Shown: positions 1-64,000 of the stretch, one piece after another | How the letters are laid out: each line of letters begins with the position of its first letter | Position numbering within the stretch: the first letter of the stretch is position 1 | Assembly (NCBI RefSeq): GCF_020687245.1 | Contig: NZ_JAJEQG010000004.1 | Coordinates: forward strand, 80,158-144,157 | Direction: 5' to 3' | DNA length: 64,000 nt | Source of the DNA: Faecalibacterium longum CLA-AA-H243 | GTDB taxonomy: Bacteria; Bacillota; Clostridia; Oscillospirales; Ruminococcaceae | Position numbers and translations under genes: made by a program | Notes under the pieces: generated by a model | Told to the model about the DNA's origin: nothing | Databases searched by the model: none | The model's input: only the letters and a program-made list of their open reading frames with translations

Positions 1-442
1 ACATGGTGCGGGGCAGGCCCAGCTCATTGTTCTGGTTGCCCTCGGTCTTGATGGTATTGCCAAAGCCCGCGATGGCGGCGTAGGTCATCTGCTTGGTGGT
101 GGTCTTTCCCACACTGCCGGTGACGCCCACCACCTTCGGGTGGAACTGGCTGCGGTAGTTCGCGCCCATGACCATCATGGCGTGGTAGCTGTCGGGGCTG
201 ATAACAGCCTTTTCAGCCGGGACGCCCTCCACCGGGTGGTTGAGGACGACATAGGCCGCGCCCTCTTCCAGCGCCTTGGCCGCGAAATCGTGGCCGTCGA
301 AGCGCTCACCGGGGAAAGCCACAAAGATGCAGCCGGGGCAGACCTCGCGGCTGTCGGTGGTCACGAGGCCGATGGGCTGGCTGTCGGCGAAGCCCTCGGG
401 GGCAAGGCCTTTCAAAAGCAGGTCTGCTGCGATTTTTTCCAT
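1..442 (-). CDS. murF: MurF, UDP-N-acetylmuramoyl-tripeptide:D-Ala-D-Ala ligase (N-terminal part, cut by window edge)
   Basis: The first 147 residues of a Mur ligase are visible; the rest lies beyond position 1. The ATP-binding loop GVTGSVGKTTTK is seen near residue 106, followed by EGNQNNELGLP, the wording typical of MurF rather than MurC/D/E. MurF adds D-Ala-D-Ala to the UDP-MurNAc-tripeptide in the cytoplasm, the last soluble precursor step of peptidoglycan synthesis. The ATG at 442 has AGGAG 8 bases upstream. It follows the PBP gene by 11 bases, so it belongs to the rsmH-ftsL-PBP operon. No murE lies between the PBP gene and murF, unlike many Firmicute clusters. Confidence 0.93.
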   Translation of the reverse strand, partial: MEKIAADLLLKGLAPEGFADSQPIGLVTTDSREVCPGCIFVAFPGERFDGHDFAAKALEEGAAYVVLNHPVEGVPAEKAVISPDSYHAMMVMGANYRSQFHPKVVGVTGSVGKTTTKQMTYAAIAGFGNTIKTEGNQNNELGLPRTM

Positions 443-453
443 AATAAATCTCC

Positions 454-2967
454 TTATCCGCAAGTGATGGTGACGACGGTGCCTTTCTGGACGCTGGAGC
501 CGGCGGCCTCGCTCTGGCTCTGCACGGTACCGGCGCTGTCGCCCGCCACCTGACAGTTCAGGCCGGCGGCGGTCAGCATCTGGCGGGCAAAGTCGGCACT
601 CTTGCCGCTGACGTCCGGCACTTCCGTGTGGCTGCCGGAGTAGGTATCGGTGTAAAGATAGATGGTGGTGCCGCTGGCCACCGTTGCGCCTGCGTGGGGG
701 TACTGGTAGGTGACGACGGCAGCGGTCTGGTCGCTCTCGCTCTCCACGAGCTGATGCTTGAGGCCCTTGGTATTCAGGGAGACCTGCGCATTGCTCCACT
801 CCTTGCCCACGAGGTTCGGCACCTTGACGGTGTTCTGGCTGCGGTCGATGCCGTCGGTGGCAATGCCCAGATAGGGGGCTATCTCACTGATGATGTTGCC
901 GACCACAGGCGCAGCCAGAATGGACGAATAGTCGGTGTGGGCGTTATTGGGGTCGTCCAGCATGACGTAGACCAGAATTTCGGGGTCGTTGGCAGGCAGG
1001 ACGGCGGCAAAGGAGGCGACCTTCTTGTAGTCGCCGTCGGCGCGGCGCTCCATGTTCAGCTGCTCGGACGTACCGGACTTGCCGCCGATGCGGTAGCCCG
1101 CGACGTAGGCGTTGGAACCGCCGCCGGTGGTAGTGCCGTCGCCCACCTCATACTCCATGATCTGCCGGATGGTCTCGCTGGCGCTCTTGCTGATGACCTG
1201 ACGGCGGACGTTCGCGCCGATCTCCTCGACGACGTTGCCGTTCTGGTCGGTTATCTTATCCACCACATGAGGGGTGACGAGGTAGCCGCCGTTGACGGCT
1301 GCCGAGACGGCGGTGCAGACCTGCAGCGGGGTCACAGCCATTGCCTGACCGAAGGAGGAAGACGAAAGCTCGACCTCGCCCAGCTGGCTCTTGGTGTAAT
1401 ACTTCATCATGCCCGTCTCGTTGGGCAGGTCCACGCCGGTGCGCTCGGTGAAGCCGAAAGCGTCGAAGTAGTCGTAGAAGGCGCTGGAACCCAGCCGCTG
1501 ACCCAGCTGGATGAAGTAGATGTTGCAGCTGTTCCGGAGGGCCTCGGCGAGGTTCTGGACGCCGTGGGCCTTCTTACCGGCGCAGTGGTACGTCTCTTTT
1601 GCCACGCCGTAGGCACCGGAGCAGTTGAAGGTGGTGTAATAGGTGGCCTTGCCCGAGTCCACACCCATCGCGGCCGTGATGACCTTGAAGACGCTTCCGG
1701 GGTAGTACAGCTCGGTGATGGTCTTGTTCTTCCACTGGATGTCGCGGTAGGTTCCGGTGTAGTCAGGGTCTTCTTCCGGTATCTTCTTGCCTTGCTCGTC
1801 CCGGAGATAGTTGCCGTTGGCGTCTTTCTTGTAGATGGTGTAAATCTCCGGTTCTGCGTTCACCTGCTCATTCAGATAGGCCAGGTTCTCGCTAAAATCC
1901 AGCGGAGCGTTGGGGTCGAAGTCAGGCTTCGAGGCCATAGCAAGGATGGCACCGGTCTTGACGTTCATGACGATGGCTGCGCCACGGTTCTCGACCGTGT
2001 TGGCGTAGATGGCCTCGTTGAGGTAGCGCTCCACGACCTCCTGCACATTGACGTCCAGCGACAGTACCAGATTGGAGCCGTCCTTGGCGGCGTAAGTGGT
2101 GGCGTTGGCGTCGGCGATGGCGTTGCCGTAGGCATTGCGGAGGGTGATGGTGCGGCCATTGACGCCCGCGAGGGTGTCATTGTAGGATTTTTCGAGGCCG
2201 TAGAAGCCCTCGCCGTCGCCGTTGCAGAAGCCCAGCACCGATGCGGCGAACGCGCCGTAGGGGTAATCGCGCTGGAAACTCTTGGACGAAGAGACGGAGA
2301 TACGGCCCTTCTTGATGACGGTGCCGTCTTCCAGAGTCTTGGCTTTGGCGTGATCTTTATTATATTCGCTGATGTATTTCTCGATGGAGAGCTTGACGGC
2401 ATTGTTCACCTTGGTGGCCAGCACCTGATAGGACGACCCGTTCTTGGACAGCGCGTCGTGGACGGTCTGGTACTGGGTCTGATATTCTGCCGAAGAGGTA
2501 TCTACGCTGTCGAGACTCTCGCCGTCGCCGGAGAGCAGCCGCAGGGTGAGCTGGCGGCTCACATCGGCCAGCGTCGTCTCGTCCACGGTCTTGACAGCCT
2601 CACCCGTCTCCTCGACGGTCTGGCTGGTGAAGAGGGCCGTGCTGTAGCTGGGGTCGGCCCAGATGGTCCATACTACGCTGGTGGACGCCAGCGTGATGCC
2701 GGAGGCATCGTAGATCTCGCCGCGGGTGGCCTGGATGGTGCTGTCCAGCAGCTGCTGCTGGGCCGCATACTGGCGGAAGGTCGCGCCCTGTTTTATCTGG
2801 ATGTTATACAGGCTGTGGGTGACGATGCCCGCAGCCGCCACTACAAAAAATACCGCCGCGCCGAAGCTGAAATGCCGCAGCCGCGCACTGAGGCGCTCGT
2901 GCGGGTCGCTGCGGCGGAGGCGGTAGTAGATGTTCTTATGCTGGTCGTTGGAGGGCTTGTTTTGCAT
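454..2967 (-). CDS. Class B penicillin-binding protein with two PASTA domains (FtsI/SpoVD type)
   Basis: The 837-residue product is a peptidoglycan transpeptidase for septal wall synthesis. It has a short basic cytoplasmic tail, one membrane segment near residues 33-55, a dimerisation domain and a transpeptidase domain. All three active-site motifs are present: S425-V-F-K428, S480-C-N and K630-S-G-T. Two PASTA repeats occupy roughly residues 717-775 and 778-837; these bind muropeptide or beta-lactam in known members. An in-frame upstream start would add 14 residues, but the ATG at 2967 has GGAGAAT correctly spaced and is preferred. The SpoVD-like layout does not by itself imply sporulation; vegetative FtsI proteins of clostridia share it. 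Confidence 0.93.
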   Translation of the reverse strand: MQNKPSNDQHKNIYYRLRRSDPHERLSARLRHFSFGAAVFFVVAAAGIVTHSLYNIQIKQGATFRQYAAQQQLLDSTIQATRGEIYDASGITLASTSVVWTIWADPSYSTALFTSQTVEETGEAVKTVDETTLADVSRQLTLRLLSGDGESLDSVDTSSAEYQTQYQTVHDALSKNGSSYQVLATKVNNAVKLSIEKYISEYNKDHAKAKTLEDGTVIKKGRISVSSSKSFQRDYPYGAFAASVLGFCNGDGEGFYGLEKSYNDTLAGVNGRTITLRNAYGNAIADANATTYAAKDGSNLVLSLDVNVQEVVERYLNEAIYANTVENRGAAIVMNVKTGAILAMASKPDFDPNAPLDFSENLAYLNEQVNAEPEIYTIYKKDANGNYLRDEQGKKIPEEDPDYTGTYRDIQWKNKTITELYYPGSVFKVITAAMGVDSGKATYYTTFNCSGAYGVAKETYHCAGKKAHGVQNLAEALRNSCNIYFIQLGQRLGSSAFYDYFDAFGFTERTGVDLPNETGMMKYYTKSQLGEVELSSSSFGQAMAVTPLQVCTAVSAAVNGGYLVTPHVVDKITDQNGNVVEEIGANVRRQVISKSASETIRQIMEYEVGDGTTTGGGSNAYVAGYRIGGKSGTSEQLNMERRADGDYKKVASFAAVLPANDPEILVYVMLDDPNNAHTDYSSILAAPVVGNIISEIAPYLGIATDGIDRSQNTVKVPNLVGKEWSNAQVSLNTKGLKHQLVESESDQTAAVVTYQYPHAGATVASGTTIYLYTDTYSGSHTEVPDVSGKSADFARQMLTAAGLNCQVAGDSAGTVQSQSEAAGSSVQKGTVVTITCG

Positions 2968-2988
2968 GGTATTCTCCTGCAGAAACCA

Positions 2989-3016
2989 GAAAAGCGTGCG
3001 CTGCCGCACGCTTTTC
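2989..3016 (-). terminator. Intercistronic hairpin between ftsL and the PBP gene
   Basis: A perfect 12-bp stem (GAAAAGCGTGCG / CGCACGCTTTTC) with a 4-base loop lies in the 60-base gap, ending in TTTTC on the minus strand. The T-run is short, so it may act as a partial terminator or RNA-processing site that lowers PBP/murF expression relative to rsmH-ftsL. Confidence 0.55.
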
Positions 3017-3027
3017 TGTCTGTTTGC

Positions 3028-3519
3028 TTATTTTACGCTGCGGACGGAAGCCAGAATGGTCATGGCACCGTCGTGCAGGAAATCCGTCCACTGGTGGACA
3101 GCCGACTCCCTGCGCACCAGTACGCTGTCGCTGTCGAGGCGGATGTAGGTGAGCTGGCTCTGGTCCATCTTCATGAGGCCCAGCCGCCCGGCCACTTCTT
3201 CCACGCTGGTGATGTTGGTCTTGCTGTTGAGGACACTGTTATAGTAGGTGTACTGGCTCTGCTCGCTCACGAGTTCCGCTTTGGCCTTCTGGATCTGGTC
3301 GTTGACCTCCACCAGCTGGGCCTCGCTCCACAGCAGGCTTACCGCAAAGCCTGCCAGCAGCGCCATCGAGATCAGTTGAAGTGCGTGCTGCATGGCCGCC
3401 TGGAACGGGCTGAGACGGCGTTTGCCGCCTTTTTCCACCCGCAGTGCGACCTTGCGCTGAGTCTGAGGCGCTTTTCTGCGACGCACCTCAGACGACATAT
3501 CATAAGCTGGCTGACCCAT
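3028..3519 (-). CDS. ftsL: FtsL-like division protein
   Basis: This 163-residue protein has a basic N-terminal tail (about residues 1-40), a single membrane helix near 45-65 and an extracytoplasmic coiled coil near 68-95. That is the bitopic architecture of FtsL/DivIC. Sequence conservation in this family is very low, so the call rests on topology plus position between rsmH and the septal PBP. FtsL works with DivIB/FtsQ and DivIC/FtsB to activate FtsWI at the septum. The ATG at 3519 follows GGAGGAG. The C-terminal tail of about 60 residues after the coiled coil is long for FtsL. Confidence 0.8.
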   Translation of the reverse strand: MGQPAYDMSSEVRRRKAPQTQRKVALRVEKGGKRRLSPFQAAMQHALQLISMALLAGFAVSLLWSEAQLVEVNDQIQKAKAELVSEQSQYTYYNSVLNSKTNITSVEEVAGRLGLMKMDQSQLTYIRLDSDSVLVRRESAVHQWTDFLHDGAMTILASVRSVK

Positions 3520-3561
3520 AGTTGATCTCCTCCTCTTACACTGAGCGGCGTCTTATCCGGC

Positions 3562-4530
3562 TCAGAGTTTCTCCAAAACGCGCAGATGAGCAGAACGGCT
3601 GCGCCGGTTCTCCTCCAGTTCCTGCTTGTCGGCCTCGATGGGCTTCCGGGTAATGAGCTTTGCCTTCGCCTTGCCGCCGCAGACGCAGACCGGGAACTCC
3701 GGCGGGCAGGTGCAGGCGGTGGACCAGCGGCGGAACTTGTTTTTCACCAGCCGGTCTTCCAGCGAATGGAAGGTGATCACACACAGCCTTCCGCCCGGGG
3801 CAAGGTGGTCGAAGATGGTATCCAGACCTTCCTCCAGAGCGTCCAGCTCGTGGTTGACCGCGATACGCAGCGCCTGAAACGTGCGCCGCGAAGGATTCTT
3901 GTTCTTGCGCCGCTCCGCAGGCGGCATGGCGCTGGCCACGATGTCGGCCAGCTGCAAAGTCGTCTCGATGGGGGCCGTCTCGCGGGCCTCCACGATGTGG
4001 CCGGCGATCTGCCACGCATAGGGCTCTTCGCCGTAGTCCCGCAGGATGCGGGAGATCTCTTCCCGGCTGGCGGTGTTCACGAGGTCTGCCGCCGTCTCGC
4101 CCTGCTGGCTCATCCGCATATCCAGCGGGGCGTCTGCCCGGTACGAAAAGCCCCGGGCCGCGTCGTCCAGCTGATGGCTGGAAACGCCGAGGTCCAGCAG
4201 CGCACCGTTTATCTTCTCGATGCCGAGGCTCTCGAGGGCTTGTCCGGCGTAGCGGAAGTTTATCTGCACCACCGTGGCCGGGAGCCCGGCCAGCCGTGCC
4301 CTGGCGGTCTGCACCGCATCGGGGTCCTGGTCGAGGGAGACGAGCCGCCCGCCTTTTGCGCCGTCCAGCCGGAGGGCGATCTGGCGGGAGTGTCCCGCGC
4401 CGCCTGCCGTGCCGTCGAGATAAGTGCCTGCCGGGTCGATGTTCAGTCCATCGAGGCACTCGTTCAGAAGCACGGGGATATGCTCAAACGAGGCCGGGTC
4501 GAACTGTGCCAAATCTTCTGTCTGAGTCAT
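3562..4530 (-). CDS. rsmH: 16S rRNA (cytosine1402-N4)-methyltransferase RsmH
   Basis: The 322-residue product matches RsmH/MraW: N-terminal HIPVLLNE, the SAM-binding loop LDGTAGGAGHS, LDLGVSSHQLD, and the C-terminal ITFHSLEDR motif. RsmH N4-methylates C1402 in the ribosomal P site. It is the first gene of the division/cell-wall cluster, started by an ATG with AAGGAGG upstream. The regulator mraZ, often directly upstream of rsmH, is absent: the upstream 240 bases hold only a promoter and the terminator of the preceding operon. Confidence 0.96.
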   Translation of the reverse strand: MTQTEDLAQFDPASFEHIPVLLNECLDGLNIDPAGTYLDGTAGGAGHSRQIALRLDGAKGGRLVSLDQDPDAVQTARARLAGLPATVVQINFRYAGQALESLGIEKINGALLDLGVSSHQLDDAARGFSYRADAPLDMRMSQQGETAADLVNTASREEISRILRDYGEEPYAWQIAGHIVEARETAPIETTLQLADIVASAMPPAERRKNKNPSRRTFQALRIAVNHELDALEEGLDTIFDHLAPGGRLCVITFHSLEDRLVKNKFRRWSTACTCPPEFPVCVCGGKAKAKLITRKPIEADKQELEENRRSRSAHLRVLEKL

Positions 4531-4640
4531 CGCGCCCAGCCTCCTTTCGTTTCGTGTTCCGAGCCGTCCGATACGCCGGACATCTCCCGGGGAGTTTGTC
4601 CCGTTTTTTGCTCTGTCATGATACCTGACGACTCTATTTT

Positions 4641-4669
4641 ATTTTAGCAAATCGAAACGCTGAATGCAA
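4641..4669 (-). promoter_or_regulatory. Sigma-A-like promoter of the rsmH-ftsL-PBP-murF operon
   Basis: On the minus strand TTGCAT and TAAAAT are separated by exactly 17 bases. This lies about 110 bases upstream of the rsmH start, in an AT-rich patch directly after the preceding operon's terminator. Confidence 0.7.
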
Positions 4670-4703
4670 GTTTTTTCCTGCGCTTTTTTCCTACAAAATG
4701 TTA

Positions 4704-4744
4704 CAAAAAAAGCCCCTGCGAATCGTCATTTTTACTCGCAGGGG
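4704..4744 (-). terminator. Rho-independent terminator after rsmD and the coiled-coil gene
   Basis: A 9-bp stem CCCCTGCGA/TCGCAGGGG with a 14-base loop is followed on the minus strand by seven T. It separates the rsmD operon from the cell-wall operon promoter. Confidence 0.9.
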
Positions 4745-4770
4745 ACTGTATTCAGGTCAGGAGCGGCTCA

Positions 4771-5232
4771 TCACACGCCGCGGCGGGGGGTCTGGCGCAG
4801 GTTCGCGCGGACGTTTTTCACCTGGGCGGCGTTCTCAGACATCGTCTCCTCGGTGGTTTTCAGCATATTATCGCAGTAATCCGTGACCGTCTGGCGGACG
4901 GTGCGGGCCTCGGTCTGGGCAGCGGAGACGATCTCGGACGCACGCTGCTGGGCGGCGCGGACGATCTCGGCCTCGCTCACGAGGATGCGGGCGCGCTCTT
5001 CTGCCTTCTTGACGATGGCCTGTGCCTGCGCGTTGGCCGACTCGATGAGCTGGGCGCGGTCGCCGACGATGGACTGGGCCTGACGCAGCTCCACGGGGAG
5101 GTTTGCGCGGATGTCATCGAGATAGTCCCGAATTTGTTCCACATCCACGATGCGCTTGCCGCCCGAAAGGGGCATTCCGGTGCTCTCTTCCAGCAGGTCT
5201 TCGATGGTATCCAAAAGCTCGTTGACGTTCAT
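4771..5232 (-). CDS. DivIVA-like coiled-coil protein
   Basis: The 153-residue product is almost entirely alpha-helical. After a short N-terminal segment (to about residue 40) it carries a long Ala/Glu/Gln-rich coiled coil resembling the DivIVA/GpsB or ATPase subunit-B/H stalk pattern. It has no membrane segment or signal peptide. Its ATG overlaps the rsmD stop (TGATG), which implies translational coupling; a GTG one codon upstream is also possible. Its place next to rsmD and the division cluster suggests a cytoskeletal or scaffold role, but this is inference and no catalytic motif is present. Confidence 0.7.
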   Translation of the reverse strand: MNVNELLDTIEDLLEESTGMPLSGGKRIVDVEQIRDYLDDIRANLPVELRQAQSIVGDRAQLIESANAQAQAIVKKAEERARILVSEAEIVRAAQQRASEIVSAAQTEARTVRQTVTDYCDNMLKTTEETMSENAAQVKNVRANLRQTPRRGV

Positions 5233-5804
5233 CACGCTTCTCCTTCTTCCTCTGCGGCGTCTGCCATGGGTCTCACATATTTCCAGAGCAGGACTTTGCC
5301 GTACTTATACTGCTTCTTCAGCTGTAAACCGCCCACTTCGGCGGGGAGGACGAGTTTCGTCTCGCTCTCGCAGATGACGATGCCGCCGGGGGCGACGCAC
5401 TTATCCACGATGGGGAGGATATTTTCCAGCGTGCCGTTGTGGAAGGGCGGGTCCAGCAGCACCAGATCGAACTGCTCCCGGCAGGCCGAGAGGAAGCGGG
5501 CCGCTTCGCCGATGTTGACGCGGCTGCGGTCGAAGACGCCGCAGTTCTTGCAGTTCTTCATGACGATGTTCACGGCCTCGCGGTTCTCGTCCAGGAACAC
5601 GCACCGGGCAGCGCCCCGGCTCAGAGCCTCAATGCCCAGCTGGCCGCTGCCTGCGTACAGGTCCAGCACACGGGCTCCGGGCAGGTCGAACTGGACGATG
5701 CTGAACATCGCCTCCTTCACCTGATCGAGGGTGGGGCGGGTAATATCCGTGCCGGGCAGCGCTTCCAGCCGTCTGCCGCGGGCTTCTCCTGCAATGACTC
5801 GCAT
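5232..5804 (-). CDS. rsmD: 16S rRNA (guanine966-N2)-methyltransferase RsmD
   Basis: The 190-residue protein shows the RsmD hallmarks: N-terminal MRVIAGEARGRRL, RPTLDQVKEAMFS, the SAM loop VLDLYAGSGQLGIEALSRGA, and the N-methyltransferase catalytic motif LLDPPF. It methylates G966 of 16S rRNA during 30S assembly. The start has GGAGG upstream and a clear promoter about 45 bases away. In many Firmicutes rsmD is followed by coaD; here a coiled-coil gene takes that place. Confidence 0.95.
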   Translation of the reverse strand: MRVIAGEARGRRLEALPGTDITRPTLDQVKEAMFSIVQFDLPGARVLDLYAGSGQLGIEALSRGAARCVFLDENREAVNIVMKNCKNCGVFDRSRVNIGEAARFLSACREQFDLVLLDPPFHNGTLENILPIVDKCVAPGGIVICESETKLVLPAEVGGLQLKKQYKYGKVLLWKYVRPMADAAEEEGEA

Positions 5805-5847
5805 GGTTTTGGCCTCCTTCGGGTCTTTCCTGTTATCGTAACTTCAT

Positions 5848-5876
5848 ATTATCGTCATACCGCCGGTCTTTGTCAA
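5848..5876 (-). promoter_or_regulatory. Promoter for rsmD
   Basis: On the minus strand a consensus TTGACA is followed after 17 bases by GATAAT, ending 44 bases upstream of the rsmD start. Confidence 0.75.
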
Positions 5877-5894
5877 GGGCAGTGTCATGATTCG

Positions 5895-5923
5895 TTGCGT
5901 TACGGTCATGAATGTGCTAAAAT
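5895..5923 (+). promoter_or_regulatory. Promoter for the flavin reductase gene
   Basis: TTGCGT and TAAAAT are separated by 17 bases. It is divergent from the rsmD promoter and lies about 48 bases upstream of the ATG at 5972. Confidence 0.7.
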
Positions 5924-5971
5924 CATACCAGAACGCCGCTTTTTCGGGCGTACAAAAGGAGAGTATTTATC

Positions 5972-6592
5972 ATGAAAGTCCTGCTCATCAACGGCAGCCC
6001 CCACGAGAAGGGCTGCACCTATACCGCACTGAGCCTCATCGCCGGGGAGCTGAACGCCGCCGGCATCGAGACGGAGATCCTGAACGTCGGCACAAAGCCC
6101 GTGGGCGGCTGCATCGGCTGCGGCGGCTGTGCTGCCGGCAAGGGCTGCGTCTTCGGCGGCGTGGTCAACGAGGCCATCGAGAAAGCCAAGACTGCCGACG
6201 CCTTCGTCTTCGGCACGCCGGTGCATTACGCTTCCGCCTCCGGCAACATGACCAGCTTCATGGACCGTCTCGCCTACGCGGGCGGCAGGTATCTGGCCTA
6301 CAAGCCCGCCGCCATCTGCTGCTCGGCCCGCCGCGCCGGCACCACATCCACCCTCGATCAGCTGGTGAAATACCCCGAGTTCTTCCATATGCCGCTGGTG
6401 AGCGGCTCCTACTGGCCCATGGTCCACGGCTCGAACCCCGAGCAGGTGCTGCAGGACGCCGAAGGCTGCGCCGTCATGCAGGAGCTGGGCCGCAACATGG
6501 CCTGGCTGCTCCGGTGCATCGAGGCCGGCAAGGCCGCAGGCATCCAGCACCCGGAGAACCCCCGTCGGCCGATGACAAATTTTATTCGTTAA
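5972..6592 (+). CDS. NADPH-dependent FMN reductase / iron-sulfur flavoprotein-like oxidoreductase
   Basis: This 206-residue flavodoxin-fold protein begins with the FMN phosphate loop MKVLLINGSPHEKGCT. Around residues 48-62 it carries a Cys-rich patch, GCIGCGGCAAGKGC, close to the compact [4Fe-4S] motif of Isf-type flavoproteins. GTPVHYASASG follows at the flavin edge. Such enzymes pass electrons from NAD(P)H to FMN or quinone acceptors in the cytoplasm; the true acceptor is unknown. It is monocistronic, with its own promoter and two hairpins downstream. Confidence 0.85.
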   Translation: MKVLLINGSPHEKGCTYTALSLIAGELNAAGIETEILNVGTKPVGGCIGCGGCAAGKGCVFGGVVNEAIEKAKTADAFVFGTPVHYASASGNMTSFMDRLAYAGGRYLAYKPAAICCSARRAGTTSTLDQLVKYPEFFHMPLVSGSYWPMVHGSNPEQVLQDAEGCAVMQELGRNMAWLLRCIEAGKAAGIQHPENPRRPMTNFIR

Positions 6593-6622
6593 ACCTCTCA
6601 GTCAAAGCCTGACGGAGAGGTT
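6592..6622 (+). repeat. Short palindromic element, deleted copy of the AACCTCTCAGTC family
   Basis: AACCTCTCAGTC and GACGGAGAGGTT bracket only 7 bases. The two ends match those of the 135-bp copy at 54120-54254, so this looks like an internally deleted form. It begins on the last base of the preceding stop codon and can itself fold as a hairpin. Confidence 0.75.
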
Positions 6623-6631
6623 TTCTCCAAG

Positions 6632-6664
6632 GGGCCGCGTTCCCGCCGGGAACGCGGCCCTTTC
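6632..6664 (+). terminator. Strong terminator after the flavin reductase
   Basis: A perfect 13-bp GC-rich stem GGGCCGCGTTCCC/GGGAACGCGGCCC with a 3-base loop is followed by TTTCTTTC. Confidence 0.85.
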
Positions 6665-6774
6665 TTTCTGAAATTTTATTCAGAAACCGATAAAATCCGG
6701 CGCGGATTCTTTTTTCGTTCATAACTTTGTGGTAGCATAGGAACTAAAGTATTTTGCCACGGAGAACATTTGCC

Positions 6775-9162
6775 ATGGAACACTACGATTGGAACGACGG
6801 CTGGCTCTTCACCCCGGTCTTTGACCCCGCCATCGTGCGGCCGGAATGCCCGGAGCTGACCCTTGAGCCGGTGCGCCTGCCCCACACGGTCAAGGCCCTG
6901 CCCTACAATTACTGCAACGAGAACGACTACCAGAAGCTTTCGGGCTACCGGCGGGAGTTTTTTGCGCCCAAAGAATGGGAGGGCCGCACCGTTCTGCTCA
7001 CCTTCGGAGCCGTGGCCCATGACGCCACGGTGTTCTGCAACGGGCGGCGGGTGTTCCACCACAGCTGCGGCTACACCGCTTTTACCGTCGATTTGACCAG
7101 TGCTCTCCATCTGGGTCAGAAGAACGTGGTGGCTGTCCGCTGCGACAGCCGCGAAGATTTGAACATCCCGCCCTTCGGCGGGCAGATGGACTTTCTGACC
7201 TACGGCGGCGTCTGCCGCGCCGTCTGCCTCGACGTGAAAGAGCCCGCCTACCTGCGGGACATCTTCATCGAGACGAAGGCCGAGGGCGATTTCCGCATCT
7301 ACACGGCCACCGTGGGCGAGACCGTCGGCTGCACGTTACAGGCCGAGATACGCAGCCCCTCGGGCAGCCGGGCGTTCTACACCGGCGAGCTGTCGCTGCC
7401 CATCACCGGCGCACTGAACAGCGTCCATCCGTGGAGCATCGAGCACCCCACCCTCTACACCCTGACCGTCCGGCTCATCCGTCCCGGCACCGGCGGCCTG
7501 CCCGACCGGGTCCTGGACGAGAAAAGCTGCCGGTTCGGCTTCCGTACTCTGCAGTTCGTGGCGGGCGGGCTCTACCTCAACGGCCAGCGGGTGGAGCTGC
7601 GGGGCCTCAACCGCCGCCAGAGCTACGCCTATCAGGGCTATGCCATGCCCGACAGCATCCAGCGTCTGGACGCTCAGCTCTTGAAAAAGCAGCTGGGCTG
7701 CAACGCTGTGCGCCTCACCACGCCCCCCAGCCCCGCCTTCCTCGATGCCTGCGACGAGCTGGGCCTTTTGGTCTTTGTGGAGATGCCCGGCTGGCAGCAC
7801 GTCGGCGACGACATCTGGAAAGCGCAGGCTCTGCAGAACTGCCGCGAGATGGTCTGCCAGTGCCGCAGCCACCCCAGCATCTTTTTGTGGGGCGTGCGGG
7901 TCAGCGGCAGCGCCGACGACGAGAGCTTTTATAAGCGCACCAACGAGACGGTGCGCCGCCTCGACCCCACCCGCCCCACGGCTGGTACCCGCAGCACCCG
8001 CCGCAGCCAGCTTCTGGAAGATGTTTACGCCTATGCCGACTACTCCTACCACGGGCGCGGCGTCGGGTGCGAGGCCCGCACCGCCGTCACCCCCGACACC
8101 CGGAAAGGCTATCTCATCAGCGAATTCGAGGGTGCCCAGTTCCCGGCCAAGCCCTTCGACGACGAGCCCCACCGCCTGGCGCAGGCCCTGCGCTACGCCG
8201 CCGTCCTCAACGACACCATCGCTCAGCAGGGCGTGGCGGGCAGCTTCGGCTGGTGCATGACCGACTACAACACCCACCGCGAATTCGGCAGCGGCGACCG
8301 CATCAGCTATCAGGGTGTGATGGACATGTTCCGCAACCCGAAGCTTTCTGCCGCCGTCTACGCCAGCCAGAAGACGCCCCGCTCCCCTTCTGACATCGTG
8401 CTCGAAATTTCATCCAGCATGGCGCTGGGCGACCATCCGGGCGGCTTTGCGGGGGCGTGCTGGGCGTTCACCAACGCCGAGAGCCTGCGGCTCTACCGGG
8501 ACAACGACTTCGTAGCCGAGTTCACCCCCGACCGCCGGGGCCGTTTTGCGGCTCTGCCCCACCCGCCCATTGAGATACACGATTTCGTGGGCCTGCTGCT
8601 TGAAAAATACGAGGGCATCGACCGCACTGCCGCGCCGCAGGTAGCCGCCATCCTCAACGAGATGCGCCGGGACTCTATGGAGCTTTCGCCCCTGTCCCGG
8701 GCGCGGATGTACTCACTGCGCCTGAGCTGGAACGAGCTTGTGCAGCTTTACTACAAATATATCGGTGTGCTGGGCAGCCCCGCTGCCGTTTACCGCTTCG
8801 AGGCCGTGTGGCATGGCCGGGCCGTCCGCACCGTCGTGAAGGAGCCGGTGCAGAGCGTCCGGCTGGAATGCACCGTCCACAATCCCATCCTGACCGACGG
8901 CCCCACCTGGGACTGTGCCGCCGTGAGCCTGCGGGCCATCGACCAGAACGGCAACCTCCTGCCCTACTGTGGTGAGGCCGTTCAGCTGAGCGTAGAAGGG
9001 CCGCTGCGCATCCTTGGCCCCAGCGTCGTCCCTCTGCGGGGCGGCATGGCAGGCACCTATCTCGCCACCACCGGCGAGGCCGGCCCGGCCAAGCTCCACT
9101 GCCGGATGGAGGGTGCCTTGGACACCGAAGTTTCCCTCACCATCCGCTGCCGGGAGGAGTGA
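6775..9162 (+). CDS. Glycoside hydrolase family 2-like protein lacking the acid/base glutamate
   Basis: The 795-residue cytoplasmic protein has no signal peptide. It has the GH2 layout: N-terminal jelly-roll (residues ~1-190, with YRREFFAP), Ig-like domain, TIM barrel (~270-550, LRGLNRRQSYAY) and C-terminal accessory domains. GH2 enzymes cleave beta-galactosides, glucuronides or mannosides with two glutamates. The presumed nucleophile is present at E450 (ISEFEG). At the acid/base site, where relatives read WGVRINES, this protein reads WGVRVSGS, so residue 378 is Gly. It may be inactive, a glycan-binding pseudo-enzyme, or rescued by another residue. The ATG at 6775 has GGAGAA; a TTG 21 bases upstream is less likely. 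Confidence 0.85.
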   Translation: MEHYDWNDGWLFTPVFDPAIVRPECPELTLEPVRLPHTVKALPYNYCNENDYQKLSGYRREFFAPKEWEGRTVLLTFGAVAHDATVFCNGRRVFHHSCGYTAFTVDLTSALHLGQKNVVAVRCDSREDLNIPPFGGQMDFLTYGGVCRAVCLDVKEPAYLRDIFIETKAEGDFRIYTATVGETVGCTLQAEIRSPSGSRAFYTGELSLPITGALNSVHPWSIEHPTLYTLTVRLIRPGTGGLPDRVLDEKSCRFGFRTLQFVAGGLYLNGQRVELRGLNRRQSYAYQGYAMPDSIQRLDAQLLKKQLGCNAVRLTTPPSPAFLDACDELGLLVFVEMPGWQHVGDDIWKAQALQNCREMVCQCRSHPSIFLWGVRVSGSADDESFYKRTNETVRRLDPTRPTAGTRSTRRSQLLEDVYAYADYSYHGRGVGCEARTAVTPDTRKGYLISEFEGAQFPAKPFDDEPHRLAQALRYAAVLNDTIAQQGVAGSFGWCMTDYNTHREFGSGDRISYQGVMDMFRNPKLSAAVYASQKTPRSPSDIVLEISSSMALGDHPGGFAGACWAFTNAESLRLYRDNDFVAEFTPDRRGRFAALPHPPIEIHDFVGLLLEKYEGIDRTAAPQVAAILNEMRRDSMELSPLSRARMYSLRLSWNELVQLYYKYIGVLGSPAAVYRFEAVWHGRAVRTVVKEPVQSVRLECTVHNPILTDGPTWDCAAVSLRAIDQNGNLLPYCGEAVQLSVEGPLRILGPSVVPLRGGMAGTYLATTGEAGPAKLHCRMEGALDTEVSLTIRCREE

Positions 9163-9298
9163 GCGGCACTTAAATGCCGTCTCTTTACGATAGGTTTGCA
9201 CTCTGTTCAAAATTTTCTCATGGTTGCATGGTATCCTGAGAGCAGAAAAATACAGAAGGGGCGGCGCACCCGCCCCTCTTTTATGAGGAAGGACGTTT

Positions 9299-9694
9299 AT
9301 GAAAGAAAAGATACGCCAGTTCATGATAGGCCGCTACGGCACCGATGGTCTGAACCAGTTTTTGAACATCGCCTCTCTCGTGCTGATCCTGGTCTATATC
9401 CTCACCCGTCTGCCGCTGCTGCTGTACGTTGGCGTGGTGCTGCTGGGCTTCTGCTACTACCGGATGTTCAGCCGCAACATCTCCAAGCGCACCGAAGAAA
9501 ATTATAAATACTACGCCGTGAAGGACCGCATCCGCAATAAGTTCAGCGGCCTGAAGGACCAGTGGGACAACCGCAGACTCTACCACTATTACCGCTGCCC
9601 CCAGTGCCGCCAGAAGCTGCGCGTTCCCCGGGGCCGGGGCCGCATCCAGATCTCCTGCCCCCGCTGCGGCACCCAGTTCATCAAGAAGAGCTAA
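9299..9694 (+). CDS. Small membrane protein with C-terminal zinc ribbon
   Basis: The 131-residue protein has two closely spaced membrane helices (about residues 22-58), a basic linker and a C-terminal zinc ribbon built of two CPxC knuckles, CPQC and CPRC, near residues 100 and 121. The zinc ribbon probably faces the cytoplasm. Function is unknown. It lies only 3 bases ahead of the DUF5685 gene, and the DnaJ gene follows, so the three likely act together. AGGAAGG precedes the ATG. Confidence 0.8.
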   Translation: MKEKIRQFMIGRYGTDGLNQFLNIASLVLILVYILTRLPLLLYVGVVLLGFCYYRMFSRNISKRTEENYKYYAVKDRIRNKFSGLKDQWDNRRLYHYYRCPQCRQKLRVPRGRGRIQISCPRCGTQFIKKS

Positions 9695-9697
9695 CGT

Positions 9698-10534
9698 ATG
9701 TTTGGATATGTCATCCCGAATCAGGCCGCGCTGGACGACGAGGCCAAGGCCCGTTACCGCACGGCCTACTGCGGCCTCTGCCGCCGCATCGGTGCGCTCC
9801 ACGGCCTGCGGGGCCGTCTGACGCTGAGTTACGATTTGACGTTCTTGGATCTGCTGCTTTCCAGCCTCTACGAGGGTGAGAGCGAGTGCGTCACCGGCAG
9901 CGGCCACTGCCCCATCCACCCCATCCGGAAGATAAATTGGCGGCACAGCGGCCCCACCGACTACTGCGCCGATATGAGCGTGGCGCTCCACTACTACAAC
10001 GCCGCCGATAAATGGAACGACGACCACAGCCTGCTGGGCCTCGGCTTCGAAAAGCTGCTGGACTCCCCCGCTCAGACCGTCGCACAGCGCTGGCCCCGAC
10101 AGTGCAATGCCATCCGCACCTGCCTCGACCAGCTGACTCAGCTGGAAGCCGACGGCAGCGAGGACCTTGACGCTGTGTCGGGCTGCTTCGGCGAGCTGAT
10201 GGCCGAGCTGTTCGACTACAAGCAGGACCACTGGTCGCCGGAGCTGCGGAGCATCGGCTTCCATCTGGGCAAATTCATCTACCTGCTGGACGCCTACGAT
10301 GACCTGGCACGGGACGAGAAAAAGGGCGCATACAATCCGCTGCGCTCCCTCAGCCGTCAGCCCGGCTACGAGGAAGAGATGCGGGACATCTTCGAGCTGC
10401 TGTTAGCCCGGTGCGCCAGAAGCTTCGAGCGTCTGCCCTGCGTGGAGGACTCGGACCTTCTGCGGAACATCCTGTATTCCGGCGTGTGGCTCAAATACAA
10501 CTGCAAACAGGCCAAAGAGGCCCAGAAAAAGTAA
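9698..10534 (+). CDS. DUF5685 family protein
   Basis: The 278-residue protein starts MFGYVIPNQ and has conserved cysteine/histidine groups YCGLC (near residue 26) and GHCPIHP (near 69). These suggest metal binding or a redox role. Later segments (LGKFIYLLDAYDDLARDEKKGAYNPL) are the best-conserved part of the DUF5685 family as I know it; an aspartate-rich helix DAYDDLARDEKKG is visible. No membrane segment or signal is seen. No function has been established. It is co-transcribed with the zinc-ribbon gene and followed by a weak hairpin (10542-10558). Confidence 0.8.
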   Translation: MFGYVIPNQAALDDEAKARYRTAYCGLCRRIGALHGLRGRLTLSYDLTFLDLLLSSLYEGESECVTGSGHCPIHPIRKINWRHSGPTDYCADMSVALHYYNAADKWNDDHSLLGLGFEKLLDSPAQTVAQRWPRQCNAIRTCLDQLTQLEADGSEDLDAVSGCFGELMAELFDYKQDHWSPELRSIGFHLGKFIYLLDAYDDLARDEKKGAYNPLRSLSRQPGYEEEMRDIFELLLARCARSFERLPCVEDSDLLRNILYSGVWLKYNCKQAKEAQKK

Positions 10535-10569
10535 CCAATTCCGCCCAAAAGGCGGATTTTGTCTTGATT

Positions 10570-10597
10570 TTGCAGGCACTGTCCTGTAGACTGTAAT
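10570..10597 (+). promoter_or_regulatory. Candidate promoter for the DnaJ-like gene
   Basis: TTGCAG and TGTAAT are separated by 16 bases, 55 bases upstream of the ATG at 10653, after a short hairpin that ends the preceding transcript. Confidence 0.5.
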
Positions 10598-10652
10598 ATT
10601 GTATGGAACGAAAAGGCCGCGCATGGCCTGAGAGACGTGAGGAAGTAGACCC

Positions 10653-11408
10653 ATGAGAGATCCCTATGAGGTGCTGGGCATCCAGCGCGGCGCAACCGAC
10701 GACGAGATAAAGAAAGCCTACCGTGCCAAGTGCAAGCGCTGGCACCCCGACCTGAACCCCAACGACCCCACCGCCGAAGAGCACTTCAAAGAGGTGCAGG
10801 CAGCTTACGACGCCATCACCAAGGGCGACACCGGCCCCCAGATGGGCGGACAGCCCGGCGGCGGTTACGGCTACGGCCAGCAGGGTTATTATCAGGGCGG
10901 CTACCAGCAGGGATACGATCAGGGCTACAGCCAGAACGGCTGGCAGCAGGGCGATTTCGGCTTCGGGTTCGACCCGTTTGGTTTCGGATTTGGTTTTGGC
11001 GGCTACCAGCAGCAGAGCGGGGCCAGCTACTCCGGCTCTGACAGCCCCGAGATGCAGGCGGCCCGCAACTTTGTGGCCAATGGCCGCTACGCTGAGGCCC
11101 GCCGGGTGCTGGACAGCATGAACAGCCGCTCAGCGCGGTGGTACTACCTCTCCTCGCTGGCCAATCAGGGCCTCGGCAACAGCATCGACGCGCTGCAGGA
11201 CGCCCGCCGCGCCGTTCAGCTGGACCCCAATAACACCGAGTACCAGATGCACCTGCGCCGGATGCAGAATCCCGGCCAGACCTACCGCACCCAGACCACC
11301 TACGCCCAGCCCGGCGGGCTGATGCGCTGGTGCTGGAGCATGATTTTGCTCAATCTGCTCTGCAACTGCTGCTGTGGCGGCGGCTGGGGCTGGCGGTTCC
11401 GGATGTAA
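10653..11408 (+). CDS. J-domain protein with low-complexity linker and hydrophobic Cys-rich tail
   Basis: The 251-residue protein opens with a J domain (residues 1-65) containing the HPD motif (WHPDLNP), so it can stimulate Hsp70/DnaK. Residues ~70-130 are a Gly/Gln/Tyr/Phe-rich low-complexity stretch with YxQG and FGFG repeats. Residues ~135-205 form TPR-like helices ([18 protein letters not shown]). The last 30 residues are a hydrophobic patch with Cys-Cys-Cys and Trp-Gly runs, likely membrane-associated. It lacks the DnaJ zinc finger and substrate domains. Next to DUF5685 and the zinc-ribbon protein it could recruit DnaK to the membrane (inference). Confidence 0.85.
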
Positions 11409-11410
11409 CT

Positions 11411-11454
11411 AAAAAACGAAGGAGCATTGCTAATGCAGTGCTCCTTCGTTTTTT
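11411..11454. terminator. Bidirectional terminator between convergent genes
   Basis: A perfect 16-bp inverted repeat with A6 and T6 flanks works on both strands. The stop codon of the minus-strand gene (11453-11455) lies at its very edge. Confidence 0.92.
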
Positions 11455-12688
11455 AGCGTTCGGCCAGTCTCGCAATTCCGAGGCCATCCTTCACTTCGAC
11501 CTCAACAGCAGAATCCCGAGATTCATCTTCATAGCTAAGCAGCATCCACCTGTTCCAATAAAGTTGGTATCTCCTCTCTATCGGCCTTGCTCCGTTCATG
11601 AGGTCCTCTTCAAAAAACAAAAATCCATTTTCATCTGTGGCCATTTTATAGAAATTTTCCTTTTCTTCCTCCAATTCATTTGGGTGCTCTATGTAGGCTT
11701 TCAGCTTTGTATTCGGCAGAGGATAATCGTCTCCCGCCCATACGAGCACCCGGAATTCCTCGTCCTCCGACTCTTCTTTTGTCTCCCGCATGGAAACATA
11801 AGCTCCTTCCCATCCGTCCTTTTTTCCTCCGGCTACAACTTGAAGGGAGTAGGGTGAAACATAGGGACTGTAACCGTCCGCTTCTACCGCATAGTAGTAT
11901 ATCCCGGGCTGCAATTTTTCAAACACCATCGGTTTCGATAACTGCCCTCGTTTCATCTGTACAATTTTCCGCGTTTCGGCATCCAGAAGCGATATGATTA
12001 CCTGATGCTTGCTAAGGTCATAGTAGTTATACAGCACCATATCGCTGCTGTCACCCAAGTATTTTGCCTTGGAGCAAAACAAAAAGGGGGATGCGGTTAT
12101 CTTGAATTTGTCCTCAGCACACGGTTGGATCTTCTCTCTATCAAATTCGAAGTCCAGCTTTTCAGCTTTCGGTATGGGTTTCCGACCCTTGTCCCACGTT
12201 ACATAGAGAATGATGTCCACCTTTTCCCCCATCCGATGATAAATAAGGCTTCCCGGCACATAGTTGATGCCGTACACCTTGAATTCCCCATCACTCTCCT
12301 CTACGTCCTCATTTTCTCTTTGGTTCGCCGCCTCGTCATATACGATGTCCGCTATACTGCCGGGCGCGGAGATCTCATTTTCCACCTTTTCATAACTATC
12401 GTAGAAATTGATGTTTGGCACCTCGTAATAGTGAAGCTTGCAGTATTCTCCGTAACAAAAAAAGATAATTGCAACTACCAAAAACAGTTCTCCTGCACAC
12501 CGCTTCAGAGGCTTCTCTTCCTCCTTATCATTCTCCGAATCCTTATTCTCCTGAAAGAGCTGAGCGATTGCCACGACTGCAGCAATCCCCATGATCACCG
12601 ATGTTGTAGAGTTATAGATCGTAAGCATTCCTTTTGCAAACACCGGATCTATAGAATCACGAAGGAAATCCATCATCATCCCCAGCAT
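11453..12688 (-). CDS. AT-rich gene for a two-helix membrane protein with Ig-like extracellular part; function unknown
   Basis: The product is about 411 residues. Two membrane helices lie near residues 25-45 and 68-88, separated by a charged loop (KDSENDKEEEK). A long hydrophilic domain follows with beta-rich segments such as LQPGIYYYAVEADGYSPY, resembling carboxypeptidase-regulatory or prealbumin-like folds. I do not recognise a family. Base composition and codon use are clearly more AT-rich than the neighbours, suggesting recent acquisition. The ATG at 12688 is spaced properly from AAGGGGG; an ATG two codons earlier is too close to it. Confidence 0.7.
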   Translation of the reverse strand: MLGMMMDFLRDSIDPVFAKGMLTIYNSTTSVIMGIAAVVAIAQLFQENKDSENDKEEEKPLKRCAGELFLVVAIIFFCYGEYCKLHYYEVPNINFYDSYEKVENEISAPGSIADIVYDEAANQRENEDVEESDGEFKVYGINYVPGSLIYHRMGEKVDIILYVTWDKGRKPIPKAEKLDFEFDREKIQPCAEDKFKITASPFLFCSKAKYLGDSSDMVLYNYYDLSKHQVIISLLDAETRKIVQMKRGQLSKPMVFEKLQPGIYYYAVEADGYSPYVSPYSLQVVAGGKKDGWEGAYVSMRETKEESEDEEFRVLVWAGDDYPLPNTKLKAYIEHPNELEEEKENFYKMATDENGFLFFEEDLMNGARPIERRYQLYWNRWMLLSYEDESRDSAVEVEVKDGLGIARLAER

Positions 12689-12896
12689 CTTCATTCCCCC
12701 TTTTTATTTTTTTCGTCCGTGACTCTATAATAAACATTTTCCCGACACATTTCAAGAGTTTTTTGTAGTTTTTGCCATAATCTTTTCGTGGATATTTTTC
12801 TTATATATACATCATGCACAATTTTATTTGAAATAAACTAGTATACATAACAGATTGCGTATGTTTTTTTCAAAATTTGTTTTCGTGTGTACACGC

Positions 12897-12938
12897 AAAA
12901 AAGAGTGCCACCGCACGATTCCTCGTGCAGCGGCACTC
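12897..12938 (-). terminator. Terminator of the secreted-protein gene
   Basis: Stem GAGTGCC...GGCACTC plus inner GCACGA/TCGTGC, followed on the minus strand by T6. The 200 bases beyond it (12689-12896) are very AT-rich and hold no recognisable gene. Confidence 0.88.
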
Positions 12939-12972
12939 TCATTTCATTTTACTTTTTTCAGAACAGCACCCT

Positions 12973-13911
12973 TTAGCTGATGACGATGGTCCGTGTGATC
13001 TTCTCGCAGGAATAGTTACCGGAAACTGTTGCCGTCTGGGTGTAGATACCCGGCTGCGTCGGGAACTCCGTGGACTTGCTGCTGAACAGGCCCTTCTTTT
13101 TATAAGTACAGGTGACCTTGGCATTATCGACCACCACGCCGTCCGACTCCAGCAGAGCGCCGACATTGTGTGCCTCAGCCTCGGCCAGCGTCATCCCGGC
13201 GGGCAGGTCTTCGGCCCAGTAGAGGCGGACGCCCTCGGTCTTGGGCTTTATCTTGAACATGGCCACACCGGCGGTGTTCAAATCGCCGGATTCCAGCGCC
13301 ACGGCACCCGCAACATAGCTGCCCGAATCCACGGGCTGTTCATCCAGATAGATGCGGCTGAACGCGCCCTCGGGAAGGTGGCGGCGGATGAGCTCGAGAG
13401 AGAGCTTCAGGCCCATGGACATATCTTTCAGGGTGGGGATATAGAATTTCAGGGTATCCATCACCTTGACGACCTCATCGGCCACGCCCAGCAGCACGCT
13501 GACATCGTTGCCGTCGATGAGCTGTTTGACATAGGCGTAGACATTGAACTCTTCTACCTGATCAGGGGTCTTGGACATCTTGCGGGGCAGGGGTATCATC
13601 TTGAGCAGGGTGCGGAGCTTATCGGAGAGCACGAGGGTGACGTAGCCCTTGGCTTCGCCCTTGATGCCCAGCACCACGCCGATATACTGCGCGTCCGCCG
13701 GGCGGGTGACCACCGACAGCTCGAACGGGGAGCCATAGACCAGCTTTCCGGCAGCCTGCAGACGAATGGAGACGACTTCATTCGTCTCTTCCAGCCGGGT
13801 CTGAGAGGCGCGGGGCAATTCGGTCTCTGCCGAGGCGGCCAGCACCGGGGTCACCATGCTCAGCATGAGGGCTGCTGTGAGAAGCAGCGAAAGCAATCTT
13901 TTGGCCTTCAT
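12973..13911 (-). CDS. Secreted protein of unknown function
   Basis: The 312-residue product has a classical signal peptide (MKAKRLLSLLLTAALMLS...VLAASA, cleavage near residue 27). The mature part is mostly beta-strand with segments such as GSPFELSVVTRPADAQYIGVVLGIKG and a C-terminal Ig-like region (QPGIYTQTATVSGNYSCEKITRTIVIS). No catalytic motif, LPXTG or anchoring repeat is seen, so it is probably released or loosely wall-bound. The ATG at 13911 with GGAGG upstream is preferred over a longer open frame that would bury the signal peptide. Single gene with its own terminator. Confidence 0.75.
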   Translation of the reverse strand: MKAKRLLSLLLTAALMLSMVTPVLAASAETELPRASQTRLEETNEVVSIRLQAAGKLVYGSPFELSVVTRPADAQYIGVVLGIKGEAKGYVTLVLSDKLRTLLKMIPLPRKMSKTPDQVEEFNVYAYVKQLIDGNDVSVLLGVADEVVKVMDTLKFYIPTLKDMSMGLKLSLELIRRHLPEGAFSRIYLDEQPVDSGSYVAGAVALESGDLNTAGVAMFKIKPKTEGVRLYWAEDLPAGMTLAEAEAHNVGALLESDGVVVDNAKVTCTYKKKGLFSSKSTEFPTQPGIYTQTATVSGNYSCEKITRTIVIS

Positions 13912-14038
13912 ATGGACAAACCTCCTGTATTCATCATCTTCAGCCGGGCGGGCCGCGCAGGCTGACACTCCGGCTGATATGATTTTACCGCAAATCCCTG
14001 CTGTGGTCAATGACGGGATTCAAGCGCATCCGCTCACG

Positions 14039-14067
14039 AAAAGACCGCTGCCCCAGCAGGGCAGCGG
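14039..14067 (-). terminator. Terminator after serA
   Basis: A 9-bp stem CCGCTGCCC/GGGCAGCGG is followed on the minus strand by TCTTTTCG. Confidence 0.75.
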
Positions 14068-14090
14068 CCTCAGAAAATTTTATCGCAGCA

Positions 14091-15251
14091 TCACAGGATG
14101 CGCACCCGGACGACGGCGGGGATGGCCGAGAGCTTCGCGGCCAGTGTATCATTCACAGCACCGGTGGCGTCCAGCATGGTGTAGGCCATGTTCTTCTTGC
14201 TCTTGTTCACCATGTTCTCGATGTTCAGGCCCGCCTCCGTGGTCAGGGCGGTGATCTGGCTGATCATGCCCGGCTCGTTCTTGTGGATGATGCAGATGCG
14301 CTTGCCGCCGGCGCGGGGTTGATGCACCTCGGGCATGTTCACCGAATGGGTGATGTTGCCGTTCTTGAGGTAGTCGTTGAGCTCCTGGGCGGCCATGACC
14401 GCGCAGTTGTCCTCGGCCTCCGGGGTAGAAGCGCCCAGATGAGGCGTGCAGATGACGCCCGGACGGCCCAGCAGAGCTTCCGTGGGGAAGTCGGTCATGT
14501 AGCCGGACACTTTGCCGGTATCAAGGGCTTCCAGCAGGGCGTCGGTGTTCACCAGCTCACCGCGAGCGTAGTTCAGCAGCTTGACACCGTCCTTGCAGAG
14601 GGCCAGCGTCTGGGCATTGATGGTGTCCTTGGTGGTGGGCAGATACGGCACATGGATGGTGATGTAGTCGCAGAGGGGCAGCATATCATTCAGGTTGACG
14701 CAGTGACGGACCTGACTGCTCAGGTTCCACGCAGCATCAATGGAGATATAGGGGTCATAGCCGTACACCTCCATCCCCAGCTCGATGGCGCAGTTGGCGA
14801 CGCGGGAACCAATGGCACCCAGGCCGATGACGCCGAGGGTCTTGCCCTTGATCTCGTTGCCCACAAACTGCTTTTTGCCCTTCTCCACGCTCTTTGCCAT
14901 GGCGGGGTCGCCGGCAAGACCCTGAGTCCACTGGGCGGCAGCAGCCACATTGCGGCTGCCCGCGATGAGCATACCGATGACCAGTTCCGCCACAGCGTTG
15001 GCGTTGGCACCGGGAGTGTTGAACACCACGATGCCCTGCTCACTGCACCGGTCGAGAGGAATATTGTTGACACCGGCACCGGCACGGGCAATGGCCAGCA
15101 GGTTGTCATTGAAGGTGGTGTTCAGCAGGTCGGCGCTGCGGACAAGGATGCCGTCGGGGGCGTCGGCGTCCACCGAGACATCGAACAGGTTTTTGTTCAG
15201 CTTTGCCAGACCTACCGGGCTGATGGCGTTCAGGGTTTTGATGGTGAACAT
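14091..15251 (-). CDS. serA: D-3-phosphoglycerate dehydrogenase (short form with ACT domain)
   Basis: The 386-residue enzyme oxidises 3-phosphoglycerate to 3-phosphohydroxypyruvate, the first step of serine synthesis. Seen are the NAD-binding loop GVIGLGAIGSRVAN (near 143), the catalytic Arg region (NYARGELVNTDAL), a Glu in PEAEDN and the active-site His in TPHLGAST. An ACT-like regulatory domain occupies about residues 320-386 (ICIIHKNEPGMISQIT), the likely site of serine feedback. It is the short SerA type without the intervening ASB domain. It sits 27 bases after serC with GGAGAT before its ATG, so the two form a serCA operon. Confidence 0.95.
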   Translation of the reverse strand: MFTIKTLNAISPVGLAKLNKNLFDVSVDADAPDGILVRSADLLNTTFNDNLLAIARAGAGVNNIPLDRCSEQGIVVFNTPGANANAVAELVIGMLIAGSRNVAAAAQWTQGLAGDPAMAKSVEKGKKQFVGNEIKGKTLGVIGLGAIGSRVANCAIELGMEVYGYDPYISIDAAWNLSSQVRHCVNLNDMLPLCDYITIHVPYLPTTKDTINAQTLALCKDGVKLLNYARGELVNTDALLEALDTGKVSGYMTDFPTEALLGRPGVICTPHLGASTPEAEDNCAVMAAQELNDYLKNGNITHSVNMPEVHQPRAGGKRICIIHKNEPGMISQITALTTEAGLNIENMVNKSKKNMAYTMLDATGAVNDTLAAKLSAIPAVVRVRIL

Positions 15252-15278
15252 ACTTTCCTATCTCCTATACACAAAAAC

Positions 15279-16361
15279 TCATGCGTTCTCTTTGCGGAAC
15301 TTCTCCATGAAGTCTACCAGCTTGTCGATGCCCTCGGCTGGCATTGCGTTGTAGATGGAGGCGCGCATACCGCCCACGAGGCGGTGGCCCTTCAGGTTGA
15401 CGAAACCGGCGTCTGCGGCCTCGGCGCAGAACTTCTTGTCGAGGTCGGGGTCAGGGCTGGTGAAGGTGACGTTCATGGTGCTGCGGTAGCGGTGCTCCAC
15501 AGGATTATTGAAGAAGTCCTGACCATCGAGGTAGTCGTACAGGACCTTGGCCTTGGCCTCGTTGATCTTCTGCATATTGGCAAGACCGCCGATGTCGTTT
15601 TCCAGATACTTGAGCACCAGACCGGTCATGTAGATGCACCAGCAGGGCGGCGTATTGTACATGCTGTCCTTGGCCAGCAGGGTGGTGTAGTTCATCATGG
15701 TGGGTACATTGTCGGCGGCGTGACCCAGCAGGTCGTCCCGGACGATGGCGATGGCCATGCCGGCGGGGGCGACGTTCTTCTGGACGCCGAAATAGATGCA
15801 GCCGTACTTGGTGACGTCCACGGGCTTGGAGAGGATCATGGAGCTCATATCCGCCACCAGCGGCACACCCTCCACCTGAGGCACTTCGACATACTGGGTG
15901 CCGAAGATGGTGTTGTTCTGGCAGATGTGGATGTAGCTTGCATCCTTGTCGTAGTCGATGGCGTTCACGTCCGGGATGTAGGTGAAGTTCTTATCCTTGC
16001 TGGACGCGACGATTTTGGCCTCGCCGAACTTTGCGGCTTCCTTTGCGGCCAGGTTGGAGAAGTTGCCGGTGACGATGTAGTCGGCCTTGCCGGTGGTCAT
16101 GAAGTTCAGCGGCACCATGGCGAACTGCTGGGTCGCGCCGCCCTGGAAGAAGCCGACCTTATAATTATCGGGAATGTTCATCACCCGGCGCAGGGTGGCT
16201 TCGGTGTCGGTGATGATGGCGTCGAACCACTTGCTGCGGTGGCTCATCTCCATCACGCTCTGGCCGCTGCCGCCGTATTCGAGCAGCTCTGCCTGAGCCT
16301 GCTTGAGCACCTTTTCGGGTAACATGCTGGGACCTGCGCTGAAATTATAAACTCGTGCCAT
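15279..16361 (-). CDS. serC: Phosphoserine aminotransferase
   Basis: The 360-residue PLP enzyme (class V fold) converts 3-phosphohydroxypyruvate and glutamate to phosphoserine and 2-oxoglutarate. Typical SerC features: N-terminal VYNFSAGPSMLPEKVL, the GGAT substrate loop (FFQGGATQQF), the PLP lysine in YFGVQKNVAP, and the C-terminal GGMRASIYNAMP. Length is normal. The ATG is preceded by AAGGAGAG, and the gene is first in the serC-serA pair. No phosphatase gene serB is present in the window. Confidence 0.96.
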   Translation of the reverse strand: MARVYNFSAGPSMLPEKVLKQAQAELLEYGGSGQSVMEMSHRSKWFDAIITDTEATLRRVMNIPDNYKVGFFQGGATQQFAMVPLNFMTTGKADYIVTGNFSNLAAKEAAKFGEAKIVASSKDKNFTYIPDVNAIDYDKDASYIHICQNNTIFGTQYVEVPQVEGVPLVADMSSMILSKPVDVTKYGCIYFGVQKNVAPAGMAIAIVRDDLLGHAADNVPTMMNYTTLLAKDSMYNTPPCWCIYMTGLVLKYLENDIGGLANMQKINEAKAKVLYDYLDGQDFFNNPVEHRYRSTMNVTFTSPDPDLDKKFCAEAADAGFVNLKGHRLVGGMRASIYNAMPAEGIDKLVDFMEKFRKENA

Positions 16362-16426
16362 GACGGATTCTCTCCTTTTCCTCTATCTGACGGCCCGTTC
16401 GGGCGTTGTGCTCTGGATTTGTCCGT

Positions 16427-16456
16427 AGTATAATGGTTTTGAGGGGTGCAAAACAA
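16427..16456 (-). promoter_or_regulatory. Candidate promoter for serC-serA
   Basis: Minus-strand TTGTTT and TATACT are separated by 18 bases, with the start about 60 bases upstream of serC. Confidence 0.5.
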
Positions 16457-16509
16457 GAGCATCTTTGCACAAAGTTGAGCCGTCAAAGCCCGGGCGGGCG
16501 CACGAAGCG

Positions 16510-16646
16510 TACAAATGTCCTCGTGCAGGGGACATTTTCAAAGACATTTGTAAAACAGATAGTGGAGAGCCGCATGGCTGCTGGGTTTTCTGCTCTTGTT
16601 CTTTTTCCTGATTTTTGGTACAATGTCAGTATCTAAGACAAATGTA
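16510..16646 (+). promoter_or_regulatory. Three BlaI/CopY-type operator-like sites upstream of the repressor gene
   Basis: Three 10-mers match or nearly match the family operator TACANNTGTA: TACAAATGTC at 16510-16519, GACATTTGTA at 16543-16552 and GACAAATGTA at 16637-16646. The first two are centred 33 bases apart (three helical turns). They lie between serC and the BlaI-type gene and may serve autoregulation. The remaining part of 16457-16684 holds no gene. Confidence 0.65.
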
Positions 16647-16684
16647 AAACTAAGTTTTTTACTCAAAAAGGAGAGATGGCCCCC

Positions 16685-17107
16685 ATGTATGGCATTCCGG
16701 ACAGGCTGAAAGCCCTTTCGGCGGCGGAGGAACAGGTGCTTCTGGCCCTGTGGGACTGCAAACCGCCCGTGTCGCGGCGGGACATCGGTGCGCGTCTGGC
16801 CGAAAAAGGCTGGGCCGCCGCCACCGTGCTGAACTTTTTATACCGGCTGGAAGAGAAGGGCTGGGTCACCTGCACCAAAGAGCAGAACCACAACCTCTAC
16901 GCCCCCACCGTCACCCGCCGGGCCTACGGCGTCTACACCATGCGCCAGCGGCTGGACACCGTCTTTGGCGGCGACCTCGCACAGGCCGTGCGGGCGCTGG
17001 TGAGCGAGAGCGGCTGCTCCCAGAGCGAGCTGGAACAGGCCATCGCTGTACTGAACGAAAAGCACGCAGAATCGGAAGAATATGACCTGTATGACCCGTA
17101 CGGTTAA
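16685..17107 (+). CDS. BlaI/MecI/CopY family transcriptional repressor
   Basis: The 140-residue protein has a winged helix-turn-helix (about residues 8-78; LSAAEEQVLLALWDCKPPVSRRDIG, then WAAATVLNFLYRLEEKGWVTC). A C-terminal dimerisation region follows. Family members bind TACA-N2-TGTA dyads and are released by proteolysis (BlaR/MecR) or copper (CopY). No sensor protease, beta-lactamase or copper ATPase is next to it, and the CxC copper motif is absent, so it is an orphan here. The ATG at 16685 lies 9 bases from GGAGAG; an earlier ATG at 16676 is too close to it. Confidence 0.85.
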   Translation: MYGIPDRLKALSAAEEQVLLALWDCKPPVSRRDIGARLAEKGWAAATVLNFLYRLEEKGWVTCTKEQNHNLYAPTVTRRAYGVYTMRQRLDTVFGGDLAQAVRALVSESGCSQSELEQAIAVLNEKHAESEEYDLYDPYG

Positions 17108-17160
17108 ATCTCTCAGTCTCGCTGTGCTCGCCGGCTTCCCTGTTAGGGGAGCCCTTGGCA
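17105..17160 (+). repeat. Truncated left half of the AACCTCTCAGTC element
   Basis: AAATCTCTCAGTCTCGC matches the first 17 bases of the copy at 54120 with one change, followed by a degenerate version of its first hairpin (CTTCCCTGTTAGGGGAGCC). The right end is missing. It starts inside the stop codon of the repressor gene. Confidence 0.6.
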
Positions 17161-17244
17161 GGCCGCTCAACTCGTACTGGATGAAAATGCACTGTCATCC
17201 GTAAGGCAATGGACCCTGCGGTCTGGTTTCAGGAGGATATGATA

Positions 17245-18399
17245 ATGGATTGCAAACTTCGCGCCAAAAACTGCGGCGGCTGCCCGATGCTGGCCACCGA
17301 ATACGCCGCACAGCTCAAAAAGAAAGAGGCCGACGTCCGCGCCCTGCTGGGCAAATACGGCCCCATCTCCCCCATCCGGGGGATGGAAACGCCCTACCAC
17401 TACCGCAATAAAGTGATTTCCACCTTTGCCCCCGCTGCCGGTGGAAAACTCACCTCCGGCATCTACGCGGCTCGCACCCACAAGGTGCTTCCGGTGGAGA
17501 GCTGTCTTTTGCAGGACGAGGTACTGGACAAGGTGATGCTGGCCGTCCGCGCGGCCGCCAACGCCTGCCGCTACCAGCCCTTCAACGAGGACAAAGGCAC
17601 CGGCCTGCTCCGCCACTGCCTGCTCCGCCGGGGCGTCGCCACCGGTCAGGTGATGGTGGTGCTGGTCACGGCCCAGCCCGTGCTGCCCGGCGCGAAGAAC
17701 TTCGTGAAAGCCCTGCTGTCCGAGGCCGAAAAGCGGGGCGTCCCCGTCACCACCGTCGTACAGAACTACAATCCCCGCCGCACCAGCGTCGTTCTGGGCG
17801 AGGACGAAAAAGTCCTCTACGGCAAGGGCTTCATCCTTGACACCCTCTGCGGCAAGACCTACGCCCTCAGCCCCCGCAGCTTCTATCAGGTGAACCCCGT
17901 CCAGACCGCCGTGCTCTACGGGCTGGCCGTCGATGCCGCCCACCTCACCGGCAAAGAAGTCGTCCTCGATGCCTACTGCGGCATCGGCACCATCGGCCTG
18001 ACGGCCTCTGACAAGGCCCGGCAGGTGGTGGGCGTGGAAGTGAACCGGGATGCCGTCCGGGACGCCATCGGCAACGCAAAGCACAACGGCGTAAAAAACG
18101 CCCGCTTCTTTGCCGCTGACGCCACCGCGTGGATACGGGAAGCCGCCGACGCGGGCCAGAAGGCCGACGTCGTCTTCATGGACCCGCCCCGGGAGGGTTC
18201 GACGCCCGCCTTCATCGAGAGCGTGGCCCGCATGGCCCCGAAGCGCATCGTCTACGTCAGCTGCAACCCCGAGACGATGGCCCGCGACCTCGCTCTCCTG
18301 ACCCAGAAAGGCTACCGCGCCGAAGACTTCACGCCGGTGGATATGTTCCCCCACAGCGCACATTGCGAAGTGGTCGGGTCGCTGGTTCGTATAAAATAA
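17245..18399 (+). CDS. rlmD: 23S rRNA (uracil-5-)-methyltransferase, RlmD/RlmCD (RumA) type
   Basis: The 384-residue enzyme makes 5-methyluridine in 23S rRNA. The N-terminus carries iron-sulfur cysteines (CKLRAKNCGGC). The SAM-binding region reads LDAYCGIGTIGL near residue 245, the catalytic part is DPPREG, and the nucleophilic Cys lies in YVSCNPETMARDL. There is no N-terminal TRAM domain, which matches shorter Firmicute members. The ATG at 17245 has GGAGG 8 bases upstream; two upstream in-frame starts are less well placed. The next gene begins 15 bases downstream. Confidence 0.92.
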   Translation: MDCKLRAKNCGGCPMLATEYAAQLKKKEADVRALLGKYGPISPIRGMETPYHYRNKVISTFAPAAGGKLTSGIYAARTHKVLPVESCLLQDEVLDKVMLAVRAAANACRYQPFNEDKGTGLLRHCLLRRGVATGQVMVVLVTAQPVLPGAKNFVKALLSEAEKRGVPVTTVVQNYNPRRTSVVLGEDEKVLYGKGFILDTLCGKTYALSPRSFYQVNPVQTAVLYGLAVDAAHLTGKEVVLDAYCGIGTIGLTASDKARQVVGVEVNRDAVRDAIGNAKHNGVKNARFFAADATAWIREAADAGQKADVVFMDPPREGSTPAFIESVARMAPKRIVYVSCNPETMARDLALLTQKGYRAEDFTPVDMFPHSAHCEVVGSLVRIK

Positions 18400-18413
18400 A
18401 AGAGGAAAAAGAT

Positions 18414-19139
18414 ATGGCATCGTTTTCTGGCATCAAGAACACCCTGCTGGCTGAGCAGGTGGAAGAACAGCTGTACGAGTACATCACAAAGCTGCCCCTG
18501 AAGGCAGGCGACAAACTGCCCAACGAATTCAAGCTGGCGGAGATGTTCGGGGTAGGCCGCAGCACAGTGCGGGAAGCCGTAAAGCTCCTGGTTTCCCGGA
18601 ACGTCCTCGAGACGCGGCGCGGCTCCGGTACCTATGTAAAAGACCTCGTCCCCACTGACCTCGACCCTCTGAATCTGCGCAACGTAGAAGATAAGGTCAC
18701 ACTGGCCATGAATCTGGTGGACCTGCGCCTCATCCTGGAGCCGGGCATCGCCGAGCTGGCAGCCTACAACGCCACCGACGAAGAGATCGAACATCTGAAA
18801 GACCTGTGCGACACTGTGGAATATAAGATAGACCATGACCTCTATTACATCCAGGACGACATCGATTTCCACACCTACATCGCCCGGTGCAGCAAAAACA
18901 AGGTGGTGGAGCAGATCATCTCCATCATCGAGACTGCGGTGCTGATGTTCGTGAACCTGACCCACCGCCGCCTGCGGCAGGAGACCATCATCACCCACCG
19001 CGCCATCACAAAATCCATCGCCGAGCACGACCCCGTAGGGGCGCGCAGCGCCATGACGATGCACATTTCCTATAACCGGGCCGCCATCAAAGAGATCTAC
19101 GATGCACGGAACCGGGAGCTGGAAAATCAGGAACAATGA
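18414..19139 (+). CDS. GntR-family regulator, FadR (FCD) subfamily
   Basis: The 241-residue protein has an N-terminal winged helix (residues ~10-75: LKAGDKLPNEFKLAEMFGVGRSTVREAVKLL) and a C-terminal all-helical FCD ligand domain (~95-230). The metal-binding His/Asp pattern is visible (DFHTYIARC, HRAITKSIAEHD). FCD regulators usually sense sugar acids or other carboxylates. It ends in a terminator and sits just upstream of the Gfo/Idh-isomerase-GntP-IlvD operon on the same strand, so it is the likely local regulator of that pathway (inference). GAGGAAAAA precedes the ATG. Confidence 0.9.
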   Translation: MASFSGIKNTLLAEQVEEQLYEYITKLPLKAGDKLPNEFKLAEMFGVGRSTVREAVKLLVSRNVLETRRGSGTYVKDLVPTDLDPLNLRNVEDKVTLAMNLVDLRLILEPGIAELAAYNATDEEIEHLKDLCDTVEYKIDHDLYYIQDDIDFHTYIARCSKNKVVEQIISIIETAVLMFVNLTHRRLRQETIITHRAITKSIAEHDPVGARSAMTMHISYNRAAIKEIYDARNRELENQEQ

Positions 19140-19147
19140 CACTGCAG

Positions 19148-19173
19148 AGAGGTGCTACGGCACCTCTTTTTTT
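19148..19173 (+). terminator. Terminator after the GntR gene
   Basis: AGAGGTGC/GCACCTCT stem with a 4-base loop is followed by seven T. The following 170 bases (19174-19341) are AT-rich and hold no gene. Confidence 0.9.
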
Positions 19174-19341
19174 GATTTTCAGGCTGCTGTTTTGCGGCAA
19201 AAGTTGTCTGACTGATTTTGCAAAAAAGTTTACATTTTCGATTTAATTCGTTCACGCGACGAAATTTTCCTTCATTTTTGAGCAAAATGCACAATCAAAA
19301 AATCGCGTAATGTGGGAAAAGTAGAAGCTTTCGGAAACAAC

Positions 19342-19370
19342 TTGCTGTGAAAATCCAGAAGTGGTATCAT
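19342..19370 (+). promoter_or_regulatory. Promoter of the sugar-acid operon
   Basis: TTGCTG and TATCAT are separated by 17 bases, 62 bases upstream of the Gfo/Idh ATG. Confidence 0.65.
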
Positions 19371-19431
19371 GAAGCCAGAAAAAGTCGTGCGACAATTTTC
19401 CTGTTCAGAGCATCAAGAAAAGGAGAAAACA

Positions 19432-20511
19432 ATGAAGTTGAAAACCGGTATCATCGGCTGCGGAAAGGTCGGCGATTTCCATGCAAAGGCATACGCCCAG
19501 CTGGAGAACAGCGAGTTCACTGCCGTGTGTGACGCCAATCTGGAGCGTGCAAAAGCCTTCGCAGAGCGATACAATGTCCACGCCTACTCGGACATTGCGG
19601 AGATGATCCAGAAAGAACATCTGGACGTCGTCAGCGTCTGCACCCCGCACCCCATCCACTGCGACCCCGCTGTGACCGCAGCGGAGAACGGCTGCAACGT
19701 CCTCATCGAGAAGCCTCTGGCTTCCAGCCTCGCTGACTGCGACCGCATTATCGAGGCAGGCGACAAGAACCACGTCACCATCGGCACGATGGTGCAGCGC
19801 CGCTTCTACCGCCCTTGTATGCGCATCCACGAAGCCATCGAGGCTGGCAAGATCGGCAAGCCGGTGCTGGGCATGGTCACCATGCTGGGCTGGCGTGATA
19901 AGGCCTACTACGACAGCGACGCATGGCGCGGCACCTGGAAGGGCGAAGGCGGCGGCGTTCTGGTCAACCAGGCACCCCATCAGCTCGACCTGCTGCTGTG
20001 GTACATGGGCGACGTCGATGAAGTATACGGCGTCTGGAAGAATCTGAACCACCCCTACATCGAAGTGGAAGATACCGCCGTGGCCGTCGTCAAATTCAAG
20101 AGCGGCGCCGTGGGCAACATCGTGGTCAGCAACAGCCAGAACCCCGCCCTCTACGGCAAGGTACACGTCTTCGGCGAGAACGGTGCAGGCGTGGGCGTCC
20201 AGACCGACGGCGGCGCAATGTTCATCGCCGGTATGTCCACCATCACCGAGCCGCCTTACAACGACCTGTGGACCGTTGAGGGCGAGGCCGACAAGCTGGA
20301 GGACTGGAAGAAGGGCGACTGCGACTTCTTCAACAGCGTGGACTCCATGTACTACTACCATCAGGAGCAGATCAAGGACTTTCTCCACGCCGTGGAGACC
20401 CACACTAAGCCCCTGGTGGACGCCCGGGACGGCCGCAAGACCGTGGAGCTGTTCGAGGCCATCTACCGCAGCACCCAGACCAACTCCGTCATCAAATTCC
20501 CCATCCGCTGA
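19432..20511 (+). CDS. Gfo/Idh/MocA family NAD(P)-dependent sugar (acid) dehydrogenase
   Basis: The 359-residue protein has an N-terminal Rossmann fold (TGIIGCGKVGDFHAKAY), the family motif EKPLASSLADCD near residue 93, and a C-terminal alpha/beta domain containing NQAPHQLDLLLWYMGD with the catalytic-type His. Family members oxidise or reduce polyols, inositols and sugar acids. It is first in a four-gene operon with an isomerase, GntP permease and IlvD/Edd dehydratase, so it may reduce or epimerise an imported hexonate. The exact substrate cannot be read from sequence. The ATG at 19432 follows AAGGAGAAAAC; a longer frame lacks a ribosome site. Confidence 0.9.
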   Translation: MKLKTGIIGCGKVGDFHAKAYAQLENSEFTAVCDANLERAKAFAERYNVHAYSDIAEMIQKEHLDVVSVCTPHPIHCDPAVTAAENGCNVLIEKPLASSLADCDRIIEAGDKNHVTIGTMVQRRFYRPCMRIHEAIEAGKIGKPVLGMVTMLGWRDKAYYDSDAWRGTWKGEGGGVLVNQAPHQLDLLLWYMGDVDEVYGVWKNLNHPYIEVEDTAVAVVKFKSGAVGNIVVSNSQNPALYGKVHVFGENGAGVGVQTDGGAMFIAGMSTITEPPYNDLWTVEGEADKLEDWKKGDCDFFNSVDSMYYYHQEQIKDFLHAVETHTKPLVDARDGRKTVELFEAIYRSTQTNSVIKFPIR

Positions 20512-20538
20512 GATGGGCAAAAAGGAGTGCTGCTGCTT

Positions 20539-21399
20539 ATGAAGACCTCTTATAATGAAGCCTGCGCCCGCGACTGCTCTACTCTGGAAAAGGATCTCGC
20601 CCTCTGCGAGAAAGCCGGCTTCGATTACATCGAAATACGACTCGATCTGCTCCGGGGCTGGCTCAAGGAGCACACGGTAGAGCAGCTCAAGGAATTTTTC
20701 GAAACGCATCGGCTCAAACCCCACGCCATCAACGCCGTCTACTTGCATCAGGGGATGCTGCCGGACGAAACGCCCGACTGGGATGACCCCGCCATGCAGG
20801 ACTTCAAGCTGGCCTGTGAGGTGGGCAGCGCCATCGGCAGCGGCTACGTCATCATCGTGCCGCCCCTCGACCCCAGCGGGGTGTTCACCGGTGATGCAGC
20901 CGCCGCAGAGCAGGAGTGCATCCGCATCCTGAAAAAGCTCTCGGCGCTGGCCCGGCCCTACGGCATGAAGCTCTGCTTCGAGCTGGTTGGCCTGCGCAAG
21001 AGCTGTGTGCGCAGCATCGAGGCCGCCGACCACATCGTGCGGGCCGTGGACGAGGACAATGCAGGCTTCGTGTTCGATTCCTACAACATCCACCTCAACG
21101 GTCACTGCAACGATTTCAGCGCCATCAAAAACGTGCAGCCCGAAAAGATCTTTGCCGTCCACCTGATGAGCGCCGACGACGTCCCCGAAAGCGAGATGGG
21201 GCAGGACAAGCGCTGCTTTGCCGGCACCGGCGTCGTGGACACCGACAGCTTTTTGCAGACCCTGAAATGCTGCGGCTACGACGGCATGGTCTCGGTGGAG
21301 ACCTTCCGCCCCGAATACTGGGCCAAGACCCCTGAGTGGGTCATCGAGAACGCCTATCGTACGACCTATGCCGCACTGGAAAAGAACCAGTGCCTGTAA
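20539..21399 (+). CDS. Sugar phosphate isomerase/epimerase (xylose isomerase-like TIM barrel)
   Basis: The 286-residue AP-endonuclease-2-fold protein carries the metal-binding acidic and His residues of the family (CFELVG, VFDSYNIHLNG, FAVHLMSADD, VSVETFRPEYW). Relatives include IolI/IolE, hydroxypyruvate isomerase and 3-dehydroshikimate dehydratase, so isomerase or dehydratase activity is possible. It follows the Gfo/Idh gene by 27 bases in the same operon. The ATG at 20539 has AAGGAG about 11 bases upstream. Confidence 0.85.
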   Translation: MKTSYNEACARDCSTLEKDLALCEKAGFDYIEIRLDLLRGWLKEHTVEQLKEFFETHRLKPHAINAVYLHQGMLPDETPDWDDPAMQDFKLACEVGSAIGSGYVIIVPPLDPSGVFTGDAAAAEQECIRILKKLSALARPYGMKLCFELVGLRKSCVRSIEAADHIVRAVDEDNAGFVFDSYNIHLNGHCNDFSAIKNVQPEKIFAVHLMSADDVPESEMGQDKRCFAGTGVVDTDSFLQTLKCCGYDGMVSVETFRPEYWAKTPEWVIENAYRTTYAALEKNQCL

Positions 21400-21417
21400 G
21401 CTTAAAAGGAGTACATT

Positions 21418-22851
21418 ATGTCACCTCTACATTTTGTAATCATGCTGATCGTCGCGATCATCATCCTGACCGTTCTGACCCTGAAATTCAAGATGCACCC
21501 GGTCATGGTGCTGTTCCTTACCGCCACCTTCTGCGGTCTGGCCTCCGGCAAGACCCTTGTAGACACCTTTGCTGCCATTACCAAATACTTCGGCTCGACC
21601 TTAGGCTCCATTGGTGTTATGATTATTTTTGGTGCAGTCATTGCATCGGGCATCAATGACACCGGCGCTGCCACCAGCATGGTCAACTTCTTCATCAAGA
21701 AGTTCAAGGGCAAGTGCCTTGAGCTGGCACCGTCCCTGACCGGCTTCATCATGAGCATCCCCGTCTTCGGCGACATCGCCATCATCCTGAACGCCCCCAT
21801 CTCCGCCATCCTTGCCAAGCGCAAAAAGCTGGGTATGCAGCAGGTCGCTCCCTTCGTTAACCTCGGCCTGACTCTGACCCACGGTCTGGTGCCTCCCACC
21901 CCCGGCATCCTGGCTGTCTCCATCCTGCTGGGCGCTGACATCGGCACTGTCATTATCATCGGCCTCATCTGCTCCGTCATCTCCTTCGTTGTCTGCTACC
22001 TCGGCCTGCGTCCTGTCTACGCCAAGGGCGAGTACGTCGCTCCGCTGCCCCAGTACACCGAGGGCATCGAGGCTGTGGAAGACACCAACGATGTAAACGC
22101 CCTGCTCATCAAGGAGGACAACACCCCCAGCGCCGGCGCTTCCTTCCTGCCCCTGCTTCTGCCTGCCGTGATGATCGCCATCGGCTCCATCGGCAAGCTG
22201 TTCACTGAGGAAGGCTCCTCTGCCTATAACTTCTTCAACACCTTCGGCAACACCGTTCTGGCTCTGTTCATGGGCATCATCGCTGTCGGCTGCCTGATCT
22301 TCGGCCGCAAGGACAAGGTCGTCAAGAAAGCCAATGCTGACGGCACCGGCTGCAAGCTGACCGAGAAGAGCTCCTGGTTCGAGATCGTCATGAACAACTG
22401 GGTGGGCCGCGCCCTCCAGATCGCCATCGGCGCTCTGCTCATCACCGCTATGGGCGGTGCCATGGGCGGCATCCTCCGCGAGAACGAAGCCATCGCCACC
22501 ATCGGCGGCATGATCGCCGAGAGCAGCTTCCCCGCCGTTCTGGTGCCCTTTATCATGGCAGCCATCCTCATGACCGTCTGCGGTTCCATGACCACCGCCG
22601 CCATGACTGCTGCAGGTCTGATGGGCGGCCTGATGACCGTTCTGGGCCTCGACCCCGTCCTGACCACTCTGGCCATCGGCGCCGGCTCCATGGTCGGCTG
22701 GCACGTCAACAACAGCGGCTTCTGGATCTTCACCTCCCTGTACGGCTTTGACACCAAGCAGGGCCTGAAGTACTTCACCACCACCAACGCCCTCGGCGGC
22801 ATCGTGGCTTTCATCGTGCTGGTCATCCTCCACGCAGTCGGCCTCGTCTAA
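21418..22851 (+). CDS. gntP: GntP-family gluconate/sugar-acid:H+ symporter
   Basis: The 477-residue integral membrane protein has about 12-14 helices. Signature segments of the GntP family are seen: a Gly-rich stretch around SIPVFGDIAIILNAP, HGLVPPTPGILAVS near residue 160 and a conserved C-terminal part (SMVGWHVNNSGFWIF). GntP proteins import gluconate or related aldonates/hydroxy acids with protons. It is the transporter of this operon and tells that the substrate enters as a free acid. AAAGGAG lies 7 bases before the ATG. Confidence 0.93.
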   Translation: MSPLHFVIMLIVAIIILTVLTLKFKMHPVMVLFLTATFCGLASGKTLVDTFAAITKYFGSTLGSIGVMIIFGAVIASGINDTGAATSMVNFFIKKFKGKCLELAPSLTGFIMSIPVFGDIAIILNAPISAILAKRKKLGMQQVAPFVNLGLTLTHGLVPPTPGILAVSILLGADIGTVIIIGLICSVISFVVCYLGLRPVYAKGEYVAPLPQYTEGIEAVEDTNDVNALLIKEDNTPSAGASFLPLLLPAVMIAIGSIGKLFTEEGSSAYNFFNTFGNTVLALFMGIIAVGCLIFGRKDKVVKKANADGTGCKLTEKSSWFEIVMNNWVGRALQIAIGALLITAMGGAMGGILRENEAIATIGGMIAESSFPAVLVPFIMAAILMTVCGSMTTAAMTAAGLMGGLMTVLGLDPVLTTLAIGAGSMVGWHVNNSGFWIFTSLYGFDTKQGLKYFTTTNALGGIVAFIVLVILHAVGLV

Positions 22852-22899
22852 AATATCATTCGCACACACCAAATATCATGGAAGATACAGGGATTTGTT

Positions 22900-24648
22900 A
22901 TGGAACTCACTAGTCAAAAAATGCGCAAGCTGGCTCCCGAGCTGGACCCGCTCCGTCTGGGTACCGGCTGGACGCCGGATGAACTTTCCAAGCCTCAGAT
23001 CATCGTAGAAAGCACCTTTGGCGACAGCCACCCCGGCAGCGGCCATCTGGACAAGCTGGTCAACGCCGCCTGCAAGGGCGCAGCCGAGGCCGGCGGCCAC
23101 GGCGCCCGGTACTTTGCCACCGACATCTGTGACGGCGAGAGTCAGGGTACCGACGGCATCAACTTCAGCCTCGCCAGCCGCGAGATGATCGCCAATATGA
23201 TCGAGATCCACGCCAACGCGACCCCCTTTGACGGCGGCGTCTATATTTCCAGTTGTGACAAGGGTATGCCCGCGAACCTCATGGGCCTGGCCCGGGTGAA
23301 CATCCCCTCGGTGGTGGTCACCGGCGGCACCATGCACGCAGGCCCGGAGCTGCTGACGCTGGAGCAGCTGGGTATGTACAGCGCAAAGTATGAGCGCGGC
23401 GAGATCGACGAAGCAAAGCTCAACTGGGCCAAGCAGAACGCCTGCCCCAGCTGCGGTGCCTGCAGCTTCATCGGCACCGCCTCCACCATGCAGATCATGG
23501 CTGAGGCTCTGGGTCTGGCCCTGCCGGGCAGCGCCCTGCTGCCGGCCACCAGCCCCGACCTGGTGGAGTACGCCCGCCGGGCCGGCTATCAGGCCGTCGT
23601 CCTCGCAAAACAGGGCCTGCGCCCCAGCGACATCGTGACGATGGACAGTTTCGAGAACGCTATCATGGTCCACGCGGCCATCTCCGGCTCCACCAACGCC
23701 CTGCTCCATCTGCCTGCCATCGCCCATGAATTTGGCATCTCCATCGACGGCGACACCTTTGACCGTCTCCACCGCGGCGCAAAGTACCTGCTGGACATCC
23801 GCCCGGCCGGCCGCTGGCCCGCAGAGTTCTTCTACTATGCCGGCGGCGTGCCTGCCATCATGGAGGAGATCCGGGATGTGCTCCATCTCGACGCCATGAC
23901 CATCACCGGCAAGACGCTGGGCGAGAATCTGGACGAGCTGAAGGCGAACGGCTTCTACGAGCACTGCCAGCAGCTGTTGGACGAGGCGAATGCCCGCTGC
24001 GGCATCAAGCTGACCCGCGCCGACATCATCCGCCCGGCTTCCGACCCCATCGGCACCGACGGCAGCATCGCCATCCTGAAGGGCAACCTTGCCCCGGAGG
24101 GCGCGGTCATCAAACACACCGCCTGCCCTAAGGAGATGTTCCAGGCTGTGCTCCGCGCTCGCCCCTTCGACAGCGAAGAGGAATGTCTGGACGCCGTGCT
24201 CCACCACAAGGTGGAAAAGGGCGACGCCGTCTTCATCCGCTACGAAGGCCCTCAGGGCAGCGGCATGCCGGAGATGTTCTACACCAGCGAGGCCATCAGC
24301 TCGGACAAGGAGCTGGGCCGCAGCATCGCCCTCATCACGGATGGCCGCTTCTCCGGTGCATCCACCGGCCCCGTCATCGGCCACTGCAGCCCTGAGGCCC
24401 AGACCGGCGGTCCCATCGCTCTGGTGGAAGAGGGCGACCTCATCGAGATCGACATCCCCGCTCGCAAGCTGAACATTATCGGCATCAAGGGGGAGCGCAA
24501 GTCCCCCGAAGAGATCGACGCCGTGCTGGCTCAGCGCCGCGCTGCCTGGAAGCCGAAGCCCCGCCGTTACAAGCGCGGCACCCTGCGGCTGTTCAGTGAG
24601 CACGCCGCCAGCCCCATGAAGGGTGCCTACCTCGAGTATAACGACTAA
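22900..24648 (+). CDS. IlvD/Edd family dehydratase, probably a sugar-acid dehydratase
   Basis: The 582-residue protein has the two-domain IlvD/Edd fold with iron-sulfur cysteines in SCDKGMPANLMGL (near residue 120) and CPSCGACSF (near 187). It also has a basic/Ser segment GRFSGASTGPVIGH in the C-terminal domain. IlvD dehydrates dihydroxy acids; Edd and the arabonate/xylonate/galactonate branch dehydrate sugar acids to 2-keto-3-deoxy acids. The GntP permease and sugar dehydrogenase next to it make the sugar-acid role more likely than valine/isoleucine synthesis. The ribosome site is weak (ACAGGGA). Confidence 0.88.
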   Translation: MELTSQKMRKLAPELDPLRLGTGWTPDELSKPQIIVESTFGDSHPGSGHLDKLVNAACKGAAEAGGHGARYFATDICDGESQGTDGINFSLASREMIANMIEIHANATPFDGGVYISSCDKGMPANLMGLARVNIPSVVVTGGTMHAGPELLTLEQLGMYSAKYERGEIDEAKLNWAKQNACPSCGACSFIGTASTMQIMAEALGLALPGSALLPATSPDLVEYARRAGYQAVVLAKQGLRPSDIVTMDSFENAIMVHAAISGSTNALLHLPAIAHEFGISIDGDTFDRLHRGAKYLLDIRPAGRWPAEFFYYAGGVPAIMEEIRDVLHLDAMTITGKTLGENLDELKANGFYEHCQQLLDEANARCGIKLTRADIIRPASDPIGTDGSIAILKGNLAPEGAVIKHTACPKEMFQAVLRARPFDSEEECLDAVLHHKVEKGDAVFIRYEGPQGSGMPEMFYTSEAISSDKELGRSIALITDGRFSGASTGPVIGHCSPEAQTGGPIALVEEGDLIEIDIPARKLNIIGIKGERKSPEEIDAVLAQRRAAWKPKPRRYKRGTLRLFSEHAASPMKGAYLEYND

Positions 24649-24690
24649 GCTATTTTCTCATTCTCAAAACCTCCATCCTCTGCTTTGCAG

Positions 24691-24730
24691 AAAACCGCCC
24701 GGACGATGACCGTCCGGGCGGTTTTCATTT
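24691..24730. terminator. Bidirectional terminator between sugar-acid operon and efflux operon
   Basis: A perfect 15-bp stem AAAACCGCCCGGACG/CGTCCGGGCGGTTTT with a 5-base loop sits between convergent genes. Confidence 0.95.
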
Positions 24731-24745
24731 TATATTCTTTTATTC

Positions 24746-26629
24746 TTACAGCCCGAACAGGGCCAGCAGGCGGTGCCACAGGCGGAGGAAGAAATTGCCC
24801 TCCGAGGCGTTGTCTGCCGCCGTCTCCACCGGAGCCGTTTCGGCGGGCGTCTCGGCGGTCTTGTAGAGGAACTTCACCCGGCTGGACGCACCCTCGGGTA
24901 CACCGGCAAAGCTGGTGTAGTCGGCGAGACGGCTGGTCATCTCTTCCACCACGGTCTGCAGGGCGTGGAGCTGGTCGGCGTCCAGTGCACCGGTGAGCTG
25001 AGAAATGCCCTCCTCATTGAACTGCACGAGGCCGCCGCTGAGCTGGTCGGTGCCGTTCTGGAGCTGGAGCACACCGTCATACAGGGCGGATGCGCCGCTG
25101 GCCAGCTGAGCGCTTCCGGCCTTGGCGGTGTGTGCGCCGTCAGCGGCTGCGGCCACGCCGTCGGCGTACTGGCCGACGCTGGACACGAAGAACTGTATCT
25201 GGCCCAGATTTTCTTTCAGGGCGCGGACGCTGGCCATATCCTCGCTGTTGGCGGTCTGGTAGACCATCTCGTCGTGGATCTTCTGCTGGGCGTCGCTGTC
25301 GGTGAGCTTTTTCAGCCAGCCCATGATGAAATCGGGCGAAAAGCTCTGCATCAGGCGCAGAGCGGCCTCAAGGTCGTGGTCGGTCCTGGTGGCCGCGAGG
25401 TAGAGCGCGATGTCCAGCTGGCTGGCCTTGAACTGCGGAGCCTGCTCCCAGATGGTGCGCACCATCTTTTTGCGGCCTGCCGCCAGCGTCTTGTCGCCCA
25501 GCGAGAGGATGTCGTCAATGACGGCTTCATACGTATCCCACGTCATGGGGGTGTCGATGAGGCCGTTCTCCATGAGGGTCTGGTTGGCGGAGTCCAGCAC
25601 GCCGTCGGCCACCTGCTGTGCGCCGGAAGTCAGGGCGGCGTTGTTGGACGTCAGGGTGTCCAGCCCTTCCGTCAGCTGTCCGAGACCGCTGTCCAGCTGG
25701 TTGACCCCATCCAGCAGAGCCAGCGAACCGGCGGCAAGCTGTGCCGCACCCGCTTTCAGCTGCGATGCACCGTCCAGCAGCTGGTTCATGGCATCATTCA
25801 GCGCCGCGATGCCGTCGGTCAAATCGTTGAGGCTGTCAAGGTCGAAGACCTCATCCCCCTGCCCCAGTGCCTCGGCACTCGCCGCACAGGCCAGCAGGAT
25901 CTGAGGTGCCGTCAGCGACTCCACGTCGGCCTCCACGGTCACGCTGTCCTGTAAGTACTCAGCCACGCCGTTCACCTGCTCGGGAAGCAGGCCCTCGAGG
26001 GAATCCTTCACGCCCGGCAGGGTGACGAAGGCCGCCACGCTGCTCTTGGCCGCACTTTCCAGCAGGCCGTTTACAGCGTTGACATTGCTGGCGTCATCGC
26101 CCAGCACGACGCCCACCGCCGTGACCAGCGGGGTGACGATGGTGCGCTCTTTGCCGTTCACTGTCACCTTGCCGGTCTCATTGTTGGTCAGGTCGATGGT
26201 GAGCACGAGGTGGCCGCTCTGGCCCAGAAGCTCGCTGAGCGGGGCGGTCCTGCCGTCCAGCGTGTAGGTCACTTTGGCAGAGATGGGCAGCTGACGGTCC
26301 GTGTCGCCCTTGTAGTAAACATCGGTGTCGTCGGTGTTCCAGACCAGCGTATCGCCATTCTGGGTGTACTCGGCGAAGCTCTCGGTGTTCACGATGTTTT
26401 TCAGGGTGGACCTGTCCTCCACACCGGCGAGGCCGTCGGCATTGTAAAGATGCTCGCTGACGGTGGTCTTGGTGACAGAGCCGTCCGCTGCCATGACGGC
26501 ATACACCGTCTCATCCTTCGAGAAGGGCGCCCTGGTCGCCGCAAAAGCGGGCTGACAGAGGCTGACCGTCAGGGTCAGGGCAAGCGCCGCAGAGCCAGCG
26601 CGGCGCAGAAAATTCTGAGTTTTTCTCAT
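24746..26629 (-). CDS. Secreted LxxG-repeat protein partnering an MMPL exporter (YhgE/Pip-like)
   Basis: The 627-residue protein has a signal peptide (RKTQNFLRRAGSAALALTLTVS, AFAA cleavage). A beta-rich N-terminal domain reaches about residue 215. Two long helical zones with LxxG/LxxGxxQL heptads then follow (about 265-345 and 500-550), as in YhgE/Pip and related proteins. The tail is amphipathic (FFLRLWHRLLALFGL). It likely forms an extended coiled coil outside the membrane. Its ATG at 26629 has AAAGGAG properly spaced and lies 5 bases after the MMPL stop, so the two are one operon. Confidence 0.8.
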   Translation of the reverse strand: MRKTQNFLRRAGSAALALTLTVSLCQPAFAATRAPFSKDETVYAVMAADGSVTKTTVSEHLYNADGLAGVEDRSTLKNIVNTESFAEYTQNGDTLVWNTDDTDVYYKGDTDRQLPISAKVTYTLDGRTAPLSELLGQSGHLVLTIDLTNNETGKVTVNGKERTIVTPLVTAVGVVLGDDASNVNAVNGLLESAAKSSVAAFVTLPGVKDSLEGLLPEQVNGVAEYLQDSVTVEADVESLTAPQILLACAASAEALGQGDEVFDLDSLNDLTDGIAALNDAMNQLLDGASQLKAGAAQLAAGSLALLDGVNQLDSGLGQLTEGLDTLTSNNAALTSGAQQVADGVLDSANQTLMENGLIDTPMTWDTYEAVIDDILSLGDKTLAAGRKKMVRTIWEQAPQFKASQLDIALYLAATRTDHDLEAALRLMQSFSPDFIMGWLKKLTDSDAQQKIHDEMVYQTANSEDMASVRALKENLGQIQFFVSSVGQYADGVAAAADGAHTAKAGSAQLASGASALYDGVLQLQNGTDQLSGGLVQFNEEGISQLTGALDADQLHALQTVVEEMTSRLADYTSFAGVPEGASSRVKFLYKTAETPAETAPVETAADNASEGNFFLRLWHRLLALFGL

Positions 26630-26634
26630 AGCAT

Positions 26635-28719
26635 TCACTCCTTTGCAGCGTTGGGGGCGTTGAGCCAGTGGTAGGTGGTGCGGCAGATGAGGCCGTCCAG
26701 CAGCATCAGGCCAGCGGGCAGCACCAGCAGGATGACCACCATACTGATGAGCGCACCCCGGGAGATGAGCATACAGATACTTTTCAGCAGCTCCACCTTG
26801 CTGATGGCCGCGACGCCGAAGGTGGCCGCGAAGAAGGTCAGGCCGCTTGTCAGGATGCTCTGGCTGCAGTGCTCGAGGGCCTGCTGTGCCGCCGCCTTGG
26901 GCGAGCGGAGGGCCAGCCGCTCCTCGCGGTAGCGGGTGGTCATGAGGATGGAGTAGTCCACCGTCGCGCCCAGCTGGATGGTGCCGATGACGATGCTGGC
27001 GATGAAGGGCAGCGAGTCGTCGATAAAGTACGGGATGCCCATGTTGATGGCAATGGCCGCTTCGATGCTGGCCACCAGCAGAATCGGCACCGACAGGCTG
27101 CGGAAGGACAGCGCGATGATGACCAGCACCGCCGCGATGGACCAGATGTTGACATTTTTGAAGTCCTCGTCTGCGATCTCCACGAGGTCTTTCATCATGG
27201 CACCCTCGCCGGTGACGAGGCCCTCGGGGTCTGCCTCCTTGACGAGGCGGACCAGCTCGTCCACCTGCGCGTTCAGCGCGTCGCTGCCCGACTTATAACG
27301 GCCATTGGCGAGGATGAGCTTGTAACCGCCGTTCTGGACGATGTTTATCAGCTCGTCGGGCAGAAGTTCCGTCTCAAAGCCCGGGCCGGTGATGGAGTCG
27401 AGGCTCACCACCTGGGTGATGCCGTCCACCTCCTTTATCTCATCGCAGAGGGTGGACACCTGGGAAGCGGTCAGCTCTTCCCGTACGAGAATGAAGTGGT
27501 TGGTCATCATGCCGAAGTCTTCGCCCAGCTTGTTCGTACCCACGATGCCGGGCATATCCTGCGGAAGAGCGGCAAAAATGTTGTAGTAAATATCGGTCTT
27601 GCTCTGGGCCAGCCCGAAGGGGATCATCAGCAGGATGAACACCACCACGACGGGCATCGGGTGCTTCGAAACAAAATGGCTCAGGTGGGTGAGCTTGGGC
27701 ATAAAGGTGCGGTGGCGGTATTTTTCCACCCACTTATCGAAGAAGAGAATGAGCGAGGGCAGGATGACGATGGTGCAGATGACGCCCAGCACCACGCCCT
27801 TTGCCATGACGATGCCGAGGTCTGCGCCCAGCGTCAGCTGCATGGCGCAGAGGGCCAGAAAGCCCGCAATGGTCGTCAGGCTGGACGCCGTGATGGAGCT
27901 CATGGTCTTACAGATGGCGTTCTCCATGGCCTCTTCGTTGGAGGCACAGAGCTTCTTTTCCTCGTCGTAGCGGTGGAGCAGGAAGATGGAGAAGTCCATC
28001 GTCACGCCCAGCTGCAGAACAGCCGCCAGCGACGCGGTGATAAAGCAGACCTGACCGAGAAAAATATTCGTGCCAAAGTTATAGACCAGCGGGAAGAGCA
28101 GCCCCAGCATGAACAAAAACGGCGTGAGCCAGCTTTCCAGCGAGAGGAACAGCACCAGCAGACAGCCGCCCACGGCGCAAAGCACATACCAGGGCATCTC
28201 GCCCATGACCAGCTCTTTGGTGTCGCTCAGGATGACGCTGATGCCGCCGAAGAAGCAGTCCTTCCGGAGTATCTTCTTGATTTGGGCCACGGCCTGCATC
28301 GTCTCTTCGCTGACGCTGGAGCCGCCCAGCTGGACGATGAGGATGGTGGAGTCGTTCTTGCCGAACATAAACTGCTGGACATCCGCCGGCAGCATCTCCG
28401 TCGGCACTGCCGGGTCCAGCACGTCGCTGAGCCAGAAGGTGTTCAGCACGTCCGGCACCTCGTCGATCTCGGCCTTCATGGCCAGCAGCTCGTTGGTGGG
28501 CATCCCCTCCACGGTTATCATGTTGGTGGACGCCAGATGGTAATCCGTTTCCAGCAGCAGCTGACCCACGCGGGAGTCCAGCTCCTGAGGCAGGTAAGAA
28601 AGGATGTCATAGTTGATGGGCGTGGCAATGGCTCCCACTGCCGCCGGGATGAGCAGCAGGACCGCCACGATGAGGATGAGCCTGCGCATCTTCACGATGG
28701 CCCTCGCTAATTTTTTCAT
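26635..28719 (-). CDS. MMPL/RND-type exporter
   Basis: The 694-residue protein has two repeats of one helix, an extracytoplasmic domain and a five-to-six helix bundle, as in MmpL/HAE3 transporters. Characteristic Asp-containing segments are seen in both halves: LQLGVTMDFSIFLLHRYDEE (near 240) and IQLGATVDYSILMTTRYREE (near 590), which relay protons in the family. Such pumps export lipids, glycolipids or hydrophobic drugs. It is driven from a strong promoter 64 bases upstream, with the LxxG protein as partner. No TetR/MarR regulator is next to it. Confidence 0.9.
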   Translation of the reverse strand: MKKLARAIVKMRRLILIVAVLLLIPAAVGAIATPINYDILSYLPQELDSRVGQLLLETDYHLASTNMITVEGMPTNELLAMKAEIDEVPDVLNTFWLSDVLDPAVPTEMLPADVQQFMFGKNDSTILIVQLGGSSVSEETMQAVAQIKKILRKDCFFGGISVILSDTKELVMGEMPWYVLCAVGGCLLVLFLSLESWLTPFLFMLGLLFPLVYNFGTNIFLGQVCFITASLAAVLQLGVTMDFSIFLLHRYDEEKKLCASNEEAMENAICKTMSSITASSLTTIAGFLALCAMQLTLGADLGIVMAKGVVLGVICTIVILPSLILFFDKWVEKYRHRTFMPKLTHLSHFVSKHPMPVVVVFILLMIPFGLAQSKTDIYYNIFAALPQDMPGIVGTNKLGEDFGMMTNHFILVREELTASQVSTLCDEIKEVDGITQVVSLDSITGPGFETELLPDELINIVQNGGYKLILANGRYKSGSDALNAQVDELVRLVKEADPEGLVTGEGAMMKDLVEIADEDFKNVNIWSIAAVLVIIALSFRSLSVPILLVASIEAAIAINMGIPYFIDDSLPFIASIVIGTIQLGATVDYSILMTTRYREERLALRSPKAAAQQALEHCSQSILTSGLTFFAATFGVAAISKVELLKSICMLISRGALISMVVILLVLPAGLMLLDGLICRTTYHWLNAPNAAKE

Positions 28720-28782
28720 TCATTTCCTCCCATTTTATCGTTCCGAAGAAAAACAACTTTTCTCGTTTTTCCGACACACATT

Positions 28783-28810
28783 ATTATAGTACACTCACCC
28801 GGGGTGTCAA
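28783..28810 (-). promoter_or_regulatory. Strong sigma-A promoter of the MMPL operon
   Basis: Perfect consensus TTGACA and TATAAT on the minus strand with 16-base spacing, 64 bases upstream of the MMPL start. Confidence 0.85.
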
Positions 28811-28856
28811 GAGACAGCTCTGCCGACGTTCTGCCTCTCCCTTTGCAAAACAAAAA

Positions 28857-28907
28857 GCGGGGCGCACAGGTGGTCAAGTCTGTGTGTCCCGCATTTTGTT
28901 CTTTTTT
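28857..28907 (+). terminator. Hairpin with T-tract on the plus strand, no plus-strand gene upstream
   Basis: GCGGGGCGCACAG pairs with CTGTGTGTCCCGC (13 bp with two G-U pairs only if read on the plus strand) and is followed by ATTTTGTTCTTTTTT. Longer flanks also pair (TGCAAAACAAAAA / TTTTGTTCTTTTTTGCA). It looks like a terminator but no plus-strand gene ends here. Confidence 0.5.
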
Positions 28908-29068
28908 GCACAGGCCGCCGTACCAGAGCGCCCCGCGCTGCGCGCAGGGAAAGCGGAGCAAACCATAAGCCGCTTTCTCTTTTCAATAGATAGGAGAATG
29001 GAATGGAGGAACCGAATCGCCTCAAAGAGAGTTGCAGGCATCCCTTTGCAGTGAATCGGAGGAGCTTT

Positions 29069-29128
29069 GGTTAGGTTTAACTAACCTCGCCGTGACAACA
29101 GGATACCATAGTTTGTCATGACTGTCAA
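29069..29128 (-). promoter_or_regulatory. Minus-strand promoter with overlapping GGTTAG-N6-CTAACC dyad
   Basis: TTGACA (29123-29128) and TATCCT (29100-29105) are separated by 17 bases. The predicted start near 29093 is followed directly by the dyad GGTTAG-GTTTAA-CTAACC at 29069-29086, a position typical of repressor operators. No convincing gene follows; the transcript would run 370 bases to the MMPL gene. Confidence 0.6.
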
Positions 29129-29401
29129 GCCTGTTTTTCAAATTTTCAAAAAATTTTTCTCCGGCGGCCTCCATGAGCATTTTTCATAACAAAAACCGCC
29201 ATCTCTTGTAGAAAATCCACAGGTTCCCTCTTGCTTTTTCTGAGAATCACTGTTATTATATTGTCAGGCCGTTGCAGTCGGACTCGATTGCCTGTCTGCA
29301 GCGGCTCATAAACAGCGCAGGGGTTGCCATCCAAATACCTCTGCGCCCTGTACCACCCTGTCTTTCAGAAACCGCAATCGGCGGCTTTTTTAAGGCGGAA
29401 C

Positions 29402-29419
29402 AGTTAGACTGCTCTAACT
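29402..29419 (+). promoter_or_regulatory. AGTTAG-N6-CTAACT dyad upstream of pflB
   Basis: AGTTAG-ACTGCT-CTAACT is an 18-bp dyad with the same arms and spacing as the one at 29069-29086. It lies 55 bases before the pflB ATG, where a transcription factor could act on the pflB promoter. Confidence 0.6.
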
Positions 29420-29473
29420 AATTATTGCAAAACAGATTGGTCGGAGCGTCAGGAACGGAGCAAGGAGGTTCCA

Positions 29474-31726
29474 ATGATCGATTTTGAACAGTGGGAAGGC
29501 TTTGAAGGCCGCATCTGGAAAGAGGAAGTCAACGTCCGCGACTTTATCCAGAAGAACTACACCCCTTATGACGGCGACGAGTCTTTCCTGGCTGGCCCCA
29601 CCGAGGCCACCGATAAGCTCTGGGGCGCACTGCAGAAGCTGCAGAAGGCCGAGCGTGCCAAGGGCGGCGTGCTGGATATGGAGACCGAGGTCGTCAGCGG
29701 TCTGACCGCGTACGGCCCCGGCTACATCGACGAGAGCCTGAAAGAGTTTGAGCAGATCGTCGGCCTGCAGACCGACAAGCCCCTGAAGCGTGCATTCATG
29801 CCCTACGGCGGCATCAAGATGGCGGAGCAGGCCTGCACTACCTACGGCTACCAGCCCTCTGAAGAGCTGCACAAGATCTTCACCGACTACACCCGCACCC
29901 ACAATCAGGCTGTGTTCGATGCCTATACCCCCGAGATGAAGACCGCCCGCCACACCCACATCATCACCGGCCTGCCCGACACTTATGGCCGTGGCCGTAT
30001 CGTCGGCGACTACCGCCGTGTGGCACTGTACGGCATCGACGCCCTCATCAAGTTCAAGCAGGAAGACTTCGCCAACTGCGGCGACGGCACCATGACCGAT
30101 GACGTCATCCGCCTGCGCGAAGAGATCGCACGCCAGATCAACGCCCTGAAGGGCATGAAGAAGATGGCCGAGGCTTACGGCTGCGACATCTCTCAGCCCG
30201 CTAAGACCGCCAAGGAAGCCTGCCAGTGGCTGTACTTCGGCTATCTGGCCGCCATCAAGACCCAGAACGGCGCCGCTATGAGCGTGGGCCGCATCTCCAC
30301 CTTCCTCGATATTTATATCCAGCGCGATCTGGACAAGGGCATCCTGACCGAGAGCGAGGCTCAGGAGCTCATCGACCACATGGTCATGAAGTTCCGCATG
30401 GTCAAGTTCGCCCGCATCCCCAGCTACAACCAGCTGTTCTCCGGCGACCCCGTCTGGGCAACGCTGGAAGTGGGCGGCATCGGCATGGACGGCCGCAGCA
30501 TGGTCACCAAGAACTGCTACCGCTTCCTGCATACCCTCGAGAACATGGGCCCTGCACCGGAGCCGAACCTGACCGTTCTGTACTCCTCTGCTCTGCCTGA
30601 GAACTTCAAGAAGTACGCCGCCAAGGTGTCCATCAACACCAGTTCCGTCCAGTACGAGAACGACGACGTCATGAAGCCCGTCTGGGGCGACGATTACTCC
30701 ATCTGCTGCTGCGTGTCTGCTACCCAGACCGGCAAGGAGATGCAGTTCTTTGGCGCACGTGCCAACCTGGCAAAGTGCCTGCTCTACGCCATCAACGGCG
30801 GTGTGGATGAGAAGAGCCACGAGCAGTGCGGCCCCAACTACGCCCCCATCACCGGCGAGTACCTGAACTACGACGAGGTGCTGCCCAAGTACGTCCAGAT
30901 GCTGGACTGGCTGGCCGGCCTGTACGTCAACGTGCTGAACCTCATCCAGTATATGCACGACAAGTACTACTATGAAGAGGCTGAGATGGCCCTCATCGAC
31001 ACCGATGTCCGCCGCACCTTCGCCACCGGCATCGCCGGCTTCTCCCACGTCATCGACTCCCTGAGCGCCATCAAGTACGCCAAGGTCAAGGTCGTGCGCG
31101 ACGAGATGGGTCTTGCCACCGGCTTCGAGGTCGAGGGCGACTTCCCGAAGTACGGCAACGACGATGACCGCGCCGACGAGATCGGCGTCTGGCTGCTGCG
31201 CACCTTCCTTGAGATGATCAAGAAGCGCCACACCTACCGCAACTCCGAGGCTACCACCTCCATCCTGACCATCACATCCAACGTGGTCTACGGCAAGTAC
31301 ACCGGCGCTCTGCCCGATGGCCGTGCCGCATTCACCCCGTTCGCACCCGGTGCCAACCCCAGCTACGGCGCAGAGCAGAACGGCCTGCTGGCCTCTCTGA
31401 ACTCCGTGGCCAAGCTGCCCTACCACTGGGCTCTGGACGGCATCTCCAACACTCAGACCATCAACCCCGACGCTCTGGGCCACAGCGAGGGCGAGCGCAT
31501 TGAGAATCTGGTGCAGGTCATGGACGGCTACTTCGACCAGGGCGCACACCACCTGAACGTCAATGTCTTCGGCAAGGAGAAGCTCATCGACGCTATGGAG
31601 CACCCCGAGAAGGAGGAGTATGCAAACTTCACCATCCGTGTCTCCGGCTACGCCGTCAAGTTCATCGACCTGACCCGCGAGCAGCAGATGGACGTCATCT
31701 CCCGTACCTGCCATGCAGCTCTGTAA
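29474..31726 (+). CDS. pflB: Pyruvate formate-lyase (formate C-acetyltransferase)
   Basis: The 750-residue glycyl-radical enzyme converts pyruvate and CoA to acetyl-CoA and formate. The catalytic Cys pair is C412-C413 within [11 protein letters not shown]411 precedes it. The radical glycine is G725 in RVSGYAVKF, 26 residues from the C-terminus as expected. Other PFL-typical segments include [18 protein letters not shown] and [18 protein letters not shown]. Length and motifs fit genuine PFL rather than glycerol or choline lyases. AAGGAGG lies 6 bases upstream of the ATG. The stop overlaps pflA. This is a central route for anaerobic pyruvate use and formate output. Confidence 0.97.
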
Positions 31727-32465
31727 CCCCATCGGATACGTCCACTCGCTGGAGACTTTCGGTTCTGTGGACGGCCCCGGCGTCCGCTTCGTCGTCTTTT
31801 TGCAGGGGTGCGCCCTGCGGTGCAAATACTGCCACAACCCGGAGACATGGGCTGAGGGCGGCGAGGAATGGACGGTGGACAAGCTCTTCCAGCGGGTGTG
31901 GCGCTACCGCAACTACTGGGGCAAAAAGGGCGGCATCACGGTCAGCGGCGGCGAGCCGCTGCGCCAGATGGAGTTCCTGACGGCGTTCTTCGAGCTGGCG
32001 CGCTCCAAGGGCGTGCATACGGCTCTGGACACCGCCGGTCAGCCCTTCCGCCCCGACGATGCGGCCTATCTGGCCGATTTTGACCGGCTGATGAAGTCCA
32101 CCAGCCTCGTCATCCTTGATTTGAAGGAGATCGACCCGGAGAAGCACCGCAGGCTCACCGGAAGGGACAACGCGAACATCCTTGCGATGGCGCGCCACAT
32201 CTCCGACCTCGGCGTGCCGCTCTGGATACGCCATGTTCTCGTCCCCGGCCTGACGGACGACGAAGACGGCCTGCGGAAGACCGCAGAGTTCATCTCGTCC
32301 CTCAAGACGGTGCAGCGGGTAGAGGTACTGCCCTACCACACGCTGGGCCTCTTCAAGTGGCAGAAGCTCGGCATCCCTTATCCCCTGCCCGATGCTGTCC
32401 CGCCCACGGCGGAACAGGTCAAGCGGGCCGAGGAGCTGCTGGAAGTCAGCAAATATACAAGCTGA
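31713..32465 (+). CDS. pflA: Pyruvate formate-lyase activating enzyme (radical SAM)
   Basis: The 250-residue radical SAM protein installs the glycyl radical on PflB. The [4Fe-4S] motif is C33-x3-C37-x2-C40 ([11 protein letters not shown]), followed by [10 protein letters not shown] and the conserved ALDTAGQ. The C-terminal [12 protein letters not shown] is typical of PflA. There is no extra ferredoxin insert, which separates it from activases of other glycyl-radical enzymes. Its ATG lies 14 bases inside the end of pflB, so translation is coupled. Confidence 0.96.
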
Positions 32466-32487
32466 AAAAATCAGCTGATATAAAACA

Positions 32488-32519
32488 AAGAGGCGTGACC
32501 GCAAGGTCACGCCTCTTTT
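32488..32519. terminator. Bidirectional terminator between pflA and livF
   Basis: AAGAGGCGTGACC/GGTCACGCCTCTT, 13 bp with a GCAA tetraloop, flanked by A and T runs; it serves both convergent operons. Confidence 0.93.
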
Positions 32520-32531
32520 ACTTTTTGTAAT

Positions 32532-33245
32532 TTAGCCGCCCAGATATGCGCTGCGGACACGCTCGTTGGTCAGCAGCTCAGCACCGGTGCCATCCATGAC
32601 CACGCGGCCCGTCTCGAGGACGTAGGCGCGGTCTGCCACGGAAAGGGCCATCTGTGCATTCTGCTCGACCAGCAGGATGGTCATGCCCTCTTTGTGGATG
32701 TTCTGGATGATGTCGAAGATCTCCTGCACCAGCAGGGGCGACAGACCCATGGAGGGCTCGTCCAGCATCAGCATGGAGGCGTTGCTCATCAGAGCACGGC
32801 CCATGGCCAGCATCTGCTGCTCGCCGCCGGACATGGTGCCGGCCAGCTGCTTGCGGCGCTCCTTCAGGCGGGGGAAGAGCTCAAAGACCTTCTCCTTGTT
32901 GGGAGCGATGGTGGAAGCGGGCTGGGTATAAGCGCCCATGTCCAGATTCTCTTCCACGGTCATATGCAGGAAGACATGACGGCCTTCCGGCACCTGTGCC
33001 AGACCGGCCTCGACGATTTTATGAGCGCGGACGCCCTTGATGCTCTTGCCCTTGTAGAGGACGTCGCCGGTCTTCGGGTGGAGCAGGCCGGAGATGGTCT
33101 TCAGGGTGGTGGATTTACCGGCACCGTTGGCACCGATGAGGGTGACGATCTCGCCCTCGTTCACCTCGAAGGAGACATCCTTGACTGCGTGGATGTTGCC
33201 ATAAAAGACGTTGATATTATCAACTTTCAGCAAAGTCTGTGCCAT
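32532..33245 (-). CDS. livF: Branched-chain amino acid ABC importer ATPase LivF
   Basis: The 237-residue ATPase shows Walker A (GANGAGKST), the LivF-type MSGGEQQMLAMGRALM signature, Walker B LMLDEPSMGLSP and the H-loop equivalent VEQNAQ, which replaces the usual His with Asn-Ala as is normal in LivF. It powers import of leucine/isoleucine/valine with LivG. It is the last gene of livJHMGF, 3 bases after livG, with AGGAGG before its ATG. Confidence 0.96.
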   Translation of the reverse strand: MAQTLLKVDNINVFYGNIHAVKDVSFEVNEGEIVTLIGANGAGKSTTLKTISGLLHPKTGDVLYKGKSIKGVRAHKIVEAGLAQVPEGRHVFLHMTVEENLDMGAYTQPASTIAPNKEKVFELFPRLKERRKQLAGTMSGGEQQMLAMGRALMSNASMLMLDEPSMGLSPLLVQEIFDIIQNIHKEGMTILLVEQNAQMALSVADRAYVLETGRVVMDGTGAELLTNERVRSAYLGG

Positions 33246-33248
33246 CGT

Positions 33249-34088
33249 TCAGCCCTCCTTCTTGCCCAGGTAGGCTTCGATGACCTGGGGATTGTTGCGG
33301 ATCTCGTCCGGCGTACCCTTGGCGATGATGCGGCCAAAGTTCAGCACGGCGATGCCCTCGCAGATGCCCATGACGAGGCTCATATCATGCTCGATGAGCA
33401 GGACGGCGATGTTGAACTCGTCGCGGATGCGGCGGATGGTCTCCGTCAGCTCTGCGGTCTCGGAGGGGTTCATGCCAGCGGCCGGCTCGTCCAGAAGCAG
33501 CAGCTTCGGGCTGGTAGCCAGCGCGCGCATGATCTCCAGACGGCGCTGTGCGCCGTAGGGCAGGCTGCCGGCCTGTGCATCGGCGAGGTCGGCCATGTGG
33601 AAGATGTCCAGCAGCTCGAAAGCACGTTCGGTGCAGCGCTTCTCTTCCTTCCAGTATTTGGGCAGGCGGATGAGAGAGGAGCCCAGATTGTACTTCATGG
33701 ACTCGTGGAGGCCCACCTTGATGTTGTCGATGACGGACAGGTCCTTGAACAGGCGGATATTCTGGAAAGTACGAGCCACACCCATCCGGTTGACCTGATA
33801 GGTCTTTTTGCCGGCGGTGGGCATCCCATCGATGAGGATGGAGCCGCGGGTGGGCTGGTAGACGTTGGTCAGCAGGTTGAAGACGGTGGTCTTACCGGCG
33901 CCGTTGGGGCCGATGAGGCCGGTGATCTCGTTGCGGCCGATCATCAGGTTGAAGCCGTCCACGGCGGTCAGGCCGCCGAAGTCGATGCCCAGTTCACGGA
34001 CGTCGAGGATGGGCTTCTTATCCTTGTCGCGGTCGGTCAGGAAGCCGCCGGAAGGGACGCTGTGTAACTTAGTCTGGAACTCACTCAT
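33249..34088 (-). CDS. livG: Branched-chain amino acid ABC importer ATPase LivG
   Basis: The 279-residue ATPase has Walker A GPNGAGKTT, a LivG-type long Q-loop region (ARTFQNIRLFKDLSV), signature LPYGAQRRLEI, Walker B LLLDEPAAGMNP and switch His in IEHDMSLVMGI. The C-terminal VIEAYLG is typical. The ATG at 34088 overlaps the livM stop by 8 bases and is preceded by AAGGAGG; a longer open frame of 8 extra residues has no ribosome site. Confidence 0.96.
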   Translation of the reverse strand: MSEFQTKLHSVPSGGFLTDRDKDKKPILDVRELGIDFGGLTAVDGFNLMIGRNEITGLIGPNGAGKTTVFNLLTNVYQPTRGSILIDGMPTAGKKTYQVNRMGVARTFQNIRLFKDLSVIDNIKVGLHESMKYNLGSSLIRLPKYWKEEKRCTERAFELLDIFHMADLADAQAGSLPYGAQRRLEIMRALATSPKLLLLDEPAAGMNPSETAELTETIRRIRDEFNIAVLLIEHDMSLVMGICEGIAVLNFGRIIAKGTPDEIRNNPQVIEAYLGKKEG

Positions 34089-35112
34089 GGTCTGCGCCCT
34101 CCTTGTCAGCATTCTTCTTGTGGAACAGCTCGCCGTTCATGACCTTTTCCACGATGCGGCTCATGGAGAAATCGTAGCTGCCCAGCAGTCCGCCCGGACG
34201 GAAGATCATCATCAGGACGAGCACCAGCGAGTAGATGACCATGCGGTAGCTGTCGAAGCTGCGGGTAGCCTCGGGCAGGATGGTCAGGACGGTAGCGGAG
34301 AGGATGGAACCCAGCATGGAGCCCATGCCGCCCAGAACCACCATGACCAGGATCTCGATGGACTTCATGAAGCCGAAGGTGGAGGGGTTCAGAACGCCGA
34401 TGTAGCAGGCGTACAGACCACCGGCCAGACCGGCAAAGGCAGCAGAGAAAGCGAAGGCCATGACCTTATAATAAGTAGTCTGGATGCCGCAGCTCTCGGC
34501 AGCGATCTCGTTGTCACGGATGGCGAGGACGGCACGGCCATGGCGGCTCTTCATCATGGCATGGATGAGGAAGCAGGTGATGACCACACAGAGGAAGACA
34601 TTGGCGAAGTTGGAGTACTTGGGGATGTTCTTGAGGCCCTTGGAGCCGTAGAACAGGCTGTAGCCCAGCACATCGTCGATGTTGTTCAGGGTGATGCGGA
34701 TGATCTCGCCGAAGCCCAGGGTCAGGATGGCCAGATAGTCACCGGTCAGACGAAGAGCCGGGACGCCGATGAGGACGCCAAACAGGCCGGCCATCACAGC
34801 GCCCAGTGCAAGGCCGATGGCAAAGGAAACGCCATCGGGCAGAGGGCTGTACTTGGTGAAGAGGGCGCAGGTGTAAGCACCCACGGCCATGAAACCGGCG
34901 TGGCCCAGCGGCAGCTGGCCCAGATAGCCGGTGGCCACGTTCAGGGACACGGCCAGGATGATGTTGATGCCCACGGTCATGAGCACCTTGTTCTGGTAAG
35001 TGGAGAGCATGTTGCCGGTCATGTAGGAAAGGGCCAGGAACAGCAGCACCACCAGCACGGCGTTCATGAGGTAGCGCACGGGCATTTTGAGCGTTTTGCG
35101 ATTCTTGTTCAT
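34081..35112 (-). CDS. livM: Branched-chain amino acid ABC importer permease LivM
   Basis: The permease has about 343 residues and 8-10 membrane helices. The LivM-type segment GYLGQLPLGHAGFMAVGAYTCAL lies near residue 65 and the EAA-like coupling loop GDYLAILTLGFGEIIRI near residue 125. It pairs with LivH to form the membrane channel. Two close starts (35118 and 35112) are possible; the later ATG has the better distance to GGAGG, which overlaps the livH stop codon, so the genes are tightly coupled. Confidence 0.94.
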   Translation of the reverse strand: MNKNRKTLKMPVRYLMNAVLVVLLFLALSYMTGNMLSTYQNKVLMTVGINIILAVSLNVATGYLGQLPLGHAGFMAVGAYTCALFTKYSPLPDGVSFAIGLALGAVMAGLFGVLIGVPALRLTGDYLAILTLGFGEIIRITLNNIDDVLGYSLFYGSKGLKNIPKYSNFANVFLCVVITCFLIHAMMKSRHGRAVLAIRDNEIAAESCGIQTTYYKVMAFAFSAAFAGLAGGLYACYIGVLNPSTFGFMKSIEILVMVVLGGMGSMLGSILSATVLTILPEATRSFDSYRMVIYSLVLVLMMIFRPGGLLGSYDFSMSRIVEKVMNGELFHKKNADKEGADHE

Positions 35113-35125
35113 CTTCATGCCCTCC

Positions 35126-36004
35126 TTACACCTTTTCCTGCACCTTGCGGCCAAGGAAGCCCGTGGGCTTGAACAGCAGCACGATGATGAGGATGGCGAA
35201 CGTGACGGCGTCCTTCCAGGCAGACAGGCCGATGGCGGAGACGAAGCACTCGCACAGGCCGATGACGATGCCGCCGACCATTGCGCCCGGGATGGAGCCG
35301 ATGCCGCCCAGAACGGCGGCGACGAAGGCTTTCAGGCCCAGCATGGAGCCCATGGTGGGAGTGGCCTGCGGGTAGGAGCAGCAGTACAGCACCGAGCCGA
35401 TGCCGGCCAGTGCAGAGCCGACCGCGAAGGTAAAGGAGATGGTGCTGTTGACGTTGATGCCCATCAGGCGGGCAGCGTCCATATCCTCAGAGACGGCGCG
35501 CATGGCCTTGCCAAGCTTGGTCTTCTGGACGAGGAAGGTCAGCACCAGCATGGACAGCACGGTGACCACCAGCGTGATGATGGAGGTCAGGCCCAGAGGC
35601 ACTTTGCCCAGATAGAAGGTCTTGTTGTCGTAGTAAGACGGGATGACCTTTGCGCCCGAGCCCATGACCAGCTCAGCCGTGTACTCGAGGAAGAACGACA
35701 CGCCGATGGCCGTGATGAGCAGAGAGATACGGGGTGCGCTGCGCAGCGGGGTGTAGGCGATCTTTTCGATGACTACGCCCAGCAGCGTACAGGTGAGGAT
35801 GGTGGCACAGACCGCCGTGACCGGGCCGAGGCCCAGCTGGTTCATGACGAACCAGGACATGTACGCGCCCACCATGATAACGTCGCCGTGGGCAAAGTTC
35901 AGCAGCAGGATGATGCCGTACACCATGCTGTAGCCCAGTGCGATCAGTGCATAGATGCTGCCCAGCGACAAGCCGTTGATGAGCTGGCTGAAAAACACTG
36001 TCAT
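35126..36004 (-). CDS. livH: Branched-chain amino acid ABC importer permease LivH
   Basis: The 292-residue permease has about 8 helices. It begins FFSQLINGLSLGSIYALIALGYSMVYGI and includes NFAHGDVIMVGAYM, both hallmarks of LivH. The coupling motif is near KAMRAVSEDMDAARLMGI. The ATG at 36004 is preceded by AGGAAG; upstream in-frame starts have no signal. A hairpin between livJ and livH probably lowers expression of the membrane and ATPase genes relative to the binding protein. Confidence 0.95.
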   Translation of the reverse strand: MTVFFSQLINGLSLGSIYALIALGYSMVYGIILLLNFAHGDVIMVGAYMSWFVMNQLGLGPVTAVCATILTCTLLGVVIEKIAYTPLRSAPRISLLITAIGVSFFLEYTAELVMGSGAKVIPSYYDNKTFYLGKVPLGLTSIITLVVTVLSMLVLTFLVQKTKLGKAMRAVSEDMDAARLMGINVNSTISFTFAVGSALAGIGSVLYCCSYPQATPTMGSMLGLKAFVAAVLGGIGSIPGAMVGGIVIGLCECFVSAIGLSAWKDAVTFAILIIVLLFKPTGFLGRKVQEKV

Positions 36005-36068
36005 GGATGGATACTTCCTTTCTTTCCGGCGCTGTTGCACGCCTTATGTGGGGATACACTTTTTTACC

Positions 36069-36114
36069 AAAAAAGCGGAGATCACCGGGGCAATACTGTT
36101 CCGGCGTTCTCCGC
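36069..36114 (-). terminator. Attenuating hairpin between livJ and livH
   Basis: GCGGAGA...CCGG arms (36075-36088 and 36101-36114) form a stem with a central mismatch, followed on the minus strand by TTTTTT. It is in an operon, so a leaky terminator or mRNA-stabilising stem for livJ is the likely role. Confidence 0.75.
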
Positions 36115-36185
36115 AGTCGGGTCAATTTACGATCATTCGGATCTCAGCGGCGCTTCCATCACCGGTCGATGGAAGAAAGCTGGGA

Positions 36186-37406
36186 TCAGAACATTTCCTT
36201 CAGCACCGGCTTGCCGTCCACATAGGTCAGGATAGCAGTCTGCTTGACGGGGTCGTGATGCTCGTCGAAGGTGAAGGTGCCGGTAATGCCGTCGATGGTG
36301 CCGGAGGCAATGGCATCGATGACAGCCTGCTTGTAATCGTCGGTGCCAGCCTCGAGACCGGCATCCTCAGCAGCCTGCAGGCCGTAGACGACGGTCTTTG
36401 CTGCATCGTAGCCCAGAGGAGAGAAGCCGTTGGGGTACTCCTCACCGTACTCTGCCTTGTAGGCATCCTCAAACTCGGCGTTGGAGCCCTTTGCGTAGTT
36501 CGCGCAGAAGTAAGTGTCCTTCAGCTGATCGTTGGTGGCGTAGCCTTCCAGACCATCCCAGCCGTCGCCGCCCAGGAACGGAACGGTCAGGCCGACGCTC
36601 TCAGCCTGAGACAGGATCTGGCCCACTTCCTCGTAGTAGTTGGGGCAGAAGACGGTCTCGGGGTCCTTGCCGAGGATGGTGGTCAGCTGAGTCTTGAAGT
36701 CCACGTCGCCCTCAGAGTAGCTCTCCTGATCGACGATGGTGCCGCCCAGAGACTCGAACTCGTTGACGAAGTTCTCTGCCAGACCCTCGTTGTAGTCAGC
36801 ACCCTTCTTGAAGATGACGGCTGCCTTGGTGTAGCCCAGCTTCTGGTATGCGTAGTCAGCCATCTTGATGCCCTGGAACGGGTCGGTGAAGGTGGCACGG
36901 AAGACGTTTGCGTTCACGGTATCGGTCTCGGCATCGTAGGTGACAGCCTCAGCGGTAGCGGAAGCGGTGACCATGGGCATATTGTAGTCTGCGCTCTCAG
37001 CAACGACTGCCAGAGTCGGGGTGGTGGTAACGTCGCCGATCAGAGCGGTCATGCCCTCGTCCACCATCTTGGTGAAGCAGTTGACAGCCTGCGTAGCGTC
37101 GCCCTGCTCGTCCTCGGTGAGGATCTCGATCTGCTTGCCGTTGATGCCGCCGTTGGCGTTGACCTGCTTCAGGTACAGGGTAGCACCGTTGACAACAGCC
37201 TGACCGTAAACGGAGACGTTGCCGCTCAGGGGACCCATAACGCCGACCTTGATGGTGTCGCCGGAAGCAGCTGCTGCGGTAGAACCGGAAGCGGCAGCAG
37301 TGGAAGCTGCGGTGCTGGAAGAGCCGCCGCAGGCAGTCAGAACACCGGCAGCAGCCACGACACCGGCAGCAGCCAGAAAGTTACGACGAGAGATCATGTT
37401 TTTCAT
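36186..37406 (-). CDS. livJ: Branched-chain amino acid substrate-binding lipoprotein LivJ-type
   Basis: The 406-residue receptor starts with a signal of mixed type: SRRNFLAAAG (twin-Arg like) and lipobox LTAC, so Cys26 is the likely lipidated residue. A Ser/Ala/Thr linker follows, then a type I periplasmic-binding fold (IKVGVMGPLSGNVSVYGQAV to the end). It delivers amino acids to LivHMGF outside the membrane. Substrate preference within the Leu/Ile/Val family, or a related ligand, cannot be read. AGGAGG lies upstream of the ATG and a promoter at 37545-37573 drives it. Confidence 0.94.
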   Translation of the reverse strand: MKNMISRRNFLAAAGVVAAAGVLTACGGSSSTAASTAAASGSTAAAASGDTIKVGVMGPLSGNVSVYGQAVVNGATLYLKQVNANGGINGKQIEILTEDEQGDATQAVNCFTKMVDEGMTALIGDVTTTPTLAVVAESADYNMPMVTASATAEAVTYDAETDTVNANVFRATFTDPFQGIKMADYAYQKLGYTKAAVIFKKGADYNEGLAENFVNEFESLGGTIVDQESYSEGDVDFKTQLTTILGKDPETVFCPNYYEEVGQILSQAESVGLTVPFLGGDGWDGLEGYATNDQLKDTYFCANYAKGSNAEFEDAYKAEYGEEYPNGFSPLGYDAAKTVVYGLQAAEDAGLEAGTDDYKQAVIDAIASGTIDGITGTFTFDEHHDPVKQTAILTYVDGKPVLKEMF

Positions 37407-37496
37407 AAGTCTATATCCTCCTGATATTTGGAAGCGTTCGTGTTATTTGCAGCCATCGCGCGCGGCCCATGAGCCAGTGTCCCGAAAAGCTGTTAA

Positions 37497-37535
37497 GGAA
37501 GCAGTGCTCCCTTCCCTCAAAGCAGCTCTGCTTCC
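37497..37535 (-). promoter_or_regulatory. Leader RNA of livJ with two mutually exclusive stems
   Basis: In the 5' leader, GGAAGCAG (minus-strand reading, 37535-37528) can pair with CTGCTT at 37525-37520 or with CTGCTTCC at 37504-37497. The two pairings exclude each other. No T-run or known riboswitch core is seen, so a control role is only suggested. Confidence 0.4.
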
Positions 37536-37544
37536 TTGAGTCTT

Positions 37545-37573
37545 ATTATAAGCACTTCGGTGCAAGTCCGCAA
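37545..37573 (-). promoter_or_regulatory. Promoter of the liv operon
   Basis: Minus-strand TTGCGG and TATAAT separated by 17 bases, giving a leader of about 130 bases before livJ. Confidence 0.7.
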
Positions 37574-39173
<1,600 letters not shown>

Positions 39174-39190
39174 CTCAGACTCTGCGACAG

Positions 39191-39231
39191 GAGCGCCAGT
39201 CCCGGCTTTGCCGGAGCTGGCGCTCTTTTTT
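39191..39231 (+). terminator. Terminator of eno
   Basis: GAGCGCCAG/CTGGCGCTC outer stem and CCGGC/GCCGG inner stem are followed by T6. Confidence 0.93.
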
Positions 39232-39248
39232 GTCATTTCCATGTCAAT

Positions 39249-39325
39249 TTGTCTAAAGTATACAAGAAAAAACATTAAAACTCAGCAAATCGACTATTGC
39301 CAATTCGCAACTGATATATTAGAAT
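39249..39325 (+). promoter_or_regulatory. Promoter of uxuAB with an upstream dyad
   Basis: TTGCCA (39297-39302) and TAGAAT (39320-39325) are 17 bases apart. About 35 bases upstream lies TTGTCTAAAGTATACAA (39249-39265), of the form TTGTnTAn3TAnACAA. This resembles operators of GntR-type sugar-acid regulators (for example the GTATACAAG core), so the FCD-GntR protein at 18414 is one candidate. Confidence 0.55.
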
Positions 39326-39393
39326 ATAAGTGAGAGAGCGAGGCACTCCTGCCGCGCATAAACGCAAAGCAATATGAACGGAGGACATCCACT

Positions 39394-40494
39394 ATGCCTA
39401 TGAAAATGGGTTGGCGCTGGTATGGCGAGGGCAACGACCCCGTCACCCTCAGCGACATCAAGCAGATCCCCGGCGTGACCAGCATCGTCTGGGCGCTGCA
39501 CAACAAGATGCCCGGCGAGATCTGGGAGATCGACGAGATCCAGAAGGTCGCAGACCAGATCCACGCTTACGGCTTCGACATGGACGTTGTCGAGTCTGTC
39601 AACGTCCACGACGACATCAAGATCGGCCTGCCCACCCGCGATAAGTACATCGAGAACTACAAGCAGTGCATCCGCAACCTGTCCAAGTTCGGTGTCAAGG
39701 TCATCTGCTACAACTTCATGCCCATCTTCGACTGGACCCGCACCGACCTGTTCCACCCCGTCGGCGACGGCTCCACCGCACTGTTCTACGAGAAGGACAA
39801 GATCAAGGGCGACTACAAGTCCATGGCCGAGTACATCATGTCCTTCACTGAGAAGTACAACATGACCTTCCCCGGCTGGGAGCCGGAGCGCATGGCAAAG
39901 CTGGACGAGCTGTTCAAGGCCTACGCCCCTGTCACCAAGGAAAAGCTCTGGGAGAACCTGAAGTACTTCCTCGAAGCCCTGATGCCCACCTGCCGTGAGT
40001 GCGACATCAAGATGGCCATCCACATGGACGACCCCCCTTGGGACATCTTCGGCCTGCCCCGCCTGCTGGTGGATGCCGAGAGCATCGACCGCTTCCTGAG
40101 CATGGTGGACGACGAGTACAACTGCCTGACCCTCTGCTCCGGCAGCCTGAACGCCAACCCCAACAACAATGTGGCTGAGATCGTCCGCAAGCACTGCGAC
40201 CGCATCGCATTCGCACACATCCGCAACATCCATCACTTCCCCAACGGCGACTTCTCCGAGGCTGCCCACCGCGACTGCTGCGGCGAGACCGGCATCATCG
40301 AGATCCTGCGCGCCTACCATGACTGCGGCTTCGAGGGCTACATCCGCCCCGACCATGGCCGTCAGCTGTGGGAGGAAGGCCCCGGCAGCTGCCGCCCTGG
40401 CTACGGCAAGTATGACCGTGCGCTGGGCATCCAGTATATGCTGGGCGTCTGGGACCTGCTGGACCGTCTGGACGAAGAGAAGAAGAAGGGCTGA
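39394..40494 (+). CDS. uxuA: D-mannonate dehydratase
   Basis: The 366-residue TIM-barrel enzyme dehydrates D-mannonate to 2-keto-3-deoxygluconate in hexuronate breakdown. UxuA features include MGWRWYGEGNDPVTL at the start, KVICYNFMPIFDWTRTDL near residue 105, the metal ligands in MAIHMDDPPW, LCSGSLNANPNN, HIRNIH and RPDHGRQLW. Length is usual for the family. GGAGG precedes the ATG. It is followed by uxuB after 6 bases. No uronate isomerase, KDG kinase or aldolase gene is present within the window. Confidence 0.96.
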   Translation: MPMKMGWRWYGEGNDPVTLSDIKQIPGVTSIVWALHNKMPGEIWEIDEIQKVADQIHAYGFDMDVVESVNVHDDIKIGLPTRDKYIENYKQCIRNLSKFGVKVICYNFMPIFDWTRTDLFHPVGDGSTALFYEKDKIKGDYKSMAEYIMSFTEKYNMTFPGWEPERMAKLDELFKAYAPVTKEKLWENLKYFLEALMPTCRECDIKMAIHMDDPPWDIFGLPRLLVDAESIDRFLSMVDDEYNCLTLCSGSLNANPNNNVAEIVRKHCDRIAFAHIRNIHHFPNGDFSEAAHRDCCGETGIIEILRAYHDCGFEGYIRPDHGRQLWEEGPGSCRPGYGKYDRALGIQYMLGVWDLLDRLDEEKKKG

Positions 40495-40500
40495 TATATC

Positions 40501-42087
40501 ATGAAGCTGACTGATATTAAGAACGGCAATCTGTCCGCCGAGTGGGCAGAAAAGGGCTACGAGCTGCCCAAGTTCGACGTTGAGGCCGTCAAGGCCAAGA
40601 CCCACGCAGAACCCACCTGGGTCCACTTCGGTGCCGGCAACATCTTCCGCGCATTCCCGGCTGCCATCCTGAACGACGCCCTGAACAGCGGCAAGTATGA
40701 CCGCGGCGTCATCGTGGCCGAGAGCTTCGACTACGAGATCATCGACAAGGCTTATCAGCCTTACGACAACCTGAGCCTGCTGGTCTGCCTGAAGTCCACC
40801 GGCGACATCGAGAAGAAGGTCATCGCCTCCGTCACCGAGAGCCTGAAGGCTGACTACTCCTTCGGCGCTGACTGGGCTCGTCTGGTCGAGATCTTCCAGG
40901 CACCCAGCCTGCAGATGATCTCCTTCACCATCACCGAGAAGGGCTACGGCGTCGCTCCTGCTGACCTCGAGCGCGGCCTGACCCCCGTTCTGGCCATGGG
41001 CAAGGTCACTGCTCTGCTGTACGAGCGTTTCAAGGCCGGCAAGCTGCCCCTGACCGTCCAGAGCATGGACAACTGCTCTCACAACGGCGATAAGGTCAAG
41101 GCCGCAGTCTTTGCCTACGCTTCCAAGTGGGTCGAGCAGGGCCTGGTCCCCGCCGAGTTCCTGGCCTACGTCAAGGACGAGACCAAGATCACCTTCCCCT
41201 GGAGCATGATCGACAAGATCACTCCCCGCCCGGATGCCAAGGTCCAGAAGATGCTGGCTGACGACGGTTTTGAGGACAACTACACCATCGTCACCGAGAA
41301 GCACACCTTCACCGCTCCCTTCGTCAACGCCGAGGAGACCCAGTACCTCTGCATCGAGGACCACTACACCAATGGCCGTCCTCCGCTGGAGCTGGGCGGT
41401 GTCCTCTACTGCGACCGCGAGACCGTCGATAAGATCGAGAAGATGAAGGTCTGCACCTGCCTCAACCCCCTGCACACCGCCATGTCCATCTACGGCTGCA
41501 TGCTGGGCTACACCCTCATCTCCGCTGAGATGGCTGATGAGGATCTGCGCAGCTTCATCCAGAAGATCGGCTACATCGAGGCGATGCCCGTCGTCGTTGA
41601 CCCCGGCGTTCTGAACCCCTACGAGTTCATCGGCGCTGTCATCAACCGCCGTCTGCCCAACCCCTTCATGCCCGACGCTCCTCAGCGTATCGCCACCGAT
41701 ACCTCCCAGAAGCTGGCCATCCGCTTCGGCGAGACCATCAAGGCTTACGAGGCGCGCGGTCTGGACAAGTCCAACCTCGTGCTGATCCCGCTGGTGCTGG
41801 CAGGCTATGCCCGCTACCTGAAGGGTATCGACGACAACGGTCAGCCCTTCGAGATCTCCACTGACCCGCTGCTGGCTGAGCTGCAGGCCATCGTGGCTCC
41901 CCTGAAGGTGGAAGCCGGCGAGCAGGACTTCTCCTGCCTGAAGGCTCTGTACAGCCGCACCGACGTCTTCGGCGTGGACCTGTACGCCGTCGGTCTGGGC
42001 GAGAAGATCGAGTCCATGGCCAAGGAGCTGTTCGCAGGCCCCGGCGCTGTCCGCGCTACCCTGCACAAGTACGTCAAGGCCCGCTGA
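40501..42087 (+). CDS. uxuB: D-fructuronate/D-mannonate oxidoreductase (mannitol dehydrogenase family)
   Basis: The 528-residue enzyme reduces D-fructuronate to D-mannonate with NADH, feeding UxuA. The Rossmann part has VHFGAGNIFRAFPA near residue 42; the C-terminal helical domain carries the catalytic Lys-centred region (around PRPDAKVQKM and CLNPLHTAMSIYGCMLGY). It is longer than E. coli UxuB and belongs to the Firmicute long-form group. Codon bias is strong, suggesting high expression. Two hairpins follow. Confidence 0.92.
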   Translation: MKLTDIKNGNLSAEWAEKGYELPKFDVEAVKAKTHAEPTWVHFGAGNIFRAFPAAILNDALNSGKYDRGVIVAESFDYEIIDKAYQPYDNLSLLVCLKSTGDIEKKVIASVTESLKADYSFGADWARLVEIFQAPSLQMISFTITEKGYGVAPADLERGLTPVLAMGKVTALLYERFKAGKLPLTVQSMDNCSHNGDKVKAAVFAYASKWVEQGLVPAEFLAYVKDETKITFPWSMIDKITPRPDAKVQKMLADDGFEDNYTIVTEKHTFTAPFVNAEETQYLCIEDHYTNGRPPLELGGVLYCDRETVDKIEKMKVCTCLNPLHTAMSIYGCMLGYTLISAEMADEDLRSFIQKIGYIEAMPVVVDPGVLNPYEFIGAVINRRLPNPFMPDAPQRIATDTSQKLAIRFGETIKAYEARGLDKSNLVLIPLVLAGYARYLKGIDDNGQPFEISTDPLLAELQAIVAPLKVEAGEQDFSCLKALYSRTDVFGVDLYAVGLGEKIESMAKELFAGPGAVRATLHKYVKAR

Positions 42088-42123
42088 TCTAAGCGTCCCC
42101 TGACTTCATAAGCCATTTCCGCG

Positions 42124-42161
42124 CCCATGCTGCGTTTTGCTTTGCCGCAGCATGGGTTTTT
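42124..42161 (+). terminator. Terminator of uxuAB
   Basis: CCCATGCTGCG/CGCAGCATGGG stem with an 11-base loop followed by TTTTTATT. Confidence 0.93.
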
Positions 42162-42183
42162 ATTATATCTTTTTTCGGCACAG

Positions 42184-42219
42184 GAAAAGCCGCCGGGCCT
42201 TACGGCCCGACGGCTTTTC
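42184..42219 (-). terminator. Terminator of the UgpC-type ATPase gene
   Basis: 16-base arms GAAAAGCCG.CGGGCC/GGCCCG.CGGCTTTTC with one mismatch and a 4-base loop; the arm itself gives the T4 tract on the minus strand. Confidence 0.85.
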
Positions 42220-42259
42220 TTATGATAGGAGGATCAAAAATGATCGTAGACTATCTTAT

Positions 42260-43375
42260 TCAGTTCAGGATGGTCTGCTCGGTCTCGACGTCGAACAGGT
42301 GGACCTTGTGGGGATCGAAGGCAACGCGGACGGTGTCTCCGTTGCGGGCCTTGGAGGTGGGAGCGACGCGGGCGGTCATCTTGTTGCCCTTGTACTCCAG
42401 ATACAGGTAGATCTCAGCGCCCATCATCTCAGAGACATCGACCTTAGCATCCAGCTGGCAGTCGGTGTGCTTTGCCATGAACTCGGGCTCATCGTCGATG
42501 TCCTCGGGACGGATGCCCATCTTGACCTTCTTGCCGACGTAGGAATCCAGCTTGCTGTCAGCGGTCTTCTCCTTGGGCAGGGGGATGAGGTCGCCGCCCA
42601 GATCGACGCTGTACTGGTCGCCCTTCTTGACGATGGTGCCGTCCAGGAAGTTCATCTGGGGGCTGCCGATGAAGCCTGCGACGAACATGTTGCAGGGCAT
42701 ATCGTACAGGTTCTGCGGGGTATCGACCTGCTGGATGATGCCGTCCTTCATGACAACGATACGGTCGCCCATGGTCATAGCCTCGGTCTGGTCGTGGGTA
42801 ACGTAGATGAAGGTGGTAGCCAGCTTCTTGTGCAGCTTGATGATCTCGGTGCGCATGGAGGTACGCAGCTTAGCGTCCAGGTTGGACAGAGGCTCGTCCA
42901 GCAGGAAGACTGCCGGGTTACGGACCATTGCACGGCCCAAAGCGACACGCTGGCGCTGACCACCGGACAGAGCCTTGGGCTTGCGGTCCAGCAGGTGCTC
43001 GATCTCCAGGATCTTAGCAGCCTCGTGGACGCGGCGGTCGATCTCGTCCTTCGGGGTCTTGCGCAGTTCCAGACCGAAAGCGATGTTCTTGTAGACGGTC
43101 ATGTGGGGGTACAGAGCGTAGCTCTGGAAGACCATGGCGATGTCGCGGTCCTTCGGGGGAACGTCGTTGATGAGGCGGCCGCCGATGTACATCTCGCCCT
43201 TGGAGATCTCCTCCAGACCGGCGATCATGCGCAGGGTGGTGGACTTACCACAGCCAGAGGGGCCGACGAAGATGATGAATTCCTTGTCCTGGATCTCCAG
43301 GTTGAAATCGGTGACGGAAGGAGCCGTAGCACCGGGGTAGATCTTGTAGATATGCTGGCAGCTGATAGAAGCCAT
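42260..43375 (-). CDS. ugpC: Sugar ABC importer ATPase, UgpC/MsmK type (orphan)
   Basis: The 371-residue ATPase has Walker [11 protein letters not shown]-loop [14 protein letters not shown], signature [14 protein letters not shown], Walker [14 protein letters not shown] and switch His [10 protein letters not shown]-terminal MalK/TOBE regulatory domain (~240-371) follows. Such proteins (MsmK, MsiK) often energise several CUT1 sugar importers whose operons have no ATPase of their own. No permease or binding-protein gene adjoins it, which fits this shared role. GGAGG lies before the ATG. Confidence 0.93.
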
Positions 43376-43439
43376 AAAGCTTTTTCCTCCATTGATGTTG
43401 TTGCACTCAAAGGCTCAGCTTGACGATGAGCCGTTTCAT

Positions 43440-43481
43440 TGCTATTATAATAGCAGATTATTTTGTGTTATAAAATAGCAT
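43440..43481. promoter_or_regulatory. Palindrome and repeat in the divergent ugpC/AraC promoter region
   Basis: TGCTATTATAATAGCA (43440-43455) is a perfect 16-bp palindrome containing TATAAT on both strands. A second TTATAAAATAGCA copy of its right part lies at 43469-43481. Together they resemble paired operator half-sites for the AraC-type protein next door. Confidence 0.45.
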
Positions 43482-43505
43482 TTTATTGATTTGAGGTGTC
43501 AGATA

Positions 43506-44351
43506 TTGATTTACTCTCCCAGCACGACTGCCGCCCTCGGCATCGTGGAGGATGCCCAGCCGGAAGAGCCCCTCACCCTGCGGGGCGAAGGGCTCTGGGT
43601 CTGCCTCATTTCCAGCGGAAAATGTGTCGTCTCGCTGTCCGATCTCGACCCGATGCCGGCAGGTTCTGCCCTGTTGCTGCCGCCCCAGAATGCCGCAGCG
43701 GGCCATCTCGTGCTGAGCCGGGGGCCGCTGACCCTCGCGCCGGAAAACGAGTGCCATCTGCTCTGCGTCCAGCTCACCGGGCAGGCAGCGGAACAGTTCC
43801 TCGCAGGGCTTTCCGAGATGCCCTTCCTCGCCCGGGGCGAGACCTGCCCGGCGGCGGCAGAGCTGATGGGGCGCCTTGCCGAAGAGCGGGACGCCTCGGA
43901 GCGGGTGCGCAGTCAGCTGGCCTTCGCGCTGCTGTGCGAGCTCTCAGACGCCGACAGCGCCGCCCCTGCCCTGCCCCCGCTGGTGGCCGCCGCCATCGAG
44001 GACATCCGCAGGAACTACGCCGGGCTCTACGGCGTGGAAGAGCTGAGCGAGCGGCTGGGCGTCTCCAAGAGCCACCTCGTCCGGGCCTTTACGGCAGCGC
44101 TGGGCGTCTCGCCGGGGCGGTACCTCACCAACGTCCGCATAGAAGCCGCCATGCGTCTGCTGCTCCACCGGGAGTACACGCTGGATGTCATCGCCAGCCT
44201 CTGCGGTTTCTCGGGGGCCAACTACCTCTGCCGCGTCTTCAAAAAAACGACCGGCCAATCTCCCACGCAGTGGCGGGCGATGGCCGGTCGGAGCGCACTG
44301 CCCGAGCTTTCGCCCGAGCAGCAGCGGTTGGAACAGGAATTGTTCATTTAA
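43506..44351 (+). CDS. AraC family transcriptional regulator
   Basis: The 281-residue protein has an N-terminal ligand-binding cupin-like domain (about 1-150) and a C-terminal double helix-turn-helix (~180-275): LSERLGVSKSHLVRAFTAALGVSPGRYL and VIASLCGFSGANYLCRVFKKTTGQSPTQW. It is divergent from the UgpC-type ATPase and so may control sugar uptake energisation (inference). The start is taken as TTG at 43506, 7 bases after GAGGTG. The end overlaps the stop codon of the convergent MATE gene. Confidence 0.87.
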   Translation: MIYSPSTTAALGIVEDAQPEEPLTLRGEGLWVCLISSGKCVVSLSDLDPMPAGSALLLPPQNAAAGHLVLSRGPLTLAPENECHLLCVQLTGQAAEQFLAGLSEMPFLARGETCPAAAELMGRLAEERDASERVRSQLAFALLCELSDADSAAPALPPLVAAAIEDIRRNYAGLYGVEELSERLGVSKSHLVRAFTAALGVSPGRYLTNVRIEAAMRLLLHREYTLDVIASLCGFSGANYLCRVFKKTTGQSPTQWRAMAGRSALPELSPEQQRLEQELFI

Positions 44352-45646
44352 GCGCTACGCTTTTTCCGCTTCAGCAGGAAGAGGGTCAGGCCGGCCGTGA
44401 TGGCCTCAGAGGCCGGAAACGCGGCCCAGACGCCGTTCATCCCGAAGAGGGCGCTCAGCACCAGAGAGCAGGCCACAATGGCCACGATGCCGCGGGAAAG
44501 CGACGTCGCAGAAGCCTCTGCGGGGCGGTCCACCGCGCCCAGATAGCCGGCGGCCACGATATTGAAGCCCGCGAAGAAATAGCCGAGGAAGTAGATGCGC
44601 ATCCCGCTGAAGGCATACTGCGCCATGAGGGCCGAGTTCTCACTGTTGAAGACCGCGACGATCGGCCCGGTGAACCCGAACAGAACTGCATACAGTGCCG
44701 CCGCCAGCGCAAGCGCTGTTCCGCTGCCCAGCAGCAGGAGCTTGCGGGCACCGGCGGCATCGTTTTTGCCGTAGCACTTGCTGACCAGCGGCTGTGCGCC
44801 CTGGGCCACGCCGTTGAAGATAGCCGTCGCCACCAGCGCGTAGTTCGCCACGACGCCGTAAGCCGCCACGGCCACATTGCCCGCCAGACGCAGGAGCAGC
44901 AGGTTGAAGACGGTGGTGGTCACGCCGGAGGACATCTCTCCCACGAAGCCCGAGACGCCCAGCTGGCAGCTCTGGGCCAGCAGCTTCGGCGAGGGCAGCT
45001 GCCGCACAAGGCGGACGGTGCTGCTCTTTTTGAAGAAGTGGCGGCTGCAGATCGCAATGCTCAACACCGGCGAGACTGCCGTCGCCAGCGCCGCGCCGGG
45101 CAGGCCGAGGCCCATGGGGAACATGAAGATGTAATCGAACACCACGTTGAAGAGGCTTCCGCAGAGGGTCGCCACCATGGCCAGTGAGGGATCGCCATCG
45201 TTCCGGACAAAGGCTGAGACGATGTAGTTGCACATGAAGAAGGGCGTGAACAGCAGGAAGATGCGGGCGTACCCCACGCCGAGTGCAACGATCTCCGCGT
45301 CGCCGCCCATGAACCGCAGCAGCACCTCGGGGCAGAAGATGCCCGCCAGCATGAAGGGCAGGGCGAACACCAGCGCCCAAAGCAGGGCGTTGGTGAAATA
45401 GCGCTCCGACCGCTCGTCGCCCTGCGCCCGGAGGATGGCGTAGCGGGTGGCCGCGCCGAGGCCCAGCATGGAGCCGATGGCGAAGATGAAGTTGTAGATG
45501 GGCAGACAGAGGTTCAGCAGAGCCACACCGCTGGTGCCTGCCGCCTGCGAGATGAAATAGGTATCGGCCAGGATGTAGCAGGACGTACCCAGCAGGCCGA
45601 AGATGTTCTGGCTGACGTATTTGAAATACTGTTTGGTAAGGCTCAT
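44348..45646 (-). CDS. MATE family multidrug/metabolite exporter
   Basis: The 432-residue protein has 12 predicted helices in two homologous halves, with MATE-typical segments (PIYNFIFAIGSMLGLGAATRYAI, ALATAVSPVLSIAIC, NGVAQGAQPLVSKCYG). It likely couples Na+ or H+ entry to export of cationic compounds. The ATG at 45646 is preferred because GAGGAG precedes it; a start 12 codons upstream has no ribosome site. Stop codons of this gene and the AraC gene interleave (44348-44351) with no terminator between. Confidence 0.88.
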   Translation of the reverse strand: MSLTKQYFKYVSQNIFGLLGTSCYILADTYFISQAAGTSGVALLNLCLPIYNFIFAIGSMLGLGAATRYAILRAQGDERSERYFTNALLWALVFALPFMLAGIFCPEVLLRFMGGDAEIVALGVGYARIFLLFTPFFMCNYIVSAFVRNDGDPSLAMVATLCGSLFNVVFDYIFMFPMGLGLPGAALATAVSPVLSIAICSRHFFKKSSTVRLVRQLPSPKLLAQSCQLGVSGFVGEMSSGVTTTVFNLLLLRLAGNVAVAAYGVVANYALVATAIFNGVAQGAQPLVSKCYGKNDAAGARKLLLLGSGTALALAAALYAVLFGFTGPIVAVFNSENSALMAQYAFSGMRIYFLGYFFAGFNIVAAGYLGAVDRPAEASATSLSRGIVAIVACSLVLSALFGMNGVWAAFPASEAITAGLTLFLLKRKKRSA

Positions 45647-45709
45647 GTTCTCCTCGTCAAATGTCACATTTTTATCATTCAAATTTCAGATATACTGCCA
45701 TATTGCGTC

Positions 45710-45739
45710 AGTTTATCACAATCCGACCGAAGCTGTCAA
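45710..45739 (-). promoter_or_regulatory. Promoter of the MATE gene
   Basis: Minus-strand TTGACA and TAAACT separated by 18 bases, about 65 bases upstream of the start. Confidence 0.65.
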
Positions 45740-45748
45740 GCTCTCCAT

Positions 45749-45777
45749 TTGCACAAACGCCCGGATGGGTGTATACT
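45749..45777 (+). promoter_or_regulatory. Promoter of the PfkB-like gene
   Basis: TTGCAC and TATACT with a 17-base spacer, 40 bases upstream of the ATG; divergent from the MATE promoter. Confidence 0.7.
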
Positions 45778-45817
45778 GTAGTTTGTTTTTGAAAACAGGC
45801 AGAAGGGAGGGTGCATC

Positions 45818-46648
45818 ATGCCGGGCAAGACTTTATACTGTCTGGGCGAAGCGTGGCTGGAATTGAACAGCACCGCGCCGCTGGCGTCGGCAAAGACGTT
45901 TTCTCCCCGCATGGGTGGAAGCGCCGCCTCGCTGGCACTGGCTTATGCCACACAGGGCGGCAGAGCCTCTCTTTTAACGCAGCTTGGCGAGGATGTTTTC
46001 GGACACCGCATCGCAGACGCTTTATCTACTGCCGGTGTGGACATCAGCCGGGTCTGCTTCACTTCCCGCGCTCCCACGCCGCTGCTGTTCGACGGCGGCG
46101 GCGAGACGCTGGCCTGCCGCACCCGTTCTTCGGAGCTGCTCTATGCACCCGAACAGCTGGGCGCTGACTGGGCCGCAGATGCTGAAATGCTGGCCTTTTC
46201 CAGCGCCTGCCTCGTGGACAGCCCCTGCCGCTACACCCATCTTGCCGCGCTGGACACCGCCCGCACCGCCGGTGTGCCGGTCTGCTTTGTCCCCTCTCTC
46301 CGCCCGGCTCTCTGGCCCGGCGAGAAGACCCTGCGGGACACGGTGATGCAGTTTCTCCCCTTCGCGGACATCCTCCTCCTCACCGCCGACGAGATGGAGC
46401 TTCTGCTGGACACCCGGGAGTATCAGGTCGGGCTGTTTGCCCTGCTGCGGGGGCATACCCAGCTGGTGGTGCTTGAGACAGAAGAGGGCGTCCACGCCTT
46501 TACCCGGGCAGTACACGCATTCCTGCCCGAGCTTTCCGCCCCGCCCGAAGAGCTGGCCGCACGGCTGCTGTATCAAATCTCTCAGCAGGAGCTGACCCTG
46601 AAAAAGCTCATGAAATGCAGTGCTCCGGCACTTCAGACACTTCTATAA
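45818..46648 (+). CDS. PfkB-fold carbohydrate kinase-like protein lacking the GAGD catalytic motif
   Basis: The 276-residue protein starts like a ribokinase-family enzyme: LGEAWLELN, then MGGSAASLALAYATQGGRASLLTQLGEDVFGHRI with the family's N-terminal signature. The substrate half and the TADEMELLLDTRE segment are recognisable. At the C-terminus, where kinases carry DTTGAGD with the catalytic Asp and anion hole, it reads HAFLPELSAPPEELAARLL, and no other frame restores the motif. It is about 35 residues short. It is probably not an active kinase, or has a changed function; KDG kinase would have fitted the uronate genes nearby. Confidence 0.75.
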   Translation: MPGKTLYCLGEAWLELNSTAPLASAKTFSPRMGGSAASLALAYATQGGRASLLTQLGEDVFGHRIADALSTAGVDISRVCFTSRAPTPLLFDGGGETLACRTRSSELLYAPEQLGADWAADAEMLAFSSACLVDSPCRYTHLAALDTARTAGVPVCFVPSLRPALWPGEKTLRDTVMQFLPFADILLLTADEMELLLDTREYQVGLFALLRGHTQLVVLETEEGVHAFTRAVHAFLPELSAPPEELAARLLYQISQQELTLKKLMKCSAPALQTLL

Positions 46649-46651
46649 CGC

Positions 46652-46687
46652 CGGAAAGCCCCCGCCTTTGCAGGCGGGGGCTTTCCG
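46652..46687. terminator. Bidirectional terminator between the PfkB-like gene and dctM
   Basis: A perfect 15-bp stem CGGAAAGCCCCCGCC/GGCGGGGGCTTTCCG with a 6-base loop lies between convergent genes. Confidence 0.9.
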
Positions 46688-46719
46688 TTTATCCTGTCAT
46701 CCGGAGGAGAATGAGCTGA

Positions 46720-48060
46720 TCAGTGAATGAACACCGGGCCAAGCGGGTTGGTGATGGGGCTGACGTAGCCGCCCAGCAGCTTCGGGATAGCGAGGCTGAT
46801 GTCAGGCACGAAGGTCAGCAGCAGCAGAGCGATGAACATGCACAGATAGAACGGGAGAGTAGCCTTGACGACCTTTTCCATGGGGCGCTTCGCAACGGCA
46901 GAGCCGATGAACAGAACCGCGCCGACAGGGGGAGTCAGCAGGCCGATACCGCAGTTCAGGACCATGATGATACCGAACTGGATGGGGTCGATGCCGATGG
47001 AGGTCGCGATGGGCAGCAGGATGGGGGTAGCGATCAGGATGATGGGAGCCATATCCATGATCATGCCCAGCACCAGGATGATGAGGTCGATGAGCAGTGC
47101 GATGATGTAGGGGTTGCTGGTGACGCTGGTGATGGCGTTTGCAGCCAGATCAGGCACGTGCAGCATGGTCAGGCAGTTGCCGAACACAGCAGAGGTGGCG
47201 ATCAGGATGAGGACGATGGACAGAGTGTTGACGCACTCATCCAGAGCGTGCCAGACGCCCTTCCAGTCAAGGCCCTTGTAGACGAAGACGGAGACCAGCA
47301 GAGAGTAGATAACTGCGATAGCAGCGGACTCGGTAGCGGTGAACACACCGCCGACAACGCCGAACACAACGATGACGACTGCGGCCAGAGCCCAGATGGA
47401 GGTACCCAGCTGCTTGATGAAGCCCTTGATGGTGAAGGGAGAACCCTTGGGGTAATTCTCCTTGACGGAGATGATGTAGGAGCCGATCATCAGGACGATG
47501 GCCAGCAGAGCGCCGGGCAGGTAGCCAGCCAGGAACAGGCTGCCCACGGAGATGCCGCCGGCGGTGGTGGCGTAGATGACCATGTTATGGCTCGGGGGAA
47601 CCAGCAGGCCCTCGCAGGAGGAGGTGATGGTGACAGCGGTGGAGAAGTCGGCGTCGTAGCCCTGATCGACCATCATGGGGATCATGATGGAGCCGATGGA
47701 AGCAGTATCTGCGGAAGCAGAACCGGAAATGCCGCCGAAGAAGTAGGAAGCAACGATGTTGACCATTGCCATGCCGCCGCGCATCCAGCCGACGCAGGCG
47801 TCAGCCAGAGCGATCAGCTTTTCGGAGATGCCGCCGCTGCCCATGAGGACGCCCATGGTGATGAAGAACGGGACGGCCATCAGGCTAAAAGACGAGATGC
47901 CCTTGACCATCAGGCGGCAGACATCGGTCAGTGCCTGACCCTGCACCATCATGCACAGCACGCTGGACAGACCAACGGCGTATGCGATGGGGAAGCGCAG
48001 GAAGATCATGACGAAGAAGCTGACAAGAAGGACAACGATTGCCAGTGTCTGGACTGTCAT
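46720..48060 (-). CDS. dctM: TRAP transporter large permease (DctM)
   Basis: The 446-residue integral membrane protein has about 12-14 helices with DctM hallmarks: AVPFFITMGVLMGSGGISEKLI, YFFGGISGSASADTASIGSIMIP, and SSCEGLLVPPSHNMVIYA. It forms the Na+-coupled channel that receives carboxylated ligand from DctP. The ATG has AAGGAGGAG upstream and follows dctQ by one base, so dctP-dctQ-dctM is one operon. Confidence 0.95.
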   Translation of the reverse strand: MTVQTLAIVVLLVSFFVMIFLRFPIAYAVGLSSVLCMMVQGQALTDVCRLMVKGISSFSLMAVPFFITMGVLMGSGGISEKLIALADACVGWMRGGMAMVNIVASYFFGGISGSASADTASIGSIMIPMMVDQGYDADFSTAVTITSSCEGLLVPPSHNMVIYATTAGGISVGSLFLAGYLPGALLAIVLMIGSYIISVKENYPKGSPFTIKGFIKQLGTSIWALAAVVIVVFGVVGGVFTATESAAIAVIYSLLVSVFVYKGLDWKGVWHALDECVNTLSIVLILIATSAVFGNCLTMLHVPDLAANAITSVTSNPYIIALLIDLIILVLGMIMDMAPIILIATPILLPIATSIGIDPIQFGIIMVLNCGIGLLTPPVGAVLFIGSAVAKRPMEKVVKATLPFYLCMFIALLLLTFVPDISLAIPKLLGGYVSPITNPLGPVFIH

Positions 48061-48061
48061 A

Positions 48062-48583
48062 TTAGTTCTCCTCCTTTACAAAAATGCTCTTGATGTGGTT
48101 GTACAGTGCCTCGATCTCGAAGATGATCATGGCGACACCGGCCAGAGGCACGGGGAAGTACATCCAGAAACGGCTCAGCCAGGGCATCGAGACATAGAAG
48201 CCGCGGCCGCCCAGGGTGGTGGCGTAGTTCCAGCCCACAACCAGCATGATGAGGCCGAGGATGCAGACCGCCAGATCGGCGAGGATGTCCAGCACCTTGA
48301 CGGCGATCTTGGGCAGATAGACGTCAAATGCGGTCATGCGGATGTGTGCGCCGCGGCGGATGGCCAGAGCAGCACTCAGCACGGCCATGTAGCTCATGCA
48401 GGTCAGAACGACTTCTTCAGACCATGCGGGGTCCGGGATGAACGGGACGTAACGACCAATGACCGACATGGTGGTGATGAGAATATCCACGATCAGCAGA
48501 ATCTTGCAGATAAACAGGACCACTTTGTAGGTGACGTCGTACGCCGGCTTGATCTTATCCAGAGTGGTAAAGATTTTCGGCAT
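48062..48583 (-). CDS. dctQ: TRAP transporter small permease (DctQ)
   Basis: The 173-residue protein has four helices and the DctQ pattern: WSEEVVLTCMSYMAVLSAALAIRRGAHIRMTAFD near the middle. It forms the essential small membrane subunit with DctM. GGAGGAG precedes its ATG. A hairpin separates it from dctP. Confidence 0.92.
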   Translation of the reverse strand: MPKIFTTLDKIKPAYDVTYKVVLFICKILLIVDILITTMSVIGRYVPFIPDPAWSEEVVLTCMSYMAVLSAALAIRRGAHIRMTAFDVYLPKIAVKVLDILADLAVCILGLIMLVVGWNYATTLGGRGFYVSMPWLSRFWMYFPVPLAGVAMIIFEIEALYNHIKSIFVKEEN

Positions 48584-48605
48584 AGGATCTCCTCCATACT
48601 CTTAT

Positions 48606-48654
48606 AAAAAGCCCGGCGGGTCTGCGGGCGTATCCCGTAGTCCCCCGCCGGGCT
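48606..48654 (-). terminator. Attenuating hairpin between dctP and dctQ
   Basis: A perfect 11-bp stem AGCCCGGCGGG/CCCGCCGGGCT with a 23-base loop ends in TTTTT on the minus strand. It lies inside an operon and probably gives more DctP than DctQM. Confidence 0.8.
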
Positions 48655-48684
48655 ATGTACTACTTCAGGATAAAGGCGCTTTTA

Positions 48685-49773
48685 TCAGGCCTTCATATCC
48701 AGCAGCTGCTGATACAGCTCAGCCTGATCAGAGGTGTTCTCGCTGATGACCTTAGCGCAAGCCTCCTGCCAGGGAGTCTTATCGGGGACATCGACGACGT
48801 TGCAGCCGGAAGACTTCAGCTCGTCGAGGACCTTGTTCTCAGCGGTCTCGGACAGGTCAGCGTTGAAGGCCTGCGTATCCGCAGCAGCCTCCATGACGGC
48901 AGCCTGCTGGTTCTCGGTCAGCTTGTTCCAGGCGTTGTCGGTGATGACAGCCTGCACAGCGCCCAGAGTATGGCCGTCGAGGATCAGGTTGTTAGCGACC
49001 TCGGGGAAGGCGTTGGACTTGTAGTTTGCGATGGGCTGCTCAGCGCCATCGACAACGCCGGTCTGCAGTGCGCTGTACAGCTCGCCGAAGGAAACGACGG
49101 TGGGGTTAGCGCCCAGGCCCTCGACCATGCCGTTCATGACGGGGTCGTTGGACACACGCAGCTTCAGGCCCTTGAAATCAGCGATGCCAGAAACAGGCTT
49201 GACAGTGAAGAAGTGACGGAAGCCCTCCTCGCCGTAGAAGATACCACGAACGGGCAGACCCAGCTCCTGGGGCTCGTTCAGGAACTCAGGTGCCAGCTCG
49301 CTGTTGGCGAAGTTCCAGAAGTGTGCGCGGTTCTCGAAGGTGAAGGGGATGGACAACAGCTTGGACTTGTTGCAGCCGTAGCTGGTCAGTGCGAAAGCGG
49401 AGATACGGCTGATGTCGATGGAGGTAGAGCCGCCGAGGATAGCGTCCAGAACGTCGTTCTCAGAACCCAGAACGCCGGAAGCCTGCACATCGACGACGAC
49501 GGAGCCGCCGGTCAGCTCCTCGACCTTCTCCTTGAAGTGAGAACCGGTCTGGCCGACGATGGTATCCAGCGGGTTGACCTCGGCGTAGACCAGAGTCACC
49601 TTCGGGTCGGAAGCAGCAGCTGCGGCATCACCGGCGGGAGCGGTGGAAGCTGCAGCAGAGGTAGCGGTAGAAGCAGCAGTGCTGTTGCTGGAGCCACCGC
49701 AGGCGGTCAGTGCCAGAGCAGCGGCGGAAACACCGGCTGCTGCCAGAAAGCTGCGACGAGAAATCTTCTTCAT
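48685..49773 (-). CDS. dctP: TRAP transporter substrate-binding lipoprotein (DctP)
   Basis: The 362-residue receptor has a signal with SRRSFLAAAG and lipobox LTAC, a Ser/Thr/Ala linker and the DctP fold. Ligand-contact signatures are seen: the conserved Arg in LKLRVSNDPVMNGMVEGLGANPTVV, and ELYSALQTGVVDGAEQPI. The Arg normally binds a substrate carboxylate, so the ligand is an acid; with uxuAB in the same region a uronate is plausible (inference). It has AAGGAGG and a clear promoter. Confidence 0.95.
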   Translation of the reverse strand: MKKISRRSFLAAAGVSAAALALTACGGSSNSTAASTATSAAASTAPAGDAAAAASDPKVTLVYAEVNPLDTIVGQTGSHFKEKVEELTGGSVVVDVQASGVLGSENDVLDAILGGSTSIDISRISAFALTSYGCNKSKLLSIPFTFENRAHFWNFANSELAPEFLNEPQELGLPVRGIFYGEEGFRHFFTVKPVSGIADFKGLKLRVSNDPVMNGMVEGLGANPTVVSFGELYSALQTGVVDGAEQPIANYKSNAFPEVANNLILDGHTLGAVQAVITDNAWNKLTENQQAAVMEAAADTQAFNADLSETAENKVLDELKSSGCNVVDVPDKTPWQEACAKVISENTSDQAELYQQLLDMKA

Positions 49774-49855
49774 GATAAAATCCTCCTTAGATTTTCCTCA
49801 TTCAGGGCGGTGCGCTCTGCACGGGTCGCACACCGTCCGTTCATTTACTGTACAC

Positions 49856-49884
49856 ACTTTAGCAAAAATTTTTAGTCAGAACAA
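49856..49884 (-). promoter_or_regulatory. Promoter of the dctPQM operon
   Basis: Minus-strand TTGTTC and TAAAGT separated by 17 bases, about 80 bases upstream of dctP. The gap to the upstream gene (49885-50017) has no visible terminator. Confidence 0.6.
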
Positions 49885-50017
49885 GGGCTTATGAAAAATG
49901 TCCTGTTTTTCAAAAAAATGTGAGAAACACTTTTGTGCATTCCTTACAAGCCGCAGCGCAGTTTATTCAGCACACTGCCCAACAAGATGAATACAATGTA
50001 ATATCTCTTGCGCTTTT

Positions 50018-51028
50018 TCAGGCTTCGCGGATGCGCTGGATGAGGCGGCTCTGCTCCTCAAAAGCCGCGTACATAGGCTCGACTGCCGCCCGGAAGCGGG
50101 CTTTCTCGGCAGCGGAGAGGGTCGTCACCTCCACGCCCCATTCCCTCATATGCTTCTCGGCGCTGGCCTCCCGCTCCGCCCAGAGGCGGCGTTCGGTCAG
50201 AGCGCTCTCCTTTCCGCAGGTGCGGATGATGTCCGGGAAGCGTTCGTCCAGCTCTGCCAGCTTTTCCATCGCAGCCTCGCTGGCCAGCTGCAGCTCCGGC
50301 ACGCGGGCATGCTCATCCTTTAAGAAATAGGGGGCCACCTCGTAGTGGCCCATGGCCTCATAGCTGGGCCAGTTGTTTTCCGCGCCGTCTATCTCGGCGT
50401 TGTGCAGGGCTGCATAGACCCGGCTGTAGACCACCTGCGCGGGCTTTGCGCCGAGGTCCAGTATCATCTCGCTCATCATGTCCGACTCCTGCACCCGGAG
50501 CGTCAGCCCCGCGAGGTCCGCCAGCGTCTCCACCTTTTCGCGGGTGTAGAAGCTGCGGACACCGGCGTCGAACCACGACAGGCCCACGAGGTCCATCACG
50601 CCGAGGCCGGAGAGGAATTCATCGCCGATCTCACCGTCCAGCACCCGCCACATCTGGGGCGCGTCGGTATAGAGAAAAGGCAGCTGCAATACGCTCAGGG
50701 CCGGCTGATACTCGGCCAGCTGGCTCAGAGAGACGCGGGCAAAGTCGATGCCGCCGTACTGCATCTGCTCGATGACGCTCTGCTCGGCCCCCAGCTCCCC
50801 GCCGCTGTAGACCACGACTTTGACCCTCCCCTCCGTCCGCTCGGCCACGAGGTCGGCAAAGGCCAGAGCGGCCTGAGTGGTGGGATAATCCTCGGGCTGG
50901 TTCTCGGCGTAGCGCAGGATGAGCTCCGGGCCGGTGTACTCTTCCGTCTTGCTGCAGCCCACAGCGCCCAGCGCCGTACAGGCAGCCAGCGCCAGCACAC
51001 TGCGGCGGGAAATCATCCGCCCGCTCAC
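50018..51028 (-). CDS. Second DctP-like lipoprotein, likely sensory partner of the two-component system
   Basis: The 336-residue protein has SRRSVLALAAC...GAVGC lipobox and a DctP fold with LTLRVQESDMMSEMILDLGAKPAQVV and AALHNAEIDGAENNWPSYE, matching the ligand-Arg region of TRAP receptors. It is encoded at the end of the histidine kinase-response regulator operon, overlapping the regulator by 4 bases (GTGA, with GGAGG upstream of the GTG). This suggests it presents ligand to the kinase rather than to the permease, as known for some TRAP-linked sensors. It could also be a second receptor for DctQM. Confidence 0.82.
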   Translation of the reverse strand: MSGRMISRRSVLALAACTALGAVGCSKTEEYTGPELILRYAENQPEDYPTTQAALAFADLVAERTEGRVKVVVYSGGELGAEQSVIEQMQYGGIDFARVSLSQLAEYQPALSVLQLPFLYTDAPQMWRVLDGEIGDEFLSGLGVMDLVGLSWFDAGVRSFYTREKVETLADLAGLTLRVQESDMMSEMILDLGAKPAQVVYSRVYAALHNAEIDGAENNWPSYEAMGHYEVAPYFLKDEHARVPELQLASEAAMEKLAELDERFPDIIRTCGKESALTERRLWAEREASAEKHMREWGVEVTTLSAAEKARFRAAVEPMYAAFEEQSRLIQRIREA

Positions 51029-51855
51029 AGTCCGGCCTCCGGGTCGGCCTTTGCCTTCTGACCGGCCTGACGGCGGTACTGGGTGGGAGTCATGCCGGTG
51101 CGTTTCTTGAACGCCCGGGCGAAGTAGCTGGCGTCCTCGTAGCCCACCATCGACGCCACCTCTGCCGAGGAGCGGAAGGGGTCGGCCAGCAATTCCTTTG
51201 CCGCGTTGATGCGCAGCTCGGTGAGGCAGTCGAGGAAGTTCATCTTCTGGTACTTCTTGAACTGCGCCGACAGGTAGGCCGGGCTGATGTGCAGGATCTC
51301 GCCCACGCTGTCCAGCGACAGATCGAACATATAATTATCCTCGAGGTAGCGGCGGACGTGGGCCATGACGAGGGCCGTCTGGCTGTTCTCGCCCTCCTCG
51401 GGGGCGTCTTCCGCCTCTTCTTCGGTCTCCGTCTGCTCCTGCTGGGGCTGGGCGGCGGCCAGCTCTTCCAGCTTCCGCTCCGTCTCGATCTGCCGCATAG
51501 CCCGGCGCACCGAGGCTTCCAGCTCGTCGGGGTCCACCGGCTTGAGCAGATAGTCGCAGGCCCCCAGATGCACCGCCTCATGGGCATACTGGAACAGGCT
51601 GTAGGCCGTGACGAAGATGACCCGGCAGGAAGGCCGCTGGGCCAGCACGGCGCGGGCAGCGTCGAGACCACTCATGCCCGGCATCTCAATATCCATCAGG
51701 ATGAGGTCCGCGCCCCACAGCACCGCCGTGTCGGCAGCTTTGCGGCCATTTTCCGCCACCTCCAGGACCACTTCCCGCTCAAAACGGCGCTGGACCAGCT
51801 CTGCAAGCGCCTCCCGCTCCAGCTTTTCGTCATCCGCGATCAACAGGCGTATCAT
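51025..51855 (-). CDS. Response regulator with AraC-type output (YesN family)
   Basis: The 276-residue protein has an N-terminal receiver (residues 1-~120) with acidic pocket DDEKLERE and phospho-acceptor Asp in LILMDIEMPG, then a Glu/Gln-rich linker (EEEAEDAPEEGE), then a double helix-turn-helix (~170-265; SPAYLSAQFKKYQKMNFL and VGYEDASYFARAFKKRTGMTPTQY). Partner of the kinase encoded just upstream with a 26-base overlap. Likely activator of dctPQM when substrate is present. Confidence 0.92.
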   Translation of the reverse strand: MIRLLIADDEKLEREALAELVQRRFEREVVLEVAENGRKAADTAVLWGADLILMDIEMPGMSGLDAARAVLAQRPSCRVIFVTAYSLFQYAHEAVHLGACDYLLKPVDPDELEASVRRAMRQIETERKLEELAAAQPQQEQTETEEEAEDAPEEGENSQTALVMAHVRRYLEDNYMFDLSLDSVGEILHISPAYLSAQFKKYQKMNFLDCLTELRINAAKELLADPFRSSAEVASMVGYEDASYFARAFKKRTGMTPTQYRRQAGQKAKADPEAGL

Positions 51856-53359
51856 CGTCCAAATCCTCCTCCAAAAGTTCTACAAGGGGCAGGTACATAC
51901 TGATGGCCGTCCCCCGGCCCGGGTGAGAGCGGATGACCAGCCGCCCCCGTTTATCCAGAAGCCGCAGCCGTGCGGCCACGTTATAGACGCCGATATGCTC
52001 CCAGCGCTCCCCGGGCTGGGCCAGCGCGGCTTTCAGCTGGGCCAGTTGTTCGGGCTGGATACCCACGCCGTTGTCGCAGACGCTGATATAGAGCAGCCCC
52101 TTATCCCGCAGCGGGTTGATGCGGATGCGCACCACGCCGCCCTCTTCCTTGGGCGAGATGCCGTGCTTGAAGGCATTCTCCACAATGGGCTGCAAGATGA
52201 AGGACGGCACCATCGTCTCCGTCAAATCGAGGGAGTCGGAGATACGCCACACCATCTTCACCCGGTCGCCGAAGCGGACGTGATAAATGGAGTAATACTC
52301 GTCCACGATGCGCACTTCCCGGGCCAGCGGCACCTGCTCGTCGTTGCTCATCAGGCTGTAGCGCAGCAGGTGCGACAGAGCCGTGATGAGGGCCTGAGTG
52401 CGGTAGGCTTTTTCCTGTCCGGCGGTCTGTAAAATGACGTTCAGGGTGTTGAAAAGGAAATGGGGGTCGATCTGGCTGCGCAGCTGCTGCAAACGGCTGC
52501 GCTCCATCCGGTTCTGTAATTCCAGAGCTTCCGTTTTCTGGCGGTGGAGCTCCCGCTCCATCTCGTTTTTCTCCCGCAGGGTGGTCACCTGCTCCGCCAT
52601 CGAATGCTTCATGTGGTTGAAGGCTTCGGTCAGCTGGGCCATTTCCGGCTGACGGGGCGCAGGCAGGTCGGGCGAGTCGAACTCGCCCCGGGTGACCTCC
52701 CTGGAGGCGCCGATCATCTGCTGCACCGGGGTCAGCAGCGTCAGCACCGAGAAGGCCATGACGCAGCCCAGCGCAAGGCAGAGCGCCACCACGACGGTCT
52801 GCACCCATTTCACCCGGTCGCTGAGGGCCGACACGGTGGTGTAAGTCCCCTGAGCATCGGTTATGGCCGTGTTCAGCAGCTGCTGGGTGTACTGGCGCAG
52901 ATAGCCGCCGCAGGGTACGATTTTATTATAGTAGAGCTGGGCGGCTTTCGTGTCCTGACCGGCGGCCACCGCTTCTTCCAGCTGGTCCACCAGTGCGGTG
53001 TAGCTGTCGTAGGTAGTGGAAACGGCATTGTAGAGCAGATACTGCTCTTCACTCACAGTGCCAAGGTCGCTCTCGATGCGCCAGAGCCATGCGTTGGTGA
53101 CGGAAAAGGCGCTGTGGAGCTCCTCTGTCAGCGCTTTGGCGTCGCCGTACTCCCAGCGGTAATCTTCCATGGCCGAAAGACTCCGCTCCACGCCGTTTTG
53201 AAAGCGGCTGATGGCGTTGAAGTTGCCCATCTGGTCGTCCAGTTCCCGCAGCACGGTGCCGGACTGGTAAAAGCTCAAGAATATCTGCCCCGCCAGCGCC
53301 AGAAAAAACGCCGCCAGGCAAAGACTGATCTGCCCTTTCAGGGTCATCCTGCGCCCCAC
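51830..53359 (-). CDS. Sensor histidine kinase (YesM/LytS type)
   Basis: The 509-residue kinase has two membrane helices (near 9-31 and 190-212) around an extracytoplasmic sensor of about 155 residues, a HAMP linker, and a His_kinase domain with the phospho-His in QIDPHFLFNTLN. The HATPase part shows PSFILQPIVENAFKHG (N box) and CDNGVGI (G1). The GTG at 53359, 8 bases after AAGGAGG, is chosen over an ATG four codons in. With the regulator and DctP-like protein it forms a three-gene sensing operon upstream of the TRAP genes. Confidence 0.92.
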   Translation of the reverse strand: MGRRMTLKGQISLCLAAFFLALAGQIFLSFYQSGTVLRELDDQMGNFNAISRFQNGVERSLSAMEDYRWEYGDAKALTEELHSAFSVTNAWLWRIESDLGTVSEEQYLLYNAVSTTYDSYTALVDQLEEAVAAGQDTKAAQLYYNKIVPCGGYLRQYTQQLLNTAITDAQGTYTTVSALSDRVKWVQTVVVALCLALGCVMAFSVLTLLTPVQQMIGASREVTRGEFDSPDLPAPRQPEMAQLTEAFNHMKHSMAEQVTTLREKNEMERELHRQKTEALELQNRMERSRLQQLRSQIDPHFLFNTLNVILQTAGQEKAYRTQALITALSHLLRYSLMSNDEQVPLAREVRIVDEYYSIYHVRFGDRVKMVWRISDSLDLTETMVPSFILQPIVENAFKHGISPKEEGGVVRIRINPLRDKGLLYISVCDNGVGIQPEQLAQLKAALAQPGERWEHIGVYNVAARLRLLDKRGRLVIRSHPGRGTAISMYLPLVELLEEDLDDDTPVDRG

Positions 53360-53461
53360 GCACCCATCCTCCTTCTCTGTGATATTCTACCGCGCATCTT
53401 CCGCCTTATCCGGCCTGTCCGCCGTCAGAGCGAAAGCTCCATAAACTTTCTTTTTCGTCCT

Positions 53462-53491
53462 ATTTTAGCACATTTTAGGGCATCTGCGCAA
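53462..53491 (-). promoter_or_regulatory. Promoter of the kinase-regulator-receptor operon
   Basis: Minus-strand TTGCGC and TAAAAT with an 18-base spacer. Confidence 0.55.
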
Positions 53492-53499
53492 TATCATCC

Positions 53500-53528
53500 T
53501 TGATTGTTGGAAAATAATATGGTACTAT
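53500..53528 (+). promoter_or_regulatory. Promoter of the YcxB-like gene
   Basis: TTGATT and TACTAT are separated by 17 bases; divergent from and adjacent to the kinase promoter. Confidence 0.55.
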
Positions 53529-53550
53529 GACCAAAAAGGAGGGTATTTTT

Positions 53551-54078
53551 ATGTCTCAGCCGATCTCCGTTTCCGTCCAGATGGATGCTGCATCCTTCCA
53601 CGATTTTGCCGCCTTTGACCTGCTGCGCCACCACAAGGCGTGGCACCGGCCTCTGGTGTTCACGGCCATTTTGCTGGTGTCTGCCGGCTTCTGCCTGTCG
53701 CAGGTGGGCCAGAAAGACGGCGCAGCTCTGCTCACGGTGGTGCTGGCCGTGGTGGCGCTGGGCGTGCCGGCTGTCTACTTCTGGACGTTCTTCCACTCCC
53801 TGAGCCTCCAAATCAAAAAGATGGGCCTGCCCCGCCCCTTCTACCGGCTGCTGCTGGACGACGAAGGACTGTCGGTCTGGATGGCCGGCGAGCAGGACAA
53901 GCCTGAGGCGAGCCGCAAGTATGCGTGGCACGATCTGCATCTGGCCTACCGCACCCCCAACGCCATTTACCTCTATGTCCAGCAGAATCAGGCCTATCTG
54001 CTGAACGACAGCCTCGACGCCGCATGGAGCCTGCTGCAAGCCTCCCTCCCGGCAGAGCGCCTGCATGATATGCGCTGA
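53551..54078 (+). CDS. YcxB-like small membrane protein
   Basis: The 175-residue protein begins with a short N-terminal stretch, has two membrane helices near residues 33-80 and a C-terminal beta-rich domain containing LDDEGLSVW, YAWHDLHLAYRTPNAIYLYVQQNQAYLL. This layout and the W.D..... segment resemble the YcxB family (PH-like fold), whose function is unknown. The ATG at 53551 is preceded by AAAGGAGGG; an ATG 8 codons earlier lies before that site. It ends at a strong terminator. Confidence 0.75.
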   Translation: MSQPISVSVQMDAASFHDFAAFDLLRHHKAWHRPLVFTAILLVSAGFCLSQVGQKDGAALLTVVLAVVALGVPAVYFWTFFHSLSLQIKKMGLPRPFYRLLLDDEGLSVWMAGEQDKPEASRKYAWHDLHLAYRTPNAIYLYVQQNQAYLLNDSLDAAWSLLQASLPAERLHDMR

Positions 54079-54082
54079 AGAC

Positions 54083-54118
54083 AACAAAAACCGCCCTTTT
54101 CAGGGCGGTTTTTGTTTT
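54083..54118 (+). terminator. Terminator of the YcxB-like gene
   Basis: 15-bp perfect stem AACAAAAACCGCCCT/AGGGCGGTTTTTGTT with a 4-base loop and TTTT. Confidence 0.93.
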
Positions 54119-54119
54119 T

Positions 54120-54254
54120 AACCTCTCAGTCTCGCATTCGCTCGACAGCTCCCCTAGCGAGGGGAGCCTCTGGCGAAGAGGAAAGGCTTTACGAAATGCC
54201 AAAGCCTCCCCTCGTTAGGGGAGGTGGCAGCGCGTAAGCGCTGACGGAGAGGTT
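54120..54254 (+). repeat. Full-length 135-bp palindromic element of the AACCTCTCAGTC family
   Basis: Ends AACCTCTCAGTC and GACGGAGAGGTT are imperfect inverted repeats. Inside are two GC-rich hairpins, GCTCCCCT-AGCG-AGGGGAGC and CCTCCCCTCGTTAGGGGAGG, and GGCTTT/AAAGCC. There is no open reading frame. The related copies at 6592 and 17105 show it is dispersed; it could be a MITE- or REP-like element. Confidence 0.8.
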
Positions 54255-54272
54255 GACTCCAAAATACAAAAA

Positions 54273-54414
54273 CAGGCAGCGCCGTGGAAAGGAGGAGAAA
54301 GCGGCGCTGCCTGTGTATGAGAACTCCTAAACATTTGCGGCTGCTAGGAGGTTGTTGGTAGTCTGTCCGCCGCCGTGGCTATTGCCTCGCATAGGTGGGG
54401 GACAGTATTTTTTT
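54273..54414 (+). ncRNA. Candidate structured small RNA of three hairpins ending in a terminator
   Basis: H1 is a perfect 12-bp stem (54273-54284 with 54302-54313) whose loop shows AAAGGAGGAG. H2 is CTCCTA/TAGGAG (54324-54329 with 54345-54350). H3 pairs CTGTCC with GGACAG (54363-54368 with 54400-54405) and is followed by T7, a terminator. The H1 loop and the H2 right arm both can pair with the H2 left arm CTCCT, so alternative folds exist. A 14-codon frame (ATG at 54317) overlaps H2. No upstream promoter was clearly seen, so it could also be a leader of the MATE gene. Confidence 0.5.
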
Positions 54415-54621
54415 AGGGGCGCGGCACCCGCTGCGGGGCTGCGCATGAATCCTGCCTGCATGGCATTTATGGAAAGTCAAAAGCCGGAGATGGGGGATCT
54501 CGTTCTTGTCTTCCCGACTGCACCTTTATTGTACCGGATAAAAATGGAGTTTCTTTGAGTTAGTTTTGAACAATCTGCAAACAAGATGTGGAAAGTCTGA
54601 GGGCTTTCTTTTCCGTTCTGC
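54415..54621 (+). other. Gap between the RNA candidate and the MATE promoter
   Basis: About 200 bases without a gene, becoming AT-rich toward the MATE promoter. No repeat, operator or frame with a ribosome site was found. Confidence 0.5.
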
Positions 54622-54650
54622 TTGACATTCGGCACAGAACGATGTATTGT
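54622..54650 (+). promoter_or_regulatory. Promoter of the second MATE gene
   Basis: TTGACA and TATTGT with a 17-base spacer, 55 bases upstream of the ATG. Confidence 0.7.
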
Positions 54651-54705
54651 TAAGTTTATTGTGAAATACCTATGAAATTCCTGCATTTTTGAGGGAGGAA
54701 CCACT

Positions 54706-56070
54706 ATGGCCGCAACGGCACAGCCGCAGCAGAAAAAGACCCTGCTCATGACCGAGGGCAGCATCTGGAAAAGCATCCTGCTCTTCTCGGTGCCGCTCAT
54801 CCTGGGCAACCTGCTCCAGCAGCTTTACAACACCGCCGACTCCATCATCGTCGGCAACTTTCTGGGCAGCAACGCTCTGGCCGCTGTGGGTTCCAGCGGC
54901 TCACCCATCTACCTGCTCATCGGTTTCAGTCAGGGCGTGGCCGTCGGCGCCGGCGTCGTCGTGAGCCAGTACCTCGGCGCAAAAGATAAAAAGGAAACGC
55001 GCATCGCCGTCCACACCTCGCTGGCCATCGCGGTCATCCTCGGCCTCATCCTGACGGTGGGCGGCATCGCCGTCAGCCGCAGCCTGCTGGTCTGGATGAA
55101 CACCCCCGAAGAAGTTCTCGGCGACGCCGTGACTTACATGAAGCTCTACTTCGGCGGTGTGCTGTTCAGCGTCGTCTATAACATGGCAGCCGGCATCCTC
55201 AACGCGGCGGGCAACTCCCGCCGCTCGGTCATCTACCTCGCCTGCGCTTCCATCACCAACATCATCCTCGACCTCGTACTCATCGCCGGGCTGAAGATGG
55301 GTGTGGCGGGTGCTGCCATCGCCACCGACATCAGCCAGCTCGTCTCCTGTGTGCTGAGCCTCCGCTTTCTGATGAAGGTGGACGCCGACTACAAGGTGGA
55401 GCTTTCCGCCATCCGGCCCGATCAGCGGATGACCTCCCGCATCATCCGCATCGGCCTTCCCACCGGCATCCAGAACATGGTCATCTCTTTCTCGAATGTG
55501 CTGGTGCAGTCCAGCGTCAACAGCTACGGTGCCGCCGCCATGGCAGGCTTTGCGGCCTATATGAAAATCGACGGCTTCAACATCCTGCCCGTCACCAGTT
55601 TCAGCATGGCGGCGACGACCTTCGTGGGCCAGAACTATGGCGCAGGCAACCTCAAACGAGTGAAGAATGGCATGTGGGTCACGCTGGGCATGGGCGTGCT
55701 CTACACCCTCTGCACCGGTGCTCTGCTGCTGGCGTTCCAGAATCCCATCATGCACCTGTTCACCTCCGACGAGACGGTGGTGGCCTTCGGGTGCAGCGCC
55801 ATGCACTACTTCTGCCCCTTCTACTTCCTGCTGGCCATCCTCCACGGCATGGCGGGCGCAGTGCGCGGCACTGGCCGCAGCGTACCGCCGATGGTGGTGC
55901 TGCTCATCTCGCTCTGCCTCTTCCGTGTGGTGTGGATCCAGTTCGTCCTCCCCTTCTTTGCGGGCATCGAGGGCGTGTTCGTCCTCTACCCGGTGTCGTG
56001 GGCGCTGGGTGCCGTGCTGATGGCCCTCTACGCATGGAAAGGCAGCTGGATGACTTACGAGCATTCCTGA
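54706..56070 (+). CDS. MATE family exporter
   Basis: The 454-residue protein has 12 helices and MATE-typical motifs: PLILGNLLQQLYNTADSIIVGNFLG, AVGSSGSPIYLLIGFSQGVAVGAGVVVSQYLGA, TTFVGQNYGAGN. It shares only general similarity with the MATE protein at 44348, so the two are not a recent duplication. It likely exports cationic or metabolite substrates. AGGGAGG precedes the ATG. Its promoter lies downstream of the small RNA candidate. Confidence 0.9.
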   Translation: MAATAQPQQKKTLLMTEGSIWKSILLFSVPLILGNLLQQLYNTADSIIVGNFLGSNALAAVGSSGSPIYLLIGFSQGVAVGAGVVVSQYLGAKDKKETRIAVHTSLAIAVILGLILTVGGIAVSRSLLVWMNTPEEVLGDAVTYMKLYFGGVLFSVVYNMAAGILNAAGNSRRSVIYLACASITNIILDLVLIAGLKMGVAGAAIATDISQLVSCVLSLRFLMKVDADYKVELSAIRPDQRMTSRIIRIGLPTGIQNMVISFSNVLVQSSVNSYGAAAMAGFAAYMKIDGFNILPVTSFSMAATTFVGQNYGAGNLKRVKNGMWVTLGMGVLYTLCTGALLLAFQNPIMHLFTSDETVVAFGCSAMHYFCPFYFLLAILHGMAGAVRGTGRSVPPMVVLLISLCLFRVVWIQFVLPFFAGIEGVFVLYPVSWALGAVLMALYAWKGSWMTYEHS

Positions 56071-56170
56071 CAGGAACCGGGAACCATTCCATTTTTCCAT
56101 TCGCCTTTTGGGGACGTCTGTGGTATCTTATAGGTAAAAGAACAGCAAACCCGGTATCTCAGGAGGATTC

Positions 56171-56761
56171 ATGCAGACAACAAAACCCGAAACCGCACAG
56201 CAGCGCCCCACCGGCGCACGAATGGCCCTGCTGATGCTTCTTTACTTTATCAAAATCGGCGCGTTCACCTTTGGCAGCGGATGGAGCATCATTGCCCAGA
56301 TGGAGCGGGAGTTCGTGGACGAGCGCGGCTGGATGACCAAGAGCGATCTGCTGGAGCTCATCGCCGTGGGCAAGAGCCTGCCCGGCATCATGGTGGCGAA
56401 CATCACTCTGCTCTTCGGCTATCAGATGGCCGGGGTGCTGGGCGGCATCTGCGCGGCCATCGGCCTGTGCATCCCCGCCGTCGTCACCCTTACCATCGTG
56501 ACGGCCATCTACGACGCCATTAAAGATAACTACTGGGTCTGGTCGGCCCTCAAGGGCGTCCAGTGCGCCGTGGCCCCCATCATCGGCGGCGCGGCCATCT
56601 CTCTCGGCAAAGATGCTCTGACCAGCGCGATGCCCATCATCATCTGTGCCGTCGCCTTTGTGCTCTGTTACTTTACGTCCATCAGCAATCTGACGCTGGT
56701 GGTGGCCGGTGTGGTCATCGCGCTGGTCTGGATGGGGGTGAGCGAACATGGCCATGTTTGA
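56171..56761 (+). CDS. chrA: Chromate transporter, first half-size subunit
   Basis: The 196-residue protein has six helices and the CHR domain signature FFKIGAFTFGSGW-like (FIKIGAFTFGSGWSIIAQME) followed by GKSLPGIMVANITLLFGYQMAG. Half-size ChrA proteins act as heterodimers and are annotated as chromate or anion transporters; the true substrate in gut anaerobes is unknown. AGGAGG lies 8 bases before the ATG. The stop overlaps the second half gene by 14 bases. Confidence 0.92.
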   Translation: MQTTKPETAQQRPTGARMALLMLLYFIKIGAFTFGSGWSIIAQMEREFVDERGWMTKSDLLELIAVGKSLPGIMVANITLLFGYQMAGVLGGICAAIGLCIPAVVTLTIVTAIYDAIKDNYWVWSALKGVQCAVAPIIGGAAISLGKDALTSAMPIIICAVAFVLCYFTSISNLTLVVAGVVIALVWMGVSEHGHV

Positions 56762-57299
56762 GACCCTCGTTCAGCTCTTCGCCGCGTTTGCGAAGATCGG
56801 CTTCACCAGCTTCGGCGGCACCTCCATGATCCCCCTCATCATGGATGAAATGTCCTCCCACGGCTGGATGACGGATGCCGATTTGACGAACCTCATCGCC
56901 ATCGCCGAGATGACACCCGGCTCTCTGGGCGTCAATGCCGCCACCTTTGCAGGCACCAAGACCGCCGGGATGCCGGGCGGCGTCTTCGCGGTCCTGGGCG
57001 TCCTCAGCCCCACCCTGACGCTGACGCTTCTGGCGGCGGCGTTCTTCCAGAAGTTCCGCACCAGCAAGGTGATGAGCTACATCATGAAAATCGTCAAGCC
57101 TGTCTGCATCGGCATGGTGCTGGGTGTTCTGGTGGGCCTCTGCCGCCAGACCTACATCACCGAGGCAGGAGGCATCAGCCTGCCGGGCATCGCCATCGGC
57201 ATCCTCTGCTTTGTACTGCTCCAGAAATTCAAGCTCAGTGTGCCGAAGGTCATCGGCATCGCGGCGGTGCTGGGGCTGGTGTGCTTCGGGGTGTTTTGA
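56748..57299 (+). CDS. Chromate transporter, second half-size subunit
   Basis: The 183-residue protein shows FAKIGFTSFGGTSMIPLIMDE and AEMTPGSLGVNAATFAG, the second-half CHR signature, with six helices. Together with the upstream gene it makes the paired short-chain CHR transporter. Translation is coupled by the overlap; the ATG at 56748 or the in-frame ATG two codons later could serve. Confidence 0.92.
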   Translation: MAMFETLVQLFAAFAKIGFTSFGGTSMIPLIMDEMSSHGWMTDADLTNLIAIAEMTPGSLGVNAATFAGTKTAGMPGGVFAVLGVLSPTLTLTLLAAAFFQKFRTSKVMSYIMKIVKPVCIGMVLGVLVGLCRQTYITEAGGISLPGIAIGILCFVLLQKFKLSVPKVIGIAAVLGLVCFGVF

Positions 57300-57360
57300 C
57301 CAGCTTTCCTTCAGCTCTTAGGCTCTCTCTTTGGGAGAGGCATTTGCTCTACTTAAAGCA

Positions 57361-57408
57361 AAAGCATCCGCAGCACCCTCGCCGGGTGTCTGCCGATGCT
57401 TTCTTTCT
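57361..57408. terminator. Bidirectional terminator between the chromate transporter and birA
   Basis: AAAGCATC.GCAG.ACCC / GGGT..CTGC.GATGCTTT arms (57361-57402) with a small loop are followed by CTTTCT. Confidence 0.88.
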
Positions 57409-57420
57409 ATATTATTCTTA

Positions 57421-58389
57421 TTATTTTACCGCCAGCGGCGACGGCCTTATACTCACTTCTCCGTGGCAGAGCATCTCGGTGCGGCCCCCTTCCCGCTGCA
57501 CGATGAGCCGCCCGGCGTCGTCGATGGCCACCGCCTTTGCGGCGTAGCTCTCCGTCCCGGTGCAGACCGTGACCCAGTGGCCCGGCACAAAGCACCGGGC
57601 GCGGTACTCGTCCAGACAGTCGAAGGCCGGGCAGAGACCCAGCAGTTCCCGGGCGATGGCCCCAGCCAGTGCCGCCCGACTCACCGGTGCAGGCCCACCG
57701 GGGTAGAGACTGCCCGCGATGGGCCGCAGCTCCTCGGGCCAGTCCTCCGGGCGGGAGGTCAGGTTCAGGCCGATGCCCACCACCAGCCATTCCAACTGTC
57801 CGCTCTCGATGTCAGCCCCGGCTTCCGTCAGGATACCGCAGACCTTCTTGCCGTTATAATAGAGGTCGTTGACCCACTTGATGCCCAAGTCCAGCCCGCA
57901 GAGCCGCTTCACAGCCCGGCAGACGGCCACCGCCGCGCTGACGGTGACGGTCTGCGCCTCGGTCATGGGCAGGCCGGGCCGCAGCACCAGCGAGAGATAG
58001 ATGCCTTTCCCCTCCGGGCTCTCGAACCGCCGCCCCAGCCGGCCCCGGCCCGCCGTCTGCTGACTTGTCAGCACCATCGTGCCGTGGGGCGTACCCTCGA
58101 GGGCCAGCGTCTTGGCCGTGCGGTTGGAACTTTCCAGCTTGTCGTAGAGGTAGATGGGGGCGTCGTACTCCCCCACCGCCTCGGCGCAGAAGGGGTCGCC
58201 GCCCGCCAGCCGATAGCCCCGCCGGGGGGCGGCTTCCAGCGCATAGCCCTGAGCCGCCAGTGCAGCCGCAGCCTTATGGACAGCAGCGCGGCTCACACCC
58301 AGCTGCTGCGCCAGCTGCTGGCCGGAGATGCATTCGCCCTGGGCGGCGGAGAGCGCCGCCAGAAGTGCCTGTTTTGTGGCAGAGGCCAT
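57421..58389 (-). CDS. birA: Bifunctional biotin-protein ligase / biotin operon repressor BirA
   Basis: The 322-residue protein has an N-terminal winged helix (~1-65; ISGQQLAQQLGVSRAAVHKAAAAL). The ligase domain follows: biotinyl-AMP loop TAGRGRLGRRFESP near residue 112, then IKWVNDLYYNGKKVCGILTEA, and a C-terminal SH3-like domain. It attaches biotin to acetyl-CoA or other carboxylases and may repress biotin uptake genes. AAGGAG precedes the ATG. It is monocistronic. Confidence 0.95.
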   Translation of the reverse strand: MASATKQALLAALSAAQGECISGQQLAQQLGVSRAAVHKAAAALAAQGYALEAAPRRGYRLAGGDPFCAEAVGEYDAPIYLYDKLESSNRTAKTLALEGTPHGTMVLTSQQTAGRGRLGRRFESPEGKGIYLSLVLRPGLPMTEAQTVTVSAAVAVCRAVKRLCGLDLGIKWVNDLYYNGKKVCGILTEAGADIESGQLEWLVVGIGLNLTSRPEDWPEELRPIAGSLYPGGPAPVSRAALAGAIARELLGLCPAFDCLDEYRARCFVPGHWVTVCTGTESYAAKAVAIDDAGRLIVQREGGRTEMLCHGEVSIRPSPLAVK

Positions 58390-58537
58390 CGTGTTTTCTC
58401 CTTTGTGAGGTTTGATAAGGCCATTTTACCACATTTTCAATATTTTTCCCACGATTTTGCAGGTTTTGGACCCACTGATTCGTATCGATAGACAGAGCGC
58501 TTGAAATGCCGGGCAGAAAGGAGGCGGAGAGCAGCCA

Positions 58538-59056
58538 TTGAATGCACTGGAATTTGACAGGCTGGTACAGAAGTATCAGTCCCTCGTCTACACCATCTGC
58601 CGTCAGCTGGTGGCAGATGAGGGCTATGCGCAGGATCTGACGCAGGAAACTTTTCTCTCTGCATGGCGGAGCATGGACCGCTGTCCTGCCGGATACGAAA
58701 AGCAATGGCTGGCCCGCATCGCCTCCAACAAAGCCAAGGATTACTTACGCAGCGCCTGGGCGCGCCGGGTGAACACCCCCGGCGACGATGTGCTTGCACT
58801 TGAGGGCGCACCGCCCGGCAGCGAGCCGGAAGCGCAGGTGCTGGAAGCTCTGGGCGAAGAGGAGCTGACGCAGCGCATCCTCGCTCTGCGGGAGCCCTAC
58901 AAGACGCCCTGCCGCCTCATGCTGCTGGAACAGCACACCGCCGCCGAAGCCGCCCGGCTCTGCGGCAGGCCCCAGAAAACAGTGGAGGCGCAGGTCTTCC
59001 GGGCAAAAAAGATGCTGGCCGCGCAGCTGAGCGCCGCCGGAAAGGAGGGCTTTTGA
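58538..59056 (+). CDS. ECF RNA polymerase sigma factor
   Basis: The 172-residue protein has sigma region 2 (~8-75; LVQKYQSLVYTICRQL, LTQETFLSAWRSMD) and region 4 (~118-165; AAEAARLCGRPQKTVEAQVFRAKKMLAAQL). The only suitable start is TTG at 58538, with GGAG 8 bases upstream. The anti-sigma gene follows one base after the stop, so this is a classical sigma/anti-sigma pair. The two downstream membrane proteins suggest an envelope-stress signal (inference). Confidence 0.9.
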   Translation: MNALEFDRLVQKYQSLVYTICRQLVADEGYAQDLTQETFLSAWRSMDRCPAGYEKQWLARIASNKAKDYLRSAWARRVNTPGDDVLALEGAPPGSEPEAQVLEALGEEELTQRILALREPYKTPCRLMLLEQHTAAEAARLCGRPQKTVEAQVFRAKKMLAAQLSAAGKEGF

Positions 59057-59057
59057 G

Positions 59058-59558
59058 ATGGAATTGTTCCGTGAAGACGGCTGTCTGAGCGACGAAGGGC
59101 TGTACGCCCTCACCGCCGGGCAGCTGGACGAGCTGGGACGGCTGGAAGCCGCCGAACATCTCGCCTACTGCGACAAATGCACCGATCGTTACACCGCACT
59201 TCTGACCGCCGACGCCCTCACCGACCCGCCCCGGGATGTCCGCCGTACCGTGATGAGCACCATCTGGGTGCGGCTGATGCAGAGCACCTATGGCCGGGCT
59301 GCGGTGGCGGGCGTCACCGCCGTGTTGGCGCTGACCATGTGGCGTACCGGAGCGCTGACCTTCGTCACCGACCACGGCAGCGACCTGCAGGCTCTCCTGC
59401 CCACAGTCCAGGTCACCCTGCCGGAAAAACAGCCCCCGAAGATTCTGCCCGAAAAGCTGGGCAGGCCCGTGACTTCCCGCCCCGGCGAGAACATCTATAC
59501 CCGCGTTTCCTCTGTGCTGGAAAGCCTGCTGAACGCGGCAGAAAACATAAAATCATAA
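59058..59558 (+). CDS. Anti-sigma factor with zinc-binding HxxxCxxC domain
   Basis: The 166-residue protein has an N-terminal ZAS-type motif, H34-x3-C38-x2-C41 (EHLAYCDKC), one membrane helix near residues 80-98 and an extracytoplasmic tail of about 70 residues with a Pro/Lys-rich stretch. It should hold the upstream sigma factor inactive until a membrane signal. The tail has no recognisable sensor domain. Confidence 0.88.
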   Translation: MELFREDGCLSDEGLYALTAGQLDELGRLEAAEHLAYCDKCTDRYTALLTADALTDPPRDVRRTVMSTIWVRLMQSTYGRAAVAGVTAVLALTMWRTGALTFVTDHGSDLQALLPTVQVTLPEKQPPKILPEKLGRPVTSRPGENIYTRVSSVLESLLNAAENIKS

Positions 59559-59573
59559 AACAAGGAGATCGTT

Positions 59574-60245
59574 ATGCTGAAAAACGGATTTTTGACCTTC
59601 TGCTGTGCGTTTATCCCCGGCGCAGGCCAGATGTATCAGGGTTACATGAAGCGGGGCCTCTCCCTTATCCTCACGGCCTGCCTCATCGGGATGGTGAGCT
59701 CACTGCTCAACCCGGTGCTGCTCCTGCTGATGGTGGTGTGGATGTACAGCTTCTTTGACACCTTCAACCTCCGGGCGCAGATCATCGCGGACACCGCGCC
59801 GGAGGACGACTACCTCATCCACTTCGACCCCCGCGACAAGCGGCTGGCTCGGGCTCTGCTGGACAGCCACAAGCTGGTGGGCTGGCTGCTCATCGCCTTC
59901 GGTGCGCTCATCGCCTACCAGAACCTCATCATGAACACTCTCGGCGACCTCGTCTACCGCTGGGGCCACTCCTCCCCCGTTTTCCGCGCCCTCTATCTCG
60001 TCATGGACAGCCTGCCGGATGTGGTGGTCTGTGTGGTCCTCATCGTCTGCGGCGTCTGGCTGGTGAAAGGCCCCCATCCGGCCAAAAAGCCGGATGCTTC
60101 CAAGGATGTCCCCGAGGATGCCGATTTCTGCGAGTATCACGCCGACGCGGCCGCGCAGCCGGAGAACGCTCCTCTGCTCTCCGGCCCGGTGGTGAACGAA
60201 AACGAGGTGACGGATGATGACTTCGACCACGAACACGACGAATAA
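59574..60245 (+). CDS. TM2-like membrane protein of the sigma operon
   Basis: The 223-residue protein starts with a TM2-like hairpin (FLTFCCAFIPGAGQMYQGYMKRGL, with the PG.GQ.Y.G signature). It has 4-5 helices in all, and an acidic C-terminal tail (~180-223; TDDDFDHEHDE). Function unknown. AAGGAG precedes the ATG, 15 bases after the anti-sigma gene, so it belongs to the operon. It may sense or protect the membrane. Confidence 0.8.
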   Translation: MLKNGFLTFCCAFIPGAGQMYQGYMKRGLSLILTACLIGMVSSLLNPVLLLLMVVWMYSFFDTFNLRAQIIADTAPEDDYLIHFDPRDKRLARALLDSHKLVGWLLIAFGALIAYQNLIMNTLGDLVYRWGHSSPVFRALYLVMDSLPDVVVCVVLIVCGVWLVKGPHPAKKPDASKDVPEDADFCEYHADAAAQPENAPLLSGPVVNENEVTDDDFDHEHDE

Positions 60246-60546
60246 GCCGCTCCGCCGAGTCGGCACCCTGACGCTGGGCGTCTGCCTCATCGCGGCAGGT
60301 GTGCTCTTCCTGCTCTGCCGCTTCCTTCCCGGCCTGCCGTGGATGGTCATCTGGCAGGTGCTCCCTGCGGCGGGTCTCATCCTGCTGGGGTGTGAGGTGC
60401 TCTACTTTTCCGCCCGACCCGGCAAATGCCGGTGCGACTTCAGCTCTGTAGTACTCTGCCTGCTGCTGATGGGCGGATGCTTCGGCGTCTCGACCCTTAT
60501 GCTGCTGGCCCAGATGCTGGGCCGCGGCTGCACCATCCACCTGTGA
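60214..60546 (+). CDS. Small three- to four-helix membrane protein (LiaF/DUF5668-like)
   Basis: The 110-residue protein has two helices forming LTLGVCLIAAGVLFLLCRFL and VLPAAGLILLGCEVLYFS, then one or two more. This GxxLIxxGxxxLL pattern resembles the N-terminal transmembrane region of LiaF/DUF5668 proteins, which act in cell-envelope stress responses. It overlaps the preceding gene by 32 bases. With the ECF sigma factor upstream, a role in envelope-stress control is plausible (inference). Confidence 0.72.
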   Translation: MMTSTTNTTNKPLRRVGTLTLGVCLIAAGVLFLLCRFLPGLPWMVIWQVLPAAGLILLGCEVLYFSARPGKCRCDFSSVVLCLLLMGGCFGVSTLMLLAQMLGRGCTIHL

Positions 60547-60553
60547 ACACAAG

Positions 60554-60600
60554 AAAGCCTGTGCAGCCTCCCGCCCCGGGAGCGTCTGCACAGGCTTTTT
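60554..60600 (+). terminator. Terminator of the sigma operon
   Basis: AAAGCCTGTGCAG/CTGCACAGGCTTT outer stem, inner CTCCC/GGGAG, followed by T5. Confidence 0.92.
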
Positions 60601-60617
60601 CGTTTGAAGAGAGGGGC

Positions 60618-62168
60618 TTACTGTACGCCGGTCAGCTCAGCCAGCTTGTGGTAGATCTCGGTGTTGTCGAAGACGCCGCGGAACTTCTCCGCACCAGCGC
60701 CCAGCGCATAGATGTTGACCATCGCGCCGGTGTGGGCGTAGGTGGTGTGGTCCATGCCGGACTTGTGGTTGATGGTGTGGCAGATGGCCATGCTGAAGGG
60801 GATGTAGGTGCCGTAGAGCTCATAATCCTGCTGGCTCATCTCCTTCTGGGAGGAAGCGCCGACTTCCAGCGTCCGCTCGTAGGCTTTGCGCAGGTTCTCC
60901 ACCTCGTAGTCGGTCAGCAGCAGCTTGCCTGCACTGGCAGCATCGGGGTCGGTGGGCAGGGTCAGGCCGAAGTTTGCCTTCACGTCGGCCATGGCGGCCT
61001 CGAAGGGAGTCTTGTTGGCGATGTAGCCATTCACATAGGTGGAGTCGAACTTGGCGTAAGACATCTTCTGGTGGGTGAGATTGGTCAGGAAGGTGTCGTA
61101 GTTGGTGGTCTTGTAGCCGATGGCCATGCCGCCCGTCTCGTGGTCGGCGGTGACGAGGATGAGGGTGTCGTTGGGGTGGGCATTGTAGAAGTCCACAGCG
61201 GCCTGCACGGCGTTGCTCATCTCCAGCACATCGTGGATGGAAGCGGCGGCATCGTTGGCATGGCAGGCCCAGTCGATCTTGCCGGACTCGGTCATCAGGA
61301 AGAAGCCCTTCTTGTTGTCCAGCAGCTCGATGCCCTTCCTGACGTAGTCGGTCAGCTGCCACTCTCCTGCGGCGGCGTCCATGGCGTAGTTCATGGCCTT
61401 GCCGTCGGCCAGTGCCTCGGCGATGATGAGGGTCTTGCCTGCACCAGCCTTGAGGGTGGCAGCGTCCGCCTGACGGGTGACGACGTTGTAGCCGTTCTGG
61501 GCAGCGATCTCGTGGTTGTTGGGGCCGGTACCGTCGCCGTTCACCTTCTGGAACTCGCCGCCTGCGAAGTACTCGAAGCCAGAGGCGGCCAGCTCTTTGC
61601 CGATGGCGTAGTAGTTCTTGCGGGTCTTCTGATGTGCATAGAAGGCGGCGGGGGTGGCGTGGTCGATGTTGACGGTGGACACAACGCCCACCTTGTAGTT
61701 CTTCTGGGCGTGGAGCTTCTCGGCGATGGTCTCATACGGCACATCGCGGGTCCACGGACACATATTGATGACGCCGCTCTCGGTCTTGTGGCCGGTGGCG
61801 ATGGAAGTGGCAGTGGAAGCGGAGTCGGGGCAGAAAGAAGTGCTGTCGTAGGTGGTCACGCTGCCCACCTCGGGGAACTGGGTGAAGCTCAGCTCGCCCT
61901 CGACGACAGCACCGTTGTTCTCCACCGTACCCTTATAGAATCGGGCGGACTGTATCTGGGCCGTGCCCATGCCGTCGCCGATGAAGAGGAAGACATACTT
62001 GGGTTTGCCGCCGAACACGCCCAGCAGTCCGTTCTCTTCCTCTGCTGCGTTGGCGGCATTGGGAGCAGCGGCGTTGGCAGCGGCAGGCGCTGCGGCCAGC
62101 ATACCGGCGGCGGATGCAACGGCACCGACCTTCAAAAAGCTGCGGCGGGACATTTTATTCTCTTTCAT
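60618..62168 (-). CDS. phoA: Alkaline phosphatase, exported by a twin-arginine type signal
   Basis: The 516-residue hydrolase frees phosphate from phosphomonoesters outside the cell. It has SRRSFLKVGA, a good twin-Arg motif, then an Ala-rich linker. Active-site elements: metal Asp in LFIGDGMGTAQ, nucleophile Ser in DSASTATSIATG, and metal ligands in TADHETGGMAIG. The start at 62168 has GAGAGGA upstream; longer frames lack a signal. No lipobox Cys is present, so it is probably secreted or retained by wall interaction. No phosphate regulator is next to it. Confidence 0.93.
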   Translation of the reverse strand: MKENKMSRRSFLKVGAVASAAGMLAAAPAAANAAAPNAANAAEEENGLLGVFGGKPKYVFLFIGDGMGTAQIQSARFYKGTVENNGAVVEGELSFTQFPEVGSVTTYDSTSFCPDSASTATSIATGHKTESGVINMCPWTRDVPYETIAEKLHAQKNYKVGVVSTVNIDHATPAAFYAHQKTRKNYYAIGKELAASGFEYFAGGEFQKVNGDGTGPNNHEIAAQNGYNVVTRQADAATLKAGAGKTLIIAEALADGKAMNYAMDAAAGEWQLTDYVRKGIELLDNKKGFFLMTESGKIDWACHANDAAASIHDVLEMSNAVQAAVDFYNAHPNDTLILVTADHETGGMAIGYKTTNYDTFLTNLTHQKMSYAKFDSTYVNGYIANKTPFEAAMADVKANFGLTLPTDPDAASAGKLLLTDYEVENLRKAYERTLEVGASSQKEMSQQDYELYGTYIPFSMAICHTINHKSGMDHTTYAHTGAMVNIYALGAGAEKFRGVFDNTEIYHKLAELTGVQ

Positions 62169-62345
62169 GCGAAAGTCCTCTCTTTCCATGAGCCTCATGG
62201 CTCCTTCTCTCTTTTTCGATTTACCGGGAACGGCCTTATTCTACCGCCGCAGCCGCCCGGCCCGAAACCATACGGACGCAAAATCGGCGTAAAACCCCGG
62301 CGGCGGCTTTGGGCCGTCTGTAAAAAAGAAGACTTCTGCTGCGCA

Positions 62346-62381
62346 AAAAGCGCCCCTCCGTTTTACCGGAGGGGCGCTTTT
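62346..62381. terminator. Bidirectional terminator/hairpin between phoA and the symporter gene
   Basis: A perfect 15-bp stem AAAAGCGCCCCTCCG/CGGAGGGGCGCTTTT with a 6-base loop ends the minus-strand symporter transcript. The stretch 62169-62345 contains no gene. Confidence 0.9.
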
Positions 62382-62397
62382 GTATGTTACAGGTCAA

Positions 62398-63744
62398 TTA
62401 TGCGTTGAACTTTTCCTCGTTCAGCAGACCCTCGCTCTTGGCCACGCAGATGCTGGCCACAGCGTCGCCCACAACATTCAGGGAGGTGACGAGCATCTCG
62501 ATGGGGCGGTTGATGGCGAGGATGAGGGAGTAGGCCAGCAGGGCGCTGTCATTCACGAAGCCCGCACCGGACAGGATGGTGAAGAGGATGACGGCTCCTG
62601 CGCCGGGGGCGGCAGGCGTCCCCACCGAGGCCAGCAGAGCCAGCAGAGCGACCACAACCAGCTGGGCGGGAGTAACGGTGTAACCGGCGCAGCCTGCGAT
62701 GAAGACAGTGGCCACCACCTGCATGATGGCGGTGCCGTCCATGTTGATGGTCATGCCCAGAGGCAGGACGAAGGAGGCGATGGACTCATCGACGCCGAAA
62801 TCCTCGGTGCAGACCCTGATGTTCAGGGGGAGAGTGGCTGCGCTGGAAGAGGTGGAGAAGCCGAAGACGGCCACGTTGGCGATCTTCTTAATGAAGGTGA
62901 TGGGGTTCTGCTTTGCGCCCAGCGCCACCACCAGAGGATAGGCCACCAGCAGGAAGACGAAGAGCAGAACCACCGTGACCACCACATACACCAGAGCGGG
63001 CTTGAGGTAATCAATGCCATAGATGGCGAAGGTGCGGGTCAGCAGCACGAAGACTGCAAAGGGCGCGAAGTTTGTGACGACGAAGTTCAGGAAGACCACC
63101 ACCACGTCGTTCACCTCGCCCAGCAGGCGGCGGAGGGTGGAAGTACGGCTCTCACCCAGCACATTCATGCTCAGGCCCACAGCCACCGCGAGGAAGACGG
63201 AGGAAAGAACAGCGTTGTTGCTGCCGAAAGCCGTGACGATGTTGGAGGGGATAACATTCAGCACCACATTCAGGGGGTTGGAACCGGTGGAGCCGGCGGC
63301 TTCCGTCAGGCCCTCGATGTGAGCGTTGAAGAGACCCATGGAATAGGTGGCGTAGCCCACGCATCCGGCCAGTGCCAGCGCCATAAAGGAGCAGAGCAGG
63401 AACCAGAAGAGGGTCTTGGCCGAGATGCGGCCCATGGTGCGGGTATCGGCGATGCTGCCGATGGCCAGCGCGATGGAGGTGAAGACCATCGGGATGATGA
63501 CCAGCTGCAGTGCTTTGATGAAGAGCTGTCCGATGATGTAGAAGAGGCCGAGCGCACGTTCCGCGCCCTCTGTGGTGATGTCCTGGAAGAGCAGGTCGTT
63601 GATGGTCTGCCAGATGCCGCTGTTGCCGGAAGCCACGAGCTTTTCGCGCAGCATCATAAAGGCAAAGCCTGCCGCCAGACCGCAAACCAGAGACACTGCC
63701 ATCTTTCTTGCCAGTGCCGCGCCGCTGTTCTTATTTTTTTCCAT
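62398..63744 (-). CDS. Dicarboxylate/amino acid:cation symporter (DAACS family)
   Basis: The 448-residue transporter has eight helices and two re-entrant loops. HP1 carries the Ser-rich motif FGFSTSSSAATLP near residue 310, then NMDGTAIMQ, and HP2 carries SVGTPAAPGAGAVI. These are the hallmarks of GltPh/GltT-type carriers for glutamate, aspartate or C4 acids with Na+ or H+. The ATG at 63744 has AGGAAAA upstream; in-frame ATGs 7 and 15 codons earlier are less probable. Single gene. Confidence 0.92.
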   Translation of the reverse strand: MEKNKNSGAALARKMAVSLVCGLAAGFAFMMLREKLVASGNSGIWQTINDLLFQDITTEGAERALGLFYIIGQLFIKALQLVIIPMVFTSIALAIGSIADTRTMGRISAKTLFWFLLCSFMALALAGCVGYATYSMGLFNAHIEGLTEAAGSTGSNPLNVVLNVIPSNIVTAFGSNNAVLSSVFLAVAVGLSMNVLGESRTSTLRRLLGEVNDVVVVFLNFVVTNFAPFAVFVLLTRTFAIYGIDYLKPALVYVVVTVVLLFVFLLVAYPLVVALGAKQNPITFIKKIANVAVFGFSTSSSAATLPLNIRVCTEDFGVDESIASFVLPLGMTINMDGTAIMQVVATVFIAGCAGYTVTPAQLVVVALLALLASVGTPAAPGAGAVILFTILSGAGFVNDSALLAYSLILAINRPIEMLVTSLNVVGDAVASICVAKSEGLLNEEKFNA

Positions 63745-63798
63745 ACGATTTTCCTCACTTTTGTCCATTTCCCAGTGTGTTTCGTTCACATTCGATCT

Positions 63799-63827
63799 AT
63801 CCTACCACGGCAAACTGTTGGACGCAA
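63799..63827 (-). promoter_or_regulatory. Promoter of the symporter gene
   Basis: Minus-strand TTGCGT and TAGGAT are separated by 17 bases, about 55 bases upstream of the start. The rest of the window to 64000 is AT-rich and shows no gene. Confidence 0.55.
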
Positions 63828-64000
63828 GGGAAAAATCGGCTTTTCAGGCGATTTTTCCGCAAAAGTACGACGCATGAAAATTTGATGTAAAAATTACGTT
63901 CTGGATAAAAGGCCAAAAGAAAACCTCTGTTTGCCTCATTATGTCCGTTTGATATTCCAAAAGGCTGCCCGCCGCGCATCATAGCAATAAATCCAGCGTC

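What the first reader, a model, noticed from the sequence alone, without database searches (positions are those of the whole stretch)
54273..54414. Three-hairpin RNA candidate with a Shine-Dalgarno-like loop and alternative pairing
Seen: H1 (12-bp perfect stem, loop AAAGGAGGAG), H2 (CTCCTA/TAGGAG), H3 followed by T7. The GGAGGAG loop can pair with the CTCCT arm of H2, so a switch between two folds is possible; a 14-codon frame overlaps H2. It sits between a repeat element and the MATE promoter and matches no RNA class I can name. It may be a small RNA, a ribosome-decoy element or a peptide-controlled leader.
Basis: partly seen in the sequence, partly recalled or inferred. Interest (0 to 1): 0.7.

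Follow-up and report, generated by a model that had tools for sequence, protein, structure and literature searches.

The report
New small RNA of gut bacteria
The three hairpins are the 3' half of a conserved, predicted RNA gene on the opposite DNA strand of Faecalibacterium and its relatives, which matches no family in the Rfam library and likely acts as a small regulatory RNA, in this genus perhaps by masking the ribosome-binding sites of other messages.

Summary
The hairpins are real but were read on the wrong strand. H1 is the likely terminator, H2 the second hairpin and H3 the core hairpin of a predicted minus-strand RNA gene at about 54523-54264, nearly twice the length of the finding. 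It was found in 29 of 31 genomes of the genus (25 by BLASTN, 4 more by covariance model), once in the window's own genome. A model search also matched 22 further genera of the family sample at E<=0.05 and one genus of another family. Stems covary (0 of 500 shuffles on four measures, 1 of 500 on the fifth). No Rfam 15 family matched. Neighbours differ: MATE beside 2 of 26 genus loci, a metH-like gene beside 19 of 26, queH upstream of 19 of 38 loci outside the genus. So it is neither a MATE leader nor part of the 54119-54257 repeat, and the 14-codon frame is not kept. In the genus the terminator loop is complementary to Shine-Dalgarno sequences (23 of 27 loci); I propose trans-acting translational repression. 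Against it: the loop is uncommon outside the genus, no extended target was found, and no Hfq. No transcript was examined. The gene is well supported; the mechanism is inferred.

The parts
54528..54580 (-). Promoter-like block: TTGTTCAAAA.. then -10-like TACAAT at 54533-54528; no canonical -35
   Evidence: Aligned in 21 genus loci; similar layout by eye in many loci outside the genus. Against: the sequence-only model of this block (R2) matched only 2 of 16 loci given to it, and consensus scans found no promoter here.
54264..54523 (-). Predicted small-RNA gene, about 255-260 nt (5' end estimated from the -10-like box)
   Evidence: single match in the own genome
54406..54523 (-). 5' part of the RNA: start GGTGCAGTC, then a stretch of variable length and sequence; lost in L006
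54363..54405 (-).
54387..54392 (-). Highly conserved bulge AUGCGA (AUGC(C/G)A)
   Evidence: In all 22 aligned genus loci and, by eye, in 28 of 38 loci outside the genus; not in L039
54354..54362 (-). Conserved linker ACUACCAAC after the core hairpin (ACNAMCAA in wider alignment)
54324..54351 (-).
54273..54313 (-).
   Evidence: Terminator helix: 9 G-U and 0 A-C cells on this strand; covariation.
54286..54298 (-). Terminator loop UCUCCUCCUUUCC, complementary to Shine-Dalgarno sequences
   Evidence: lost in L024, changed in L026
54264..54272 (-). T-rich end TTTTTGTAT
   Evidence: T-run of 4 or more in 26 of 26 genus loci

Best explanation
Window 54264-54523 on the minus strand is a conserved, predicted small-RNA gene with a promoter-like block and a likely intrinsic terminator, and its RNA likely acts in trans, in Faecalibacterium by using a C/U-rich terminator loop that would pair with Shine-Dalgarno sequences and block translation of target messages. 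Shown from sequence: the unit is conserved from promoter-like block to terminator in the genus, its stems covary, its neighbours change, and it has one copy in this genome. Inferred: that it is transcribed from this strand, that the loop pairs with mRNAs, and that the conserved core hairpin (AUGCSA bulge, ACNAMCAA linker) holds the RNA in shape or binds a protein. I put the gene itself at about 0.9 and the SD-masking step at about 0.4 to 0.45; the score is for the whole statement.
For: Homologues in 29 of 31 genus genomes. Minus-strand alignment from promoter-like block to T-run; T-run in 26 of 26. G-U against A-C cells: terminator 9 to 0, second hairpin 20 to 8; fold z lower on minus in 17 of 22. 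Covariation on A1: 15 of 34 pairs with a change on both sides, 0 of 500 shuffles. Neighbours change. Unpaired anti-SD 6-mers in 23 of 27 genus loci, 33 of 65 overall against 7.4 expected.
Against: Raw folding energy is lower on the plus strand in 26 of 26, and the core stem shows 9 G-U to 8 A-C cells, no strand signal. Outside the genus unpaired anti-SD 6-mers occur in 10 of 38 loci (2.6 expected), so the loop is not the family-wide feature; L024 has lost it. No longer complementary target: besides itself only two 3-mismatch sites in G000, and in genus g59 one 3-mismatch site in 1 of 4 genomes. No Hfq match in G000. No consensus promoter. Not found in G007 or G026. No transcript data were examined.
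Confidence: 0.42

Rival explanations
1. The same minus-strand RNA gene, but its job is to bind a protein or small ligand through the conserved core hairpin; the anti-SD loop is a local add-on in Faecalibacterium.
For: The core hairpin, linker and A/U-rich tail are kept across genera while the anti-SD loop is not (10 of 38 outside the genus); no Hfq and no extended targets.
Against: No partner or ligand identified; the loop sequence is strongly kept in the genus (23 of 27); the AUGCSA bulge is missing from 10 of 38 loci outside the genus (by eye).
Confidence: 0.36
2. A cis-acting leader or riboswitch-like element of a neighbouring gene.
For: DUF896 follows on the same strand in 19 of 38 loci outside the genus.
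Against: In the genus the neighbours are different (metH-like upstream in 19 of 26, MATE divergent in 2 of 26); a terminator hairpin ends the RNA and TATAAT-like boxes often follow it (by eye).
Confidence: 0.06
3. The first reader's plus-strand leader with a 14-codon peptide, or a plus-strand small RNA ending at 54414.
For: T7 after H3 in the window; plus-strand energy lower in 26 of 26; ATG kept in 15 of 26 by script (16 with L006).
Against: T-run after H3 missing from the 12 more divergent loci and L006; no conserved sequence upstream of H1; 14-codon frame in 8 of 26 (9 with L006); G-U/A-C balance of terminator and second hairpin favours minus.
Confidence: 0.05
4. A short minus-strand mRNA; the listed 44-aa frame at 54327-54461 would be its product.
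For: An ATG at the AUGCGA bulge opens a frame in the window.
Against: Indels around the core shift the frame between loci and no SD precedes the ATG (by eye); helices covary.
Confidence: 0.03
5. Part of the neighbouring repeat or another mobile element.
For: The repeat at 54119-54257 lies next to it, and the RNA sits in different places in different species.
Against: One match in the own genome against 45 of the repeat; most homologues lack that repeat beside them (by eye); the core pattern is not in viral contigs (0 matches).
Confidence: 0.02

Closest known systems
C/U-rich anti-SD small RNAs of Firmicutes (RsaE/RoxS type; recalled, no call)
   Same: Free-standing small RNA with terminator and unpaired CCUCC/UCCUUU-like sequence that could pair with SD sequences
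   Different: Different anatomy (core hairpin with AUGCSA bulge, anti-SD in the terminator loop); no homology found through Rfam; function untested
6S RNA (Rfam RF00013)
   Same: Single-copy conserved RNA of similar length
   Different: 6S is a separate gene in G000 (56.5 bits, over the cut-off) and matches 30 of 31 genus genomes elsewhere; this RNA gives no 6S match
CcsR1 (Rfam RF02791)
   Same: Weak match on the minus strand over the terminator, 17.4 bits, CCUCCUCC motif
   Different: Far below the gathering score of 65.3 bits
Candidate structured RNAs of Fremin and Bhatt 2021 (PMC8040213; abstract and passages seen)
   Same: 3161 intergenic candidates from human microbiomes; this RNA could be one of them
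   Different: 'Faecalibacterium' does not occur in the main text; the supplement could not be read, so overlap is untested

Membership tests
Any Rfam 15 family | Match at or above the family's gathering score | tested here: not met
   0 in the whole window; weak matches only around the RNA; 0 at E<=0.05 in 11 loci; in 13 more loci none over cut-off at the RNA, one sub-threshold NrrF match (30.8 of 60 bits) on the opposite strand overlapping L097
6S RNA | RF00013 covariance-model match | tested here: not met
   The genome's 6S match is at G000:C1:59881-60084, not here
Free-standing bacterial small RNA | Own promoter, own terminator, no fixed neighbour | tested here: inconclusive
   Terminator and changing neighbours met; promoter only promoter-like; transcript not tested
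Conserved structured RNA | Compensatory changes above chance | tested here: met
   four of five measures 0 of 500 shuffles, one 1 of 500; (alignment fitted to the model) 0 of 500 on all five. R-scape not available.
Anti-SD base-pairing small RNA | Unpaired anti-SD sequence | tested here: inconclusive
   23 of 27 genus loci but 10 of 38 outside (2.6 expected); pairing with mRNA not tested
Hfq-dependent small RNA | Hfq in the same genome | tested here: not met
   PF17209: no match in G000 at E<=0.001; the control rang in 5 of 14 genomes
Leader peptide / attenuator | Conserved short frame with RBS, and a fixed downstream gene | tested here: not met
   14-codon frame in 8 of 26 (9 with L006), SD 20-25 nt away; MATE beside 2 of 26

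The most novel reading that the evidence does not exclude
This is a core RNA of the bacterial order to which Faecalibacterium belongs, older than its genera, built around an AUGCSA / ACNAMCAA hairpin that binds a dedicated protein or metabolite; in Faecalibacterium it carries a copy of the ribosome's anti-Shine-Dalgarno sequence in its terminator loop, making it an Hfq-free global brake on translation.
Probability: 0.2. Interest if true: 0.8.

Novelty: new member of a known kind. Interest (0 to 1): 0.6.

Why it matters
Faecalibacterium prausnitzii was the most abundant species in the healthy stool samples of one study (PMC6749105, passage seen). None of the titles listed by my paper searches is about a small RNA of this genus (only 15 of 20, 15 of 121, 15 of 276 and 10 of 185 papers were listed). 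A single-copy RNA gene kept across the genus and recognisable in other genera suggests a basic role in bacteria where, in this genome, no Hfq was found; the alignment gives a ready model for annotating and testing it.

Tried and rejected
Plus-strand MATE leader, peptide frame and repeat-element readings: rejected on neighbours, frame and copy number. 6S RNA: elsewhere. A methionine link (metH-like gene upstream in 19 of 26 genus loci; an ABC operon that looks like metQNI in L043 and L044): not seen in other genera, so context only. Pairing of 5' GCAGUC with GACUAC: broken in L014 (by eye). A seed complementary to an RBS plus start codon in g59 and g21 (by eye): no conserved target in g59; g21 not searched. 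A Rex-like operator: spacing does not fit (by eye). A first codon-based gene caller picked antisense frames and was redone. Model R2 (promoter block) reached only 2 of 16 loci.

Rows dropped: L027 (24-nt chance match, G026), L051 and L053 (terminator-like hairpin only) before the counts. Near-duplicates L008, L012, L013, L020 were left out of A1-A5 and of the 22-locus z test; L006 (5' half lost) out of A2-A5. L123 and L124 were looked at and not counted as members. matches in G044, G055, G065, G158, G166, G195 and G274 were not examined by eye. A4 was fitted to model R1; the A1 structure was drawn by hand from these same sequences; so both lean towards it. In one search the script picked another stretch than the aligned core in at least L019, L100 and L108. 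In one search its terminator cut removed the loop in L016 and L025. In one search its -10 pick is clearly off in several loci (such as L044, L087, L095, L099, L101).

Full report
WHAT IS THERE. The finding covers only part of a larger conserved unit.

HOMOLOGUES. BLASTN with window 54255-54440 gave matches in 26 of 31 genomes of the genus; the one in G026 (24 nt) is chance, leaving 25 genomes and 26 loci (G025 has two). The covariance model R3 was then given the five genomes without a match and G026; it found the RNA in G010, G018, G019 and G020, not in G007 or G026: 29 of 31. The own genome has one copy. Two contigs with an exact core match are titled Faecalibacterium prausnitzii; their lengths (20712 and 181717) equal those of G015:C2 and G012:C33, so I take the genus to be Faecalibacterium.

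STRAND AND ANATOMY. Aligned on the minus strand, the loci share a block with a -10-like box (TACAAT/TATACT) and AAGGGTGCAGTC, a 5' hairpin, a variable stretch, the core hairpin (H3), ACTACC, a second hairpin (H2), ATAC, and a GC-rich hairpin (H1) followed by T-runs. L006 keeps the box but has lost the 5' half. A run of at least four T is present in 26 of 26. On the plus strand the T-run after H3 is missing from the 12 more divergent loci and L006, and beyond an A-rich stretch nothing upstream of H1 is conserved (by eye). Wobble pairs: terminator 9 G-U to 0 A-C, second hairpin 20 to 8, core stem 9 to 8. Fold z-scores are lower on minus in 17 of 22 loci (means -4.35 and -3.15; last 150 nt, 4 near-duplicates left out). 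Against this, raw folding energy is lower on the plus strand in 26 of 26, which I ascribe to its G-rich composition.

COVARIATION. On the MAFFT alignment A1 (22 sequences, hand-drawn structure) 95.5% of cells pair, 15 of 34 pairs change on both sides in at least one sequence, and 57 cells do; none of 500 shuffles reaches these or the covariation score, one reaches the count of pair types, and slid structures reach at most 6 pairs and 14 cells. On A4 (35 sequences, fitted to model R1) 30 of 33 pairs change on both sides. Folded singly without a model, the core closes in 32 of 37 motif-bearing loci outside the genus and 59 of 64 in all; L093 gave no motif, and in a few loci the script picked another stretch. 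Two loci replace CUG/CAG by CCG/CGG (L091, L092).

RANGE. R1 first matched 21 of 396 genomes of the family sample at E<=0.01. R3 matched 48 of 396 at E<=0.05, in 23 of 126 genera including Faecalibacterium; by my count 20 of these genera have a match at E<=0.01. In the order sample R3 matched 10 of 394, among them two genomes of one genus of another family, whose sequences show the CUG..CAGAC core and an AUAUA tail. In the class sample only the own genome and one doubtful match of 391. Searches of more than 40 genomes used strict filters. Four genomes have two matches (G159, G180, G301, G413). The AUGCSA bulge is in 28 of 38 examined loci outside the genus (by eye).

FREE-STANDING. In the genus, MATE is next to 2 of 26 loci and a MetH-like gene (Pterin_bind and B12-binding domains) lies upstream on the same strand in 19 of 26. 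Of 38 loci examined outside the genus, queH (Pfam) lies upstream and divergent in 19, directly adjacent in 18, and DUF896 (Pfam) downstream in 19. L043 and L044 have an ABC operon upstream whose permease (BPD_transp_1) and ATPase look like MetI and MetN. TATAAT-like boxes follow the terminator in many loci (by eye). The RNA does not depend on one neighbour.

PROMOTER. In the genus, and by eye in many other loci, CAAA-like motifs recur every 10-12 nt (TTTGCAAA, TGTTCAAA, CCACAAA, GCCACAAA) before a TATWCT-like box, without a canonical -35. Phased A-tracts or an activator site would explain it (inference). Consensus scans found no promoter there, and model R2 matched only 2 of 16 loci of other genomes.

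WHAT IT IS NOT. No Rfam 15 match over a cut-off at the RNA; 6S is elsewhere. The repeat at 54119-54257 gives 45 matches in this genome, the RNA one. An ATG at the place of the 14-codon frame is found in 15 of 26 loci by script and a 14-codon frame in 8 (one more of each with L006, which the pattern missed); others have none or another length.

HOW IT MAY WORK. In most genus loci the terminator loop shows UCCU(C/U)CUUU, complementary to strong SD sequences and like the 3' end of 16S rRNA (recalled). Anti-SD 6-mers lie unpaired in 33 of 65 loci against 7.4 expected from shuffles: 23 of 27 in the genus, 10 of 38 outside against 2.6. No extended target was found, nor Hfq in G000. I commit to trans-acting SD masking in Faecalibacterium as the likeliest mechanism, with protein or ligand binding by the core as a close rival; both may hold.

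NOVELTY. The kind (free-standing small RNA) is known; this family is not in Rfam 15. It may be among the anonymous candidates of PMC8040213, of which I saw the abstract and passages, not the supplement. Of PMC6749105 (stool small RNAs) I saw two passages, which name no such RNA. Other papers were seen only in search listings.

Noticed in passing
window 54119-54257: Repeat element next to the RNA's 3' end; 45 BLASTN matches in the own genome, most 84-95% identical.
   Followed up: partly
window 54086-54119: AAAAACCGCCC..GGGCGGTTTTT, an inverted repeat with T-runs on both strands after the YcxB-like frame; source of several weak Rfam leader matches.
   Followed up: no
window 54590-54650: Terminator-like hairpin (54590-54609) and a TTGACA-17-TATTGT promoter-like site (54622-54650), both on the plus strand before the MATE gene; the latter is the likely MATE promoter, divergent from the RNA.
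   Followed up: no
window 53527-54078: Frame with a YcxB match just below Pfam's cut-off (21.7 of 23.3 bits).
   Followed up: no
window 56171-57299: Two adjacent chromate-transporter halves.
   Followed up: no
upstream of the RNA in the genus and other loci (L002-L110): CAAA-like motifs repeated every 10-12 nt before the -10-like box; cause unknown, perhaps DNA bending or a regulator.
   Followed up: partly
L040-L052, L087-L106, L110: Gene order queH (divergent) - RNA - DUF896 - purA or a cation-efflux gene recurs in several genera, perhaps the ancestral place.
   Followed up: partly
L101 866-1038 (minus): Lysine riboswitch match (81.5 bits) about 2 kb from the RNA.
   Followed up: no
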